A stretch of 64,000 nt of DNA from Cristatella mucedo (lineage: Eukaryota > Bryozoa > Phylactolaemata > Cristatellidae): contig WPIO01000041.1 in the NCBI GenBank assembly GCA_009760855.2, positions 621,001-685,000 on the forward strand, given 5' to 3'. A model generated the notes under the pieces. It did not search any database. It saw only the letters and a list, made by a program, of their open reading frames with translations, and was not told the DNA's origin. This document shows positions 1 to 64,000 of this stretch, one piece after another. Both the position numbers and the translations under genes were made by a program. How positions within the stretch are numbered: the stretch's first letter is position 1; each line of letters starts with the position of its first letter.

Positions 1-469
1 GTAAGCAAACTGGTTTGCCTCAACTGGTAAGCAAATCTCGATGTCTTTAAATTTGCAAACGTTTATTGCTGTCCAAGTGCGAAAAACAGTAATAATAGCA
101 GTTAAGTGGATTAGAGACTTCGGTGTACTGAAAGGCAGGGCTACTGAAGCGCAGAAACATCGAAATGCGAGCCATCTGCATTAAAGGTAATGCCTAGAAA
201 GTAAAGTTTATCAGTGGATTGCATATTTGTAGCTAAGGACTCAAGACCTAGTGACGCACTTCAGTTTTTAACCCTGAAAAATCCCCGACTTCAGAGTTTG
301 TAACGTCGGTTCCCAATCCTGCGTTACTTAGAATGACAGCTTGTGGCTAAAAAACTGTCTTGCTGATTACCTTAGTATTTCATGAGCTCAAAGCCTGTGT
401 TGCCGAAGCAAATATAGCCACGAAATCTATATTTTCTGTTCCAAAGTTGTCATTTATTAGACGACCAAG

Positions 470-1250
470 TTAGCTTCACCGTAAAGTCTACCAACTTTCA
501 CCTACATGAGATTGCTAAAATTTGGGATTGCCTAACCAGGTATACGTGCTGCTTCAAAATTGGTCCATTCAATTTTAACACCGCGTCTCAACTTCTGCAA
601 CGAACTGCTCTCCGATCTACCGGCATGCACAAATACGCGCTTACTATTGGTGCATAACTTGCACCTGGGCTTGTCAGTCGTGAGCGTCGCATTTGCCACG
701 TCACACAATTTGTAGTCAGCCTGAATTGGCTGCCCATTATGCAGCACATGGACATCAAGGGTTTGTCACTGGCTTTTAGGTCTCTTTATTCTCTTGCTCC
801 AGCCTATCTATCAGATCTAATACCCAACCAGACTAGGCATCGTACCACCTGCTTTTCTGAATCAATAGCTTACGTACAATTGGTAGGAATCTCATACCGT
901 TAACAGACCGTGCCTTTAGCTCGTATGTTCTCAAAGCCTGAAACCAACTCCAGACTGACGTCACGACATCCCCTGGCTTGACGACATTTAAAAAGAAGCT
1001 AAAGACACACCCATTTATCACAGCATTTAGTGGCTTATTGCCATTCTCCTTTGTGCAGCGATATGTGTTGACACTGCTGGTAGTCACTAACCATAGTTGC
1101 ATGCTGACAGTGTACATGTCACCTCTAACCGCGTTATGCTTTTGAACATTGTGGATGCTGCCACTAACAAAATAAATACGCTTCCTTAACAGCAATTGTC
1201 AAGTGCCTAGAAAGCGATTAAGTATTCTTAGGTTGCAATACAAATGTAAG
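470..1250 (+). mobile_element. L2-type LINE copy A, 3' part, heavily decayed
   Basis: In broken + strand frames the sequence matches the end of the reverse transcriptase region and 3' UTR of the better copies at 26.4-27.9 and 53.1-54.5 kb (LHEIAKI-like block, a LINE C-terminal block, then GTGCCTAGAAAGCGATTAAG-like tail). Many stops and frameshifts; not functional. Confidence 0.75.
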
Positions 1251-1894
1251 GTTGAGGACAAAAAGCATACGCCTTGTTAAAGAAATTATTTTAATAAATA
1301 TTTATTAAATTACCAATTATTAAAAAATTAATGGATCGTTATTTAACATGATGCACAAAATCTTTCCTCGGTCTTATATAGTACTACGATTATTATTATT
1401 TTAATAAACGGCTTAAAAACTTAACTTACCTTCGTTCCTGCCTGTGTTCGTCATGTTAAAACGTTTACTAAAGATTTCAAGAAACCACCGTGAGTATCAA
1501 AAGGTATCGGTAGGCATACGGAAGCAAATATCCGTTATTTCTTTAATTTCAGTCTGCTTCCTAGAGCCGTTAGTTCTCTTTACAGTGACAGATTTTCCAG
1601 CATTTCTTATTTCCAAACGTAATTTCCTTACTGAAGAATCTCGTCCTCCAGACAGGGCTGTCTCTTGATCTTTTAGAATACGGTTAATAAAGTTCTAAGA
1701 AGGTTTCGTACATACGGCAACACTACAAACTTATTATTAAGTGCCCCTCTGTTTTTGTTAATTTCCCTCAGATATTTCATGATTCTGCGTACAGACTTAA
1801 CTGAAGTCTGTTTCCATTTGACAATCCGGTGCAAAAGTCGTTTCCAAGCAGGCTTTAGCATCTAGTTGTGGTATTATGCCGTGACAGTTCGCAC
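1251..1894. other. Interval without recognised gene
   Basis: AT-rich sequence between two LINE copies. Short open frames on both strands (1444-1668, 1673-1861) show no family resemblance. Confidence 0.4.
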
Positions 1895-3170
1895 GTCTCG
1901 TCACGCATAAGCACATAAAAGACTAATCACGGAGATTCACTAAATGCTGTTATAAATAGGTGCTATTTTATTTTATTTTATTTTTACTGTGGAGAAGTCA
2001 GGAGATGTCATGACGAAAGTCAGGAGTTATTTCTAGGCTTTAGGAGAACTCGAGCTGTACGCTAGGTCTCCGAAGGATTTGAGATTTGTACGAGGTAAAG
2101 GTAAACAGTTAGATTCCGAAAAGAGGGTAGCCCGATAGTTAGCCTGGTATGGAGTAGATATGATTGGTAGGCTGGAGCTAAAAAATGAAGGTACCTAAAA
2201 GTGACTGACAAAATCTTGAAGTCTATGCGTTGCTTGACTGGTAGCCAGTGCAGGTCGGCAAAACGTGGCGAGGTGTTGCAACTGCGACACTCACAACGGA
2301 AAGCCTTGCTGTAGAGGTTTCCACAAGCTGTTAGGGCCTGATTACACATGCCGGTAAGCCAGCAAGCAGTGAGTTACAGAAGTCAAGGATGGATGTCACC
2401 AATGTATGGACCAACTTAGATGTGGTATCCTTATCTAAACAAGCCCAAATTTTAGCGATGTTACGTAGGTGAAAGTAGGCAGACTTGATTGTAGAGCTGA
2501 TGTGGTTGTCTAACGAAAAGTTACTTTGGAACATGAAACCTAGATTGCGTGCAGATTCAACAGGAGATATACTGGCAGAGCCAATTTTTAGCCTTAGCCT
2601 TTCCAATTTCTGAAGCACACTGGGTTTGCCCATAACTATTAAGTTAGTTTTATTATAATTTAATTTAAGAAAATTCTCTGCCGTCCATGTGGGGATGTCA
2701 TCAATACATGCAGAAAGGGAGTTCAGAGAATTTGACGTGCTAGAGGGCTGGGACGGATCAAAGCAAAATTACACTGAGTGCCATCGGATAGAAGCGAAAG
2801 CCTGGATTGTACTAGGCAAACACGTCGGCAAGAGGGAGAGTATAAACCGTGAAAAGAACCGGGCCTAGCACGGAGCCTCGAGGAACCCCATATTTCAGAG
2901 GGGCCTGGGATGATCTTTTTCCATTCGCATCAATGCGTTGAAGTCTCCCACTGAGATAGGACCTGAACCATTGCAGAGCAGTGCCAATGATGCCAAGGCG
3001 AGATGAGAGGCGCTTAAGAACAACTTGGCGATCGATAGTAATAAAAGCGGCCGAAAGATTGAGCAAAACAATCATAGATATGCTCCTTAAGTCTGCATTC
3101 CTAAGTAGAGCGTTATACACCCGATGCAATGCTGACTCTGTGGAGCGATAAGCTCTAAATAATCTCTTTC
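1895..3170 (-). mobile_element. L2-type LINE copy A, 5'-truncated
   Basis: On the minus strand the frames at 2812-3129 (FITIDRQVVL, RSYLSGRLQ, GVPRGSVLGPVLFTVY), 2331-2633 and 2062-2349 give consecutive pieces of a LINE reverse transcriptase. The copy starts at the HRVYNALLRNAD block, so everything 5' of the central RT is missing, and frameshifts separate the pieces. The terminal tail is also missing at the left end. Confidence 0.85.
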
Positions 3171-6018
<2,848 letters not shown>

Positions 6019-6050
6019 GAAAGAGAGATGGAGAGAGAGAGATAGGAAGG

Positions 6051-6111
<61 letters not shown>

Positions 6112-6147
6112 GAAGGGAGGGAGAGAGAGAGAGGGAGAGAGAGAAAG
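6019..6147. repeat. (GA)n microsatellite with interspersed GATAGGAAGG units
   Basis: Nearly pure GA repeats flanked on both sides by GATAGGAAGGGAGGG, which gives it a near-symmetric structure. Ser/Leu-rich and Arg/Glu-rich frames over it are shadows. Confidence 0.92.
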
Positions 6148-6242
6148 GCAACGGAAGCAGTAAGGGGTCAGCTGTTCTAGTTTTGTTGCTGCCACCGTAG
6201 GCCGATTTTTGCCACCTTCTGGCCTAGTCATTTGATTGTGCT

Positions 6243-6337
6243 TCTTTTCCAGCAAATGCAAAGTTCCTAGAAAGATATTGAGTCCTCTGAGGGCGCTATA
6301 TCAAATGCATTATTGCTTTTATTGTTATTTTTAATCA
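6243..6337 (+). mobile_element. L2-type LINE tail fragment
   Basis: Matches the LINE 3' end TCCTAGAAAGATATTGAGTC, CTCTGAGGGCGCTATATCAA and an ATTATT-like run. No coding part is attached. Confidence 0.7.
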
Positions 6338-6339
6338 GA

Positions 6340-9280
6340 TTCAAGCAATTGTTCTAAGCACGGCAGCCTAGTTCCTAATCGCATCTGCAGAGTAGTCAAT
6401 ACGGACTGTTTCTTGGCTACATGTGAATATGTAACACCGTCTCGATGGCATAGAGCCAGGAAAACTCATTTCCATTACTGCAGAGACTGGTATATATTGC
6501 ACAGTGGACGCCGCATTAGCTGTACGTCCACCAAAGCGCTGCAAATTCTAATAGTGGCATAACAGTTGCTTACGTGCAAGCACGTTCTCAGCACTGCGAC
6601 CTCTGCAAATGAGGGGCCAAACGGCAGAGCCGGAGAATTTAAAAGAAATGCTATCCTAACCACACGATCCAAGTTTGGACGGTACAATTGCAACGTTCTC
6701 TTTATTTTAGATTGAAAGACGAATAATAAAAGACGATATTCAACAGAGGTTACATACTGAGAATAAAGTTCGAACTTGTCCTCAAGCCGACTAGCTGTGC
6801 TTTCTGTGGTCCGAGTATTTTCTTAGTCATCAAGGTTAGTTGCCAAGCTGGACAAAGGGCAAAGGGCGGAGGCCACTCCCAGGTCCGGCCGACCCGCCGA
6901 CCCGCCGATCCTAGTCGAGCTTCGTGTGGTCACTCGACAGCAAAAGAATAACTTGACTGCGATGACTGCAGCTAGAAGTGAGGCTGCCGTTTGAGGCTGC
7001 TGCAATGACGTTACTGGGCAGAGTGCCCGTGAACGTGAGCAATTCCCGAGACACGAGGCCTTTGACTGATCCTAGCGAGTTGGCAGAATCTAAAGGCGTT
7101 CTCGATGCCCACGCTCGAGCAGCGGAAACGCTCGCGAGAGCCGACGAATCCCGTGCACTCGCTTAATGATCAGACGGCGGGCAGCGTTATTTAAAGTCGG
7201 ATAATTGACTTGAGGTCCCACAGCTAGCTGCTACTAGGCAGAACGTCAATAAAAGGTATACGGGGCAGTAATTTCAATCAATGGGAAGTCGACTAGCAGC
7301 ACTTAAATCAATCCTCACAATGTAATTAAGCAATTAATTTTACAGGTTGAGATTAGAGTGCTTGGAAGATACAAGATGGAGAATGCAGATCAGAGCCATT
7401 TCCAGCAGTTGCAGCAGCCTAATAGCCATAGGATTATAAAGCATTGCTGCAGAGCATCTCAGAATGTACCACCCTCGGTGCAGCATAAAAATAACTAGTG
7501 CATTATTTTGCTTCATGCATTGCCTAAGGGGTACAGATAAAATATGCTTACGTAAAGTGCCGATAAATAGATTGATTTTATTTCCTTTCCATCATATTCA
7601 AAATGCCTAGAAAGAGATATCTGGAATCAGATTTAGTTCACCCAGAGCATTGTACAAACATCCGCTTTATAGTTTGCATCAAGGTTTTGTTGATTGATAC
7701 CGAAAGGTCACAAGGTGCCACGGCCGGGGTTGTAGACGAATGCCTCTCAATGTCTCCGGCTGTGCTGCTTTGGACAGGCAATCCCAGCTGCTGCCATCTT
7801 CCAGCTTCGACACGTGAAAAGCCAAGTGGAGGTGAAGTCCGGTGCCTCACAATATAAACTGCAATCCGTAGAATGATAGCTTGTTTTAGCAGCAATGATT
7901 AACTTTTGTTTTAGCTGCAATGACTAACTCCTCGCAGCATCCCGATTCGACGATAATAGAACGACCATGCGATACAGGTAGGCGGGAATTTCGTTCTTCG
8001 CTCTTTAATTTCGGACAGGAGTCTTTTTCGCAATTTCATTCCCCAACACTGGGCGATCAACGGCTCGCTGTAGCTCATTCCACTCGTGGCTTTCGTGAAG
8101 AAAACAGAGCAGCAGGTTGCAGCAGCAGGAATGTGCCCGCCGTAGGGCGCTGGGAGGAAAGCTTCCACATCCACTAAGGTCTCAGGAGATCATTTCCATC
8201 ATGGCTCTACATTCGCCTTCGCTGGTACAGTGCCAGCGGCAAGCCATCATTTCGGCACCCACTCACTGTGTCGGGTCCCAAGTCTTTAAACAGCCCTGGC
8301 AGATCGCCTTTCAAAGCCTTCCGTACCGTAAATCTATAATCAATAATCGATAAATCATAAATAGATATCAAAGCGTCTGGCCGTATATCACCACTTCAAA
8401 GGGCAGCAAAGCGTGCTTGCTAGCTTCAGAAGACGGTACGCAAGCTGCAGCCTGAAAACCGGCAAAAAAGCGTCCTGCGATCAGTGTAGAATGTAGACCG
8501 AGACAGAGAGATAGAAAGAGAGGACGATAGAGGGAGAGAGAGGTACTGTAGTTGGAAAGGTTACAGCTCTCACGTTATACCGCTTAACACGAATCTGCTC
8601 TGGCTTCTAATCAAATTGCTACTAAATTGAATGCGAAATTCTGTATAGCCCATTTAGATGTCTTCGTTCTCTATCTGCAGCACGCGTATCTGAATAGTTT
8701 TCCAATCGGGCACACCGTCGAGCCTTCCGTTTGTCTACTTTAAGTCAAGAGTCTAATGAGCTTAACAAGTCATTGGAGACCACGTATTCAGTTTCCGCAC
8801 AACCAGGTCGCTTAACTCTCTGCGATTGACATAGGCTCATCATCTGATTTTGTACATTCATAAAAAAGCTAAAAAGCCACCTTAGTCGTTGAAAAAATTT
8901 TCAGAATTGGCTGTGCCCTTGTCATTTGTGACTTGTGTGCGTGCATCTTTTGAAACTGAAACTGTTCTGAGCAGGTTATGACTAACCAATTCACACGACT
9001 CCTATTCATCATATATGCAAGGAATAGAAGGATATTTTATCTTATGCGGCCGTATGAGCATTTCTTTCAAGAAATAGTTGTATTCACTCTCTTTTTGCAA
9101 ACTGCATTTAGTTTTCTTAGCACTAACGCCAGAATCTAGCTTTTTTCTGGCAACGGGACGGCCCTGTATCGGAAAACAGTTAAAACACAGCTAAAAACCA
9201 GTCTATCTTTACTTAATTTGCTTTAATAGAATGCTGTGTGCTTACTCTTTGCCTGCTTCCATCATCAGTAATTTAGCTAC
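6340..9280. other. Long interval without recognised gene
   Basis: Low-complexity free sequence with no exon that I can support. A weak LINE-tail echo (ATGCCTAGAAAGAGATATCT) occurs near 7600. Short open frames at 7603-7895 and 7911-8353 lie on both strands of the same DNA and have no family resemblance. Confidence 0.4.
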
Positions 9281-9284
9281 GCCC

Positions 9285-9350
9285 CTTTTTCAGTGCATCT
9301 GGGAAAATAAGCAGTTTTCTCAAGGCGCTACATAAAGGTATAATTATTAT
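9285..9350 (+). mobile_element. Diverged LINE/SINE-type tail fragment
   Basis: The pieces GTGCATCTGGGAAAATAAGC, TTCTCAAGGCGCTACATAAA and an ATTATT run follow the order of the local LINE/SINE tail with many substitutions. A decayed LINE 3' part may extend back to about 9180. Confidence 0.4.
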
Positions 9351-9629
9351 GAAAACCTTTCCCGTCATAAAAATGCATGTCAAAAATCAAGGGATATCTA
9401 ATTTCACTTTAGTTTATTTTAGCTTAAATTCAATACTAGAAGCATTAAAAAAACTAGAGAGATTCATGGGAGGACAAAGCAGGGCACAAGAGAAAACTAG
9501 ACAATATTAAATGGATAAGAAAGGGATTGGGTCTGGCATAGTGTCGGGTCGAAGTTTCTTCTCTCTAAGAACCAACTCCTTAGCATTCTCGAGCGGGTCG
9601 ACCTCGCCGTGGACGATGTAGCAGAATCC

Positions 9630-9630
<1 letters not shown>

Positions 9631-9666
<36 letters not shown>
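9631..9666. repeat. Poly-C tract, 36 nt
   Basis: A run of 36 C with one A just before it and a GCC after. G-rich on the minus strand and so able to form a G-quadruplex-like structure; also an error-prone stretch for sequencing. It produces the Gly run in the minus-strand frame 9507-9875, which is not taken as a gene. Confidence 0.95.
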
Positions 9667-9667
<1 letters not shown>

Positions 9668-10604
9668 CCACGCGTGACCGCCTGGTCCAACCCAGACGGA
9701 TTTTCCGGAACCGGATGTTGCTTAACTCGCAGTGTGAGCGAATCCAGTTTAGCCAGTTATTTGGTTGGGTGATGCATGCCGGTGGTTCAAAGAGTGGCTT
9801 CGGTCGCGCCGTCCTCCATAAAAATGGGTGGACTGAAGGTGATTGACATGTGATTTGCAACCGCTGCTGCCTCACCCGTACTTAAATTCATTTGACGGTT
9901 ACGTTAGCGTGCTGCCTGCTTGTTGACATAGGATCGCTTTTTACATCTTGACGATAGGGTAGATGTGGCATCGTTCACGTGCTCTGCTTTTCACCGCCTG
10001 GAAGCACTGCTAGTGAAGTGTGGAACCGCTCGCTCTGACACTCTAGTATGCTCGCCGATCGGCCGATACAAATTACTTTGCTCTTACTCGCTGGGCTTAG
10101 CACCTGCACACTTAACTTAATTACCGCAGCACTCGCAGTCTGTTCGACGCTTGCCTTGCTTGTCTGGCCAATGAACGAGCAGATCGGGTGCGTCACTTGG
10201 AAACGGTCGGCGAACAACCTTTTGCTGTGATAATTCTGGATGGCTCCATATCTTCCCTTGGAAGCCGTTGTTGCCGACAGGATTTCTTGCTCTGATGCTC
10301 TAGCGACTCGTCTCGGCAATGCTCTAGCGTAGGCGACGATCACGATCTCTTGCTGCCTCCTCGAGCGCTTCCTCTCCAGCCGGCCTTCTCTGCTGCTTCT
10401 GTTGCAGAGTCGGATCTTCTTTTCGGCCTGACATACCTCCAAGGCCACGCCTTGCATCTCATTTCGTCACAGTTGCTTTGGATGGAGCATTGGCTCCCGA
10501 CTGAGCACCGAATGTCGCCTAGAATTATCGCTCCAGGGCGGCCAGCTCTGGAGCAAGCTCTATCCAGCTTGAAGCCGAATCGATCTTCGCGGCACTGTGT
10601 GCTA
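9667..10604. other. Interval without recognised gene
   Basis: Overlapping open frames occur on both strands (10048-10230 and 10350-10682 on +, 9975-10457 and 10340-10615 on -). None shows a known domain, and the strands compete with each other, so no gene is called. Confidence 0.35.
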
Positions 10605-11330
10605 AATAATAACAATAGTAATTATAAGACACTTGTAGAAAATCTTTCTATGCACTTTATATATGCTATAAGCAAAGCGTGATAAAATTATAAGTGGTAG
10701 CGTGCACAGCGTCAACAAGCATGACACGGTTAGAGCCGAGGTGGTTCGGTCTAGAGGTTAAGGTGCTCGCCCCGACCAAGGTCTGACCGAGGTCGTGGGC
10801 TCGAGCCCCGAGGCATATATGAAGTGCCTGAATAGTGATTAAGTTCTCTTGGGGCGCTATATAAATGAATTATATTTTTAGTATGCACAGTGTTGGCACA
10901 CAGAAGCGGGCAAAGGATGAATCACAAGGACTCTCGACAAGCTCTGTTAAATGGGTGCGATTTTTGCTTCTATTGAAATGTCGTCATGTCTGAGGATGTC
11001 GTGACGTCAGTCGGGAGTGATTTCCAGGCTGTGGAAGCGTACCAACTAAGGCATGGTCTCCGAAGGATTTGAGGTTCGTACTGAGGTATAGCTGACCGAT
11101 TTGAGCATCAAAAGCAGGCAGCACTGTGCCTGGTCTGGAAGGGAATTAGCTCTGGTAGGAAGGCTGGAGACCAGAAGAATGAAGGGACCTAAAATTGAGT
11201 GACACAACCTTGAAGTTGATGCACTGCTAGACTGGAAGAAAGTGCAGGTCGGCGAAACTGGTGTGATGTGGTGCTGCCAAGTTTTGTAACAACTGTAAGC
11301 GGCTGATTGCGCATGCTAGACTGACATCTG
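10605..11330 (-). mobile_element. L2-type LINE 3' part, interrupted by a SINE
   Basis: Minus-strand LINE tail and 3' UTR (GTGGTAGCGTGCACAGCGTC) are found at 10605-10733, and the LINE continues at 10880-11330 (TGCACAGTGTTGGCACAC, then the CGTGACGTCAGTCGGGAG block and further coding remains). A + strand SINE sits between the two halves. Confidence 0.75.
10734..10879 (+). mobile_element. tRNA-derived SINE, copy 1
   Basis: Head contains TGGTTCGGTCTAGAGGTTAA, which resembles a polymerase III A box, and GTGGGCTCGAGCCCC, a degenerate B box about 45 bases later. The body GAAGTGCCTGAATAGTGATT, AAGTTCTCTTGGGGCGCTAT and a T-rich end resemble the local L2 LINE tail. Inserted within an oppositely oriented LINE. 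Confidence 0.82.
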
Positions 11331-11470
11331 GCATCTGTATTTATATCGCACATACACCGGCGTGTATATTTGTACTTGTGCATTGTATGCGAGTGCACCT
11401 GTTTTTGTATGTGCATGCGTGCGTCCCCCGGCGATGTCGTCGTAAAGCATCTACTGCCTGTCGGATGTGG

Positions 11471-11517
11471 CCGTGCAGCAGCAGCAGCGCGCAACTGCTG
11501 CTGCTGCTGCTGCACGG
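11471..11517. repeat. Perfect 18-bp inverted repeat made of CAG/CTG units
   Basis: 11471-11488 (ccgtgcagcagcagcagc) is perfectly complementary to 11500-11517, with an 11-base loop. It lies about 90 bases upstream of the GPATCH4 acceptor, in the presumed intron, and would form a hairpin in DNA or RNA. Confidence 0.9.
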
Positions 11518-11607
11518 CATCACTGGCGGCTTTCGCTGCTGGCGCGCACGCTCAGCGCTGGATTCGTCAAGTCCGTGCTCGCTTTTACACTGGCGACGCT
11601 TTCACAG

Positions 11608-11858
11608 GAAAAGGGCTGGGCAAAGACGAGAATGGCATCACTGACGCCATTAAATCGAGCCTGAAGCAGGACACGGCTGGCCTCGGGCACGACTACGGGA
11701 AGGAGTTCACCGACAGCTGGTGGAACCGAGTGTTTGACAAGGCCGCTTCGAATCTCGTCGTAGAATCGTCAGACTCTGGTGTTCACGTGATGTCGAAAGG
11801 AACCGATAATCCCACTCGCCCCAAGAACAAGGCGTCGTCTTACGGCAATTTCGTCAAG
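11608..11858 (+). CDS. GPATCH4: GPATCH4 exon: C-terminal half of the G-patch and conserved WW region
   Basis: The acceptor is the pyrimidine-rich gctttcacag ending at 11607, and the exon is entered in phase 1 so that a preceding G completes the Gly of GKGLGK. The donor is AAG|gtgcgt after the Lys of NFVK, phase 0. Continuing through the donor, the frame stops at 11897. The open frame upstream of 11608 is Cys/Ala repeat-derived and does not look like the family N-terminus, which is why I start the exon at the acceptor rather than at the ATG at 11370. Confidence 0.85.
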
Positions 11859-14800
11859 GTGCGTGCCCCCCCCTCCCTCTCTCAACCACCCCCTCCTTAA
11901 TGCTTTGCAGTAGGCACAGCTCACAGCTGTACCTAGCTAGCTCACAAAGGTGAGCCCGAGCCACTGGAGAGAGAAAAAGGGTCGGTAGCGCTGTTGTTAT
12001 GATAAAGAGCTCTCTTCGAATTCTGTTTACTCGGGCTTTTCTTCGTCGCTTGTGGCAGTCGCGATGGCCAGGGTGATGCAGCACCCTTGGACCGACCGTG
12101 AGTTGCCAGCCGAAATCGAAGTCATGTCCCCCTCCTTCCCCCCACTGCTGTCCTCCTCTCCCCCCCCCTACTGAGCTCTCATGGAAAACTCAAGTTGCCT
12201 ATTGCAGAGCTCCCTCGGTTGTTTGCTCGCTTTCGAGTTGTTCGCTTTTCTCTGACGTCAAAGCTGCAGAGGCTCCAGAGGCAGCTGAGCTTTCGAGCGC
12301 TCACCGAAGTAGCTTCCCGCTGTGCTTCGGAGCCACGCCCATGTCACACCACCCCTCCCACCGTGCGGCCCGGTGCTGCTCTACTTGCACTACACGGTCG
12401 GGACCGATCGCTCGTCTGGCTGCCGGGTCGTATCGTATCCCGTAGGACCCTAGGCACACCTGTCCTTGGCGCTCGGGCGAGTGTCCAATCGGATGGCGAT
12501 GCCTAAGTCGATGCAGGCTAGTTTCGTCGACTTTGCACAGAGTAGTGAGTTTCCCTACGAAGCTAGGACTCTGCCACTCCCAGGAGCCTGGAGGTGGAGG
12601 AGGAGGAAGGAGGTTGTTTTTCTATGCTCCTTCCTCCTCCTCCCCCGGCCCCGCCCCTCCTCCTACCCCGGCCCCGCCCCTCCTCCTACCCCGCCCCCGG
12701 CCCTCCTCCTACCCCCCCCCCCGCCCCCGGCCCTCCTCCTACCCCGCCCCCGGCCCTCCTCCTACCCCGCCCCCGCCCCCGGCAGCTAGCTGTAGAGGCT
12801 GCCGGGGGTGGGGCAAGCTGCTGCTGGCGTGCTCATTTGAGCTCCGTGGGCGTGGCAGCGTGGATGCATCTATCGAGGGCTCGGCGCTCCGAATCTCCCG
12901 GTGATCGGAGCAGAGCTGCTGCTGACGGCGCTTTCAGCACCCGCTTTCAGCCGCCTCTGCAACCTTGCGCTCGTTGTTAGGGTGCAGTTCTCGATGGCAT
13001 AACCGGCGTTGAAACACCGACAGTGGTTGCCACGGCAGCTGTAGCCACCGATGTGTCGCCCAGAACCAAGGAGCCCGGCACGGCTCGCAGGTAGGCCTCC
13101 TATACGGAACAGGCTCTAATACCCTGCTGCTGCTGCCGCTGCTGCTGCTGGCTCCTCGTGAACTCTGCTGTCCTGTAAGCTGCAGCTGCAAGGAGCTGCT
13201 GCTCCTAGAGCAGGCTTCTCCTGTTTCTGTCTGCCTCGTGCTCGTGTCCTCAAAAAATGTGAATACTTTTCCACATTGTTTCTTGTTTGCATCTTGCACT
13301 CCCTTGCATTAGTAGCTATCTCTTGAACTGACAGCATTTCAATGGACGCTATCAATGCCACACGTCTTTTGCTCTGTCCTTTGTGAGTCTCCATGATGTA
13401 TATATGCATGCTTGTATTGTATTGTATGCTGACACTGTATGTATTGTCACTAATCAATTGACACGTTATCACAGTGTAAGTGGCCGGAAAGAGATTTTGT
13501 TCTCATAAGGACGTTATGCAAATGTTGTTTTTTTTACCTCTTTATCCCTTTCACCCCCTGACTTAATGGCATTTGAAAAAAGCTAAAAAGTTATTTATCA
13601 CAGCATATGTTGGGTCCATGTGATGACTCGTCCTTTGTGTGCTTATGCCTGCTAAGCCGAGCTGGTTTGGTCCAGCGGTGAAGGTGTTCGCCCCGACCAA
13701 GGTCAGGCTGAGTTCGTGGGCTCGAGCCCCCGAGGCATATGCCAAGCGCCTGAATAGAGATTGAGTTCTCTTCTGGTGCTATGCAAATGAATTTCATTTA
13801 TTTAATTATTTATTCGCATGCTGACCCTTTGCATGTCATCTCTAATCATGCTATGCTTGTTGACATTGAGCATGCTACCTTTAGCCATTCGATCATGCTT
13901 CCTTTACAGCATATGTATAGTGCCAGGAGGAGATTAAGTTCTGTGAGGATTATATACCAATGTATTGTTATTGTTATCAATAATATTATCATTATAGCTC
14001 TTTACATTCATAGTTTCACCGACGAAGAACTGATGAGCATCTGTGGTGGTCGAACTGCACACAAGTAAGTGTTGGCCGTTTTTACAGTATGGAAGTGGCC
14101 GGTCGACCTGTTTGTTTATTCATTATATTAGTTAAGTTTATAATATGTATATTTTAGGTTATTTATAGTATAGAGTATATATATATATAATAGTTCATTA
14201 CATTATTCAAGTTATGCTCAAAACATGCCGGTCGGTGTGTTTAATTGCATTTTTATTTGGTGCTGGCATTCGAGTTTGCACATGAATATGTAAGCGACTT
14301 CTAGTGCCTATTGGTTGTATTCCACTGATTCGTGCGAAAAACAATGGGGGGGGGGCTGAAGTGCCGACCATTTGGCAAGAACGCTTCGATGGAGGTTACT
14401 CGGAATGCGCACAGAAATCGTTTTTCAAAGCTCAATGCCATCGTGTCATGTCATCATGTCAATCTCAATGTCGACGGTGCGATAGCTGAGAGCTGCCGTC
14501 GGCTTGCTCTATGCTGGCAAGAGTGGCAGCAGCAACGAATGTGAGGCTGCGTTCGAGTTGGGACGCCGGCGGGCTCACTGCTCCCGCTTCATAAACCTCC
14601 GACGCTCAGGCCGGCCCGTGAGCCGGCTCCGGCTGAGTGTCCGGCCAGGCAGGGAGAGAGGGGGCGAGGTGCAACCAGCAGCGCGTGCCAGGGCTGCTGC
14701 TGCTGCTGCGCGATCGCTTCTGTCGCTTGCCGCCCGCTCTGCTGCTGCTGCTGCCACCTCCGCCGCGGTCTCCTTCTGCTCCTCCAGGGCGGCGCGGCAC

Positions 14801-15277
14801 GGCTTTAAGCTGGACGGCAAGTTGCAGCGCATCGAGGAGCAGGAGCGGCTGCAGCGACAGCGCTCCGCAGCCGAAGCAGCGGACGCGGAGCAAGCGGCTG
14901 CAGCGGACGCGGAGCAAGCGGCTGCTCGCCAGAAGAAAAGGAAGCGGCTGGACGCTGCAGCTTTGCAATCCAGCGAAGACGGCGGCGGCGCCGCCGCGTG
15001 CTCAGCGTCGGGCGTCCTGGACGCCGACTCGGGGCGGCAGGCTCCGGCGAACTACGAGGGGAAGAGCCGGAAAAAGCGGGGCGGACGCTCGACCGAGCCT
15101 CGTTCCGATTCTGCCGCCTGCGCTGGTGCGCCTGCGTCTCTACGTGAGAGCCCTGCTGTGGCAGGAGAGCTTGGCGAAGGGAAGAGAGAGAAAAAGAAGA
15201 AGACGAAAAAATTGAAAAGAGAAGAAAGGAAGGCGACGAAGAAGAAGAGCGTTCGGGGCGAGAGCGACTCGTCGTAG
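11608..15277 (+). CDS. GPATCH4: G-patch domain-containing protein 4 (partial, multi-exon; first exon not found)
   Basis: Seen: three coding pieces in one order and strand, 11608-11858, (13998 or 14014)-14064 and 14788-15277. The first carries the end of a G-patch (GKGLGKDENGI) followed by SLKQDTAGLGHD, EFTDSWWNRVFDKAASNLVVE and a terminal NFVK, all in the order known in GPATCH4. The second encodes FTDEELMSICGGRTAHK and the third starts AARHGFKLDGKLQRIEEQE, the conserved RTAHK-AAR junction, then a low-complexity Ala/Glu and Lys-rich tail to a TAG stop. Known: G-patch proteins are cofactors of DEAH helicases, and human GPATCH4 is a nucleolar protein linked to DHX15. Odd: the exon with the start codon and first half of the G-patch is not recognised upstream, and the phases of exons 11858 (phase 0) and 13998/14014 do not join directly, so at least one linker exon is missing from this model. 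Confidence 0.88.
12633..12783. repeat. C-rich minisatellite, unit about 24 bp
   Basis: About six units of a sequence containing CCCGCCCCCGGCCCTCCTCC and TACC, within the GPATCH4 intron. Pro/Ser-rich frames over it are shadows. The minus strand carries G runs that could form quadruplexes. Confidence 0.9.
13555..13985 (+). mobile_element. L2-type LINE 3' UTR interrupted by a SINE, next to a GPATCH4 exon
   Basis: 13555-13652 has the LINE segment GTCCATGTGATGACTCGTCC and TGTGCTTATGCCTGCT; it resumes at 13815 with GCATGCTGACCCTTTGCATG and runs through the tail GTGCCAGGAGGAGATTAAGT to an ATTGTTATT run at about 13985. The LINE tail ends some 30 bases before the coding start of the next GPATCH4 exon. 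Confidence 0.75.
13654..13800 (+). mobile_element. tRNA-derived SINE, copy 2
   Basis: GCTGGTTTGGTCCAGCGGTG (A-box region) and GTGGGCTCGAGCCCC (B-box region), then AAGCGCCTGAATAGAGATTG, AGTTCTCTTCTGGTGCTATG and an ATTT-rich end. Inserted into the LINE of the preceding entry in the same orientation. Confidence 0.85.
14014..14064 (+). CDS. GPATCH4: GPATCH4 exon: FTDEEL...RTAHK
   Basis: The donor is CACAA|gtaagt at 14065, leaving two bases of the Lys codon that is completed by the G at 14788. Two acceptors are possible: tcatag ending 14013 (entry phase 2) or attatag ending 13997 (entry phase 1, adding about five residues). The motif FTDEELMSICGGRTAHK corresponds to the conserved acidic-then-CxGRTAHK block of the family. 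Immediately upstream lies the ATT-rich tail of an L2 LINE. Confidence 0.82.
14788..15277 (+). CDS. GPATCH4: GPATCH4 terminal exon: basic nucleolar tail
   Basis: The acceptor ctgctcctccag ends at 14787. The exon encodes AARHGFKLDGKLQRIEEQE, then an imperfect duplication of an AADAEQAA unit, several Lys/Arg clusters (KKRKR, RKKR, KKKKTKK) and ends with a TAG stop at 15275-15277. Lys-rich low-complexity tails of this sort are usual at the C-terminus of GPATCH4 and fit nucleolar localisation. The frame is GC-rich (CTG and GCG repeats), so antisense frames are also open; they are shadows. Confidence 0.87.
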
Positions 15278-16200
15278 CTGGCAAGCTTCCCCAGCCCCAC
15301 CCTCACCCACCCAGCCGTTCGAATCGGCTGCATCACCCGCGAGGAGCCGGCTGCAGCAATGGCGCCACGCCGCCATGTGGCCCATCACAGGCCTCCCCGT
15401 GGCTGCTTCGCAATGCCCTTTCCGTGCCCCGCAGCGTTTTCTGCCTGCGGCTGCTGCTGCTGCTGCTGCTGGCTCCACATCGACCTGGGATCCTGGGACC
15501 GGATGCTCGCAGCCCCAGGTGGGAGCCTTCGACTCCCTGCACGGAGTTCACTAGTCGATTCGTGGTGTCACGCTCCGGGCAAGCAGCAGAGCTGTTGAGC
15601 TGCTGCTTGAGAGAAGTGCTGGCAGGTGGTCGCGTGAGGTGCTCGGTGACTGCCGTTTGTGATGCATCTCTCTTCATCCTGGCTGATCTGTTTGCCCTCG
15701 CCCACGTGATGGCAGCAGACCGTGCCCTTGGTCAGCCGACTTGTTAATGTGCAGACAAGTCGCGTCAGAAGCCATGTCAGAATCCATGAAATCGACAAGC
15801 AGTATTTTCCGTTGTCGTAAACGCTCGTGTAAGATATATGGCTCTGTCAATGCACTGAACTCAACCAGCCTACGGCTCCTTATCAAGCTGCTAAAAACAG
15901 GCCTGTCATCTATCTCAGGCGTCACATTGCAGATATCGTCAGCAGTACGATGTGAGATTAGTAAGGCTATTGACCAACATCAGAGCAGCCGCCCATCAAA
16001 TCTGCAGCAGTGTGTGCACTAGCAGACTAAAGCAAGTTACGACAGTCACACGCACCACCGTTTCAATAGCCGGCATAGGAAGTGAGATCGCTTCCTTCAG
16101 CCCATTTTAATTTCAGGATCGGATGCCAAATGCCATGTTTATTATCACTTCCAGGCTCGCCAGTAAAATTGCAAAGTCTGGCATCCCTACTCTTCTGAGC
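15278..16200 (+). other. Probable GPATCH4 3' untranslated/flanking sequence
   Basis: After the stop at 15277 the sequence stays GC-rich with CTG runs to about 15700 and then turns to ordinary composition. Open frames here (for example 15424-15747) are short and repeat-driven. I see no AATAAA or ATTAAA signal by eye before the LINE fragment at about 16205, so the transcript end is unknown. Confidence 0.35.
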
Positions 16201-16204
16201 TGTA

Positions 16205-16495
16205 CTATGAACCAACCTCAAACCCTTTGGAGAGGGTGTGTTTAGTTTGCTTGCTCTGAGAGCCTGGAGCTCCCACTGGACTCCGTTACGACTGACGTTA
16301 CGACATTTCCCGACTTGATTTGATTTAAGCACAAGCTAAAGCACCTGAGGATTTGCCGGATCCCTATGAAACCTTTAACCTGAATGCTGATCCTGAGCAT
16401 GTTATTAACCTTGTGACATGCCGTTACAGCATCGGTTAAGTGCCTAGGATGACAGATTCTCCGAGGGCGCTATAACGATATATTATCATCATTAG
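16205..16495 (+). mobile_element. L2-type LINE 3' part, decayed
   Basis: Contains the end of the LINE coding region (AACCTCAAACCCTTTGGAGA, GACTGACGTTACGACATTTC) and its tail (AGTGCCTAGGATGACAGATT, CTCCGAGGGCGCTATAACGA, ATTATCATCATT). Confidence 0.75.
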
Positions 16496-16754
16496 TGAGT
16501 CGTGTTCACCGATTTCTCATGCTAAGCTTTATCATGGCCTGCTCCTGTGCTCCATTTGCAGCCAACCATCTTTGATATATTCTAGAGAAACTCGGCACCC
16601 AGGCATATTTGTCGTGAATGATTCATTTGACAAGTTGCTTCACTTCTCACCGACATTTCTGACAACGAAATTTAAAAAAGAGACGACTCTTAATTCTCAC
16701 CACATTTGCTGGGTATCTACGAATCGTTCTTTCCGGTGCTGAAGCTAATTATTA

Positions 16755-16756
<2 letters not shown>

Positions 16757-16812
<56 letters not shown>
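16757..16812. repeat. (AT)n microsatellite
   Basis: About 56 bases of AT dinucleotides with TAATATTA-type borders. Confidence 0.92.
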
Positions 16813-16818
<6 letters not shown>

Positions 16819-16867
16819 TATTATATTAAGCTATGGCTGTTATTGCTAATCTATTGACATTCTTTTG

Positions 16868-16938
16868 TAGCATATATAAAGTGCCTAGCGGCAGATTTAG
16901 TTCTCTTGCTATGCTCTACAAATATCTTAAGATCGTTG

Positions 16939-16940
<2 letters not shown>
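16868..16940 (+). mobile_element. L2/SINE-type tail fragment
   Basis: AAAGTGCCTAGCGGCAGATT, TAGTTCTCTTGCTATGCTCT and ACAAATATC follow the tail order; an (AT)n run starts directly after it. Confidence 0.6.
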
Positions 16941-16944
<4 letters not shown>

Positions 16945-16984
<40 letters not shown>

Positions 16985-17010
16985 CAGTATGCAGCATATT
17001 ACATTATATG

Positions 17011-17041
<31 letters not shown>
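16945..17041. repeat. Two (AT)n tracts
   Basis: AT dinucleotides at about 16945-16982 and 17015-17041, separated by a 30-base non-repeat piece. They lie between a LINE tail and the 3' end of a minus-strand SINE, so they may have grown from retroelement tails. Confidence 0.9.
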
Positions 17042-17049
17042 ATGTGTGT

Positions 17050-17186
17050 GTTTGTATAGGGCCCCATGAGAGCCTAATCTCTACTCAGATGCTTCACATA
17101 TGCTATGGGGCTATAGTCGGCGACCTTGGCCAGATAGACATTGGTCCCCAGGCGAGCACCTCAACCACCAGGCCAAACCAGCATGG
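17050..17186 (-). mobile_element. tRNA-derived SINE, copy 3
   Basis: Read on the minus strand: CCATGCTGGTTTGGCCTGGT (A-box region), a diverged B-box region, then AGCATCTGAGTAGAGATTAG and GCTCTCATGGGGCCCTATAC, ending at an (AT)n tract. Confidence 0.75.
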
Positions 17187-17189
17187 CTG

Positions 17190-18190
17190 TGTCAACGTAT
17201 TCTTATTGTACTGCAATTACAGGGCCCCATGGTTACTGAAAGTCTTTCAGTTAGTTGTGTTGGCATAGAAATTAGGTTTCCTTAGGGTTCTACACAAACG
17301 ACCTTATCGTATATATCGATAGAGAATAAGGCTACCTGTAAATTGGTATATTTCAGAAAGAACGATTGATATGCTATATCAGCCTGGCTGAGATAATATT
17401 AAAGATTATTCGTGGCTCCTGATTTATAATTGCAGAAACTAAACTCATAGTCGTAATGAACGCATAGTTTACAGTGTATAGGCAGTCATCAAAATAGTTT
17501 TCTTATAGATAAGGCTTTTAACTGGCGAGTTGTGCGCACAACGGCCGGTGTTGTATACGTGTATTCCTCTGGTAGCCGATGACGAATCAGCAGCTCGGCG
17601 ACATAAGTGACAAGTTGCTCACTTATGATTGGCTCCTGATTGCTACCGTGCTCTGCAACCATGGATACCTATCTGACTGTATCCGAGCTGTACCCACAAC
17701 TATTAGCCAGGCTCAGAGGAGCCATGTCAGTCGGCCGCCATTGGCAAGATAATCCTAACAAACCTCACCAGGCATGCCCTGTGTTTGTGGCGAGGGACAT
17801 GCGTTCAGGAGCAGCCATCGCACTTTGATGACTTCGTTGTCAGGTTTTGGGTCATCGCTGTGGATCCTTAGCAGTTTCCGAAGTCTCATTACTTTGGCTT
17901 CATTGATGCTTCGGCCCACCGACTTGGACGGTTATTTATAAAGCATGTGCAGGTCAAGGAATTGAGTGGCGAATGGACTTTTACGCTGCCGTAATTGGAG
18001 GTTCAGAAAAACCCCTTGCTATAGTAAAAAGCCCCGCTAGATCTCTGAGAACTCGGTGGAAGTTATTAAGCAAAATGAAGATCGTTGCTGCGCTGAACAT
18101 TGCTGGGTAGGGCTATCCCAAATAGCTACATGGAGAATATTTACAGTTAATATTAATACATTTGTGTAGTGGTAGCAAAGAACTCGTGCT
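17190..18190. other. Interval without recognised gene
   Basis: No LINE piece, exon or tRNA-like box recognised. An open frame at 17640-17828 (+) has no family resemblance. Confidence 0.4.
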
Positions 18191-18199
18191 CTTTCGTGA

Positions 18200-18358
18200 C
18201 ACTTTACATGTGCTGCAAAGGAAGCACGTTCGCATGGTTAGTGGTAGCATGCTCAATGACGACAAGCACAGCATGGTGACGTGGTAAGAGGTGACATGCA
18301 AGTATGGTTAGTGGCAGCATGCACAGTGTCAGCACCCATAAGCTCACAAAGGGCGATC
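18200..18358 (-). mobile_element. L2-type LINE 3' UTR fragment
   Basis: Shows the minus-strand blocks CTTTACATGTGCTGCAAAGG, GTTAGTGGTAGCATGCTCAA and TTAGTGGCAGCATGCACAGT in LINE order. Confidence 0.75.
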
Positions 18359-18359
18359 A

Positions 18360-18445
18360 TGCGTATTTTTATAGCAAAGCGCCTAGAAAGAGAAGTCTTC
18401 CGGGGTCGCTTTGAAAATGTATTAAATTTTTATAATAAAAAGACT
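18360..18445 (+). mobile_element. L2-type LINE tail fragment, opposite to its neighbour
   Basis: CAAAGCGCCTAGAAAGAGAA, a diverged TCTTCCGGGGTCGCTTTGAA block and an A/T-rich end. It abuts a minus-strand LINE fragment head to head. Confidence 0.65.
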
Positions 18446-18839
18446 ATTAGTACGGACCCACTAAATGGATACGGCCCCCCACGTGCGATGCTGGGCGGGC
18501 TCTCATACAGCTATCGCCTCGCAGCAAGAAACACAGAAGTAGCTTCGAGCCGCTTGGACGGTAGGCAGACTCAGGGGGAACGCACCGGCAACCGACCGAC
18601 GTCGCCCATCGGACAGAAACACAGTAGGTCTAGGTGCTAGCCTTCGCGATAACGTCTTGCTCCATTCGACCTCGACGAACCGAGAAAGCGACCTGCACCG
18701 AGGCCACCAGTACGAACAGATGGCAGTCAAATTAGAGACGCTCGAAGAATATCTAAGCGAAAGATTACGACGTGCGCTCGGCTCCTAACCGTCATCCGTA
18801 AGGAATAGATCTACTAAATAATACGAGTAGCAAAAAAAA

Positions 18840-20090
18840 AAAAGAAAATGCAGCTCCCTAAAAGAATCTGACCAGGCGACTTCCCGCAACCTCGGTGTGA
18901 AGAGGCGAGCACCTGACCCCTCGTCGGTGCCAAACCGACGCTTGCGGGTCAACAAACGCGGTACGACGAGCCGCCGCCTGCGTTCCAGCGCGACGTACGC
19001 CCGGCTGAACTCTCGACCAGTTTGCTCTCTTTTTAATTAATGGAGCTGAGGGTACGGCTGCGGCGCCGTTGTTCTCAGCAGGGCGCTGTTGTCCGCAGCA
19101 AGGCGGCGGGCCTACGGATCTGCATCAGGCGACGCATAAATGCGATACAGAACGGCCAGCGCGGCGCGGCGCTCTCGTCTTGCAGTCTCGCTTGCGCGGC
19201 GCCGCGAGCTCCGAAGCCTCTGCGCCGCCGCTGCGTCGTCGGTGAAGTGCGGGCGCCGCCGCGAGAAGGAGCTTGGAGGCCTGGACCGTAGCGGGCGTAC
19301 CTGGGCCGCGAAGCGCCACAAATAGCGACGAACGGCGACGAAGCCGCCGCTGACGCGCAGCAGGCCTGCGGTGACCGCGCCCTTTACGCAGCAGGCAACT
19401 GGAGAAGGCGAGCGACTAGCGGAGCAGGCCGCCGCGTCCCTTTCGATCTCGGCTCGTCTTTTCGATCGCTTCCCGGCTCGGGTACCTGCGGCGGCGGCGC
19501 GCTGCAACGCGCCCGTCGCGACGAGGAAATGCGAGCCAAAGCCGGGCGAGCGCGCCGCTCCAGTCTATCGTGGTCATCGCTATAGAGCTATAGAGCACAG
19601 TTTCTCGGGCGGGCACCGGCGAAATCGGGGCTACAGTCGACGACGGCAGCTGACAGAGGCTGACACCGAAGCGGACTCGCGCGTGCGCTTTGCATACCGC
19701 TACCGCTACTCGAGCCGTCGAAGCGGATGTGCAAAGCGACGCCGACGCGTGAGGCTTTCGGATCGGCTTACTGGACGGCGGGCAGCGCTCGGGGCGGCTG
19801 AGTTCGACTGAGCGGTTCGAGCGTGGGAACTAAGGCAAAGGGAAATGCGAAACTCGCCAATTGACGGCGGCGGCGGCCAAGCGATTCCCGAGCGAGAAAC
19901 GAAGGCCTTTTGTTTTAGTAATTGAAACGCTCTTCGCGCGCGCAATCAACAGCCTCGCGTCGGCTGCTACTGTGGCGATTGCGGCGTGGCATGGTAGCGC
20001 ATTTTCGCCGCCAAGCGCTCGAGATGTATTTTCTTAGAGGAGCCGGCGTTCGCTGTGAGTGCCGAGAGACCGACTCGACGTCTGTAGCTT
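18840..20090. other. CpG-rich island without an assigned gene
   Basis: GC- and CpG-rich sequence with many open frames on both strands (for example 19371-19811 on +), all Ala/Arg-rich and without recognisable domains. A GTGAGT donor-like site occurs at 20056, which could end an untranslated first exon on the + strand. A promoter is plausible, but its gene is not seen in the window. Confidence 0.4.
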
Positions 20091-20099
20091 GAAAATAAG

Positions 20100-22050
20100 A
20101 AGCCGGAGGAGAAGACGACGAGACAGAGGAGAGAAGAGAGAAGAGACAGCAGGGGGGATAAGTACCAGAGACAGGGGGGATAAGTATCTGGTTAAAAACT
20201 ATCCTCCTTGGAAGCTAGAACTTTAGAAAGGGACAAAGGATAAGCTGAGTAAGGGAGCATATTGCATTAAGACCGATACTCGTTCACACGAGCCTTAGCA
20301 GGATCCCCCCCCGACTAGGCCGTTTGAACTTGATTCTAGAATCAAATCCTGCGAGTAGAATTCCCCGAGGAAAGGAAACCCACAAAGAGTAAAGCTGGCT
20401 ATCTTCAAGACCCTTGAGGCAAAGGGTAGTTGACTAGATAAGTTCTCTATAGCTATCATGACTGTTTCTAAAGTCAATCTATTATCTTCTGTCGAAGAAT
20501 CCGTCGAAATAAAAGAGACAGACAGAGAGAGTGGGAGCGATTATATGCGGTAGCTCTCCAAGCGCGGCACTGACACTAACTAGGCTTCAGTCACTTCTTC
20601 CGCCACGTGGTTCAGCCATCACAGCGCTCGCTGCATTTGTGGAACAGCCGAGTTCAATCGCAGGCATGCCTTAGTCTCCGGTATTTGTCAAACTGTCAGT
20701 TCTACGCGCTGCCGCTATGCTCATATCACTAAAGATAGGACGTTCGAGTGGGGCACAAGTGGAGACAATTGGAGACAATTCGCTTCAATGCTGAAATAGC
20801 GGACCCGGCTCGCTCTCTACTGAGAGACAGTTGTACGATTAATCACGTAATGGGTCTGCAGGAAATCTGAGAAAAATGCACGGATAACATCAGCGTAGCA
20901 AATTTGCCGCACTAAGCGATTACCAGAAAATGGAGCGCGTCAGCTTTAAAAGTCACGAATCTTGAGCGAGCCACCAAAAAGAAAAACTTGAGCCAGACTC
21001 CTGTCACACTAGTTTGACGTCTGCAATTGCCAAGCGAGGTGCAAAGCAGGCTGGGAGCCTCACGAGTCCGGCGCTTGGGAATGCACGAGAAGCGACGATC
21101 CAAATCGGCTACTCTTAACTCAGTATTCAGAGAGCACATTTCAGACGATAGATTGCGAAATTGAAAGCCTAAGACCGAATTTCGCTCAAAAACACGTCCG
21201 TCAACGGTCCGACTATTGCCGGCGACAACTAGAACGTACCATTTTGGAAAGACGGTTGAACTTTGACCTCCTCGGCCCAAACAATTATTTAACCGGGCCG
21301 GACGCCTTTTCTACTGATGCGCTGCACGGCTGAAGGGGGATGATGCACTCTACGCCAGCCTAGCGGCCGCACTAGCCGCTCAGCACTGAAAGCTACCGTA
21401 GCCTCAGCCTGCAGAAACACTGCACACTTCAGCAAAGTAATTGAATATTCCGAAGAAGTTCTGAGGCCAGAGCTATAGATGAGCAGAAAAAGATTGCTTA
21501 CTGCAAAGGAAAGTTCCAGTGGCGTAGCGAACAAATAAGGGCAAACCAAAGAAAATATAAATGTGCTGCAGCAATCGAAAAGTTGAGCAATCTAATTATT
21601 TTTCCGCCTTGGTTAATGCCTACGAAGAGGCCCTGTGTGAGCAGACGCTCAGAGAGATTTGGTGCTCACGTGAGGGGGGACTTGCGTCTTTTCGGCTTCG
21701 TTTCTCTATCGTTGCAGTTTTGCAGTTGACGTTTGCTGAGTATGTAAGCAACGAGTTGTCTGAACGCCGATGTTTTATTCTGGGCATCGGCCAGAAGTTA
21801 CCTGAAATTCGTATTCCTACAGGGCTAGCATGGTTGAGTTCTTCGACGCCATTCAAGGAGGTGGGAGAGCAGAAACCGCAGCCTTCTAGTTCTGTCGCGG
21901 TGCTTAATTTAGCACGCACACCGATTTCAAGTCTTCTCGAATAGAAAGATATATTATTCACGCTATCACACCCTACGAGATTTGACAGTTCTCAGCAGAA
22001 GCGCGTCGTGTCGTTCTCAGAAGAAGCACGCCAGCTGATTAGCAATACGA
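20100..22050. other. Interval without recognised gene
   Basis: Contains several medium open frames (20912-21280 and 21289-21549 on -, 21561-21944 on +) that have no known domain and partly compete with antisense frames. No retroelement sequence was recognised. Confidence 0.35.
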
Positions 22051-22054
22051 GTAG

Positions 22055-22135
22055 GTTTATTTGTAATTCTCGTAGCACATTTGATATAGCGCCCAAAGTG
22101 AACTCCGATCTCTTTCTAGGCACTTTAGGCTAGCT
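22055..22135 (-). mobile_element. L2-type LINE tail fragment
   Basis: ATTTGATATAGCGCCCAAAG, GAACTCCGATCTCTTTCTAG and GCACTTTAGG match the reverse complement of the LINE tail. Confidence 0.7.
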
Positions 22136-22404
22136 GGACAAAGAAAGCAGAACACGTGAGCTCATGCACGGCTATTTTCTTGGATAAAGCAACAGCTGCG
22201 GGTAGCAGGCGCGTTTCTAGCTTCGCGCAGAGTTTCACCGAGTCAAAAATCCTCTGAAACGATCAGGTACCAAGTTCTAGAAACCAGATTCGTAGTAACC
22301 GAAGGCATCCGCTAAAAACGATAGGCGGTGGGCTACATCCACAGCTGAACAACCAGAGGTCCAGAAAACAAATAATTGGGCAGCAACTAACTATTTCAGA
22401 TCGC

Positions 22405-22560
22405 TAGGCAATAGTGAGAGTATGAATGGACCTGAAATGGGTGACAAGTTCTTTCATTCCGTGAGCATCTTGATGGGACGCCATTACAGCTAGGGGAGAT
22501 AATTCGTACGGTGACGAAGGCAGCAACGTCTGTTGACAGGCGGCTTAGCTTACTGGCATT
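22405..22560 (-). mobile_element. Possible decayed L2-type LINE fragment
   Basis: GAGTATGAATGGACCTGAAA, TGGGTGACAAGTTCTTTCAT and a GACGCCATTACAGC-like piece follow the order of the minus-strand LINE segment before the RT C-terminus, with heavy divergence. Confidence 0.4.
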
Positions 22561-22876
22561 GCGCTATTTGCAACATTCTTATCTATCTATCATTCTTATT
22601 CTTAGCTATCAAGAGAGTATTCATATGCTTTAGGAACAACGATCTAATCGTGAAAATCGCTGGAAGAGGCCACATCGTGTAATAGAACTAGCATGATTTT
22701 AATCACAAAGTTAGAGACGTCGACGAGACTGGAAAAATGCCTGCAAAATATGTAACTAATAATACTGGTTGTTCTGTAGAAATGCGTTACCAGCCCCACG
22801 TGGCAAAGAGATGAAGAAATTTCTCCCACAGTCAACAGGATGTCCCAGATCTTCTTGTGTTCACTTCCTTGTTGGC

Positions 22877-23045
22877 AGGTCCACTACTAAGTATCTTAGA
22901 TAGCCCGTTCAAGAAAGTCAAACACAAGGAAACCGCATTCCCATTCAGCGAGTTCATCGAGAACTTGGCTAGAATGTTCATAAAAAAATGCCAGGCGATG
23001 CATTCACAGCAAAACGTTCATGTTTTCATGCGGCTACTGGGCTAA
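22877..23045 (+). CDS. Unidentified candidate terminal exon
   Basis: An acceptor-like ttccttgttggcag ends at 22876 and is followed by an open frame of 56 codons ending in TAA. It encodes ILDSPFKKVKHKETAFPFSE, then FIENLARMFIKKCQ and ends VFMRLLG. The composition looks protein-like, but no partner exon, family or domain is recognised, so it may be chance. Confidence 0.2.
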
Positions 23046-23237
23046 ATCTATATTATTTATATTTAATCTAACTATTAATTATTAGTTAATTATTATAGTT
23101 ATAGATTTATTCACTTCTTTTGCTCGATCTCTTTGATAGAAAAGAGCAGGCACGACGACATAGGTGAAATTTGATAGCCCCATTTGATTATTTTTAGCGT
23201 AAAATTAAAACTATTGCAGCCTCGGAAACATTATGCA

Positions 23238-23290
23238 CCTGCTAAGAAAGAGATATTAGAGCCTTGGTTGAATTGCACTTCTTCATTAAG
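23238..23290 (+). mobile_element. L2-type LINE tail fragment
   Basis: GCACCTGCTAAGAAAGAGAT, ATTAGAGCCTTGGTTGAATT: a diverged match to the LINE tail. Confidence 0.4.
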
Positions 23291-23390
23291 GAGAGCAGTG
23301 CTTATTGTGGGTTACCGAGAGGTTGATTGTCAGTTGAACTAAGTAAGAGGTAGAACAAGACAATCCTCATCAGTAGCCTTGTCTACATGT

Positions 23391-23537
23391 AAATAAATAA
23401 ATAATTCATTTGTATAGCGACCCAAGAGAGCTCAATCTCTATTCAGGCGCTTCACACATGCCTCGGGGCTCGAGCCCATGACCTCAGCCAAAATTGATTG
23501 AGGTGAGAACCTTAACCGCCCGACCAAATCAGCTCGT
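23391..23537 (-). mobile_element. tRNA-derived SINE, copy 4
   Basis: On the minus strand the head reads ACGAGCTGATTTGGTCGGGC and GGTTAAGGTTCTCACC, with a B-box region ATGGGCTCGAGCCCC, followed by AAGCGCCTGAATAGAGATTG and AGCTCTCTTGGGTCGCTATA and a TTATTTA-type end. One of the best preserved copies. Confidence 0.87.
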
Positions 23538-23539
23538 AG

Positions 23540-24160
23540 ACGTGGCATGTGCTTAACAAGCACTACTTGCACTACTGGCCACTTCAAGCAATATGGCCAT
23601 AGACGGAAGTACCAGCCAACAAGAAAGTGGAAGCATCCAGAGAACGTCGTTAAGGAGGCCGGCTTCTAGAGGGCTTGTGCAAATGATGCATTTACAGGGC
23701 TACTTAATTAGTTGCGGTACAAGTGAACCCGCCCCTGAGATTTATTTCTCTTTAATTAATCAAATCCTAAAATGCCTTAATCCTGCGTCATCACATAAGG
23801 CATGAGTGTCTGACCTAGTTGCTGCAATCTATTAACCGCTAGCCAGATCAATCAATTTTTCCCCAGCTAACGATGGACTAATCTTTTTTGTGAACCGGAA
23901 GCCACAGCTATTAGCCGAGTGTCTTATTAGAATGAACTCTCACGGGAGTCAAAAATTGAATCAATGTGTAGACTTGCGCTCCTTGAAACAATGCAAATGC
24001 GGCCTCTTTCAAAAGAAATCAAAGCATTCTTCTTTTGAAAGAAGTAAGATGACTTGCTCGCTCTAGCGACTGTAGAAATATTTGATCACTTGGCCCATAT
24101 TCGTTGGCCTAATTTCTTCATATCCCTTCACTTACTGATGACTAAAATGTCGGGGAACGC
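23540..24160. other. Interval without recognised gene
   Basis: No exon or retroelement recognised; an open frame at 23593-23805 (+) has no family resemblance. Confidence 0.4.
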
Positions 24161-24165
24161 ACGCA

Positions 24166-24236
24166 CCCACGCGCGCACACACACACACGTGCTCGCGCGT
24201 GCGCGCGCGCGCACACACACGCACACATGCACACAC
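24166..24236. repeat. (CA)n/(CG)n compound microsatellite
   Basis: Alternating purine-pyrimidine sequence mixing ACAC and CGCG runs, a composition that can adopt Z-DNA. Confidence 0.9.
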
Positions 24237-24677
24237 GGTTTCTAGTGTGAGTGTGTCTGTCCTCGTGCGCTTGCTTTCTTGCGTTCCCGCGTACTCGCGC
24301 TCATCCGAGTTTGCACGAGGGAGTTCTTGCTAAGCTTTCAGGCGCAAAACTTTCGTCGACAAGCGAAAAAGAGTAGCGGCGAGTAGAGAAGAACTGGTAA
24401 ATCTGCCGTAAATCCTACGAGGAGTCTCTCTGCGTCTTCGCGTTTTCTCGATCTGACCGCGCGGAGCTCCGACCGCCCGCGAGTGCACCGTCCGGCTACT
24501 CCGTTGAGCGGCCGTTCGCTTCTGCGAGTGAGCTCTTACTCGACGCCGCGCGCGGCAATTCCGGCAAGGAAGAGCAAAGCGCCAGCAGTTTTGGCTGGCC
24601 TACCTTGGCTAGGGCGGGGGCAGTAGGCATCGATCGATCGGGCAGCCGGACGGCGCGAAAGGCTTCGGCTCGCTCGA

Positions 24678-24747
24678 AGCGGCCATTGGTGAGCGGCCAT
24701 TGGTGAGCGGCCATTGATGAGCGGCCATTGATGAGCGGCCATTGATG
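24678..24747. repeat. Five tandem 14-bp units carrying CCAAT-like and YY1-like sites
   Basis: The unit AGCGGCCATTGGTG occurs twice and AGCGGCCATTGATG three times. On the minus strand the first two units read CACCAATGGCCGCT, which holds CCAAT, the core of NF-Y sites, next to ATGGCCGC, close to a YY1 core. The array lies in a CpG-rich patch (24.36-24.80 kb). A promoter role is inferred from these motifs only. Confidence 0.7.
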
Positions 24748-25197
24748 GATGGCTATCGATACGGCACCAGGAGATGGCCTTTTCAGGGCTCCTGTGTGAA
24801 ACTGACACGCACTGCAAAAAATGATCAATGGGCGAATAAAAATTCGGTACTTAGTCATAGTCCATACGAGGCATGAAAAGAGCTCAAGCAGTCCAAACTA
24901 CCGAGCGCTAACGGAAATTCTCTTCCTGCTATCTCACAAGCGAGCAAGCATTGCCATCAGAGACGCTGCTTGCAAAGATCGACAACTTCCCGGTTAAAAT
25001 AGCAGCTGTAGACTACAATGATAATAATATAATGATAATAATATAGTATAATAATAATATAAATAATGTAATGCTAATGACGTTAGATTAATAGAGAAAC
25101 GATTGAATGGCGCTCTGAAAGAACTCAATCACCTTGTAGGCATTTAGCATGCAGTTGAATGGAAGCAACTGTTTTGGTTAGTTAAAGCCTAAACTAA

Positions 25198-25850
25198 TAA
25201 GAATAATAATAATACACTTGATAAAGCGCCCTCAGATGACTCAATATTGTTCTAGGCGCTTTACATTTGCTGCAAAGGAAATGCGATCGAATGATGAGTG
25301 GTAGAATGCTTGATAAACAACATGAATAGTGTGGTTAGGGGTGACATGCACAGTGTTAGCGTTCAAGTGGGGTTAGTGGCAGCATGCATAGTGTCAGCAG
25401 GCATACGAAAATAAAGGACAAGTCACAGGGACACACTTAATGCTCTCATAAATTGGTGCGTTTTTAATTTCTTTTTAAATGTGGTCAAGTCAGAGGATGT
25501 CGTGACGCAAGAGTCGGGAGTGAGTTATAGGCTTATGGAGCATACGAACTAAATGCATGGTCTCTAAAGGATTTTTAGATTTGTAGGAGGTATAGGTAAA
25601 AGGTTAACTTCCGAAAGCGGGTGATACGATGACAGTCCTGAAGGGGTGGGTAACTAAACAAATTTGAATTTTGGCAATGTCATGTCGGTGAAAGTAGGCA
25701 GACTTGATTGTGGAGCTGATGTGTCGTCTAACAAAAGATTACTTTGGAACATGACACCTTGATTTCGTGCAGATTAAACGTGAGATATGCTGACAGAGCC
25801 CATTTTTAAGCGTTAGCCTGTCCAATTTCTGAATCACACTAGTGCTGCAA
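25198..25850 (-). mobile_element. L2-type LINE, internally deleted
   Basis: Tail AATAATAATACACTTGATAA with AAGCGCCCTCAGATGACTCA at the left, 3' UTR and coding remains to the right. Around 25630-25670 the central part is deleted relative to the copies at 26.4 and 53.1 kb, joining the end of the RT to an earlier part. Confidence 0.82.
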
Positions 25851-25859
25851 GCATAGACA

Positions 25860-26395
25860 CGCAAGAATGATTCATTTTGAATTCAAATACAATGCACCAG
25901 GAGAAATTCATTCAGATTGAGCAGATTCTGTGAGATGGGAGCGATTTTCAGCTTCAGTCTGTGTCTTTTCGAGTCAGTGTTTTTTGTGGCATGACTGGAT
26001 GCCTTCAAGCATTGAAATTCACTTCATAAATAACGGCTTGGATTCTAAAAGTTTCTAGGATAAAACGAGGGAATCCATAAATGTGGTCTTGGTGACTTAG
26101 TGATTTGGTCCTGAGAAATTGTTAACATCTTGGGAGCCCTCCGCCCGACTTGTCGTCGGGCTGGGTAGCACGACCGAGCAACAAGCCTGGTGGCTCATGC
26201 ACCAAACACTTTATTCCAAACCACGCCGGCCAAGCCACACACTAGACGGCTGCCGGCGTCGAGGGATCTCGCCCTCCCCTCCCCTCCCGTTGTACTCCTT
26301 CGGCAGCCCTTATATTCCAATAATGTGTTGTTTTTTGCACTGCCAGGCCATTAATCGCTCTGAACCCACGTGACAGCTGGCGGCAGTTTGTGGTA
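25860..26395. other. Interval without recognised gene
   Basis: Ordinary sequence between two LINE copies; the open frame 26119-26373 (+) is Pro/Arg-rich over a GCCGGC-rich piece and has no family resemblance. Confidence 0.4.
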
Positions 26396-26399
26396 GATG

Positions 26400-27890
26400 G
26401 ATCATTATAATGATAATAATGCACTTGAAAAAGCGCCCTCAGAGAACTTAATCTCTTTCTAGGCGCTTTACATTTGCTGCAAAGGGAAATGCAATTGAAT
26501 GGTGAGTAAAATCATGCTTGACAAACAAACAAAATTAATAACATGGTTAGGGGTGACATGCACAGGGTCAGCATGCAAATGTGGTTAGTGGCAGCATGCA
26601 CAGTGTCAGCACGCATAAGCACATCAAGGACGAATCACAGGGACCCACTAAATGCAGTCATAAATAGGTGTGCTTTTAAATTCTTTTAAAATGTGGTCAG
26701 GTCAGGGGATTTTCTGACGCAGGTTGGGAGAAAGTTCCGGGCTTTGGGAGCATGCGAACTAAATGCACGGTCTCCAAAGGATTTAAGGTTTGTATGAGGT
26801 ATTGGTAGACTGTTGGATTCCAAAATACGGGTGGTACGATGCTTGGCCTGATGGGGTAGTATATCTGAAAGATAGGCTGGAGCCATAGAATGAAGGGACC
26901 TAACAGTGAGTGACAAAACTTTGAAGTCAATCCGTGGCTTGACTGGTAGCCAGTGCAGGTCGGCGAGAAGTGGAGTAATCTAGCAACTGCGACGCTCACG
27001 ACAGACAAGCCTAGCTGCAGAGTTTTGCACCAGCTGCAAACGCCTGATGGAACATTCCGGTAGGCCAGCGAGCAGTGAGTTGCAGAAGTCGAGACGGAAT
27101 GTCACGAATGCGTGGACTAATTTGGACGTAGTATCCTTATTTAAACAAGCCCGAATTTTAGCAATGTTGTGAAGCTGAAAATAGGCAGATTTGACTGTGG
27201 AGCTGATATGGTCGTCTAACGAGAGGTCGCTTTGGAATATGAAACCTAGATTTCGAGCTGATTCAACTGTAGCTATGCTGGCAGAGCCGATTTTGAGCGT
27301 CAGCCTTTCCAATTTGTGAATCAGACTGGGTTTTCCGATAACTAGTAAGTTCGTTTTATCGTCATTTAGTTTTAGAAAATTTGCTGCCATCCATATGCGG
27401 ATGTTATCAATACATGCAGCTAGTGAGTTGAGAGAATTCGAGGTGCTCGAAGGCTGGGAGGGATCAAAGTAAAGGTACAACTGAGTGTCATCTGCATAGA
27501 AGTGAAAGCCTAGGTTGTGCTTGGCAATCACATCAGCAAGAGGGAGAGTATAAACAGTTAAAAGAACCGGACCTAGCACGGAGCCCTGAGGTACGCCATA
27601 TTTCAGATGTACCTCAGATGATCTGTGTCCATTCATGTCAATACTCTTGAGTCTCCCACTGAGATAGGACCTGAACCACTGCAGAGCAGTGTTAGTGATG
27701 CCCAGGCGAGATGAGAGGCGCTCTAGAAGAACTTTGTGATCGATGGTATCAAAAGCTGCCGAAAGATCGAGCTAAACAAGCAGAGACACTCTACCCATGT
27801 CTGCATTCCTAAGTAGGTCGTTGTATACCCTAAGCAATACTGACTCTGTGGAGTGATTAGCTCTAAAGCCAGACTGGAACTTACTAGCAA
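26400..27890 (-). mobile_element. L2-type LINE copy A, 5'-truncated, with intact RT active site
   Basis: Minus-strand frame 26980-27636 gives 218 codons of the reverse transcriptase including GVPQGSVLGPVLLTVYTLPL and YADDTQLYLYF, the catalytic YADD box. Earlier RT blocks lie in shifted frames at 27640-27890, and the C-terminal part and 3' UTR continue to the tail ATAATAATGCACTTGAAAAA at 26405. The endonuclease and ORF1 regions are absent, so it is a dead 5'-truncated copy. Confidence 0.9.
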
Positions 27891-28129
27891 GGTGTGAGAT
27901 GGATGTCCCCATATATGCAGCCAATGCATGGATTTGGGCAGGACTACCGAGACATCTGCCGCATCATCGTCTGCCCTCCACCACTTGTGAGCCTGCGGCT
28001 GCGTAGTCAGTCTGAGTCCTCTTAGGGTCTCCGCCCAGTTTTCCTAGGCTGCAGAGTCACGTTTCCTCACACATTCGCAGCATAAGTTCACCCAATCCCC
28101 TGCTGATTGACTCTCCAGCCAACCTTCCC

Positions 28130-28395
28130 TCCATGATGCATTTAGTGGGTCTATGAGATTTTTCCTCTGTGTGCTTATGCATTCTGACACTATGCATGCT
28201 GCAACTAATCATATTTGCATGCTGACCCTGTGCATGTTCACCTCTAAGCATGCTTGTCGTTCGCTCAGCATGCTATCGCTATTCGTTTGATCGTGCTTCA
28301 TTTGCAGCAAATGTAATATGCCTAAGAAGATATTGACTCGTCTGAGGGCTTTATATAACAAACGTATTGTTTTAATTATTATTATTACTACTGTG
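28130..28395 (+). mobile_element. L2-type LINE 3' end
   Basis: CATTTAGTGGGTCTATGAGA, TTTGCATGCTGACCCTGTGC, ATGCCTAAGAAGATATTGAC and a final ATTATTATTATTA run reproduce the LINE 3' UTR and tail. Confidence 0.85.
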
Positions 28396-28399
28396 CAAT

Positions 28400-28990
28400 A
28401 ACAAAACACGATGCTAGCCAATTCTATCAATAAGATTGAACATCTACATAAAATACAGTAATATTCCGGTCGAGACGCCGGATTTATTTTGTGGTTGACA
28501 ATTAAAAAGCAAAGTAGAAATAAAATAATAATAAAATAAAATAAAAGTAGACACTCGAAAGGGCAGCCGAAGAGTCGGGACTCACTGTCTACCCCTACTA
28601 TTTGAAAATTGCTACCTTCATTATCAATCATCTCTAGCTAAGGTCAAGTCGAAATTAGAAAGCAAGGTAGTGGAATCACAGATCAATAACGGAAGAATTC
28701 AAATGTCACTATCGACCGTCTACTTTAATGCTCACAAGCAAGCAAGCTGTCGAGCGATTTTAGTTATGAGTAAGAAGAGATTTTCTCCAAAGTTTGTATA
28801 GTTGGGATGGAATGACAGTGGAACTCCATTACCGTACTGCCATCGCCCTGTCGGACTTGAATTACTCAACGCTCTTACCCTACCTCACATCTCTATCCAT
28901 CGACCTCGTCCCTAAGTTTGCCTCCATCGTAAACACTACCACCACTATTTCTCAAAGGTTCCCCTTATGACTTGCCTAAGCCTACTTCTG
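28400..28990. other. Interval without recognised gene
   Basis: AT-rich in its first half. The second half may contain a very decayed extension of the following LINE copy; nothing firm. Confidence 0.35.
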
Positions 28991-28999
28991 CCCACCATT

Positions 29000-29830
29000 G
29001 CAGGTGATTGAAATATAGCGATGGCTACCAGTGAGATGTGCTTACCCACTGAGAGCAGCAGCTCTCAGGCCGCTGATTAAGAACCCTAACCTAGATCGTG
29101 CGAATTTCAGTAACTTACGTCCCGTCTGCTGTCTGCTATTCTTATTCAATGCACTCAAATAAAAGTGGCGGTGGTCGAGCAACTAAATGATCCGATAAGT
29201 TCAGATAATCCTTCCGACTAGTTCCAAACGGGATTTATCGCTTATTAGTCAACAGAAAATTATCTGCTTTGGGTTTATAATAACCTTCTGAGCAATGCGG
29301 ATGAATTTAAGATGCCAAACCGTGACGTTATCGCCAGGTTAAAGGCAGTACCGTACATGTCTTCTGGCGATAAGTGTTTGCTTCGATAAGGACACCACGG
29401 CAAAGCTGGTCAATGCATTCGTTAATCCTGACAAGACTTCGAAACTCACTAGTCGCAGGTCTTCCGGTCTGTGCAATTAAGATACTTACAGTTGGTGCAA
29501 TATTCTGACGCTATTCTTGTCAGTGGTGAACGTCGCAGTTGGCAATCGTACCAGTTTTCGCTGAGCTGCAGTCGTTCCCCATCAAGCAGTGCATTGACTG
29601 TCAATCCATCACCTTTAGATTCTTTCATTCTCTTACTCGCGCCTACCTGTGTGAAATAGTTTCACTTGAGGCCTTCCGTCACAGGTCACCCAGTCATCTG
29701 GCTCCGGTCGATAACGCGTGTCCCTAATTAACTTCGAGTCTCTCAGGGGGCGAGCCTTCCGTTTACAGGCTCCCAGAGCTTAAAAGTCACTACCGACTGA
29801 TGTCGTGTCATGACTTCGTGTCATCCATCA
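29000..29830 (+). mobile_element. L2-type LINE, decayed, includes upstream RT block
   Basis: Broken + strand frames read RPLIKNPNLDRANFSNLRPV, corresponding to the start of the LINE reverse transcriptase (RPLLKKPxLDxxxxxNYRP in this clade), then a TGF-type FQTGFIA block, a deletion, and the C-terminal LINE region to about 29830. It reaches further 5' than other subfamily A copies here. Confidence 0.7.
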
Positions 29831-30149
29831 CCTGAATAGACTGTATTCGGAATGCGAGAAAACTGAAATCCTACCGTTTCCACTCAGCTTTTGCTCAGCA
29901 GTCCGTGAGAATCGGCTTTTTATTCTGCTGTTCGTTGTGAAACCGTGCACGCCGCGACTAAGGACACACGCAGCGACATGCTTTTGTAGAGCACTACCGA
30001 GGACCTGTCGTTTCCCTTTGCACGTAGTTTTCCTGTGCAAGATTAAGTGAGTACTACTAGTCGAAGGTCAGTCTATCCAGGGGCCGTGAGTCTTCAGCGT
30101 CACTGTACAAGCTTGCCTCAGCCTGACGACAATGCGACATTACACGATC

Positions 30150-30560
30150 GATACCTTGCTTGTGACTAATTTGTGGCTCTTGCTTCTCCTGCAGCGACTT
30201 TTAAAAAAGCCCCCATTGAAATTGGACGCGCGGCGTCGGGTGGCGGCATCGAGGTCGGCCCTGGCGTGGCTCAGCAGGAACTCAAAGGCGGCACGGAGTC
30301 TTGCACAGCGAGGGAGCTCACGTGAGCAGAGTCGGCACTGGCGTTTGTCGATCGCGTCGACGTCGCCACAATTGCCATTAATGCTGATAAGATCTCTTCT
30401 AATTCTCTCAGATCTCGCAGCAGGTAGTATTTTTTCAAAATATTGTCGGAAAGATTCTTCTGGAGAGCCTCTTGACGTTACGTTGGTGTCGCTCACAAAT
30501 CTCCAAGTTTGGCGAGCTCCTCCCTTAGTGAGAGGAGTCATGAATGTAAAATGACGCATG
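30150..30560 (-). CDS. Unidentified candidate coding segment
   Basis: On the minus strand an open frame runs about 135 codons below the (CA)n tract. It reads RQTWRFVSDTNVTSRGSPEE, FRQYFEKILPAARSERIRRD, then CGDVDAIDKRQCRLCSRELP and LLSHARADLDAATRRRASNF. Cys, Arg and Leu content and GC-rich third positions look protein-like, and a gtatcg donor-like site follows LVTSK near 30140. I do not recognise the family. The opposite strand is also open (30132-30554), so coding is uncertain. Confidence 0.3.
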
Positions 30561-30624
30561 TGGGCAGCTCTTAAAGTATTTAGTATGGATTCTTTGGTCT
30601 TTGACCCATTTTTGTTTACAATAT

Positions 30625-30635
30625 AAACACACGCG

Positions 30636-30681
<46 letters not shown>

Positions 30682-30716
30682 CGCACACACGCACACACGC
30701 GCACACGCACACACGC
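30625..30716. repeat. (CA)n microsatellite with CG interruptions
   Basis: ACAC runs interspersed with CGCG; followed by a short CT-rich piece. Cys/Val-rich minus-strand frames over it are shadows. Confidence 0.92.
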
Positions 30717-30975
30717 AGTCTCTCTCTTTCTCTCTCTCGTGCCCATTTCATTGCCGAGCGAAATTATGGCTTTCATTCAATGCCGACGAATGTCAGCTCT
30801 GACCATCATTGGACCATTTTAAATCTTGCTGTCAACATCTGGCACACAAAATTCTGCTGCAGCCTACAACGACGGCATTCGCCCTAACAAATCTGTGAAC
30901 TTTCTACAGCACAACTGTGGTAAGGCCAAACTGATAGCAACGAGCAAGTCGAGAGTCGTACCCACGTTAGAATCT

Positions 30976-31082
30976 TTGCTCCCCGACCAAGGTCTGGCTG
31001 TGGTCGTGGGCTCATAAGTAAAGCACCTGAATAGAGATTACGTTCTCTTATGGTGCTATACAAATTAATTATATTTTTATGT
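30976..31082 (+). mobile_element. tRNA-derived SINE, copy 5, head damaged
   Basis: CCCCGACCAAGGTCTGGCTG and TGGTCGTGGGCTCATAAGTA are the second half of the head with a deleted B-box core, followed by AAGCACCTGAATAGAGATTA and GTTCTCTTATGGTGCTATAC and a T-rich end. Confidence 0.78.
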
Positions 31083-31254
31083 TACAGTTTTCATATTCTA
31101 AAACCTCAACATCAAGATCTTTTCATTTAAGATTACATCTGTGACTTTCGCTGGCAGTCAATCTAGAATGCAATTCCAAAACGACTTGCCGTCGTATAAC
31201 CATGTTGCCCCGCCCCGCCCCACCCCCTGCCTACCCCGCCTACCCCCCCCCCCG

Positions 31255-31535
31255 TAGTTAAGTCTGCTTACTTTCACTTGAAAAACATTGCCAAATTTTG
31301 GTCTGGTTAGATAGGAATACGACAGCCAAACTAGTTCACGATTTTTGTGACATGGCGTCTACAGTACCACAACAATCTCTATTTGGGCCTTCGTGTGCAA
31401 ACTGTTGATCGTCTTCCAACTTTGCCAAACTCAGCAGGTCTCTTTCCGGTTTCCGGTCCACGACGTAGCTACCACAGCACACACTTTCTGTCTGAGCTTT
31501 ACTGGCTCCCTGTCAAGAGTGTACTCGAGTTCAAG
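31255..31535 (+). mobile_element. L2-type LINE pieces out of normal order
   Basis: 31255-31345 matches the KSAYFHLKNIAKF block and 31440-31535 matches the following LHWLPVK region, which lie near the LINE 3' end. They are followed directly by the earlier FQSGFRANHSTDSAL block of another copy, so two LINE copies are joined here. Confidence 0.65.
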
Positions 31536-32885
31536 GCTAGTAAGTTCCAGTCTGGCTTTAGAGCTAATCACTCCACAGATTCAGCATTGCTTTGGGTGTA
31601 CTACGACCTATTTAGGTAGGCAGACATGGGCAGAGTATTTCTTGATCTTTCGGCAGCTTTTGATACTATCGATCACAAAGTTCTTCTAGAGTGCCTCTCA
31701 TCTCGCCTGGGCATCAGTGGCACTGCACTTTAATGGTTTAAGTCCTAACTCAGTGGGAGACTCCGGAGTATTGACGTGAATGGACAAAGATCATTCGAAG
31801 TACCTCTGAAATATGGGGTACCTCAGGGCTCCGTGCTAGGTCCGGTTCTTTTCACGGTTTATACTCTCCCTCTTGCCGACGTGGTTTCCAAGCACAATCC
31901 AGGCTTTCACTTCTATCCGGATGACACTCAGTTGTACCTTTGCTTTGATCCCTCCCAGCCCTCTAGCACGTCAAATTCTCTCAACTCCCGTGCTACATGT
32001 ATTGATGACATCCGCACATGGATGGCAGAAGATTTTCTTAAATTAAATCATCATAATACTAACTTACTAGTTATGGCAAAAGCAAGTGTGATTCAGACAT
32101 TGGAAAGGCTTACACTCAAAATCGGCTCTGCCAGCATATCTCCCGTTGAATCTGCACGAAATCTAGGTGTCATGGTCTAAAGTGACCTTTCGTTAGCCGA
32201 CCACATCAGCCCCACAATCAAGACTGCCTACTTTCAGCTACATAACATTGCTAAAATTCGGGCTTGCCTAGATAAGGATAGCACTTCTCAATTGGTCCAT
32301 GCATTTGTGACATCCCATCTTGGCTTCAGTAACTCACTGCTTGCTGGCCTACCGGCATGTGCAATCAAGCGCTTACAGCCGGTTCAAAACTCTGCAGCTA
32401 GACTTCTGTTGTGAGCTTCGCAGTTGCCCCATCAACCACATCTCGCCGACCTGCACTGGCTACCAGTCAAGCAAGGCATCGACTTTAAGGTTTTGTCACT
32501 CACTTTTAGGTTCTTCAATTCGTTGGCTCCAACCTACCCATCAGATCTACTACCTCACCAGGCCAAGCATCGTACCATCCGCATTTTGGAATCTAACTGT
32601 TAACCTATACCTCGTACAAACCTCAAATCCTTTGGAGACCGTGCATTTAATTCGTATGCTCCCAAAGCCTGGAACTCTCTCCCGACTTGCGTCAGAACAT
32701 TCCCTGACTTGACAACTTTTAAAATGAACTTGAAAACACACCTAGTTATGATAGCATTTAGTGGGTCCCTGTGATTTATTCTTTATGTGCTTATGCGTGC
32801 TGACACTGGTGCATGCTGCCACTAATGACACTTGCACGCTGACCCTGTGTATATCACCTCTAACCACGTTCCTCATCCTTGCCTC
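31535..32885 (+). mobile_element. L2-type LINE copy A, 5'-truncated, mutated RT active site
   Basis: Starts at FQSGFRANHSTDSALLW and runs through FDTIDHKVLLE, a frame break, GVPQGSVLGPVLFTVYTLPL and FYPDDTQLYLCF, then the C-terminal region and 3' UTR to about 32885. The catalytic YADD box reads YPDD here, and stops occur at 31731 and 32178, so the copy is dead. Confidence 0.9.
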
Positions 32886-33166
32886 AGACTCTGCACGAAT
32901 GGTCTGAGCCTGCACAGATGAGCAAACCTGTTCATTAAGGTACAGATTTTTATGCTAGTGCCTCAAGACCGTGTGCGAGTGTAGCATTCGCGAGCACCTG
33001 CACCTCACGCATTCCTGTGTGAGCACGTCCACGCAGCGCATGTGTGCGGTATGGATATCTGCATGCGGGCCGCGAACGCAAGAGATCACTGGCGAGAATA
33101 AATATCGCATTCTGTTAATCTCAAACTATTTATTCAGGTTTCAATCCCTTGACCGGATTTCGCGTT

Positions 33167-33560
33167 TTGTCTCTCTGTCTCCCTTTCTCCCTCTCTCTCT
33201 GTCTCTCTCTGTCTCTCTGTCTCTCTGTCTCTCTGTCTCTCTGTCTCTCTGTCTCTCTGTCTCTCTGTCTCTCTCTCTGTCTCTCCCTCTCTCTGTCTTT
33301 TTCTGTCTCTCTGTCTTTCTGTCTCTCTGTCTCTTTCTCTCTTTCTCTCTCTGTCTCTTTCTGTCTCTCTCTCTCTCTCTCTCTCTCTGTGTCTCTCTCT
33401 GTCTCTCTTCTCTCTCTCTCTCTCTCTCTGTCTCTCTGCCTCTCCTTCTCTCTGTCTCTCCGTCTCTCCCTCTCTTCCTCTCTCTGTCTCTGCCTCTCTC
33501 TATCTTTTTCTGTCTCTCTGTCTTTCTGTCTCTCTGTCTCTTTCTCTCTTTCTCTCTCTG

Positions 33561-33615
<55 letters not shown>

Positions 33616-33632
33616 CTGTCTGTCTCTCTCTA
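33167..33632. repeat. CT-rich simple repeat, (TCTCTG)n and (CT)n
   Basis: About 465 bases of CTCTCT interspersed with GTCTCT and TTTCTGTCTCT units, partly duplicated at a scale of roughly 200 bases. Leu/Ser-rich frames of up to 259 codons over it are shadows. Confidence 0.95.
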
Positions 33633-33639
33633 TCTCTCT

Positions 33640-35100
33640 CGTTTTCTTTATTCTTATTATTCTTCTTATTTATCCTCTTTCAAGAAAATCATATATCTAG
33701 AATTTTTAGCACTTCTGTACGGATTTATCAATTATACGCACCACGTGTAAACGTTGTTTCAATTTAAAAATGAAGCAATCAACTTTCGACAATAGAACGA
33801 GGGAGTTCGGCCTCGTGACCGTCAGGCTAATGTGAAAAAATAAATACAAAAAAATTCCGTCGCGGTACAAACCTACGAAGAATAATTTTGCATTACTCTA
33901 GGTATCATCAAGTGTGCGTCTATAGCCAAAGAGGTAGGAATTCCGAGTGAGGCAGTTGGTGCTTGTAAAAGTGCAGGAAGAAAAATGGCGAGTAGCATGC
34001 TGCCGCCGGTCCAGTGCGTTACTAGCTTGCCGTCTGAGAGTGGATGTACATGCACTAACTGCCCAACCCATATTGACAGGCCGCGGCGCAAGCCGTTGCC
34101 AACTAAATCACGACCTCTCTGGACAGAGTGCGAGCAGCTGTGCAATGCTTAAGATTCGCACTGGCTGCGTCGATAATGGATGCGCTGCGTACGCGAGCAG
34201 GGACTTCCGGGCCTAATGGCGCGTAAGAGCGGCCATTTAATCCGTCCCTACCGGAGCGCCGCGGCGTGACGACCGTCGGGTAATGGAGCAAGTCAGGTTT
34301 TCATTTGCACTGTTTCGAGTGTCGGTTTCCGCTAGCCTGCACGCACAAGCCAGCGCGCCGGTGCCTCAGCCGTGCCAGCCCTACCGGCCCTGCGGAGGCG
34401 ACAAATAAACCAGCTCCGTTCACCGGGAATGCGTGCTTTCCAGGCGACGTACGATGTCCAATGCGAGAGGGCGGCGGCGAGGTAGCAGGCGGATCACATT
34501 TCGTGAGCTTCCGCGGCGTAGCGGCTCTCGCTTGCTTAGGAAAGCCGGGTGGGGGCGCGGGCATCACTTTTATCTAATTATTTAGCTCTGGAGCACAGCT
34601 CAGCGCGTCCAAAAGCTCCTCCAGACCTCGCGAAATCCCTGGAGAAAATCGAAATCAAAAAGGTCTAGAAAATTACAAAGCTGCGCGCTAGACTGTAACA
34701 TACGATATTAGCAGCCGATTTAAAAAAAGGCCGAACTCCATACAAAGATGGCGGCGTCCTCCTCCACCTTCCCTGCTAGGAGGCGATGTCGTCGTCGGAG
34801 TTTGAACTCGCAACCTCTGAAAGTGAATGAAAGAGTCACTCCCTCATTTTGACCTTAGAAATTAGTCTAGAATTGCGTGCCTAATGGCTGCTAGACCGCA
34901 GCATCCTCTTCGGAACGCTAGACGCACCCGTAGCACACGGCAGCAAACGCGCGGGAGGGGACCAACTAACGTACGCATCTATTTGCGACGAAGTCGTCTT
35001 CCGCCATCGCTGCCGTCGCGTTAGTAACGGGTGCAGATGAACAGTAGCGTGCGGCGTTCCCCTTCGTACTTGAGTGGCAATCTTGAGCTGGCAGGGCTAC
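33640..35100. other. Interval with a GC-rich patch, no gene called
   Basis: GC-rich from about 34000 to 35050. An ATG in a YY1-like context (AAGATGGCGGC at 34746) opens a 34-codon frame, but a tRNA-like box overlaps it on the other strand, so I do not call a gene. Confidence 0.35.
34795..34858 (-). mobile_element. Possible tRNA-like (SINE head) fragment
   Basis: The minus strand reads GAGGTTGCGAGTTCAAACTC, with GAGTTCAAACTCC resembling a polymerase III B box (GGTTCGANTCC). No clear A box or tail. Different in sequence from the SINE family described at 10734. Confidence 0.3.
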
Positions 35101-35405
35101 TCTTAGAAACATATTCTACACGCCACCATGACGAGAGGTTTAATGTCGTCGCCCTCTGAAGACAGCTCGTGCGCCTCAGAAAGCTTGAGAAACTTGACAG
35201 CTGTTCTTCCTAGATTATTCATTTGGCTAGCTTCAAATTGTATAAGACTTTGAAAAGCGTTTGACGAGTATTTTACAATTACGATTGGCAGACTATAGAA
35301 ATGACTATCCCGGGTCCTTGAACTTGACGTCGATGTTTTTCGTGAATTCGCTACGATTCGACGCTAGTAACTTAAGCTTTTTCATATCTCATCTATCGTC
35401 GGACG

Positions 35406-35500
35406 AAGACTGTTCAATTGATTCATATTATATAATATATAATATAGAAAGAAGACTGTTCAATTGATTCATATTATATAATATATAATATAGATTATAT
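35406..35500. repeat. Direct duplication of a 45-bp AT-rich unit
   Basis: GAAGACTGTTCAATTGATTC followed by ATATTATATAATATATAATA occurs twice in tandem, followed by further AT-rich palindromic sequence. Confidence 0.85.
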
Positions 35501-35823
35501 ATACTATATAATATAATATTGTATACTTTTTGGGTTCAACTGACAAAGCGTTCAGTTGAACACGCGACATAATTAGAGTCGCCATCCAAGGAACGCCAAC
35601 AAGCATGCCCTACGAAGAAGATGCCCTACGTTTCACGCCCCGACAGTGACGCGTAAACGAACACGTATTCACGGTGCCGTCTGATCCGGCTGGGTGAACG
35701 CATAGTCACAAGCCGTCTAGTGACAAGCCGTGTCTGCAAACCGTCACTTCCGGTAGCTTCCTATCGTGCCAGGCGGCTTTGTAAAACTTTTTTTCCACTG
35801 GAGAAGGAGCGAAGCGATCAATT

Positions 35824-35928
35824 GCCGACAGCGAGCGCACTCAGCTCGCTCTCGCTCTCGCTCTCGCTCTCGCTCTCGCTCTCGCTCTCGCTCTCGCTCT
35901 CGCTCTCGCTCTCGCTCTCGCTGTCGGC
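35824..35928. repeat. (CTCGCT)n hexamer array inside a perfect 12-bp inverted repeat
   Basis: About 13 CTCGCT units (35845-35920) are bracketed by gccgacagcgag (35824-35835) and its exact reverse complement (35917-35928). Arg/Ser, Ala/Arg and Leu/Ser frames over it are shadows. Confidence 0.92.
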
Positions 35929-36029
35929 GCCGCGCGTCGGCGCTCGAAGAAAAACTCACAAATGGACACAGAGTGAGTGCCTCTAGACGCCGGTAGATTT
36001 GTACCTTCACTTTCGAGGTCATCAAACGA

Positions 36030-36480
36030 TGGCGTATCGTGACGCGACGTCATTCCTAGTTCCGAGTTCCGGGCTTTGGGTGCATTGAAGCTAACGGCGT
36101 GGTCGACAGTGGGCTTGAGGTTGGTTAGATACGCAGCTGCGCGATTGGAGTCGGACGAGCGGGTTTACTATGTACAGCGCCTAGAAAGAGATTGAATTCT
36201 CTGAGGGCGCTTTATCAAGTGCATTATTATTATTGTTATTACGATGCCTAGCGTGACAGGGAAGCAGCTCGGATAGGCAGGTTTGAGCGTAGAGAGAATG
36301 GAGGGACCTAAAAGGTGGACGGCAGCGCGCGGTGCAGTCGCTCCTGTGCTTCAGTACTGCTGCTGCTGCCGCCGCTGCTTTCTGGAGATCAGTTCAGGTC
36401 GGTGAAGAAGTGGGCGCAATGTGGCCGCTGTGACGTCTGCGAAAGGCAAGCCCTGTAGCTGCGAAAAGTGTCCTGTCCAC
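36030..36480 (-). mobile_element. L2-type LINE fragment, split by a LINE tail
   Basis: 36030-36173 carries the minus-strand block around GTGACGCGACGTCATTCC, and 36243-36480 continues it (TACGATGCCTAGCG, GGAGGGACCTAAAAGG, GGTCGGTGAAGAAGTGGG, TGTGACGTCTGCGAAAGG). The two halves are collinear with other copies if 36174-36242 is removed. Confidence 0.75.
36174..36242 (+). mobile_element. Short L2-type LINE tail inserted in another LINE
   Basis: CAGCGCCTAGAAAGAGATTG, AATTCTCTGAGGGCGCTTTA and ATTATTATTATTGTTATT: a well conserved tail of about 69 bases in the orientation opposite to its host copy. Confidence 0.85.
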
Positions 36481-36779
36481 TTTTAAGCGCCCTGTTTTGC
36501 ACAGGCCTTTGGGCCGGACAACCGGCGATTGGTGAGCTAGAGGAAAGAAGGTATCAGGAAGGAAGATTGGTGAGCTAGAGGAGTCAGGAAGGAAGTGCAC
36601 ATTTGCACATTTGCGGATCGGCTCGGCCTGCTGGGTCAGCGTCTTTAAGGCGGCCTGACGTTTTGCAATGCTTCGCATGCAGGCTCGACTGTACGACAGC
36701 CGATGCTGTCGTATGGTGAAAGGTCACTTGCGGAATACGACGCCGAGATTCCGAGCGAACGCGACAGACGATATGATGA

Positions 36780-36885
36780 TAATTAATAACAATAATAATT
36801 CACTTGATAAAGCGCCCTCGGAGAACTCAATCTCTCTCTAGGCGCTTTACACTTGCTGTAAAGTGAAATGCAATTGAAATTGAGA
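36780..36885 (-). mobile_element. L2-type LINE tail fragment
   Basis: AATAACAATAATAATTCACT, AAGCGCCCTCGGAGAACTCA and GCGCTTTACACTTGCTGTAA; good match to the minus-strand tail, little else attached. Confidence 0.85.
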
Positions 36886-37364
36886 TGCCGATTTGAGATT
36901 GTTTATAGGCTTTGGATTTCCAAATTCTGAGATAATCCGAGTTTCAATTGGTCTAATAACTAATAGACTGGTTGGTATATTCATTCAATTAGAGAGATCG
37001 TGATGCCATTCTCGCCATCAGCGCCAGGTTTGTTTAAGCACTGTGACCAGCACCCGCTAGGAATAGGCGATCAGTCGCCAGACACATCAAGCGCTAATCA
37101 CAGATCTGGTAGAGCCACCTCCACGTAGCGCGAAGACTCTAAATTTTACTGATTAGCTGGACTGAGAAGACATGTCTGCAAAGCCATTTCTGCATAGCCA
37201 AGACTGCATAGCCAAGTCGAGCTTGTTTGCATAGATTTGCTTGGCATATCGTCAAGACTAGCTGAGACCCGCCAAGTGCACGTCTTGTAGCCTGTTTAAT
37301 GACGCTCTTACAGTCGGCGAAAAGTCCTGCAGCAAGGCTTTTCCGTCGTTTAATGATAGCAATG

Positions 37365-37985
37365 ACTGAACATTCATATAGCGGCCACAGAGAGCTGAAT
37401 CTCTTTCTAGGTACTTTACGGACGCTGTGTAGAAAGCATTACCGTATGATTGGTGGTAACATCTGCAAGCAGAGGGCACAGAGTGAGCAGGTACCGGCAC
37501 TTGAAGGAGGAATACGAAGACCCGCCAAGTTCTGTAATAAACAGGCGAGTTTTAGGCTTCGCTTAAGTGTTGTCATGTCAGGGGATGTTTTGACGTGCGT
37601 CGGGAGTGAGTTCCAAGCTTTGAGAGCACACAAACTAGAGCCACGGTCTCCAAAAGTATTGAAGGTTCGTACGAGCATGGCTGAGCGATTCAAGTCAGAA
37701 CATCAGGTCGTACGATTCTTGGCCATGGTGGGGGAGAATAGGTAGGTTGGAGCTAGTGAACGAGGGGATCTAAAAGTAAGTGACAGAACTTTGAAGTCGA
37801 TACGCTGCTTGATTGGGAGCCAGAGTTGGACTGCGATAAGTGGTGTGATGCGGCAAGTGCGACGCTCATGACAGAGAAGCCTAGCTGCAGAGTTTTGCAC
37901 CTAATGCAAGCGCTCGATTGCACACGCCGGTCGACCAGAGAGCAATGAGCACGAACGGCATTAACGAGCATTAACAGCATATTAA
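37365..37985 (-). mobile_element. L2-type LINE 3' part
   Basis: A tail-like CATATAGCGGCCACAGAGAG is at the left, then LINE 3' UTR remains and the C-terminal coding blocks (minus frames 37439-37693, FNTFGDRGSSLCALKAWNSL; 37703-37900, AARLLCHERR). Broken by frameshifts. Confidence 0.82.
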
Positions 37986-38586
37986 CGTCACGATGATCGT
38001 GTCGTCACTCACCGACTGGCACTTTCTGTCGACCTACACGTCCAGCAGCCGTGTATTGACTTATTAGCTCCGCTACGCAATTGCAATGCTCTGCTTTCTC
38101 TCGCTCTGGTCTCACTTCCGGAAGAGCCGCGTAACGAGGTTTGCACCCCCGAGTACCTCACGCTCAAGTCCGACCCAAGTCGTTTCGCTGCATTCTCTAA
38201 GGGTGCCTGGCCCACTTTTGAGTGGCTCGCTGCAATCTATTCGCGTGCGACCTCTTTTCAGCTCGCCGTCTTTCCTATTTGTGCTGCAATTCAAAAACTC
38301 GGCTGGCCCGGAAGCACCACGGCCGCTAATCGTCGCTGCGTCAGCATCGCGCGCTCGCTCAGCGGGCACGCTCTCCGCAGGCACGTTGCTGCCAATCGCG
38401 AGTCACGTGGATACATATAAGACGCCAGCGGCACGTCGTCCGCCTAGGCATCGGTGCCCATTACGAGTACCGTCCGCGGACGGCGGCCATTTCTCTTTTT
38501 GGCGGGCCCGTCGACGGCTGCTTAGATGGCTGGCGCCGTATACAAAATATCGCATATAATATATATCTGCTTGAGTTTTTCGTGTG

Positions 38587-38749
38587 TAATTCATGCGCAT
38601 AGCGCCCTGAGAGAGCTCAATCCCTATTCAGGCGCTTCACCTACGCCACCGGGCTGGCTGGAGCCCTCGACCCCGGTCATCGCGTCTATTCACCTTGACC
38701 TCTATCGTTAAAGGCGAGCACCTTACCCACTAGGCCAAACCAGTGTGGT
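38587..38749 (-). mobile_element. tRNA-derived SINE, copy 6
   Basis: On the minus strand the head reads CCACACTGGTTTGGCCTAGT and GGGTAAGGTGCTCGCC, then a longer middle with a diverged B-box region, AAGCGCCTGAATAGGGATTG and AGCTCTCTCAGGGCGCTATG. It lies just upstream of the prohormone-4 promoter region. Confidence 0.82.
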
Positions 38750-39981
38750 ATCTCTTAGCTACTGCCACTGCAGGCTTAAAGGCTCGGCAGTCCAGCACCA
38801 CGCGGGAGTGAGCCGGAAGCGGCGGCACAGAAAACGCACATGCATGCTATTGGCCCGCCCATGTCACGTGACCGCATCGCGCCCTCGGGCGCCGTCGTCC
38901 GAACCATAGCGGCTAGCGGCGTTTCTGCGCGAGCGCCGCCGCATGCGAAGTCGCTGCGGCCCTGCAGCCTCCGCGGCATGCGGCGCACACTCCGCTCGCT
39001 ATATTGCCTGCTCGAGGCTGCTCGCTACGTCACGCTATCGACACGCTTTCCTTGCGACGCGGTCTTTGGGCTGACTGCCGGAGCCCAGCTTCCGGCAGCC
39101 CTCGTCGCTCCTCTGCGACTTAAGAGGGCGCTGCGCAGTGCGGGAGGTGCGCGGTGCCACTCTCGGTCGTGCTCGCACCGCTCTCGCGCGCGCGAAACGG
39201 ATTTCGTCGCATTCTGACCGTCGAAGCGCGCTCCCTCTGGCTCTGATGAGCGCGCGCCTCGGGCCGGAAATGAGAGCCCTTCTCCCGAGGGATTGACCGG
39301 CGTCGGCAGCGGCGGACGCCGCTGCCGAGTCGCGCCTCCGCCGTCGGCTGCTGCTGCGGCGGCGACTTGCCCACTGGCTCGAAGGCACCGTTCGTTCAGT
39401 CGGAGGCAAACCCATGGGGATCGCGGGGGCTGGGCCGGCCTTGGTCCGCTAGCGGCCTCAAACTCTGGCCTCCAAGGCCGGCCAGTGGCGGAGTTCCTTT
39501 CTGGAACTGCAGCGCCGCGGCGGCCGTCGTAGCGAGCCGACAGGTGGCGCTCGCCGAAAGCGACACGCACGCTCGAGCCGCAGCTCGGCACGCGGCGATA
39601 AGTCGCTCGCTGTGTCAAGTTTCCGGCAGTGGCGGCGGCGCTCGACCGTGCGTGCTAGAGAGCGGAACGCGCTGCCGCGCACGCCCTGCGCGCACGAGAG
39701 AAAATGCGTCCGACCAGGAAGTGGGCGCGAGCGGTGTCGAATCGCGCGAGTGCTCATGACGTAACCGAAGACCGAGCTCGTCGCCAGCGGCGAGCGGCGG
39801 CGGCGCCGCCGCTCGCCGACCGGGTACGTCTATGGCCGTCATCTTCAGCGGCGCCGCCCTCCGCCCGCGCGGTCTCGAATGCCGTGGCGTGCGTTTTAGC
39901 ATTAAACATTAATTACAAATGCTTCTACAGCGACCGTGTCATTTTATATCGATTAGCTCAAGCTGGAGCTCGGCGCCTCGG

Positions 39982-39989
39982 TATAAATA
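39982..39989 (+). promoter_or_regulatory. TATA box of the prohormone-4 gene
   Basis: A perfect TATAAATA lies in a GC-rich context 288 bases upstream of the start codon of the neuropeptide precursor. Transcription would be expected to begin about 25-32 bases downstream, near 40011-40020. The position, strand and the CpG-rich surroundings (about 38.8-40.7 kb) agree with a regulated, tissue-specific gene; the start site itself is inferred. Confidence 0.6.
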
Positions 39990-40276
39990 CCCGCCCACCC
40001 CGACCGCCGGCTAGAGCATTTGCGGAGGCACGCCAGCGGCGAGTCTCGGATCCGCTCAGCCCCTACGGTATGTGCGGCCGCCAGCTAGCTAGCTAGCTCG
40101 CGCGCGCGCTGTCGAGCGCGTGCGGCGCCGGCGCGCACCGGTACGCCTCCGCTCGGCTCACCTACCCTCTCGCGGCCAAAACCGAGCCGCGAGCCTCCTC
40201 CGTTGCCTCCGAGCTTCCGGCTTCCGGCTTTCGGCGATGGCCGCACGAGGCGAAAGCGTCACCGCTGGCGTTGCAG

Positions 40277-40490
40277 ATGTGCGACACTCCCGGCGGCTAC
40301 TCTGGCAGGCCCGTCGCCATCTTCAGTCTGATGCTGCTGACGCTGCAGCTGCTACTGACCGCTGCTCTTGCTGCTCGACTGCCTCTGCCGTCTGCTCACG
40401 GCGCGAGCGGCGGCGGCGGCGGCTACCGCTACGCCGCACTGAAGCGTTTGCTCAGCGAGCTGTCAGCTCAAAAGCGCATGCTGCCGCCAG
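40277..40490 (+). CDS. Prohormone-4 exon 1: signal peptide and Lys-Arg flanked peptides
   Basis: Start ATG at 40277 is the first in-frame ATG; the reading frame upstream relies on a non-ATG codon. The exon encodes 71 residues plus one base and ends CCAG|gtaaga. A hydrophobic stretch at residues 14-33 with small residues at 30-33 gives a probable cleavage before RLPLP. A Gly run (GGGGG, residues 45-49) precedes YRYAAL-KR. Confidence 0.82.
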
Positions 40491-41968
40491 GTAAGATGCC
40501 CCCAACCAGCTGCCGCCGCTCCGCGGATACTTCAGCCGTGGCTGCTGCGGGGGTCAGGCGTCCGGGGGGGGCGGGTTGTCGAGGCTCGCGTGGGAGCGTC
40601 GCAGCGCCTGCAGCTGCCGCCGCCTGCGGGCGGCGATGCGCGACGCCTTCTGAGCAACAGTTTGTACTGGCGCCGAATGTTTAAGTTGGGTAGAGCTGAA
40701 CTTTTGTATTCTGAATTCCGGGCATTGCGTCAGTGAATTAGAAATGGCCGGCGGCTTTTTAATCGCAGCTCGATCGTTGGAGCTTCCTTCTTTGCTCTTC
40801 GGGCTGATATTTGAAGCCTGCGGCGAGTAAATGCCGATTACGCTGCGCTCTCAAAATAGCTTCGGCCGTCGCTGGCTTGTCACGCGACTTCGCATGCTAA
40901 CGAGTCGTGCGACGTCGCTCGCGGCGCGCCGTCGCCAGTGAGAGTCTGCCGATCCGTCGCTTAAATCTTTAACGCGTTTTTAATGATTAACGTGGTCAAA
41001 GCCCATCGCTACTATTGTCAGTACTGCCAGTTCCGCCTATTCACCCGCGCACGTCTTGCACACGTAGCCTGGCGCTCGCCGTCGCGTTTGATAATGTAAC
41101 CATTGAGGCGAAATCGTGACCGAGTGATTCTACGAGTAAAGGAGCTGCAGAGAGTGACAGGATGAGAGCGAGCTAGAGAAAGAGGTAAAAAGAGAGAGAG
41201 AGAGAGAGAGAGGAGAGATAAACTAATCAAGCTAGTAATGAATGCAGGGCTGAAATTTGATGCACAGTGCAAATATAGAGAAACTGCGGCCGCGACTGCG
41301 GAGGGTCGTAAAGTAAAGAGCAGCATTGAGTAGAGAGACGTGGCATTGAGCAAGGGCAAGGCCGAATCGCGGACTGGACACAGTATCGAGTAGTGTACAC
41401 AATGAGCGACAACGGCAGCTGCGAAAGCTGCGAAACGCCACCAGCGTGATTTGCATGATTTGGGAGTTCGTGTCTGTCGTTGCCCGATGCTGCTAACAGA
41501 TTAAATCTGGCGAAGGAGACTTCGCAAGGAGACGCCGAATGCATTTACTCGTCTCGTATCTTTCACACTGTCTCTCGTTTCTCTCTTACTCACTCTGCAC
41601 TCCTTCCATCGTCTCTCTCCTCTCCCAATAAATCTCTTTGTTCTCATACTCGTGCGCACGCTCATTCTCACACGCAAGCACACACGCATGCTAGCACTCA
41701 CACACCTACGCTCCCACACCTACGCTCCTGCACTTACGCACCCACACTTACACACCCACACCTATGCACACACACCTACGCACACACACCTATGCACCCA
41801 CAACCACACACTCATGCAGCCATCCGCCCATAACCACAGTCTCTCTTACCCAGCTCACACATTAGCATTCACATGCCTGACACAGTCTGACGCCCGAGAA
41901 CTCACGCACATGGGCACAGCCATACACACACGCCACGTTCATCCGTCTCCTTGCAAGCTAATTGAATG

Positions 41969-42000
<32 letters not shown>

Positions 42001-44513
42001 CACACACGCACACACACACACATGCACTAACACACACACACACACACACGTAACCGAGTAAAACACATTAAAAAAACATGTAGTATGAGTGTACGTCCAC
42101 CATGTCTCTCTCTCTCTCTCGTCTTCACGAGCCGACGACGGCTTGACGCCGCGCTATAAAGGCTGAAAGAGCGCGAGCGGTTGTGGCAATTCAAGCACTG
42201 ACTTCATGCGACTGACGCGGAAACTCGGCCGCGTAGCTAAAGCTCGCGAAACGGCTCTCGCGACCGCCGCTGATCCGATCTCCGCTTGGCCCCCTACGGC
42301 GACGAGGCACCTGAGATATAATTCACCCTCGCTGCTTTGCGGCGGTCACGTGGCTGCCTCCCACGTCACACCGCTGAATACGGGCTCTGCAGTAGCGCTG
42401 ACGGACATTCGTCCTCACCACAGGCCGCCCGCGCCACCTCTTGCGCCGCCACCGCCGCCGCATCGCTGCCGGGGCACCGAGCGACTCGCGCCCTCGAAGC
42501 GCACCGACAAGCCTGGGCGTGCTGACGTCAGAGCAGCATCTGCCACCAGTGTCTGCAGTTCAGCTCTGATCAGTGTCTGATCGTTCTGGCCGGTGCAGCC
42601 ACTCGCGATTCCTCCGCCGCCGCCGCTCTCACCTCGGCAGCCGCGGCGGCCGCCGCCGCCGCCTCTGTGTTGACCGTCGGCAGCTGGCGAACGCTTTACA
42701 GAATTCAACAATTGCCAGCAAGAGGAGCCGTTTCCGTGCAAGTCAGTCAAGGAGTGCATATCGCTCAAGCTGCTCTGCGACGGCAAGAGTGACTGCAGCG
42801 ACGCCTGGGACGAGGACGACTCCGTGTGCACGGCCTGTGAGCGCCGGCAAACGCGCGCGTTCGCGGCGCGCGCGTTCGCCGGCGCTCTGCTCTCTGCTCG
42901 CCCGGCACCGCCTGAGCGCTGAAGCGCTGGGCGCGCTGCTGGTCCTAACCAAAGGCTGGCTAGAGGCGGCGGCGCTGCGGCGGGACTCTTGCGCGCGCCA
43001 TTCAAGCTCGCAGATGCATCGGCCTCATTTTTATAGAGTTTTACCCGTCAGGCTTCGTATTATAGCACCCGCTCTTTTAGCTCAAGTCGTTTGGCTGCTT
43101 ATTTAGCCCATCTCAAGCAGCCTTGGAGATCGCGACTTCAGTTAGTACATTTACACCAATCTAAAAGAAATTTGAGCCGATAGCAGATATTCTGATAGAG
43201 CTTCACTCAGATATTCTGTTTAGCTCGGCTCTCTACAGAGCAACGTTCTTATGCTGACCCATGAGGCCAAGGCCACGGCCTTTGGCTCCTTCGTACCCCG
43301 CTGAACGGCTCCACCTGTTTCAGCCTCATCGTGCCCTCTGTTCCTGTATGGACAACAAATTAACAATTCCACTCCTCCGATTAACGACCCTTGGCAGCAG
43401 AAGATTTCGCTCTGCATATAGACTAGACTGTGGTACTCGCTTCAGCAATTCTTTCGCAACGACAACTACTCTGCTTCTGCCCACTGTGGCACATTCTTTC
43501 CAGCCGTCTTAAATTGCTACTTCCACGCTACTCACAACCTCAGCTGCTCTCCTAACTCTGCTGCTCTCCTGACTCTGCTTGACCTTGATCCTCGAGCTGT
43601 GCTTCTTTCTCTTGGTTGCGTGAGACGAACAAATTTAGCCACCAAATCGGCAAAAATGGCCAAAATGGCACACAAATTGGCCACCGAATGCATACTGAAA
43701 GCCGCTTCAGCTGCGAGGAGTGCACTGCACCAACCTCTCTTGCGTACTGTGCACGTAGCCTTCGCGGCCTTGTGGAGCTACAGGCGGAGATGCATTGCAA
43801 TTAATACGTTAACGTACGTCGCGGCGATCGACAATAGCGATCTCTACCTACCCACTCATTCTGTCCCTTTCGCGGCCACATTCTTTCGCCATTATCTCCC
43901 TCTGGCTACTAACTTCCTCCTCTTCATTCTCGCTCTCCCTCTTCGTGGCAGTCACGTGGCGGCACTAGGAGTTTCACGCGGGAGGCAAGACACGCGAGGA
44001 GCACTGAAAAATTGAAGTGCATAATCGTAAGTCAGTCAGCCGCCATGACAAATCATAAATCATCGAGCGAATATTCGATGAGTATTTAGCGCGTGGAATT
44101 GAGATCTGATTTTCAGGTAGGGCCCCGTTTCGTATTTTGAGACTGATCGTGGTTATTTCGCTCCTCCCGATATGCGACACACAAGTGGCATCGTCGGCTC
44201 TCCCCGATTCCAATATCCGGCGTATGCCTAGGTCCCTGTCTTTCCCACCTGTACTGTGGGGGGAAATGGGTCATCTGCACTGACACATGTAGGTGAGCCG
44301 GCTCTAGCGGAATACTGCAACGATCGATAGCGTATTTCTTAGCTTAATATTGCAAGTCCATGTTTCCAACGTAGAACGCACTCGTCGACAGCGACAGAGG
44401 GCAGCGTTTCCATAGCACCAATCAAAGCGTATCGCTAAATAGGTGCTTGCACTTGAGATAGTAATAACAATAATAACAATAATGCACTTGATAAAGAGCA
44501 CCCTCAGAGAACT

Positions 44514-44564
<51 letters not shown>

Positions 44565-47500
44565 GGCGCTTTACGTTTGCTGCAAACGGAACGTCGGAAA
44601 CCAGTGGAGTGTGTCATTTTAATGTCATACTAATGCATCGCGATCAGTCGACCACGAGTCCTCGCCCGATTGACTGGGAGCCGAGACCCGAGCCGAGACC
44701 TCTCTCGAACAAGTACTCAAGTCCGCATTGAATCTAGTTCAGCAATATTGCCAAAGACTCGTAATAAAGCAAAAAAGTAAAAGTGAACGTCAAGGCTGAT
44801 TCTGAGGCCTCTTTAATTAGCCGGAAGAAGGGCCATGGCGGCTCTCACTCCAACTCATTGTGAACAATTAAAGTCTGAGCACCTCAGCCTCAGGTCGAGA
44901 CCAGGGGGCAAAAAGGTGTGGCTGATTTAACTGTCCGACTACAGTGGCAAAAGATTCTTTACAACTTCACCACCACTCGACAGATAATAATAATAATATA
45001 ATAATAATAATATTGCACTTGATAAAGCGCCCTCAGAGAACTTAATCTCTTTCTAGGCGCTTTACATTTGCTATAGGCTGGCTCACTGCACGAATAATTA
45101 GTTAATCATTAATTAGTTTATTAATCATTACAGTTAGCAGGAAACTCGTCATCAATATCAATGCTAACATCTTCCTACTCTCGTGCAGCATTGTCAATGC
45201 CTGACTCGTTATTTTCACTGTATGCAGTGACGGACACTGACTTGCAGAGTTTAAGACGTAGGTCTATTTCTTTCAAAAGAATTGAAAAAAGTGCGACTTG
45301 TGCTCGTACAAATACGGTAACAACAAGTTATAGAAAAGCCACAAGCGATCGATTCACCCTGACCCGGATACCATTTAAGGAGCAGCCGTGGCCGTGGGCT
45401 GAAGGCTTGGGCCAAACTTGCAGGCGATCCGTTCGCTCTTTACGAGCGTTCCAGGTGGCGCTCTAATTCGGCGTGGGCGAGCATTGACATGCTCCCTCCT
45501 AGTGGAGCTAGTAATGAGCGCTTCTGACTGCTTTCTGCTGCCTGGCTCTGCTCTCCTGTCATTCACGATAGATTACGATATTTACGACACGATTACGATA
45601 GATTACGATACGATAGAAACGCCAAAGTTTTGGTTGTGCAGTCTCTTCGGAGGATGGAGCGACTTGCAGACGCTCGCAGCAGCGAAGGTGAAGCAGCGAA
45701 GGTGAAGGTGAAGCAGCGAAGGTGAAGGTGAAGCGTGAAAGTGAAGGTGCAGTTCGCAGTGCGCTCTGCGAAGCAGCGAAGGTGAAGGTGAAAAACTCGG
45801 TGAAGCCGACAGGACAGGAGCCGATCGAGCTGGGCGACAGAGCGTGCGTCGAAACCGCAATTCGTGAGAGTTCTCAGAGCGCCGACTGCGAGGGACGACG
45901 CGCCGCGCACCCTCCAGCGGGCGGGCAGGCGCACGCGTCCTCGTCCTCGCGGATAAACGAGGATCGAATCGGAGCCCGACGCCTCGCCCCGCCCCCTCCC
46001 CCGGTGACGCAGGCGCGCGCGAGCGAGCAGGCACGGTGCGCCCGCTCTGCGGGCGAGCAGTGCGGGCAGTGCGGGCCTGTCTTTTCGTCCATCCGCCCGT
46101 CGGGCCTCCGTCGGAGCAAAAGTGCGGCTAATGAGGGGTGGCGGCCATTTTGGAGTGCTCTCCTCCGGCGACGAGTCGCGGTTGTACTAATCACTCCTCC
46201 GATTGCTTGCTCGCTCGCGCACAGTGGCTGGAGGGCAAGGCCTACGAGCGACTCACTCTGATTGTATCCCCAGCAGACGACCGATCATTTCCTCGACCGC
46301 TTCCTTCCTCTGCTAGTCATTGCGTTGGATCCTTGTCTAACGTTAGGGACTGACCACTGCTACGGCTTGCTGGAAATCTAGCTGGCTCCCCGGTTCTTTC
46401 AAGACTGAAACGCTGCGCGATTCCGTTTTGGACGGCCTGACTAAAAAAGCCTTTCAGTGTCTGCAGCTGGTGACGAATGTGGCCGTATGGTTGGTCAACA
46501 AAACGCAGAAGTTCAGCCAAGGCTGCTAGAGCGACCATAGATTCATGAGCGATCAACGGTTACTACAGCTCAAAGTTCTTACTCAGATCTAGAAGGCACG
46601 GCTCTATGGCACCTAGCTTAACGCTACACTAGTTTAAGCGTCCTCGTACTCTCAGGTCCCCAATGGACTATCAACTAGTCGCTCCGTTCCTTCAAAACCA
46701 AACTTAGCTGATTTAACAGCCTCATTTTTATACCGGCAGAAATACCTTTACTACCTATCACCACCTTATCGGCTTTCACACTTGCAGTGGATAATAAAAA
46801 TTTACATAACCAGTTCAGATATCAAAGCTACCTTGCACTAGAAGACCGCGTCAGCTCCAACGGTAAAGTCAAGTCTGCTAACTTTCAGCCGCACAGCATT
46901 GCTAAAATTCCGACTTTTGTAGACTTTTGGATACCGCATCGACATTAGCCCATGCATTTGTAGCATCCCGTCTTTGCTTCTGTAACTCACTACTTGCAGG
47001 TCTATAAGCTTGTGCAATCAATCGGACGCTGACAGCTGGTGCTAAACTCTGCAGCTGGGCATGCCTGTGGCGAGCGCCGCGGTTGCAACGTAGGAAATAA
47101 ATAAAAATGAGCTGATTTAGCAGCCTAGTTCGTATAGCGGCCCGAAGAGCCTCGTCGGCTGTCACCAACGCTCGCAGTTGTCAATCAAGACTGGCCCATT
47201 GCAGCCATTCGCTCTTGACGACGACCTCTTACGGTCGTCGTCAAGAGCGAATGGCCCCGTACCCCGCTGGGCAATCGCAGCGCAGTAAAGATCGCAGGCG
47301 ACGGAGGCTTTTGTTCTCTGTAGATCATAGACTTCCAAGCTCACTTCCACAATACTTACAGAGCGCCGCGTTCTCTCTCCTAGCGCTCGCTGCCTCGCGG
47401 CGAATCTCCCGACGCGCCCGCGGCCTGGCCGTCGTGCGATTACCGCCGGCGGCGCCTACCCAACTCTTGCTTCCGCTTCCGGTCGCCGCCGCCGCAGCCT

Positions 47501-47857
47501 GCTCTCGACGCGCGGCGGTCGGCCGCTCTCTTTATCAGACCAGCGCCTGCCCGTGACGGACTTCGAGGAGCTGCTGGCGAGCGAAGCCCGGTGGATGGTG
47601 CCGGCGTTCTTCGCCGGCGTCGTCAGCAGCGCCGACGACCTGAGGAGGCTCGCCCACTTGCTCGTCGTCAGCCGCACGGCCGACGAGTTCGTCGAGCGAG
47701 CGCAGACCGCCGGCGACAGCGCCAAGAACCTGGTCGGCGCGCTGCTCGCCGTGCGCAACTCCGAGCCCGAGGCTCTGCTGCAGCTCGGCATGCCGGCCGC
47801 GTCGTGGGACAACGTCAAGTACGCCTTCGGCAGTCTGCTCGCCTCCGGCTTCCTGTA

Positions 47858-47858
<1 letters not shown>
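40277..47858 (+). CDS. Prohormone-4 type neuropeptide precursor with LDL-receptor class A domain (three exons, 222 aa)
   Basis: Exons 40277-40490, 42702-42836 and 47539-47858 join in frame (phases 1 and 1; 669 nt). Residues 1-34 are a signal peptide (core LMLLTLQLLLTAALAA). Two Lys-Arg sites at residues 56-57 and 67-68 bound YRYAAL and LLSELSAQ, possible processed peptides. Residues 76-114 form one LDLa module with six Cys (76, 84, 90, 97, 103, 114) and the calcium motif CDGKSDCSDAWDE. Residues 117-222 are predicted helical and end in YAFGSLLASGFL. Known: insect prohormone-4 has signal peptide, short basic-flanked peptide, LDLa and a helical tail ending in a similar hydrophobic stretch; it is secreted from neurons. 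Odd: the arthropod peptide signature (IDLSRFYGHFN) is absent. A plain LDLa secreted protein is the alternative, but order, size and the CTA-x-x-R-x-P-V junction favour prohormone-4. Confidence 0.83.
41186..41220. repeat. Short (GA)n tract in prohormone-4 intron 1
   Basis: About 35 bases of GA dinucleotides within a purine-rich stretch. Confidence 0.85.
41650..42050. repeat. CA-rich simple repeat region in prohormone-4 intron 1
   Basis: CACACAC/ CTACGC/ CCTATGCACACA-type degenerate repeats up to about 41830, and a purer (CA)n at 41968-42050. Thr/His-rich frames over it are shadows. Confidence 0.9.
42155..42161 (+). promoter_or_regulatory. Possible second TATA element in prohormone-4 intron 1
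   Basis: TATAAAG sits in a GC-rich patch (42120-43010) inside intron 1, 541 bases before the LDLa exon. An ATG at 42206 follows at a plausible distance. It may mark an alternative promoter or be chance; nothing else supports it. Confidence 0.25.
42702..42836 (+). CDS. Prohormone-4 exon 2: LDL-receptor class A domain
   Basis: The acceptor acgctttacag ends at 42701 and the donor gtgagc starts at 42837. The exon is a symmetric phase 1-1 exon of 135 nt holding exactly one LDLa domain, FNNCQQ to DDSVCTA, with all six Cys and the acidic calcium-binding cluster. Single-module phase 1-1 exons are typical of shuffled extracellular domains. Confidence 0.88.
43232..43805 (+). mobile_element. L2-type LINE subfamily B, 3' part
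   Basis: Broken + strand frames match the end of the RT in the 56.5-57.9 kb copy: VLMLTHEA, LAPSYPAERLHLFQPHRALC, DNKLTIPLLRLTTLGSRRF, and the distinctive 3' end with GCATACTGAAAGCCGC and GGCCTTGTGGAGCTAC. In prohormone-4 intron 2. Confidence 0.85.
43810..44450. other. Prohormone-4 intron 2 sequence without recognised feature
   Basis: This stretch lies between a LINE subfamily B fragment and a LINE tail within intron 2. I see no exon, tRNA-like box or long repeat in it. Confidence 0.4.
44455..44600 (-). mobile_element. L2-type LINE tail with an internal (CT)n expansion
   Basis: AATAACAATAATGCACTTGA and CACCCTCAGAGAACTCAATC lead into 48 bases of (CT)n (44516-44563), then CTAGGCGCTTTACGTTTGCT. 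In other copies the same place holds only TCTCTTTCTAG, so the microsatellite grew inside the tail. Confidence 0.9.
44980..45080 (-). mobile_element. L2-type LINE tail fragment
   Basis: AATAATAATATAATAATAAT, TTGCACTTGATAAAGCGCCC and TCTTTCTAGGCGCTTTACAT; a clean tail without coding part. Confidence 0.88.
45540..45800. repeat. Short tandem repeats: GATTACGATA-like and GAAGGTGAAG/CAGCGAAGGT-like units
   Basis: Two small repeat blocks lie in prohormone-4 intron 2. 45570-45618 repeats variants of ATTACGATA, and 45685-45795 repeats GTGAAGCAGCGAAG and GTGAAG units. The latter makes His/Phe-rich shadow frames on the minus strand. Confidence 0.65.
45800..46330. other. CpG-rich patch in prohormone-4 intron 2
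   Basis: GC- and CpG-rich sequence with a YY1-like GGCGGCCATTTTGG at about 46140. Open frames on both strands are compositional. It may be an internal regulatory element; no transcript start can be assigned. Confidence 0.35.
46790..47092 (+). mobile_element. L2-type LINE subfamily A fragment
   Basis: + strand remains of the KSAYFQLHNIAKI block (AAGTCTGCTAACTTTCAGCC, CATTGCTAAAATTCC) and the following CNSLLAGL block (TGTAACTCACTACTTGCAGG). In prohormone-4 intron 2, about 450 bases before exon 3. Confidence 0.7.
47539..47858 (+). CDS. Prohormone-4 exon 3: C-terminal helical domain and stop
   Basis: The acceptor ctctctttatcag ends at 47538 and gives the only phase-1 entry I found that joins exon 2 without a stop; the acceptor cttacag at 47361 is also phase 1 but would create TAG at the junction. 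The frame reads QRLPVTDFEELLASEARW, continues through Leu/Ala/Val-rich amphipathic stretches and ends SLLASGFL with a TAG at 47856-47858. It is GC-rich with G/C third positions, unlike the flanking LINE sequence. Confidence 0.82.
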
Positions 47859-47861
<3 letters not shown>

Positions 47862-47904
<43 letters not shown>

Positions 47905-47968
47905 ACGCGCAGCTGCTCCCCTCCCCTCCCCTCACCCAACCCGCGCCGCCGCCGCCGCCGCCGCCGCG
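47862..47968. repeat. (GGC)n and (GCC)n runs directly after the prohormone-4 stop
   Basis: About fourteen GGC units start four bases after the stop codon, and about nine GCC units follow at 47943. In the mRNA the two runs are complementary and could pair as a 3' UTR hairpin. No polyadenylation signal was seen by eye in the following kilobase. Confidence 0.75.
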
Positions 47969-47999
47969 GAATCGCAGAGCGGCGGCGCCGGGCGCTCGC

Positions 48000-48870
48000 G
48001 CCGCTCTGCGACGTCGACCGACGGTGCCGTACGTCGCTCGCCGTTCGCCGCGCGACCTCGCTCGGCTCGCGGTCGGCCGGACCGGGCCGCCGGGCCGCAT
48101 TCGCCGGTCGCTAGTCGCCGGGCCCACGCGGCAGCGGCCAGCGACGATTCGACAGCAGCGCGAGGCGAAGTGAACGAACGCGCCGCGCTGCCGCCTGCTC
48201 TGCGGCAGCGCGCGTCCCGGCGCGGCAGCGCGCGCGTCCTGGCGCGGATCGCGTCTCCGGAGTGGGCGAGCTGAGCGTTGGAGCGGCCTCGCCGCCGCGA
48301 CCTCTCCTTTCGCGGGCGGCGCTCGGCATCCGTCTGTCTCGGAAGAGATGCTTGTGCGCTTCTGAGTAGCAATAATTAGGAAGCATCGCAATCCGCTAAC
48401 ACTCGCTCTCGGCTGCTGCGAGATTGGCAGTTTTCGTCTATTTACGTTGGCGCTTCGGCGAAGAACGCTGAGCGCCAGGCAGCGCTGGCGGCGGCGGCGA
48501 CACGCAGTCCGCAAGGTCCGGACGACGCCGCGCCTCCCTCGTTCGTTAGCCTCGCGAACAACTCGACTCGACCGGCCGCAGCCTCCACCGTCGCGATGCG
48601 GCGGCTGCGGCCGGTCGCGAGCGAGCGAGGCTCGCTCGCGCGGCGGAAAGCCCGTGCTCGTTTGCACTCCGTGCGCGCGCCCGACGGAGTCGGTGGCGGT
48701 GTGAACTGGGTCGGTCGGCTGACTTGGCTATCGCTCGACAAGCCGTCGCTAGGATGTGCTTGCTGGCCGCGCCGGCGGCGCATTCGGCTTTCTCGCCGCC
48801 GCTGTGCGTAGCGATACTCTCCGTCGTGATCGAGGCGCAAGGCGAAGTGACAATACTGCAAGCAACCAGA
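48000..48870. other. CpG-rich 3' flank of the prohormone-4 gene
   Basis: Very GC-rich sequence continues about 1 kb past the stop codon and ends at the (AT)n block at 48874. The 403-codon open frame on the minus strand across 47456-48667 overlaps the real exon 3 antisense, is Arg/Ala-rich and has no recognisable domain. Confidence 0.4.
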
Positions 48871-48873
48871 CGT

Positions 48874-49127
<254 letters not shown>

Positions 49128-49129
<2 letters not shown>

Positions 49130-49222
49130 GCGGGCGATGGCGCCTTATGTGTGCTGCAAGGCGCGAGCTCACGACCTATGTCGTCTAGGTCGAACACCTG
49201 ACCCCTGACCCCTGAGCCTAAT
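49128..49222 (-). mobile_element. Possible diverged tRNA-like SINE
   Basis: GGCGCGAGCTCACGACCTAT and GGTCGAACACCTGACCCCTG followed by CCTAATCCAGTG resemble, in the same order, the minus-strand head of the SINE family at 23391 (B-box, loop, A-box). The tail is missing or replaced by (AT)n. Confidence 0.4.
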
Positions 49223-49229
49223 CCAGTGA

Positions 49230-50240
49230 AGGCAAAGCGCGATAGCATCGAACGAATGGCGGCAAACTGGGCCAAGCTGCTTACGACAGCAGCAGGCCAG
49301 TGGCGCTGAGAGAAGGCGTATTGCTCCGTCTTCTTACTACCTTACTACTTCATCTTCGTCTACTACATCTTCGCTGAAGGCAGTGCTGGTAGCCCAGCGA
49401 GAGCCTCCAAAATGAAGGCGTACAGCCTTCTTCAAGGCGAGAGTTCAATGTCAGAGCCTTCAACCCGAGCTCGGCATTCGATTGATCTCCCTAGCCCTCC
49501 TCCCTCTACACGCCCCCGTAAGTGTGCAGCCATTACTTAAGCCTGACCGGCAAGGAAAGCTTCAGCACATCCCCCTCCTCCCAATCAGGAGTACTCTGCC
49601 TCCGGGCCTCACCGACGCTTGCACGCCGAGGGAGTCACTCGGCGAAAGAATGATGTCACCCATCAGATCAATGGGGCCTCGGACCGCTAATGCCGATCGA
49701 GCGAACATATTAGGTTAGTCGCAGGAAATATTGCGCGCTATTTATAGACTTAGTCGTAGTCTCGGCGCCGCGGTATCGAACTACTCACGTCAGCCGCGAG
49801 TTTGCGCTGTGTGAACTCGTGCGATTGCGGAAATATCCGCCTCGTCCCGGAAACCGACCTGCCGGTCGGCCCCTGCCCCTCCCCCGGAAGTCATCTCGAT
49901 GACTTCTGCGGCGATACCGATATTCGCTCCACAGGGCTCAGCTGTGCCGACGTAGATGCAGCCATCTAATCGCCCGGCGAGGTACCAGCGAGAGGAGATA
50001 TTTTTAGAACTAATGTACGTAAGCGACACAAAAATCTCACAACCTGAGCTTGTCATCACTGAAATACGATGCAATATAATATAGTATGCTGATATGATAA
50101 AATAATATATTGCACATAATATACATATATATATATATATATTTGTATGTATAATGACATTGTTATATATGTATATTTGTGTATATTATATATATATAAT
50201 TTATAATATATGATATAATGCAGTACATGATATAGTATAC
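49230..50240. other. Interval without recognised gene
   Basis: No retroelement or exon recognised; AT-rich microsatellite-like pieces at 50085-50215. Confidence 0.4.
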
Positions 50241-50329
50241 TGATGGAGCTAGCCCCTCGAAGCCCGAAAAGCAAGTCGCAGGTCGCAGGTCGCAGGCCTC
50301 GTTCGATGCGCGCGGGTATTTCGACTTCA

Positions 50330-50489
50330 GCAGAGCGCGGCAGCAATAGAGAGTGTCCAGTGGCTCCACAAGTTCAAAGTAAAATCGAGCATTTTGAAGC
50401 CCAGAAAGCAAATCGGCTGCCTAGCATTTCAGAAGTCCAGTTGGATTATGGAACGTTTGGTTCCTTATTGACTGAAATTCAGGAACCGG
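50330..50489 (+). CDS. Unidentified candidate internal exon
   Basis: A pyrimidine-rich acceptor (gtatttcgacttcag, ending 50329) is followed by an open frame entered in phase 1 that reads PVAPQVQSKIEHFEAQKANR, LPSISEVQLDYGTFGSLLTE and IQEP, then a weak donor gtagta at 50490 (phase 0). The composition is protein-like, with no resemblance to the local LINEs. I do not know the family and see no partner exon. Confidence 0.3.
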
Positions 50490-50624
50490 TAGTACTCTCT
50501 TGCACTTTTATAATCTAGCTGGTGTAAGATGGCAACGTTTTAGCGTCGCGTGTGCATCGTAGTGGCTCAGCAACCGCTATGCGGTGCATTTTTTGATTGC
50601 AGTTCCGGCTTGTCCTTGCCAAGT

Positions 50625-50705
50625 AGTTGGTAGCCCAGGATTGGGCAATTCAACGGTGACTCTCTCACGACGACTCAGATCTTGGGTTTGAGTCCTGGAG
50701 CAACA
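50625..50705 (+). mobile_element. tRNA-like sequence, probably a SINE head
   Basis: GGTAGCCCAGGATTGGGCAA resembles a tRNA 5' part, and TCTTGGGTTTGAGTCCTGGA contains a near-consensus B box. A full cloverleaf is not evident, so this is a tRNA pseudogene or SINE, different from the SINE family at 10734. Confidence 0.4.
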
Positions 50706-50944
50706 GTTTCTTTCTTGCCAACTGCACTTGTGATTTATAGCCGCTAAGGCTCTCTGTAGCTCCGCTGCGGTGGACGATGCGGTTGAATCAGGCGAATTCT
50801 AATCATTTGCTGTTTATTCTTACATTGGATTCTGGGTTTTTAAAAATGGGAGGTAGAAAGAATCTCACTGAATATGCTCTTTTGTAAAGAGCACTTTCAA
50901 AAACAAGTACGCCCTCTGTTTAACCTCAGGCCGAGCTGCTGTTT

Positions 50945-51590
50945 AATGTAATGTATCTCCGCCTATAACTGCCCCGAAGACTAAGTGGGTGTTACACAGA
51001 CGAGTTCTATAGCTCACACTAACCCAATTCACTTCCACTATGCATGCGAGAGCTAACAGCCTTTATCTCGCCTAACAAAGAGAAAATGAGACTCATCACT
51101 GAGTCAGTAGGGCAGTTTATGAACTGAGCTGCGGCAGCAAGTAGCAAGTAAGTGGCAGCTCAGGACGGGTATAAAGGATGTGTGACCGTTGGCTGCAGGT
51201 GAATAGATTTCGTAGCGTCTGAATTGTGGAAGTGATTTCCACAGTCTAGAACTGGCAGAGCAAAAGCTTTTGTCCTAACTGTCTTTGGGCCCATGAATAC
51301 AATAGCTAATTTATTGTCCGTCGAGAACCTAAGGAAACAAGGAGACTGAACTGGTGCGATGGTATAGCTAGATATGAAAGAGCCAACCTGTTGCAGGCCT
51401 TGTGAGTCACCATAAGAAACTTGTTGCCTTTGATCAAAGAGGAACAGTCGCAACCCCTTCATTAAAGGAGACATGTGGCTGAACCAAAGCTATGTTAATT
51501 TGACTATCGGCCATATTTATCACCAACTCCAGTGGCCTAATGGGTTTTCCAGTTAACTCAGCCACCGTTGAATTGCATTAATTTAGCCTC
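50945..51590 (-). mobile_element. L2-type LINE subfamily B, 3' part
   Basis: Minus-strand match to the copy at 56.5 kb: CTCCGCCTATAACTGCCCCG, GTGGGTGTTACACAGACGAG, CCACAGTCTAGAACTGGCAG, AGCTAATTTATTGTCC. Decayed. Confidence 0.82.
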
Positions 51591-51644
51591 GATAGAGCCA
51601 GGTGCTAGTTAAATGCTTGCGAGCTACCGTGATAGAGAGTCCTA

Positions 51645-51770
51645 AGTCTGTTGGCTACCGAATGTGTACCGAAAGCCGCTTAGGCGTTGAGTGTGCTATA
51701 CAAAACTCTCCTTCCTAACACCCACGTAGTCATTATGGCTTTTGGAGCTACAAACTGAGATACATCAATA
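51645..51770 (+). mobile_element. L2-type LINE subfamily B, 3' end
   Basis: GTTGGCTACCGAATGTGTAC, GCTATACAAAACTCTCCTTC and TGGAGCTACAAACTGAGATA match, on the + strand, the end of the subfamily B copy. It faces the preceding copy in opposite orientation. Confidence 0.78.
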
Positions 51771-51774
51771 CAAA

Positions 51775-52130
51775 AAATAATCTTATGCAATGGTCTGGTG
51801 TTATGGCTAGCAGTGGAGACCGTCAATAGGCACGCACGATCAGACCTAATATCCATATTCATAACAGCCGGTGAAACTAAGGCTGAACATGCATGTTCGC
51901 AGCAATCGGCGAATGTAAGGGCCATTCGGGGCTTGATAGGGGCAGCTGGAAGTGTCTACGTGTAAATAGGTACGTCATTTCCTAAGTACTATGGTCGAAC
52001 AACAATCAGATAACTGTAAACAGGTCTTGGCTCAGTCGGTTATTTTTTTATAAACACCAACAGCGAAATCTGTATCAAATTGGACCTTATTCTTTGTCCA
52101 TACGTCTAGAAATAATCGCTCTACCCAGAG
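51775..52130. other. Interval without recognised gene
   Basis: No feature recognised; a minus-strand open frame 51680-51925 overlaps the LINE end and is not a gene. Confidence 0.4.
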
Positions 52131-52135
52131 AGATC

Positions 52136-52225
<90 letters not shown>
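52136..52225. repeat. (AT)n microsatellite
   Basis: About 90 bases of uninterrupted AT dinucleotides bordered by ATAAT. Confidence 0.94.
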
Positions 52226-52227
<2 letters not shown>

Positions 52228-52229
52228 GA

Positions 52230-53085
52230 ATTCGCTTGATCTTGTTTTTTTGTTTGCAGTTAGCCATGCACTGCTGATATTGTATGATAACCGTGTCAAG
52301 ACTACTTTGAAAAAAAAATCTGAAGGCCTTGCATTTTAGGACTCTGCAGCTATGGAGAAATATCGCAGTGTTGCAAGGAACTACTATAGGGGTGCTGATG
52401 TTGTCATGCTAGTGTAGTGTGTGTGTCAAGCGTGTCACGTGTGCGAGCGCTCACGTGTGTCATGCATTATACTCTAGCATCTACCAAGTCTGCAAATAGG
52501 ATCTAGAGTGCAGTGGGATACCTTTTGTCGCAGCCAAACCTAAAGAATAAAATCTGAAGATAAGAATATAATCAATATAAATAATATAATAAATATAAAA
52601 TAATCAAAAGATAAGAAATCTCTAGAAGATCGTGAACCAACCAAGCTTGTGCCTACCGTGAGAATTGCCGCTCTTTTGATTATATTATTTATCTTTTAAT
52701 ATTCAAGAAATTAAGTAAAGGCTTTGCATTGATAAAAGATTTTGGGGAAATTCATGTAGAACTGGCCACATATTGCAGCTACTCTAGCCGCGATGATGCT
52801 GAATAACTTGAGGGGTGCGGAAAATTACTGAAAGTACGCCGAAACTGTGCCAAATTTACAAATCTAGTGAAACTACAAGAGGTATTCAAGACAGGAAGGC
52901 AGAGTTCCTCGATGCAAGCAAAGTATTGTAAATAAGCTGAAGCTGTGAGAAACAGTACATTTTCTACCGGTGAGACTAACTCAAATTCATTAGAAATGGA
53001 AGACAAAATTGGCTACATGATTTCGAGTTACTCTCGGCCCTTAGTGAGAAATGTTGTTCATTTGATAGTACACTCACAACAATTA
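52230..53085. other. Interval without recognised gene
   Basis: AT-rich sequence; no exon or retroelement recognised. Confidence 0.4.
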
Positions 53086-53091
53086 ACAACA

Positions 53092-54535
53092 AAAAATAAT
53101 AATTATAATGCACTTGTTAAAGCGCCCTCAGAGAACTTAATGTCTCTCTAAGCGCTTTACATTTGCTGCAAAGTGAAATGCAATTGAATGGTAGGTAAAA
53201 TCATGCTTGAAAAACGAGCAAAATGAATGATATGGTTAGGGGTGACATGCACAGGGTCAGCATGAAAATTTGGTTACTGGCAGCATGCACAGTGTCAGCA
53301 TGCATAAGCACATCAAGGACTAATCACAGGGACCCACTAAATGCTGTCCTAAATAGGTGGTTTTTAAGTTCCTTTTAAATGTGGTCAGGTCGGGGGGATG
53401 TTCTGACGCCGGTCGGAAGGAAGTCCCAGGCTTTGGGAGCATACGAACTAAATGCACGGTCTCCAAAGGATTTGCGGTTTGTACGAGGTATTGGTAGACT
53501 GTTGGATTCCGAAAAGTGGGTGGTACGATGCTTGGCCTGGTGGGGTAGTATATCTGAGAGATAGGCTGGAGCCATAGAATGAAGGGACCTAAAAGTGAGC
53601 GACAAAACCTTGAAGTCAATCCGTTTCTTGACTGGTAGCCAGTGCAGGTCGGCGAGAAGTGGTGTGATGTGGCAACTGCGACGCTGACGACAGACAAGTC
53701 TAGCTGCAGAGTTTTGCACCAGCTGCAATCGCCTGATCGCTGACATGCTGGTAGGCCAGTAAGCAGTGAGTTGCAGAAGTCGAGACGGGATGTCACGAAT
53801 GCGTGGACTAATTTGGACGTGGTATCCTTATCTAAACAAGCCCGAATTTTAGCAATGTTATGAAGCTGAAAATAGGCAGATTTGACTGTGGAGCTGGTAT
53901 GGTCGTCTAACGAGAGGTCGCTTTGGAATATCAAACCTAGATTTCGAGCTGATTCAACAGGAGATATGCTGGCAGAGCCAATTTTGAGCGTCAGCCTTTC
54001 CAATTTGTGAATCACACTGGGTTTGCCCATAACTAGTAAGTTAGTTTTATCATCGTTTAGTTTAAGAAAATTTTCTGCCATCCATGTGTGGATGTCATCA
54101 ATGCATGCAGCAAGTGAGTTGAGAGAATTCGAGGTGCTCGAAGGCTGGGAGGGATCAAAGCAAAGGTACGACTGATTGTCATCCGCAAAGAAGTGAAAGC
54201 CTAGATTGTGCTTGGCAATCACATCAGCAAGAGGGAGAGTATAAACCGTGAAAAGAACCGGACCTGGCACTGAGCCCTGAGGTACTCCATATTTCAGAGG
54301 TACTTCAGATGATCTTTGTCCATTCACGTCAATACTCTGGAGTCTCCCACTGAGATAGGACCTGAACCACTGCAGAGCAGTGTTAGTGATGCCCAGGCGA
54401 GATGAGAGGTGCTCTAGAAGAACTTTGTGATCAAAGGTATCAAAAGCTGCCAAAAGATCGAGCAAAACAAACAGAGACACTCTACCCATGTCTGCATTCC
54501 TAAGTAGGTCGTTGTATACCCTAAGCAATGCTGAC
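53092..54535 (-). mobile_element. L2-type LINE copy A with a 402-codon open frame
   Basis: Minus-strand frame 53320-54528 is open for 402 codons: LRVYNDLLRNADMG, FDTFDHKVLLEHLSSRLGI, GVPQGSVPGPVLFTVYTLPL, FFADDNQSYLCF (the YADD box read as FADD) and a frameshifted C-terminal part. A complete tail CACTTGTTAAAGCGCCCTCA lies at 53110. 5'-truncated at the same LRVYNDLLRN block as other copies; endonuclease absent. Confidence 0.92.
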
Positions 54536-54536
54536 T

Positions 54537-55262
54537 CATATGCACAGGGTTAGCATGCAAATGCGGTTATTGGCAGCATGCATAGTGTCAGCGCGCATAA
54601 GCACATGAAGGATGAATCACAGGGACCCACTAAACGCTATCCTAACTAGGTGTGTTTTCAAGTTCATTTTAAAATTGGTCAAGTCAGGGGATGTTCTGAC
54701 GCAAGTCGGGAGGAAGTTCCAGGCTTTGGGAGCATACGAATTAAATGCACGGTCTTCAAAGGATTTGAGGTTTGTACGAGGTATTTGTAGACTGTTGGAT
54801 TCCGAAGAGCGGGTGGTACGATACTTGGCCTGTTGGGGGAGTAGACCTAAGAGATAGGCTGGAGCCAAAGAATGAAGTGACCTAAAAGTCAGCGACAAGA
54901 CCTTGAAGTCGATTCGTTGCTTGACTGGTAGCCACTGCAGGTTGGCGAGAAGTGGTGTGATATTACAATGCGACGCTCACGACAGAAAGCTGAGCTGGAG
55001 AGTTTTGCACCAGCTGCAATCGCCTGATTGCACATGCCGGTAGGCCAGTGAGCAATGAGTTGCAGAAGTCGAGACGGGATGTCACGCATGGACCAACTTG
55101 GACGTGGTATTCTTATCTAAACAAGCCCGAATTTTTGTATTTTTGTGCAGCTGAAATAGGCAGAGTTGACTGTGGAGCTGATGTGGTCGTCTAAAGAGAT
55201 GTCACTTTGGAACATCGTTTACTTTTAGAAAATTTGCTGCCATCCATGTGCGGATGTCATGA
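54537..55262 (-). mobile_element. L2-type LINE copy A, tandem to its neighbour
   Basis: Begins directly at the 5' end of the preceding copy with 3' UTR sequence (ATGCACAGGGTTAGCATGCA) but without the tail, then C-terminal coding blocks, stopping at the ATTTGCTGCCATCCATGTGC region. Confidence 0.85.
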
Positions 55263-55289
55263 CGCAGGTCGCGAGTAAGTTAATTTGTA

Positions 55290-55645
55290 AATGTAATACA
55301 TTTGATAAAGCGCCCTCAGCGAACTCAATCTCTTTCTACGTGCTCTACATTTGCTGCACAGCTAGCACGATAAAATGGTTAGTGGTAGCTTGCTCAAAAA
55401 GCGACAAGAATAACGTCGTAAGGGGAGACATGAACAGTGTCAGCCTGCAAATATGGTTATTGGCAGCGTGCACAGTGTCAGCACGCATAAGCACATAAAG
55501 ATTGAATCACCGGGACCCTCTGAATGCTGTGACAAGTAAATGCGTTTGTAGTTTCTTTTTAAATGTGGTCAAATCAGAAGATGTCACGATGCAGGTCGGG
55601 AGTAAGTTACAGGCTTTGAAAGCATACTAATTGGGTATATACTTT
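55290..55645 (-). mobile_element. L2-type LINE 3' end, third in the cluster
   Basis: TACATTTGATAAAGCGCCCT tail at the left, then 3' UTR blocks and the beginning of the C-terminal coding region (GATGCAGGTCGGGAGTAAGT) up to about 55640. Confidence 0.82.
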
Positions 55646-55689
55646 TGAGTAACATACACAACAGGCCGAGCGTATTCATATGGAAAACC

Positions 55690-55755
55690 TTTTTTGTTAG
55701 CCCGTGATGGGACTTGAACCCGGAAAACTTTCAGATTAGTAATCCTCATATGTAC
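55690..55755 (-). mobile_element. tRNA-like sequence (3' half), probable pseudogene or SINE piece
   Basis: The minus strand reads GAGGATTACTAATCTGAAAG, an anticodon-arm-like piece, and TTCCGGGTTCAAGTCCCATC, which holds a perfect polymerase III B box (GGTTCAAGTCC) in a T-arm-like setting. No A box or acceptor stem partner is visible upstream, so it is not called as a functional tRNA. Confidence 0.5.
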
Positions 55756-55759
55756 ATCA

Positions 55760-56510
55760 TTGTCGGAAAATATGAAACATAATTCTAAGGATTCTAAACG
55801 TCGGGTTCGTTTCCGTTTTCAGTTAACCAACTGTATTTTCGCCGGTATCTCGCCGACAAACATCCAGTAGTGGTAAACTATGGTAAGCAATGAATTACAA
55901 TGGAGACATCCCATCGTGGCACACGCCTCTCTAACTCAATTCACTTAGCTTAGCCTAAACTCGAACTACGACTTTTTTTAGAGACCGTACGTTCAGTTTC
56001 TACGCTCCGGAAGCCTTAAAATCATCAACCATCGATATCGCAATTCATTACTTGTCGTGATTTAAAAGGAAGATGTGAGCATTTGCTTCATCGGGGTGAA
56101 TATTTTTGAAGCGGTAATTGAATGAAGCTTTTGAAAATAAAGGTGACGATACTTTTCATACTAACCCCTAACGAATGAATCAATACAGCAATACATCAAT
56201 ACAGCAATACATCAAGCGTTTTCAATGCACCGTAGATGAAGCAAATCTCATTCTATGCACTTAAGCATATTCTTCAAAGGAATCCCAAACCAGAATAAAA
56301 AATGCCTCTTGTCTACTAAATTTAAAATGCTGCTTAGAATGAGATTTGGTTCCCTTACGGTGTTACGCAAATGTTTAATAATAAGTATTAACAATATTGC
56401 AGTTACAAGTCACACCCATATTTGCTCAGCTACGTAAGTTTTCACATTGAAAAAAGAGTGGTTTTACCGTATTGTTACTAGAAAACAACGGAATTTTAGT
56501 CGGATATGTA
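55760..56510. other. Interval without recognised gene
   Basis: AT-rich, no exon or retroelement recognised; a short duplicated AATACATCAATACAGC piece near 56190. Confidence 0.4.
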
Positions 56511-56514
56511 TGTA

Positions 56515-57870
56515 TGTATCTCCGTCAGTAACTCCACAAAGTCATAAAGACCATGTGGGTGTTACGCAGGAGAGTTTTGTATAGCGCACTCACAGCCAAA
56601 GCGGCTTTCGGTACGCATTCGGTAGCCAACAGACTTCGTCTCACGCAACAAAGAGAAAGTGGGAAGCATAGCAGAGTCAGGAGAGCAGTTGAGGTAGTGA
56701 GTAGCATAGAAGTAGCAGTTCAGGACCGCTGAAAAAGATGTGCCATAGTCGGCAGTTGGAGAGTTGATGTCGTTGCGTAAGAATTGTGGAAGCGAGTTCC
56801 ACAGTCTAGGACCTGCAGAGCTAAAGCTTCTGTCGCCAACTGTCTTTAAGCGGAGGAATGGGACAGCTAATTTATTGTCCACACAGGACCTGAGGGCGCG
56901 AACAGGCTGAAACTGATGCAGCAGTTCAGCTAGGTATGAAGGAGCCAAGCCGTGGCGGGCCTTGTGGGTCAGCGTAAGAACTTTGCTCTGTATCCTTTGC
57001 TCAACCTGCAACCATCCCAGCTCTTCCAGCAAAGGTGACACGTGCTCAAACCGCTGGGACTTGAAGACCAGCCCTGCAGCCATATTCATAGTCCGCTGTA
57101 GTGGCATAATAGCTTTCTTAGGTAGCCCAGCCAAAAGGGAATTACAATAATCAAGCCGAGACAGAACTAAAGAGCTAGTTAAATTTTTTACAAGCCACTG
57201 TGGGAGACAGCTCCTAATCTTGGATAGGGATCGGATGTGATGGCTAGCTGTAGAGGCAGTCTTCTGAATGAAGCTTTTTAATTTGAGGCAGCTGTCGAAC
57301 ACGACACCTAGATTACGAGCACGTGGTGAAGGTCGCACAATAGCATCACCTATTAGAACAGCAAAGCCTTTTAATCCTGCCACACGCTTAGGGTGTCCTA
57401 TGAGAAGCAGTTCAGTTTTATCGTCATTTAATTTCAGGAAGTTTTCCGACATCCAGGATCGAATATCGGCAAGGCAAGCATTCAGTTTCTCAGTTGCTGC
57501 AGCAGATTCCGACGGTTTAAATGACAAATACAACTGAGTATCGTCAGCATAGAAGTGATATCCTATTCCATGGGCCTTAATCACTTTTCCCAGAGGTTGC
57601 GTATAAATGGAGAACAGCAAGGGACCAAGTACAGACCCTTGAGGGATTCCACAGGTGACCCTTCTCATGTCTGAGACCTGACCCCCACACGACACGGATT
57701 GAACACGATCAGACAAGTAGGATTTAAACCACGCCAGTGCCTCGTCTGCCAGACCGATCGTTGTTCTCAGTCGTTCAAGCAGAACTTCGTGATCAATGGT
57801 GTCGAAGGCAGCGGACAGATCTAGCAGAGCTAAGGCAGTGACATTCCCGTCGTCGTATAATACTATCAAT
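56515..57870 (-). mobile_element. L2-type LINE subfamily B with a long open RT frame
   Basis: The minus-strand frame 56562-57998 (478 codons) covers DDGNVTALALLDLSAAFDTI, GIPQGSVLGPLLFSIYTQPL, YHFYADDTQLYLSF with an intact YADD, and a C-terminal region, in one unbroken frame. The first 43 codons (57871-57998) belong to flanking DNA, which marks the 5' truncation. The 3' end differs from subfamily A and no ATT-type tail is present. The absence of stops suggests it is the youngest LINE copy here. Confidence 0.92.
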
Positions 57871-58034
57871 AGTGGTACAACGTTTTTATAGGATCCTGAA
57901 AGAACTAAAAATAACTCAATCCACTCGAGATGTACCGAGAATGAAGCATAACAACTGGCCCAATTTCTGTGTGCATTATGATGTAAATGTGATCTCATCC
58001 GGATTATTCAAATTTCCCGAGGAACGCATAATTG

Positions 58035-58960
58035 TTTCAGCGTGTTTTTATGTCGTCAGGTCAAGAGACTTCGTGACGTCAATCGCTAGCCAGTTCCGGG
58101 CTTTAAGTGAAAATGAAAATGATGACCGGTCTCTGTATGCTTTGAGGTTGGACGAAAACACGGCTAAATATTTCGAGTCACGGGAGCGCTCGGAACTCTT
58201 CGCCGGCTCGTGACTTGTGCTTTTTACTAGGTTCAGGCCTGAGCAGAACAGGAATGAAGGGAGCAGGTATCGAGTGATATATATAGCTGCGAAGTCTACT
58301 TTATGGGAAGTCAGTGCAGGTTGGCTTGAAGTAGTATCGTATGGCAGCTGTGGCATTCACGGCAGGCAAGCCTGGCTGCCGAGTTGTGTACCACCAGTAA
58401 GCGATCTGCTAAAAAAAAGTTGAAAGGCCAGCAAGTGCTGGCGTCAAAAAATCCACGTCAGATTTCAGAAATGCATGGACCAGCTTGGCTCTGAGGTAGA
58501 CTTGCATAAGAAAGGGCAAATTTTTGCAACGCTAAGCACTTGTGAGTGAAGGTTCATTATGGGCATGGAAACCTCTGGATTGCTCAGAATTTGCAATAAA
58601 CATGTCGGGTGAGTCCATTTTGTGGGTTAGGCTTTCCAGTTTGTACGTGAGAAAATTTCAGCTGATCAAACAGCGTCAGTTGTGTAGCGGCAGAAACCCT
58701 TAGCGGCTAAAAAACCATTTGCAGAGGGCAATAAATGATTGCCTGCTACAGGGCTTAGAACCCCCAACTTGGGCGTGAACTTCGAGCACCTTAAGCCTGG
58801 ACTCAGATCCGATGGGGGCGTTTTCTTGGTATCGCTGGGATACCCTTAGCATCAAAATAGTTTTTTCGTCATTTAATTTAAGAAGTTTGCCTCAATCCAG
58901 GTGTGAATATCAGCATTAAGTGCTGCGAGGTAATTTAGAATTCTATGACTGAAATCGGTA
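58035..58960 (-). mobile_element. L2-type LINE, third variant, decayed
   Basis: The minus frame 58048-58356 resembles the C-terminal region of the other LINEs (YRDRSSFSFSLKARNWLAID in the place of FGDRAFSSYAPKAWN). Further decayed blocks run to about 58960, ending near the TTTAATTTAAGAAG segment. Too diverged to assign to subfamily A or B. Confidence 0.65.
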
Positions 58961-59219
58961 GAGTATCGGCAGAGTACCAGTCAAGTAAAGACTACTGGCT
59001 GATTGCCCTTAGGCTTATGTCGTTACTGAGATAAATTGAGTGAAATATTTAGTTCCCATTCTTCAGTACGCTGCCTCGTCTAATCCGGAACACTATAGCA
59101 ATAGCAAGATATAGTACAACGGCTGGCTATTTTCTTTGGAATACTTCCTACATTTAATGGCCAGGTAATGTAAGCCGTTTTTGCATGCGTCTATTCACTA
59201 TTTAACACATTATCTCAAC

Positions 59220-60170
59220 TCCGTGGTTTCCTACATTGGTGACATCCGCATTTGGATGGCAGCAAAACTTTAAAAAATGAAAAAGATAAAGCCAACCTAT
59301 TTGTTACGGGCTAACCTACTGTGACTCGGAAATTGAAAAATCGATCAATTTAAATGGTTTCCGCCACCATTCATATCCTGCAGCATCTGAACGAAACATC
59401 TGGGCGTCCTGTTTCGAAGAGACCTTTCGCCAGATGACCACATGATGATGATGATGACCAGATGACCACAGATGACCACACAGCTCCTCGCTTAAGTCTG
59501 CCCACTTTAGTTTATATAATATTTTAAAAATAATCTCAGGTCTGCTTAGGCGGGAAACCACATTTAAGTTGATGATTGCATTTTTTACATCCCGCGTTGA
59601 CTCACTGTAACTCGCTGCCCGCAGGCCCGCCCCAACCAATGCAAGCACGTACTCACAGCTGGGGCAAAACTCTGGTGACAATGCATGCCTTGTCTTGAGC
59701 ATCGCCGTTGCTACATTGCGTCGCTACTCTTTGACTTTCACTGGCTACCCATCAAGTAGCACATCAAGACGTTCTGTCACTCACTTCTAGGTTCCTTCAT
59801 TGTCTTGCTCCAACCTACCAATCCGAAGTAGTTCCCAGTCAAGCGAAGTGTCATGCACGTGGCTCTTTTAATACAAGCCTCTTACCTGCGCCTCGAACCA
59901 ACCTCTAATTCTTTGGCGAACGTGCCTTTATTTCGTATACCCCCAAAGGTTGGAATTCACTTCGGACTGACGTCACGACACCCGCTGACTTGAGGACATT
60001 TAAAAAGAAGCAAAAAATGCATCTGCTCCTCACAGCATTGGCTGGTGCTTGTGAATTGTCCTTGGATTGCTTGTATGTGCTGACACTGCATGGCTTATCG
60101 CTAAATATTTTCACATGATTCCTTTACAGCATGTATGTATAGTGGCTAGGACGAGATAAAGCTCTCTGAA
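59220..60170 (+). mobile_element. L2-type LINE, decayed, ending at a foldback element
   Basis: + strand blocks from GACATCCGCATTTGGATGGC through AAGTCTGCCCACTTTAGTTT to the tail start GTGGCTAGGACGAGATAAAG, CTCTCTGAACGCT. The rest of the tail is missing and the foldback element begins there. Confidence 0.75.
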
Positions 60171-61008
60171 CGCTCAGTTTAATTTTAGCCACCAATGTGA
60201 ATTGATACGGATATTTTCCTGAGAAATAATCGAAAGGCTGCCTCTAGCATCTCTGGCAGACGCATTTGGCATATACATAGACTTATGCAGTATCTATGAT
60301 GGTGTCTATGGAAGATATGGAATGATACATGTATACATGTATAAGATACATGTATCTTACGTATACATGTATCTTATAATTGTGTACATGTAACTTAAAG
60401 TTTATTGTAATAAAGTTATTTGTTGTAATATAAAGTTATTTGTTGTCATATAAGTTATTGAATTTATAAATATATATATACTGTAATTAATAATTTAATA
60501 TTGTATAAATGTATCTTACAATTGAATACATGTATTTTGGCCACAGACATAGCCAAAGATATCTTCCATATGATACATGTATAATTGTATACATGTATAA
60601 TTGTATACATGTATAAGATACATGTATACAATTATAAGATACGTGTATACAATTATAAGATACATGTATACAATTATAAGATGCATGTATACAATATTAA
60701 CTTATAAATTACAATATATATATATATATATATATATTCAATAACTTATATTACAATAAATAACTTTATTACAATAAACTGTAAGATACATGTATACAAT
60801 TATAAGATACATGTATACATAAGATACACGTATCTTATACATGTATACATGTATCATTCCATATCTTCCATAGACACCATCATGGGTACTGCATAAGTCT
60901 ATGTATATGCCAAATGCGTCTACCAGAGATGCTAGAGGCAGCCTTTCGATTATTTCTCAGGAAAATATCCGTATCAATTCACATTGGTGGCTAAAACTAA
61001 ACTGAGCG
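60171..61008. mobile_element. Foldback (MITE-like) element, 838 bp with about 180-bp inverted arms
   Basis: The left arm starts CGCTCAGTTTAATTTTAGCC and the right arm is its reverse complement ending at 61008. Over the first 180 or so bases only a handful of differences are visible, so the arms are nearly identical. The middle is AT-rich and holds many copies of ATACATGTAT and a 20-21 bp unit containing AAGATACATGTATACAATT. No transposase frame. The superfamily cannot be set, as no convincing target-site duplication was found. Confidence 0.85.
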
Positions 61009-61009
61009 A

Positions 61010-61975
61010 TTGGCTCAAGGTTCCTGTACTTACGATGTGTATATTACTTAAAACTATCCATAAGGAAGCTATAAATAGTTTTTATGCAATGAACTTATCA
61101 ACAGAATGTCTCAGTGGCTTTTCCATCTATCCATTATAGAGATACACATCAAGTAGTACACTGTTTTATTTTCTTGAAAATTCAAGCGTGACTACATTAT
61201 GATAAACTGAAGCAAATGTTAAAAAGAAATTATTATTTTCTCTTTTAACAACAGACTATTAGCCGTAGCTGTATCTGAAATTTTTTTGGCAAGGAGTAAA
61301 TTCAGATTAATCATTTTCCTATTAAGAAAAGCAAAGTTTGTGTGAATTAATGTCCATTTATTACACGTTTGAGACTAAGCAAAGATACGAAAAACTGTAC
61401 TACCTAAGAACGAATTTAAAGTGAATTTTTTTGTTGCACAGTGTTATAACCTGATCTACTAGCTATTGCCCTGGAGAAGCTGTATTGACACTATGCGTCC
61501 GGTAACACGTGCGTTTCTCGAGTTGAGGTTTGTATCATATCCTTTAAAGAAATTTTGTATTGAGAATATGGCTGTCGTGGGTTTTTTCTTCTGATTAGTT
61601 TAAAACTAATATTAAAGTACTTTTTGAGTTAGCGCTTGAATGTCTTTAAGAGAAATGCTGCATTCATTTACCTGACCATCTGACTGCCTTGTGAGCTTTT
61701 TATTGGCGTAGAAATTTAGCATTTAATTAGCTTCGCAGCCACGTAAGAACGAACGTCAATGCTTGTCCCGACAGTCAAATTTACGGGCGGAACATCACGT
61801 GCCTTGGAATGTAAAATGACGAGGTAATCAGTCACTACGCAGCGGAAAATGAGATTGCCTAAACTATTTGGCAGACTCTCCTTAACCTATGCACCCTTAA
61901 GTGGTGTCTGGATTAAAGATTTTATACTGGACTTTGAACGAGGGAAGACATTTTAGAAATTGTATAGTAAACGTA
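61010..61975. other. Interval without recognised gene
   Basis: AT-rich sequence without exon or retroelement that I recognise. Confidence 0.4.
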
Positions 61976-61980
61976 ACTAA

Positions 61981-62095
61981 CTTCTATGGCGCCAAAAGAG
62001 AATTCAATCTTTATTCAGACGCTTCGAATATGCCACGGGACTCGAGCCCACGGCCTCGGCCATCGAATACATTTACCTGACCTTGGTCATTTCGA
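61981..62095 (-). mobile_element. tRNA-derived SINE, copy 7, head truncated
   Basis: Plus-strand text CTATGGCGCCAAAAGAGAAT, TCAATCTTTATTCAGACGCT and GGGACTCGAGCCCACGGCCT match the SINE tail and B-box region in reverse; the A-box half is diverged or lost. Confidence 0.78.
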
Positions 62096-62368
62096 AGCAA
62101 CGCTGTGACGCTCAATTTTCATAGAGCTGCTGCAACTCAGCCTAGTTGGTCACACTTCTGAATAGAGGCATGCCGTCATATCTTGATATAGAGGGAAGCT
62201 TCATGTTTTGATGGATGCTCTCGTCGGCATAATGATTAGTCTCACGGATTCTGGATTCTGGTCTTTCATTTATATCATGCTGACGGTGAACAAGGCTCGC
62301 AATGATATCACCGTCGCGTCCTGGGATTTTTGCGATGCACGACTGACCCATTATTGAGGCCGTGCTGC

Positions 62369-63026
<658 letters not shown>

Positions 63027-63029
63027 CAA

Positions 63030-63743
63030 AGACGGTTGGAGTTTCCGTGTTTTTGCGAAGTTTTCTTACCTACCCTCCAATGACTTGTATTCGTCCCTCT
63101 TAACTTTCGCCAAGCGAAAGTTCTGTAGCGGCCCCATTAGAACCAGCAGTCTAGCTCTGGGAGATTAATAAAATTAAGTATCTGAAACATTGGCCTAGCG
63201 CCCTGTGAGAGCTACGTCGGTGGGCAGGAGTAACATCGATCGGTTAATTACAGCGTGCGCAATTATTGAGCAGCACTCGCGAGCGAACTGGGTGCAGCGA
63301 GGGCCTTCGCGCCCTTCCTAGCTAGTTGCTCTTTGTTAATGCGGTGGCTAATGCTGCGCTTTTCATCCATCGTCTGGAAAAACTGCAATTCTCCCATCGA
63401 TAGCATCCATTGAGATTTTAATTTGAAATTTTTGAAAAATTTGAATTTGAAATTTTTTTAATTTGAATCAATAGCTAGTTCTGCACTTTGACGCTCAATG
63501 GTCGAGCTTGCGTGACGTACGAGATTTAACAGTGCGTCATTGTCTGCTGTATGAAAACCGCGTTGGCTGCACGGGCATTTTTTAAACACAGCGTCGTCGT
63601 CTGCCGTTAACTGAGTTAACACCGTTTACTGAGTGCGATGAAATCCTTTTCGTGACGAGATCCTGCTATCTCCGCGACCTCCGGTATTGCGCTATCCGCC
63701 GCTTAAGCGACCGAGACTAGTCTCCTTTCGGCGTTCTATGCAG
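63030..63743. other. Interval upstream of a candidate exon
   Basis: Holds a short SINE-tail echo (CCTAGCGCCCTGTGAGAGCT at 63194) and a repeated TTTGAAATTT piece at 63417-63468. The second half is CpG-richer. No other exon recognised. Confidence 0.4.
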
Positions 63744-63929
63744 GCCTTATGAAGCCTCGGGTTTCAACTTCCACCCGTGCGCTCGAACTGAATCTCAACG
63801 TGCTTGTGCGAGCGAATACACTTCTATTCGCAAGTTTGGCGCCAAGCTGCAAGCGCTGCGCCTGCAGCTGCTGCGGTCGGCGACCGCGGCCGTAGCTTCC
63901 CCGCACGAATTGCGTAGGTCCTGGCGAGT
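63744..63929 (+). CDS. Unidentified candidate internal exon
   Basis: Acceptor cggcgttctatgcag ends at 63743 and donor GAGT|gtaagc starts at 63930. The 186-nt exon is entered in phase 1 (one base needed is two; the first full codon is CCT at 63745) and leaves two bases. It is open: PYEASGFNFHPCARTESQRA, CASEYTSIRKFGAKLQALRL, QLLRSATAAVASPHELRRSW. The last third is GC-rich with a helix-like Leu pattern. It reads through into a stop just after the donor, which fits an internal exon. Family unknown; the gene would extend beyond the window. Confidence 0.4.
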
Positions 63930-64000
63930 GTAAGCAACTCCTACTCTCCCCCCTGTCAAGCGGGTCGCCGCAGAGTTCTCGCTAACCGCTGAATTGTGGT

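Follow-up and report, generated by a model that had tools for sequence, protein, structure and literature searches.

The question raised by this locus is whether a gene pieced together from three separated open frames encodes a precursor of the prohormone-4 type, and which part of such a precursor would carry its activity. The locus lies in a 64-kb stretch of DNA that was analysed as a whole and is called the window here. An earlier note on this DNA had proposed three pieces with GT/AG borders and a reading frame of 222 residues, and re-reading the joined sequence confirmed all of this. The three exons give 669 nt, that is 222 codons and a stop codon, in one frame on the forward strand, and both joins are in phase 1. 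The features of the locus are collected in Table 1.

Table 1. Features of the precursor gene and its surroundings; positions are those of the window, residues those of the joined protein
Feature	Position	Strand	Remarks
TATAAA box candidate	39982..39987	+	295 nt upstream of the start codon; proposed from its position only
Coding exon 1 (214 nt)	40277..40490	+	start codon, leader and both Lys-Arg sites; basis: frame, donor CAG/GTAAGA
Putative signal peptide, residues 1-32, hydrophobic stretch VAIFSLMLLTLQLLLTAALA	40277..40372	+	judged by eye
First Lys-Arg site, residues 56-57	40442..40447	+	
Candidate short peptide LLSELSAQ, residues 58-65	40448..40471	+	lacks the IDLSRF/DFSRL letters; compared with oyster
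Second Lys-Arg site, residues 66-67	40472..40477	+	
Intron 1, GT..AG, phase 1	40491..42701	+	
Coding exon 2 (135 nt), LDLa module with six cysteines	42702..42836	+	basis: frame, Pfam, genome search
Intron 2, GT..AG, phase 1	42837..47538	+	
Coding exon 3 (320 nt), cysteine-free C-terminal domain to ...ASGFL, then stop	47539..47858	+	
(CGG)15 tract	47860..47904	+	pure; begins one base after the stop codon of the precursor

The splice signals differ in strength along the gene. The donor of exon 1 (GTAAGA) is the top GT site of 40300-40800, matching eight of nine consensus letters against five for the next best, and the donor of exon 2 (GTGAGC) is middling with six of nine. The acceptors read ...TTTACAG and ...TTTATCAG; in the 18 nt preceding the AG, pyrimidines make up 50% at exon 2, which is weak, and 78% at exon 3. 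The join 42836/47539 is independently supported, because the residues on either side of it, SVCTA/YQRLPV, align without a gap with CTAATRPPV of the PDB entry 8v14 and with CTAAKRPPV of honeybee prohormone-4, for which a provisional sequence served in this and all other comparisons. The join 40490/42702 falls into a non-conserved stretch and rests on the splice signals and the frame. As an alternative start, an upstream ATG at 40237 was rejected: it lies out of the precursor frame, and its joined frame hits a stop in exon 2. A 5' untranslated intron ending at 40276 (CAG/ATG) would remove this ATG. Rfam gave no match anywhere in the 64-kb window at the gathering threshold.

The predicted protein opens with a 12-residue start followed by a long hydrophobic stretch, as judged by eye. 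It then passes, in order, through a leader-proximal stretch ending in GYRYAAL, a Lys-Arg pair, LLSELSAQ, a second Lys-Arg pair, the LDLa module and the tail. Both Lys-Arg sites that had been claimed are present and flank LLSELSAQ, so that, as in prohormone-4, a dibasic-bounded short peptide precedes the LDLa module. The claim of one LDLa domain was borne out as well: PF00057 scores 25.0 bits, barely above the Pfam cut-off of 24.1, with six cysteines at residues 76, 84, 90, 97, 103 and 114, and Pfam found no other family on the precursor up to E 10. In LDLa modules four acidic residues bind calcium, as structures of the LDL receptor show, and acidic residues stand at these positions here (D98, D102, D108 and E109). 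The tail comprises about 105 residues, and no cysteine follows residue 114.

The genome contains at least 146 LDLa matches, so the module alone says little about kinship and the tail is the real test. If the tail were unrelated, the gene would encode a secreted protein from a different family, with one LDLa module and a tail rich in alanine and leucine, and its likeness to prohormone-4 would end with the LDLa module. Smith-Waterman alignment of the precursor tail with the provisional honeybee tail gave a score of 62 against 26 ± 4.7 for 2000 shuffles (z 7.7); none of the shuffles reached this score and the reversed tail stayed at chance. The exon 3 frame was then ranked among the 1269 stop-to-stop frames of at least 30 aa in the window. 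It came first in three comparisons: in blastp against the provisional honeybee tail, where its E of 0.017, a weak value, was followed by 2.5 for the next frame; in phmmer without filters, at E 0.079 against 0.37 for the next; and with a two-sequence tail profile, likewise unfiltered, at E 0.1 against 8.9. Run with its default filters, the same profile returned nothing among these 1269 frames. Compared with the provisional honeybee protein, the tail is 24% identical over 72 residues and falls short by about 8 residues; both end in GFL. A cysteine-free C-terminal domain homologous to that of prohormone-4 is thus indicated, with weak E-values and a provisional sequence as the comparison. It is the combination of best frame, right place, right phase and the same C-terminal GFL that speaks for it, and the likeness of the tail to prohormone-4 is weak but specific.

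To see how singular the gene is, the whole genome (572 Mb in 688 contigs, with the window at C354:621001-685000) was searched. With the precursor as query, its own three exons were followed by places at E 0.0015 or worse. With the provisional honeybee prohormone-4 as query, exon 2 of the precursor gene came first (E 1.6e-8, others from 2.9e-6), and exon 3 did not appear among the matches in the whole genome. From both searches 27 loci were kept and translated on the matching strand. Four of them are the precursor gene itself; the other 23, which include some places counted twice, are exons with an LDLa module but no CTA..R.PV junction. One LDLa exon (L027, C687:8618162-8618308) continues as ...MCMFYKQVPSS, with a faint likeness to the family junction; the tail is absent from the 5 kb downstream of it, where the best hit has E 0.43 and lies on the opposite strand. 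Like L049 (C652:964353-964493) and L054 (C99:563444-563563), this exon has no second LDLa module in the flanks that were read. A second prohormone-4 copy was detected neither with the precursor nor with the provisional honeybee query nor with a codon pattern, the exact pattern for DLSRFYGH having 0 matches in the 572 Mb. A strongly diverged second copy may lie elsewhere in the genome.

These searches also bear on the reading as a protein of another family. It draws on the sheer abundance of LDLa modules, on the weakness of the profile match, on a comparison with the tail of 8v14 that stays at chance, and on haemoglobin linkers, which match the LDLa part of the precursor too. It is countered by the first rank of exon 3 and the shuffles, with a match that reaches the common GFL end, by the CTA..R.PV junction, which extends beyond the LDLa module in both relatives, and by the fact that the gene is the best place in its genome for a prohormone-4 query. 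We consider this reading unlikely. Judging from the sequence, the gene is probably a divergent lophotrochozoan member of a prohormone-4/NRAP-1 family and the only one detected in its own genome; its product is likely to be an expressed and secreted member of that family.

The second half of this family name comes from the structural database. Among the 54 PDB sequences listed up to E 1, the best was 8v14, annotated as 'NMDA receptor auxiliary protein', which matches residues 75-130 at E 7.8e-11 and which we take to be C. elegans NRAP-1; the remaining listed entries match around the LDLa module. Extracellular haemoglobin linker chains, for example, share the module (best E 3.6e-5), but their match is centred on it (the longest spans residues 64-149) and no shared tail was demonstrated. 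The provisional honeybee prohormone-4 matches 8v14 at E 1.1e-39 over 150 query residues, covering LDLa module and tail, and the two tails compared with each other reach z 39.6. On these grounds prohormone-4 and NRAP-1 look like one family by sequence, and the product of the gene may accordingly modulate glutamate receptors. The link of the gene to NRAP-1, the best solved relative, runs via the LDLa module and prohormone-4, since its tail matched directly to that of 8v14 is non-significant (z 0.65, with 487 of 2000 shuffles reaching the score) and searches of the 1269 window frames with the 8v14 tail did not list exon 3. In a search of mostly open-access papers we found none linking NRAP-1 with a prohormone; such a link may have been published elsewhere.

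What separates the precursor from known members of the family is its short peptide. Prohormone-4 of insects, crustaceans and molluscs has the same order of a leader, one or more Lys-Arg-bounded peptides, a six-cysteine LDLa module and a cysteine-free tail ending in GFL, whereas the core peptide, IDLSRF in arthropods or the DFSRL type in oyster, is absent from all 222 residues here and the sequence diverges far more than among arthropod members. As a measure of conservation, one report gives 89% identity between a partial lobster prohormone-4 of 143 aa and that of an aphid (PMC4018349). We therefore file the gene as a divergent member of an LDLa-tail family and not as an IDLSRF prohormone-4. 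The assignment to the prohormone-4 type in the earlier note holds for architecture, LDLa module and tail likeness, but a canonical IDLSRF identity finds no support, given the missing core and a divergence well beyond that among arthropods.

Prohormone-4 has been described in honeybee, crustaceans, oyster and cone snails. For the oyster protein, the reported order is a leader, two short peptides, a six-cysteine LDLa module and a cysteine-free tail, with a second short peptide said to be found in lophotrochozoans only (PMC8398477). This layout is the same as that of the precursor here, while the letters of both short peptides differ. For cone snails, a second, prohormone-4-like class has been described that carries an LDL-receptor module and either lacks the canonical peptide or has another in its place (PMC5450551, PMC6891753). 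The stretch before its LDLa module is longer than here (PMC6891753), and the likeness is one of description only.

That the short peptide is missing its core matters for a classical view of the precursor, in which the Lys-Arg-bounded peptide is the sole messenger and the LDLa module with the tail aids folding or sorting. The two Lys-Arg sites fit this view, as do peptides seen by mass spectrometry in other animals: both short peptides of prohormone-4 were reportedly identified in oyster (PMC8398477) and an IDLSRF-like peptide in ant brains (PMC10194420). It is weakened by what prohormone-4 and NRAP-1 have in common, namely the LDLa module and the tail, and by the short peptide being the part replaced here and hence not the most conserved one. 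We find it rather doubtful that signalling depends on the short peptide alone, and give the LDLa-tail piece somewhat less than an even chance of being, in place of a short peptide, the main active product.

The missing core could alternatively be a sign of decay. A non-functional copy might show such a loss together with a divergent tail, a run of glycines encoded by GGC repeats, the (CGG)15 tract after the stop codon and, in 47859-50500, the lack of any AATAAA or ATTAAA signal. Yet the reading frame is uninterrupted in each exon, both introns retain their splice dinucleotides, and the LDLa module still has its six cysteines. In addition, third codon positions are strongly biased toward G+C, with 65, 48 and 87% at positions 1, 2 and 3 against 48% for the whole window. 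A decaying copy is in our judgement very improbable. The glycine run lies in exon 1, and its length and that of the (CGG)15 tract possibly vary.

If the gene is a functional member of the prohormone-4/NRAP-1 family, its product could work as follows. The precursor would enter the secretory pathway of neurons, and cleavage at the two Lys-Arg sites would free two short peptides, LLSELSAQ and the one next to the leader. What follows, the LDLa module with the C-terminal domain, would leave as a single folded unit; its kinship to NRAP-1 suggests that this unit might act extracellularly on a glutamate-receptor complex. The gene is of an ordinary kind with one informative twist. It suggests a bolder proposal, to which we give a minor chance: that prohormone-4 represents NRAP-1 in protostomes and is secreted as an LDLa-tail protein that modulates NMDA-type glutamate receptors, not primarily the precursor of a peptide hormone, with the modulator part kept here and the 'hormone' peptide replaced. 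For the receptor of prohormone-4, one table gives 'nd' (PMC8397052), and the portions of the literature examined name none. If prohormone-4 does belong with NRAP-1, the NMDA receptor would become a concrete target for experiments, and there would be a reason for the LDLa-tail part to persist where the short peptide is lost.

The order and size of the precursor had been likened to prohormone-4 of insects, and this framing had to be given up. The genome carries two Lox5-type homeobox exons (L059, C665:11746971-11747174, and L060, C221:3113969-3114172), whose translated DNA runs into ...KLTGPNQ; the homeobox query itself contained KLTGPN, and the letters were also read in the exons' own translated DNA. 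The KLTGPN tail of Lox5 is a lophotrochozoan mark, and these exons therefore point to a lophotrochozoan genome and not to an insect one. Two further homeobox exons, Hox4/Dfd-like by eye, were seen (L061, C665:12041927-12042121, and L062, C221:3223651-3223839), so that Hox genes seem to be duplicated in this genome, with one of each type on two contigs.

Some further observations were made along the way. The mitochondrial contig (C688; L044, L045 and L058) is 21,008 bases long and contains blocks repeated 2,115 bases apart, with inverted copies elsewhere. Its COX1 has 11 in-frame TGA codons, TGA being read as Trp. COX2 and ND2 lie opposite in strand to the other genes read, and the gene order is not arthropod-looking, gene names other than COX1 having been assigned by eye in both cases. 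Within the window, a second gene on the forward strand at 11325-11897 encodes a partial G-patch domain (30.5 bits) and is GPATCH4-like by eye. On the reverse strand, reverse transcriptase fragments (RVT_1), of the non-LTR type by eye, were found at 26983-27771, 53323-54549 and 56565-58007.
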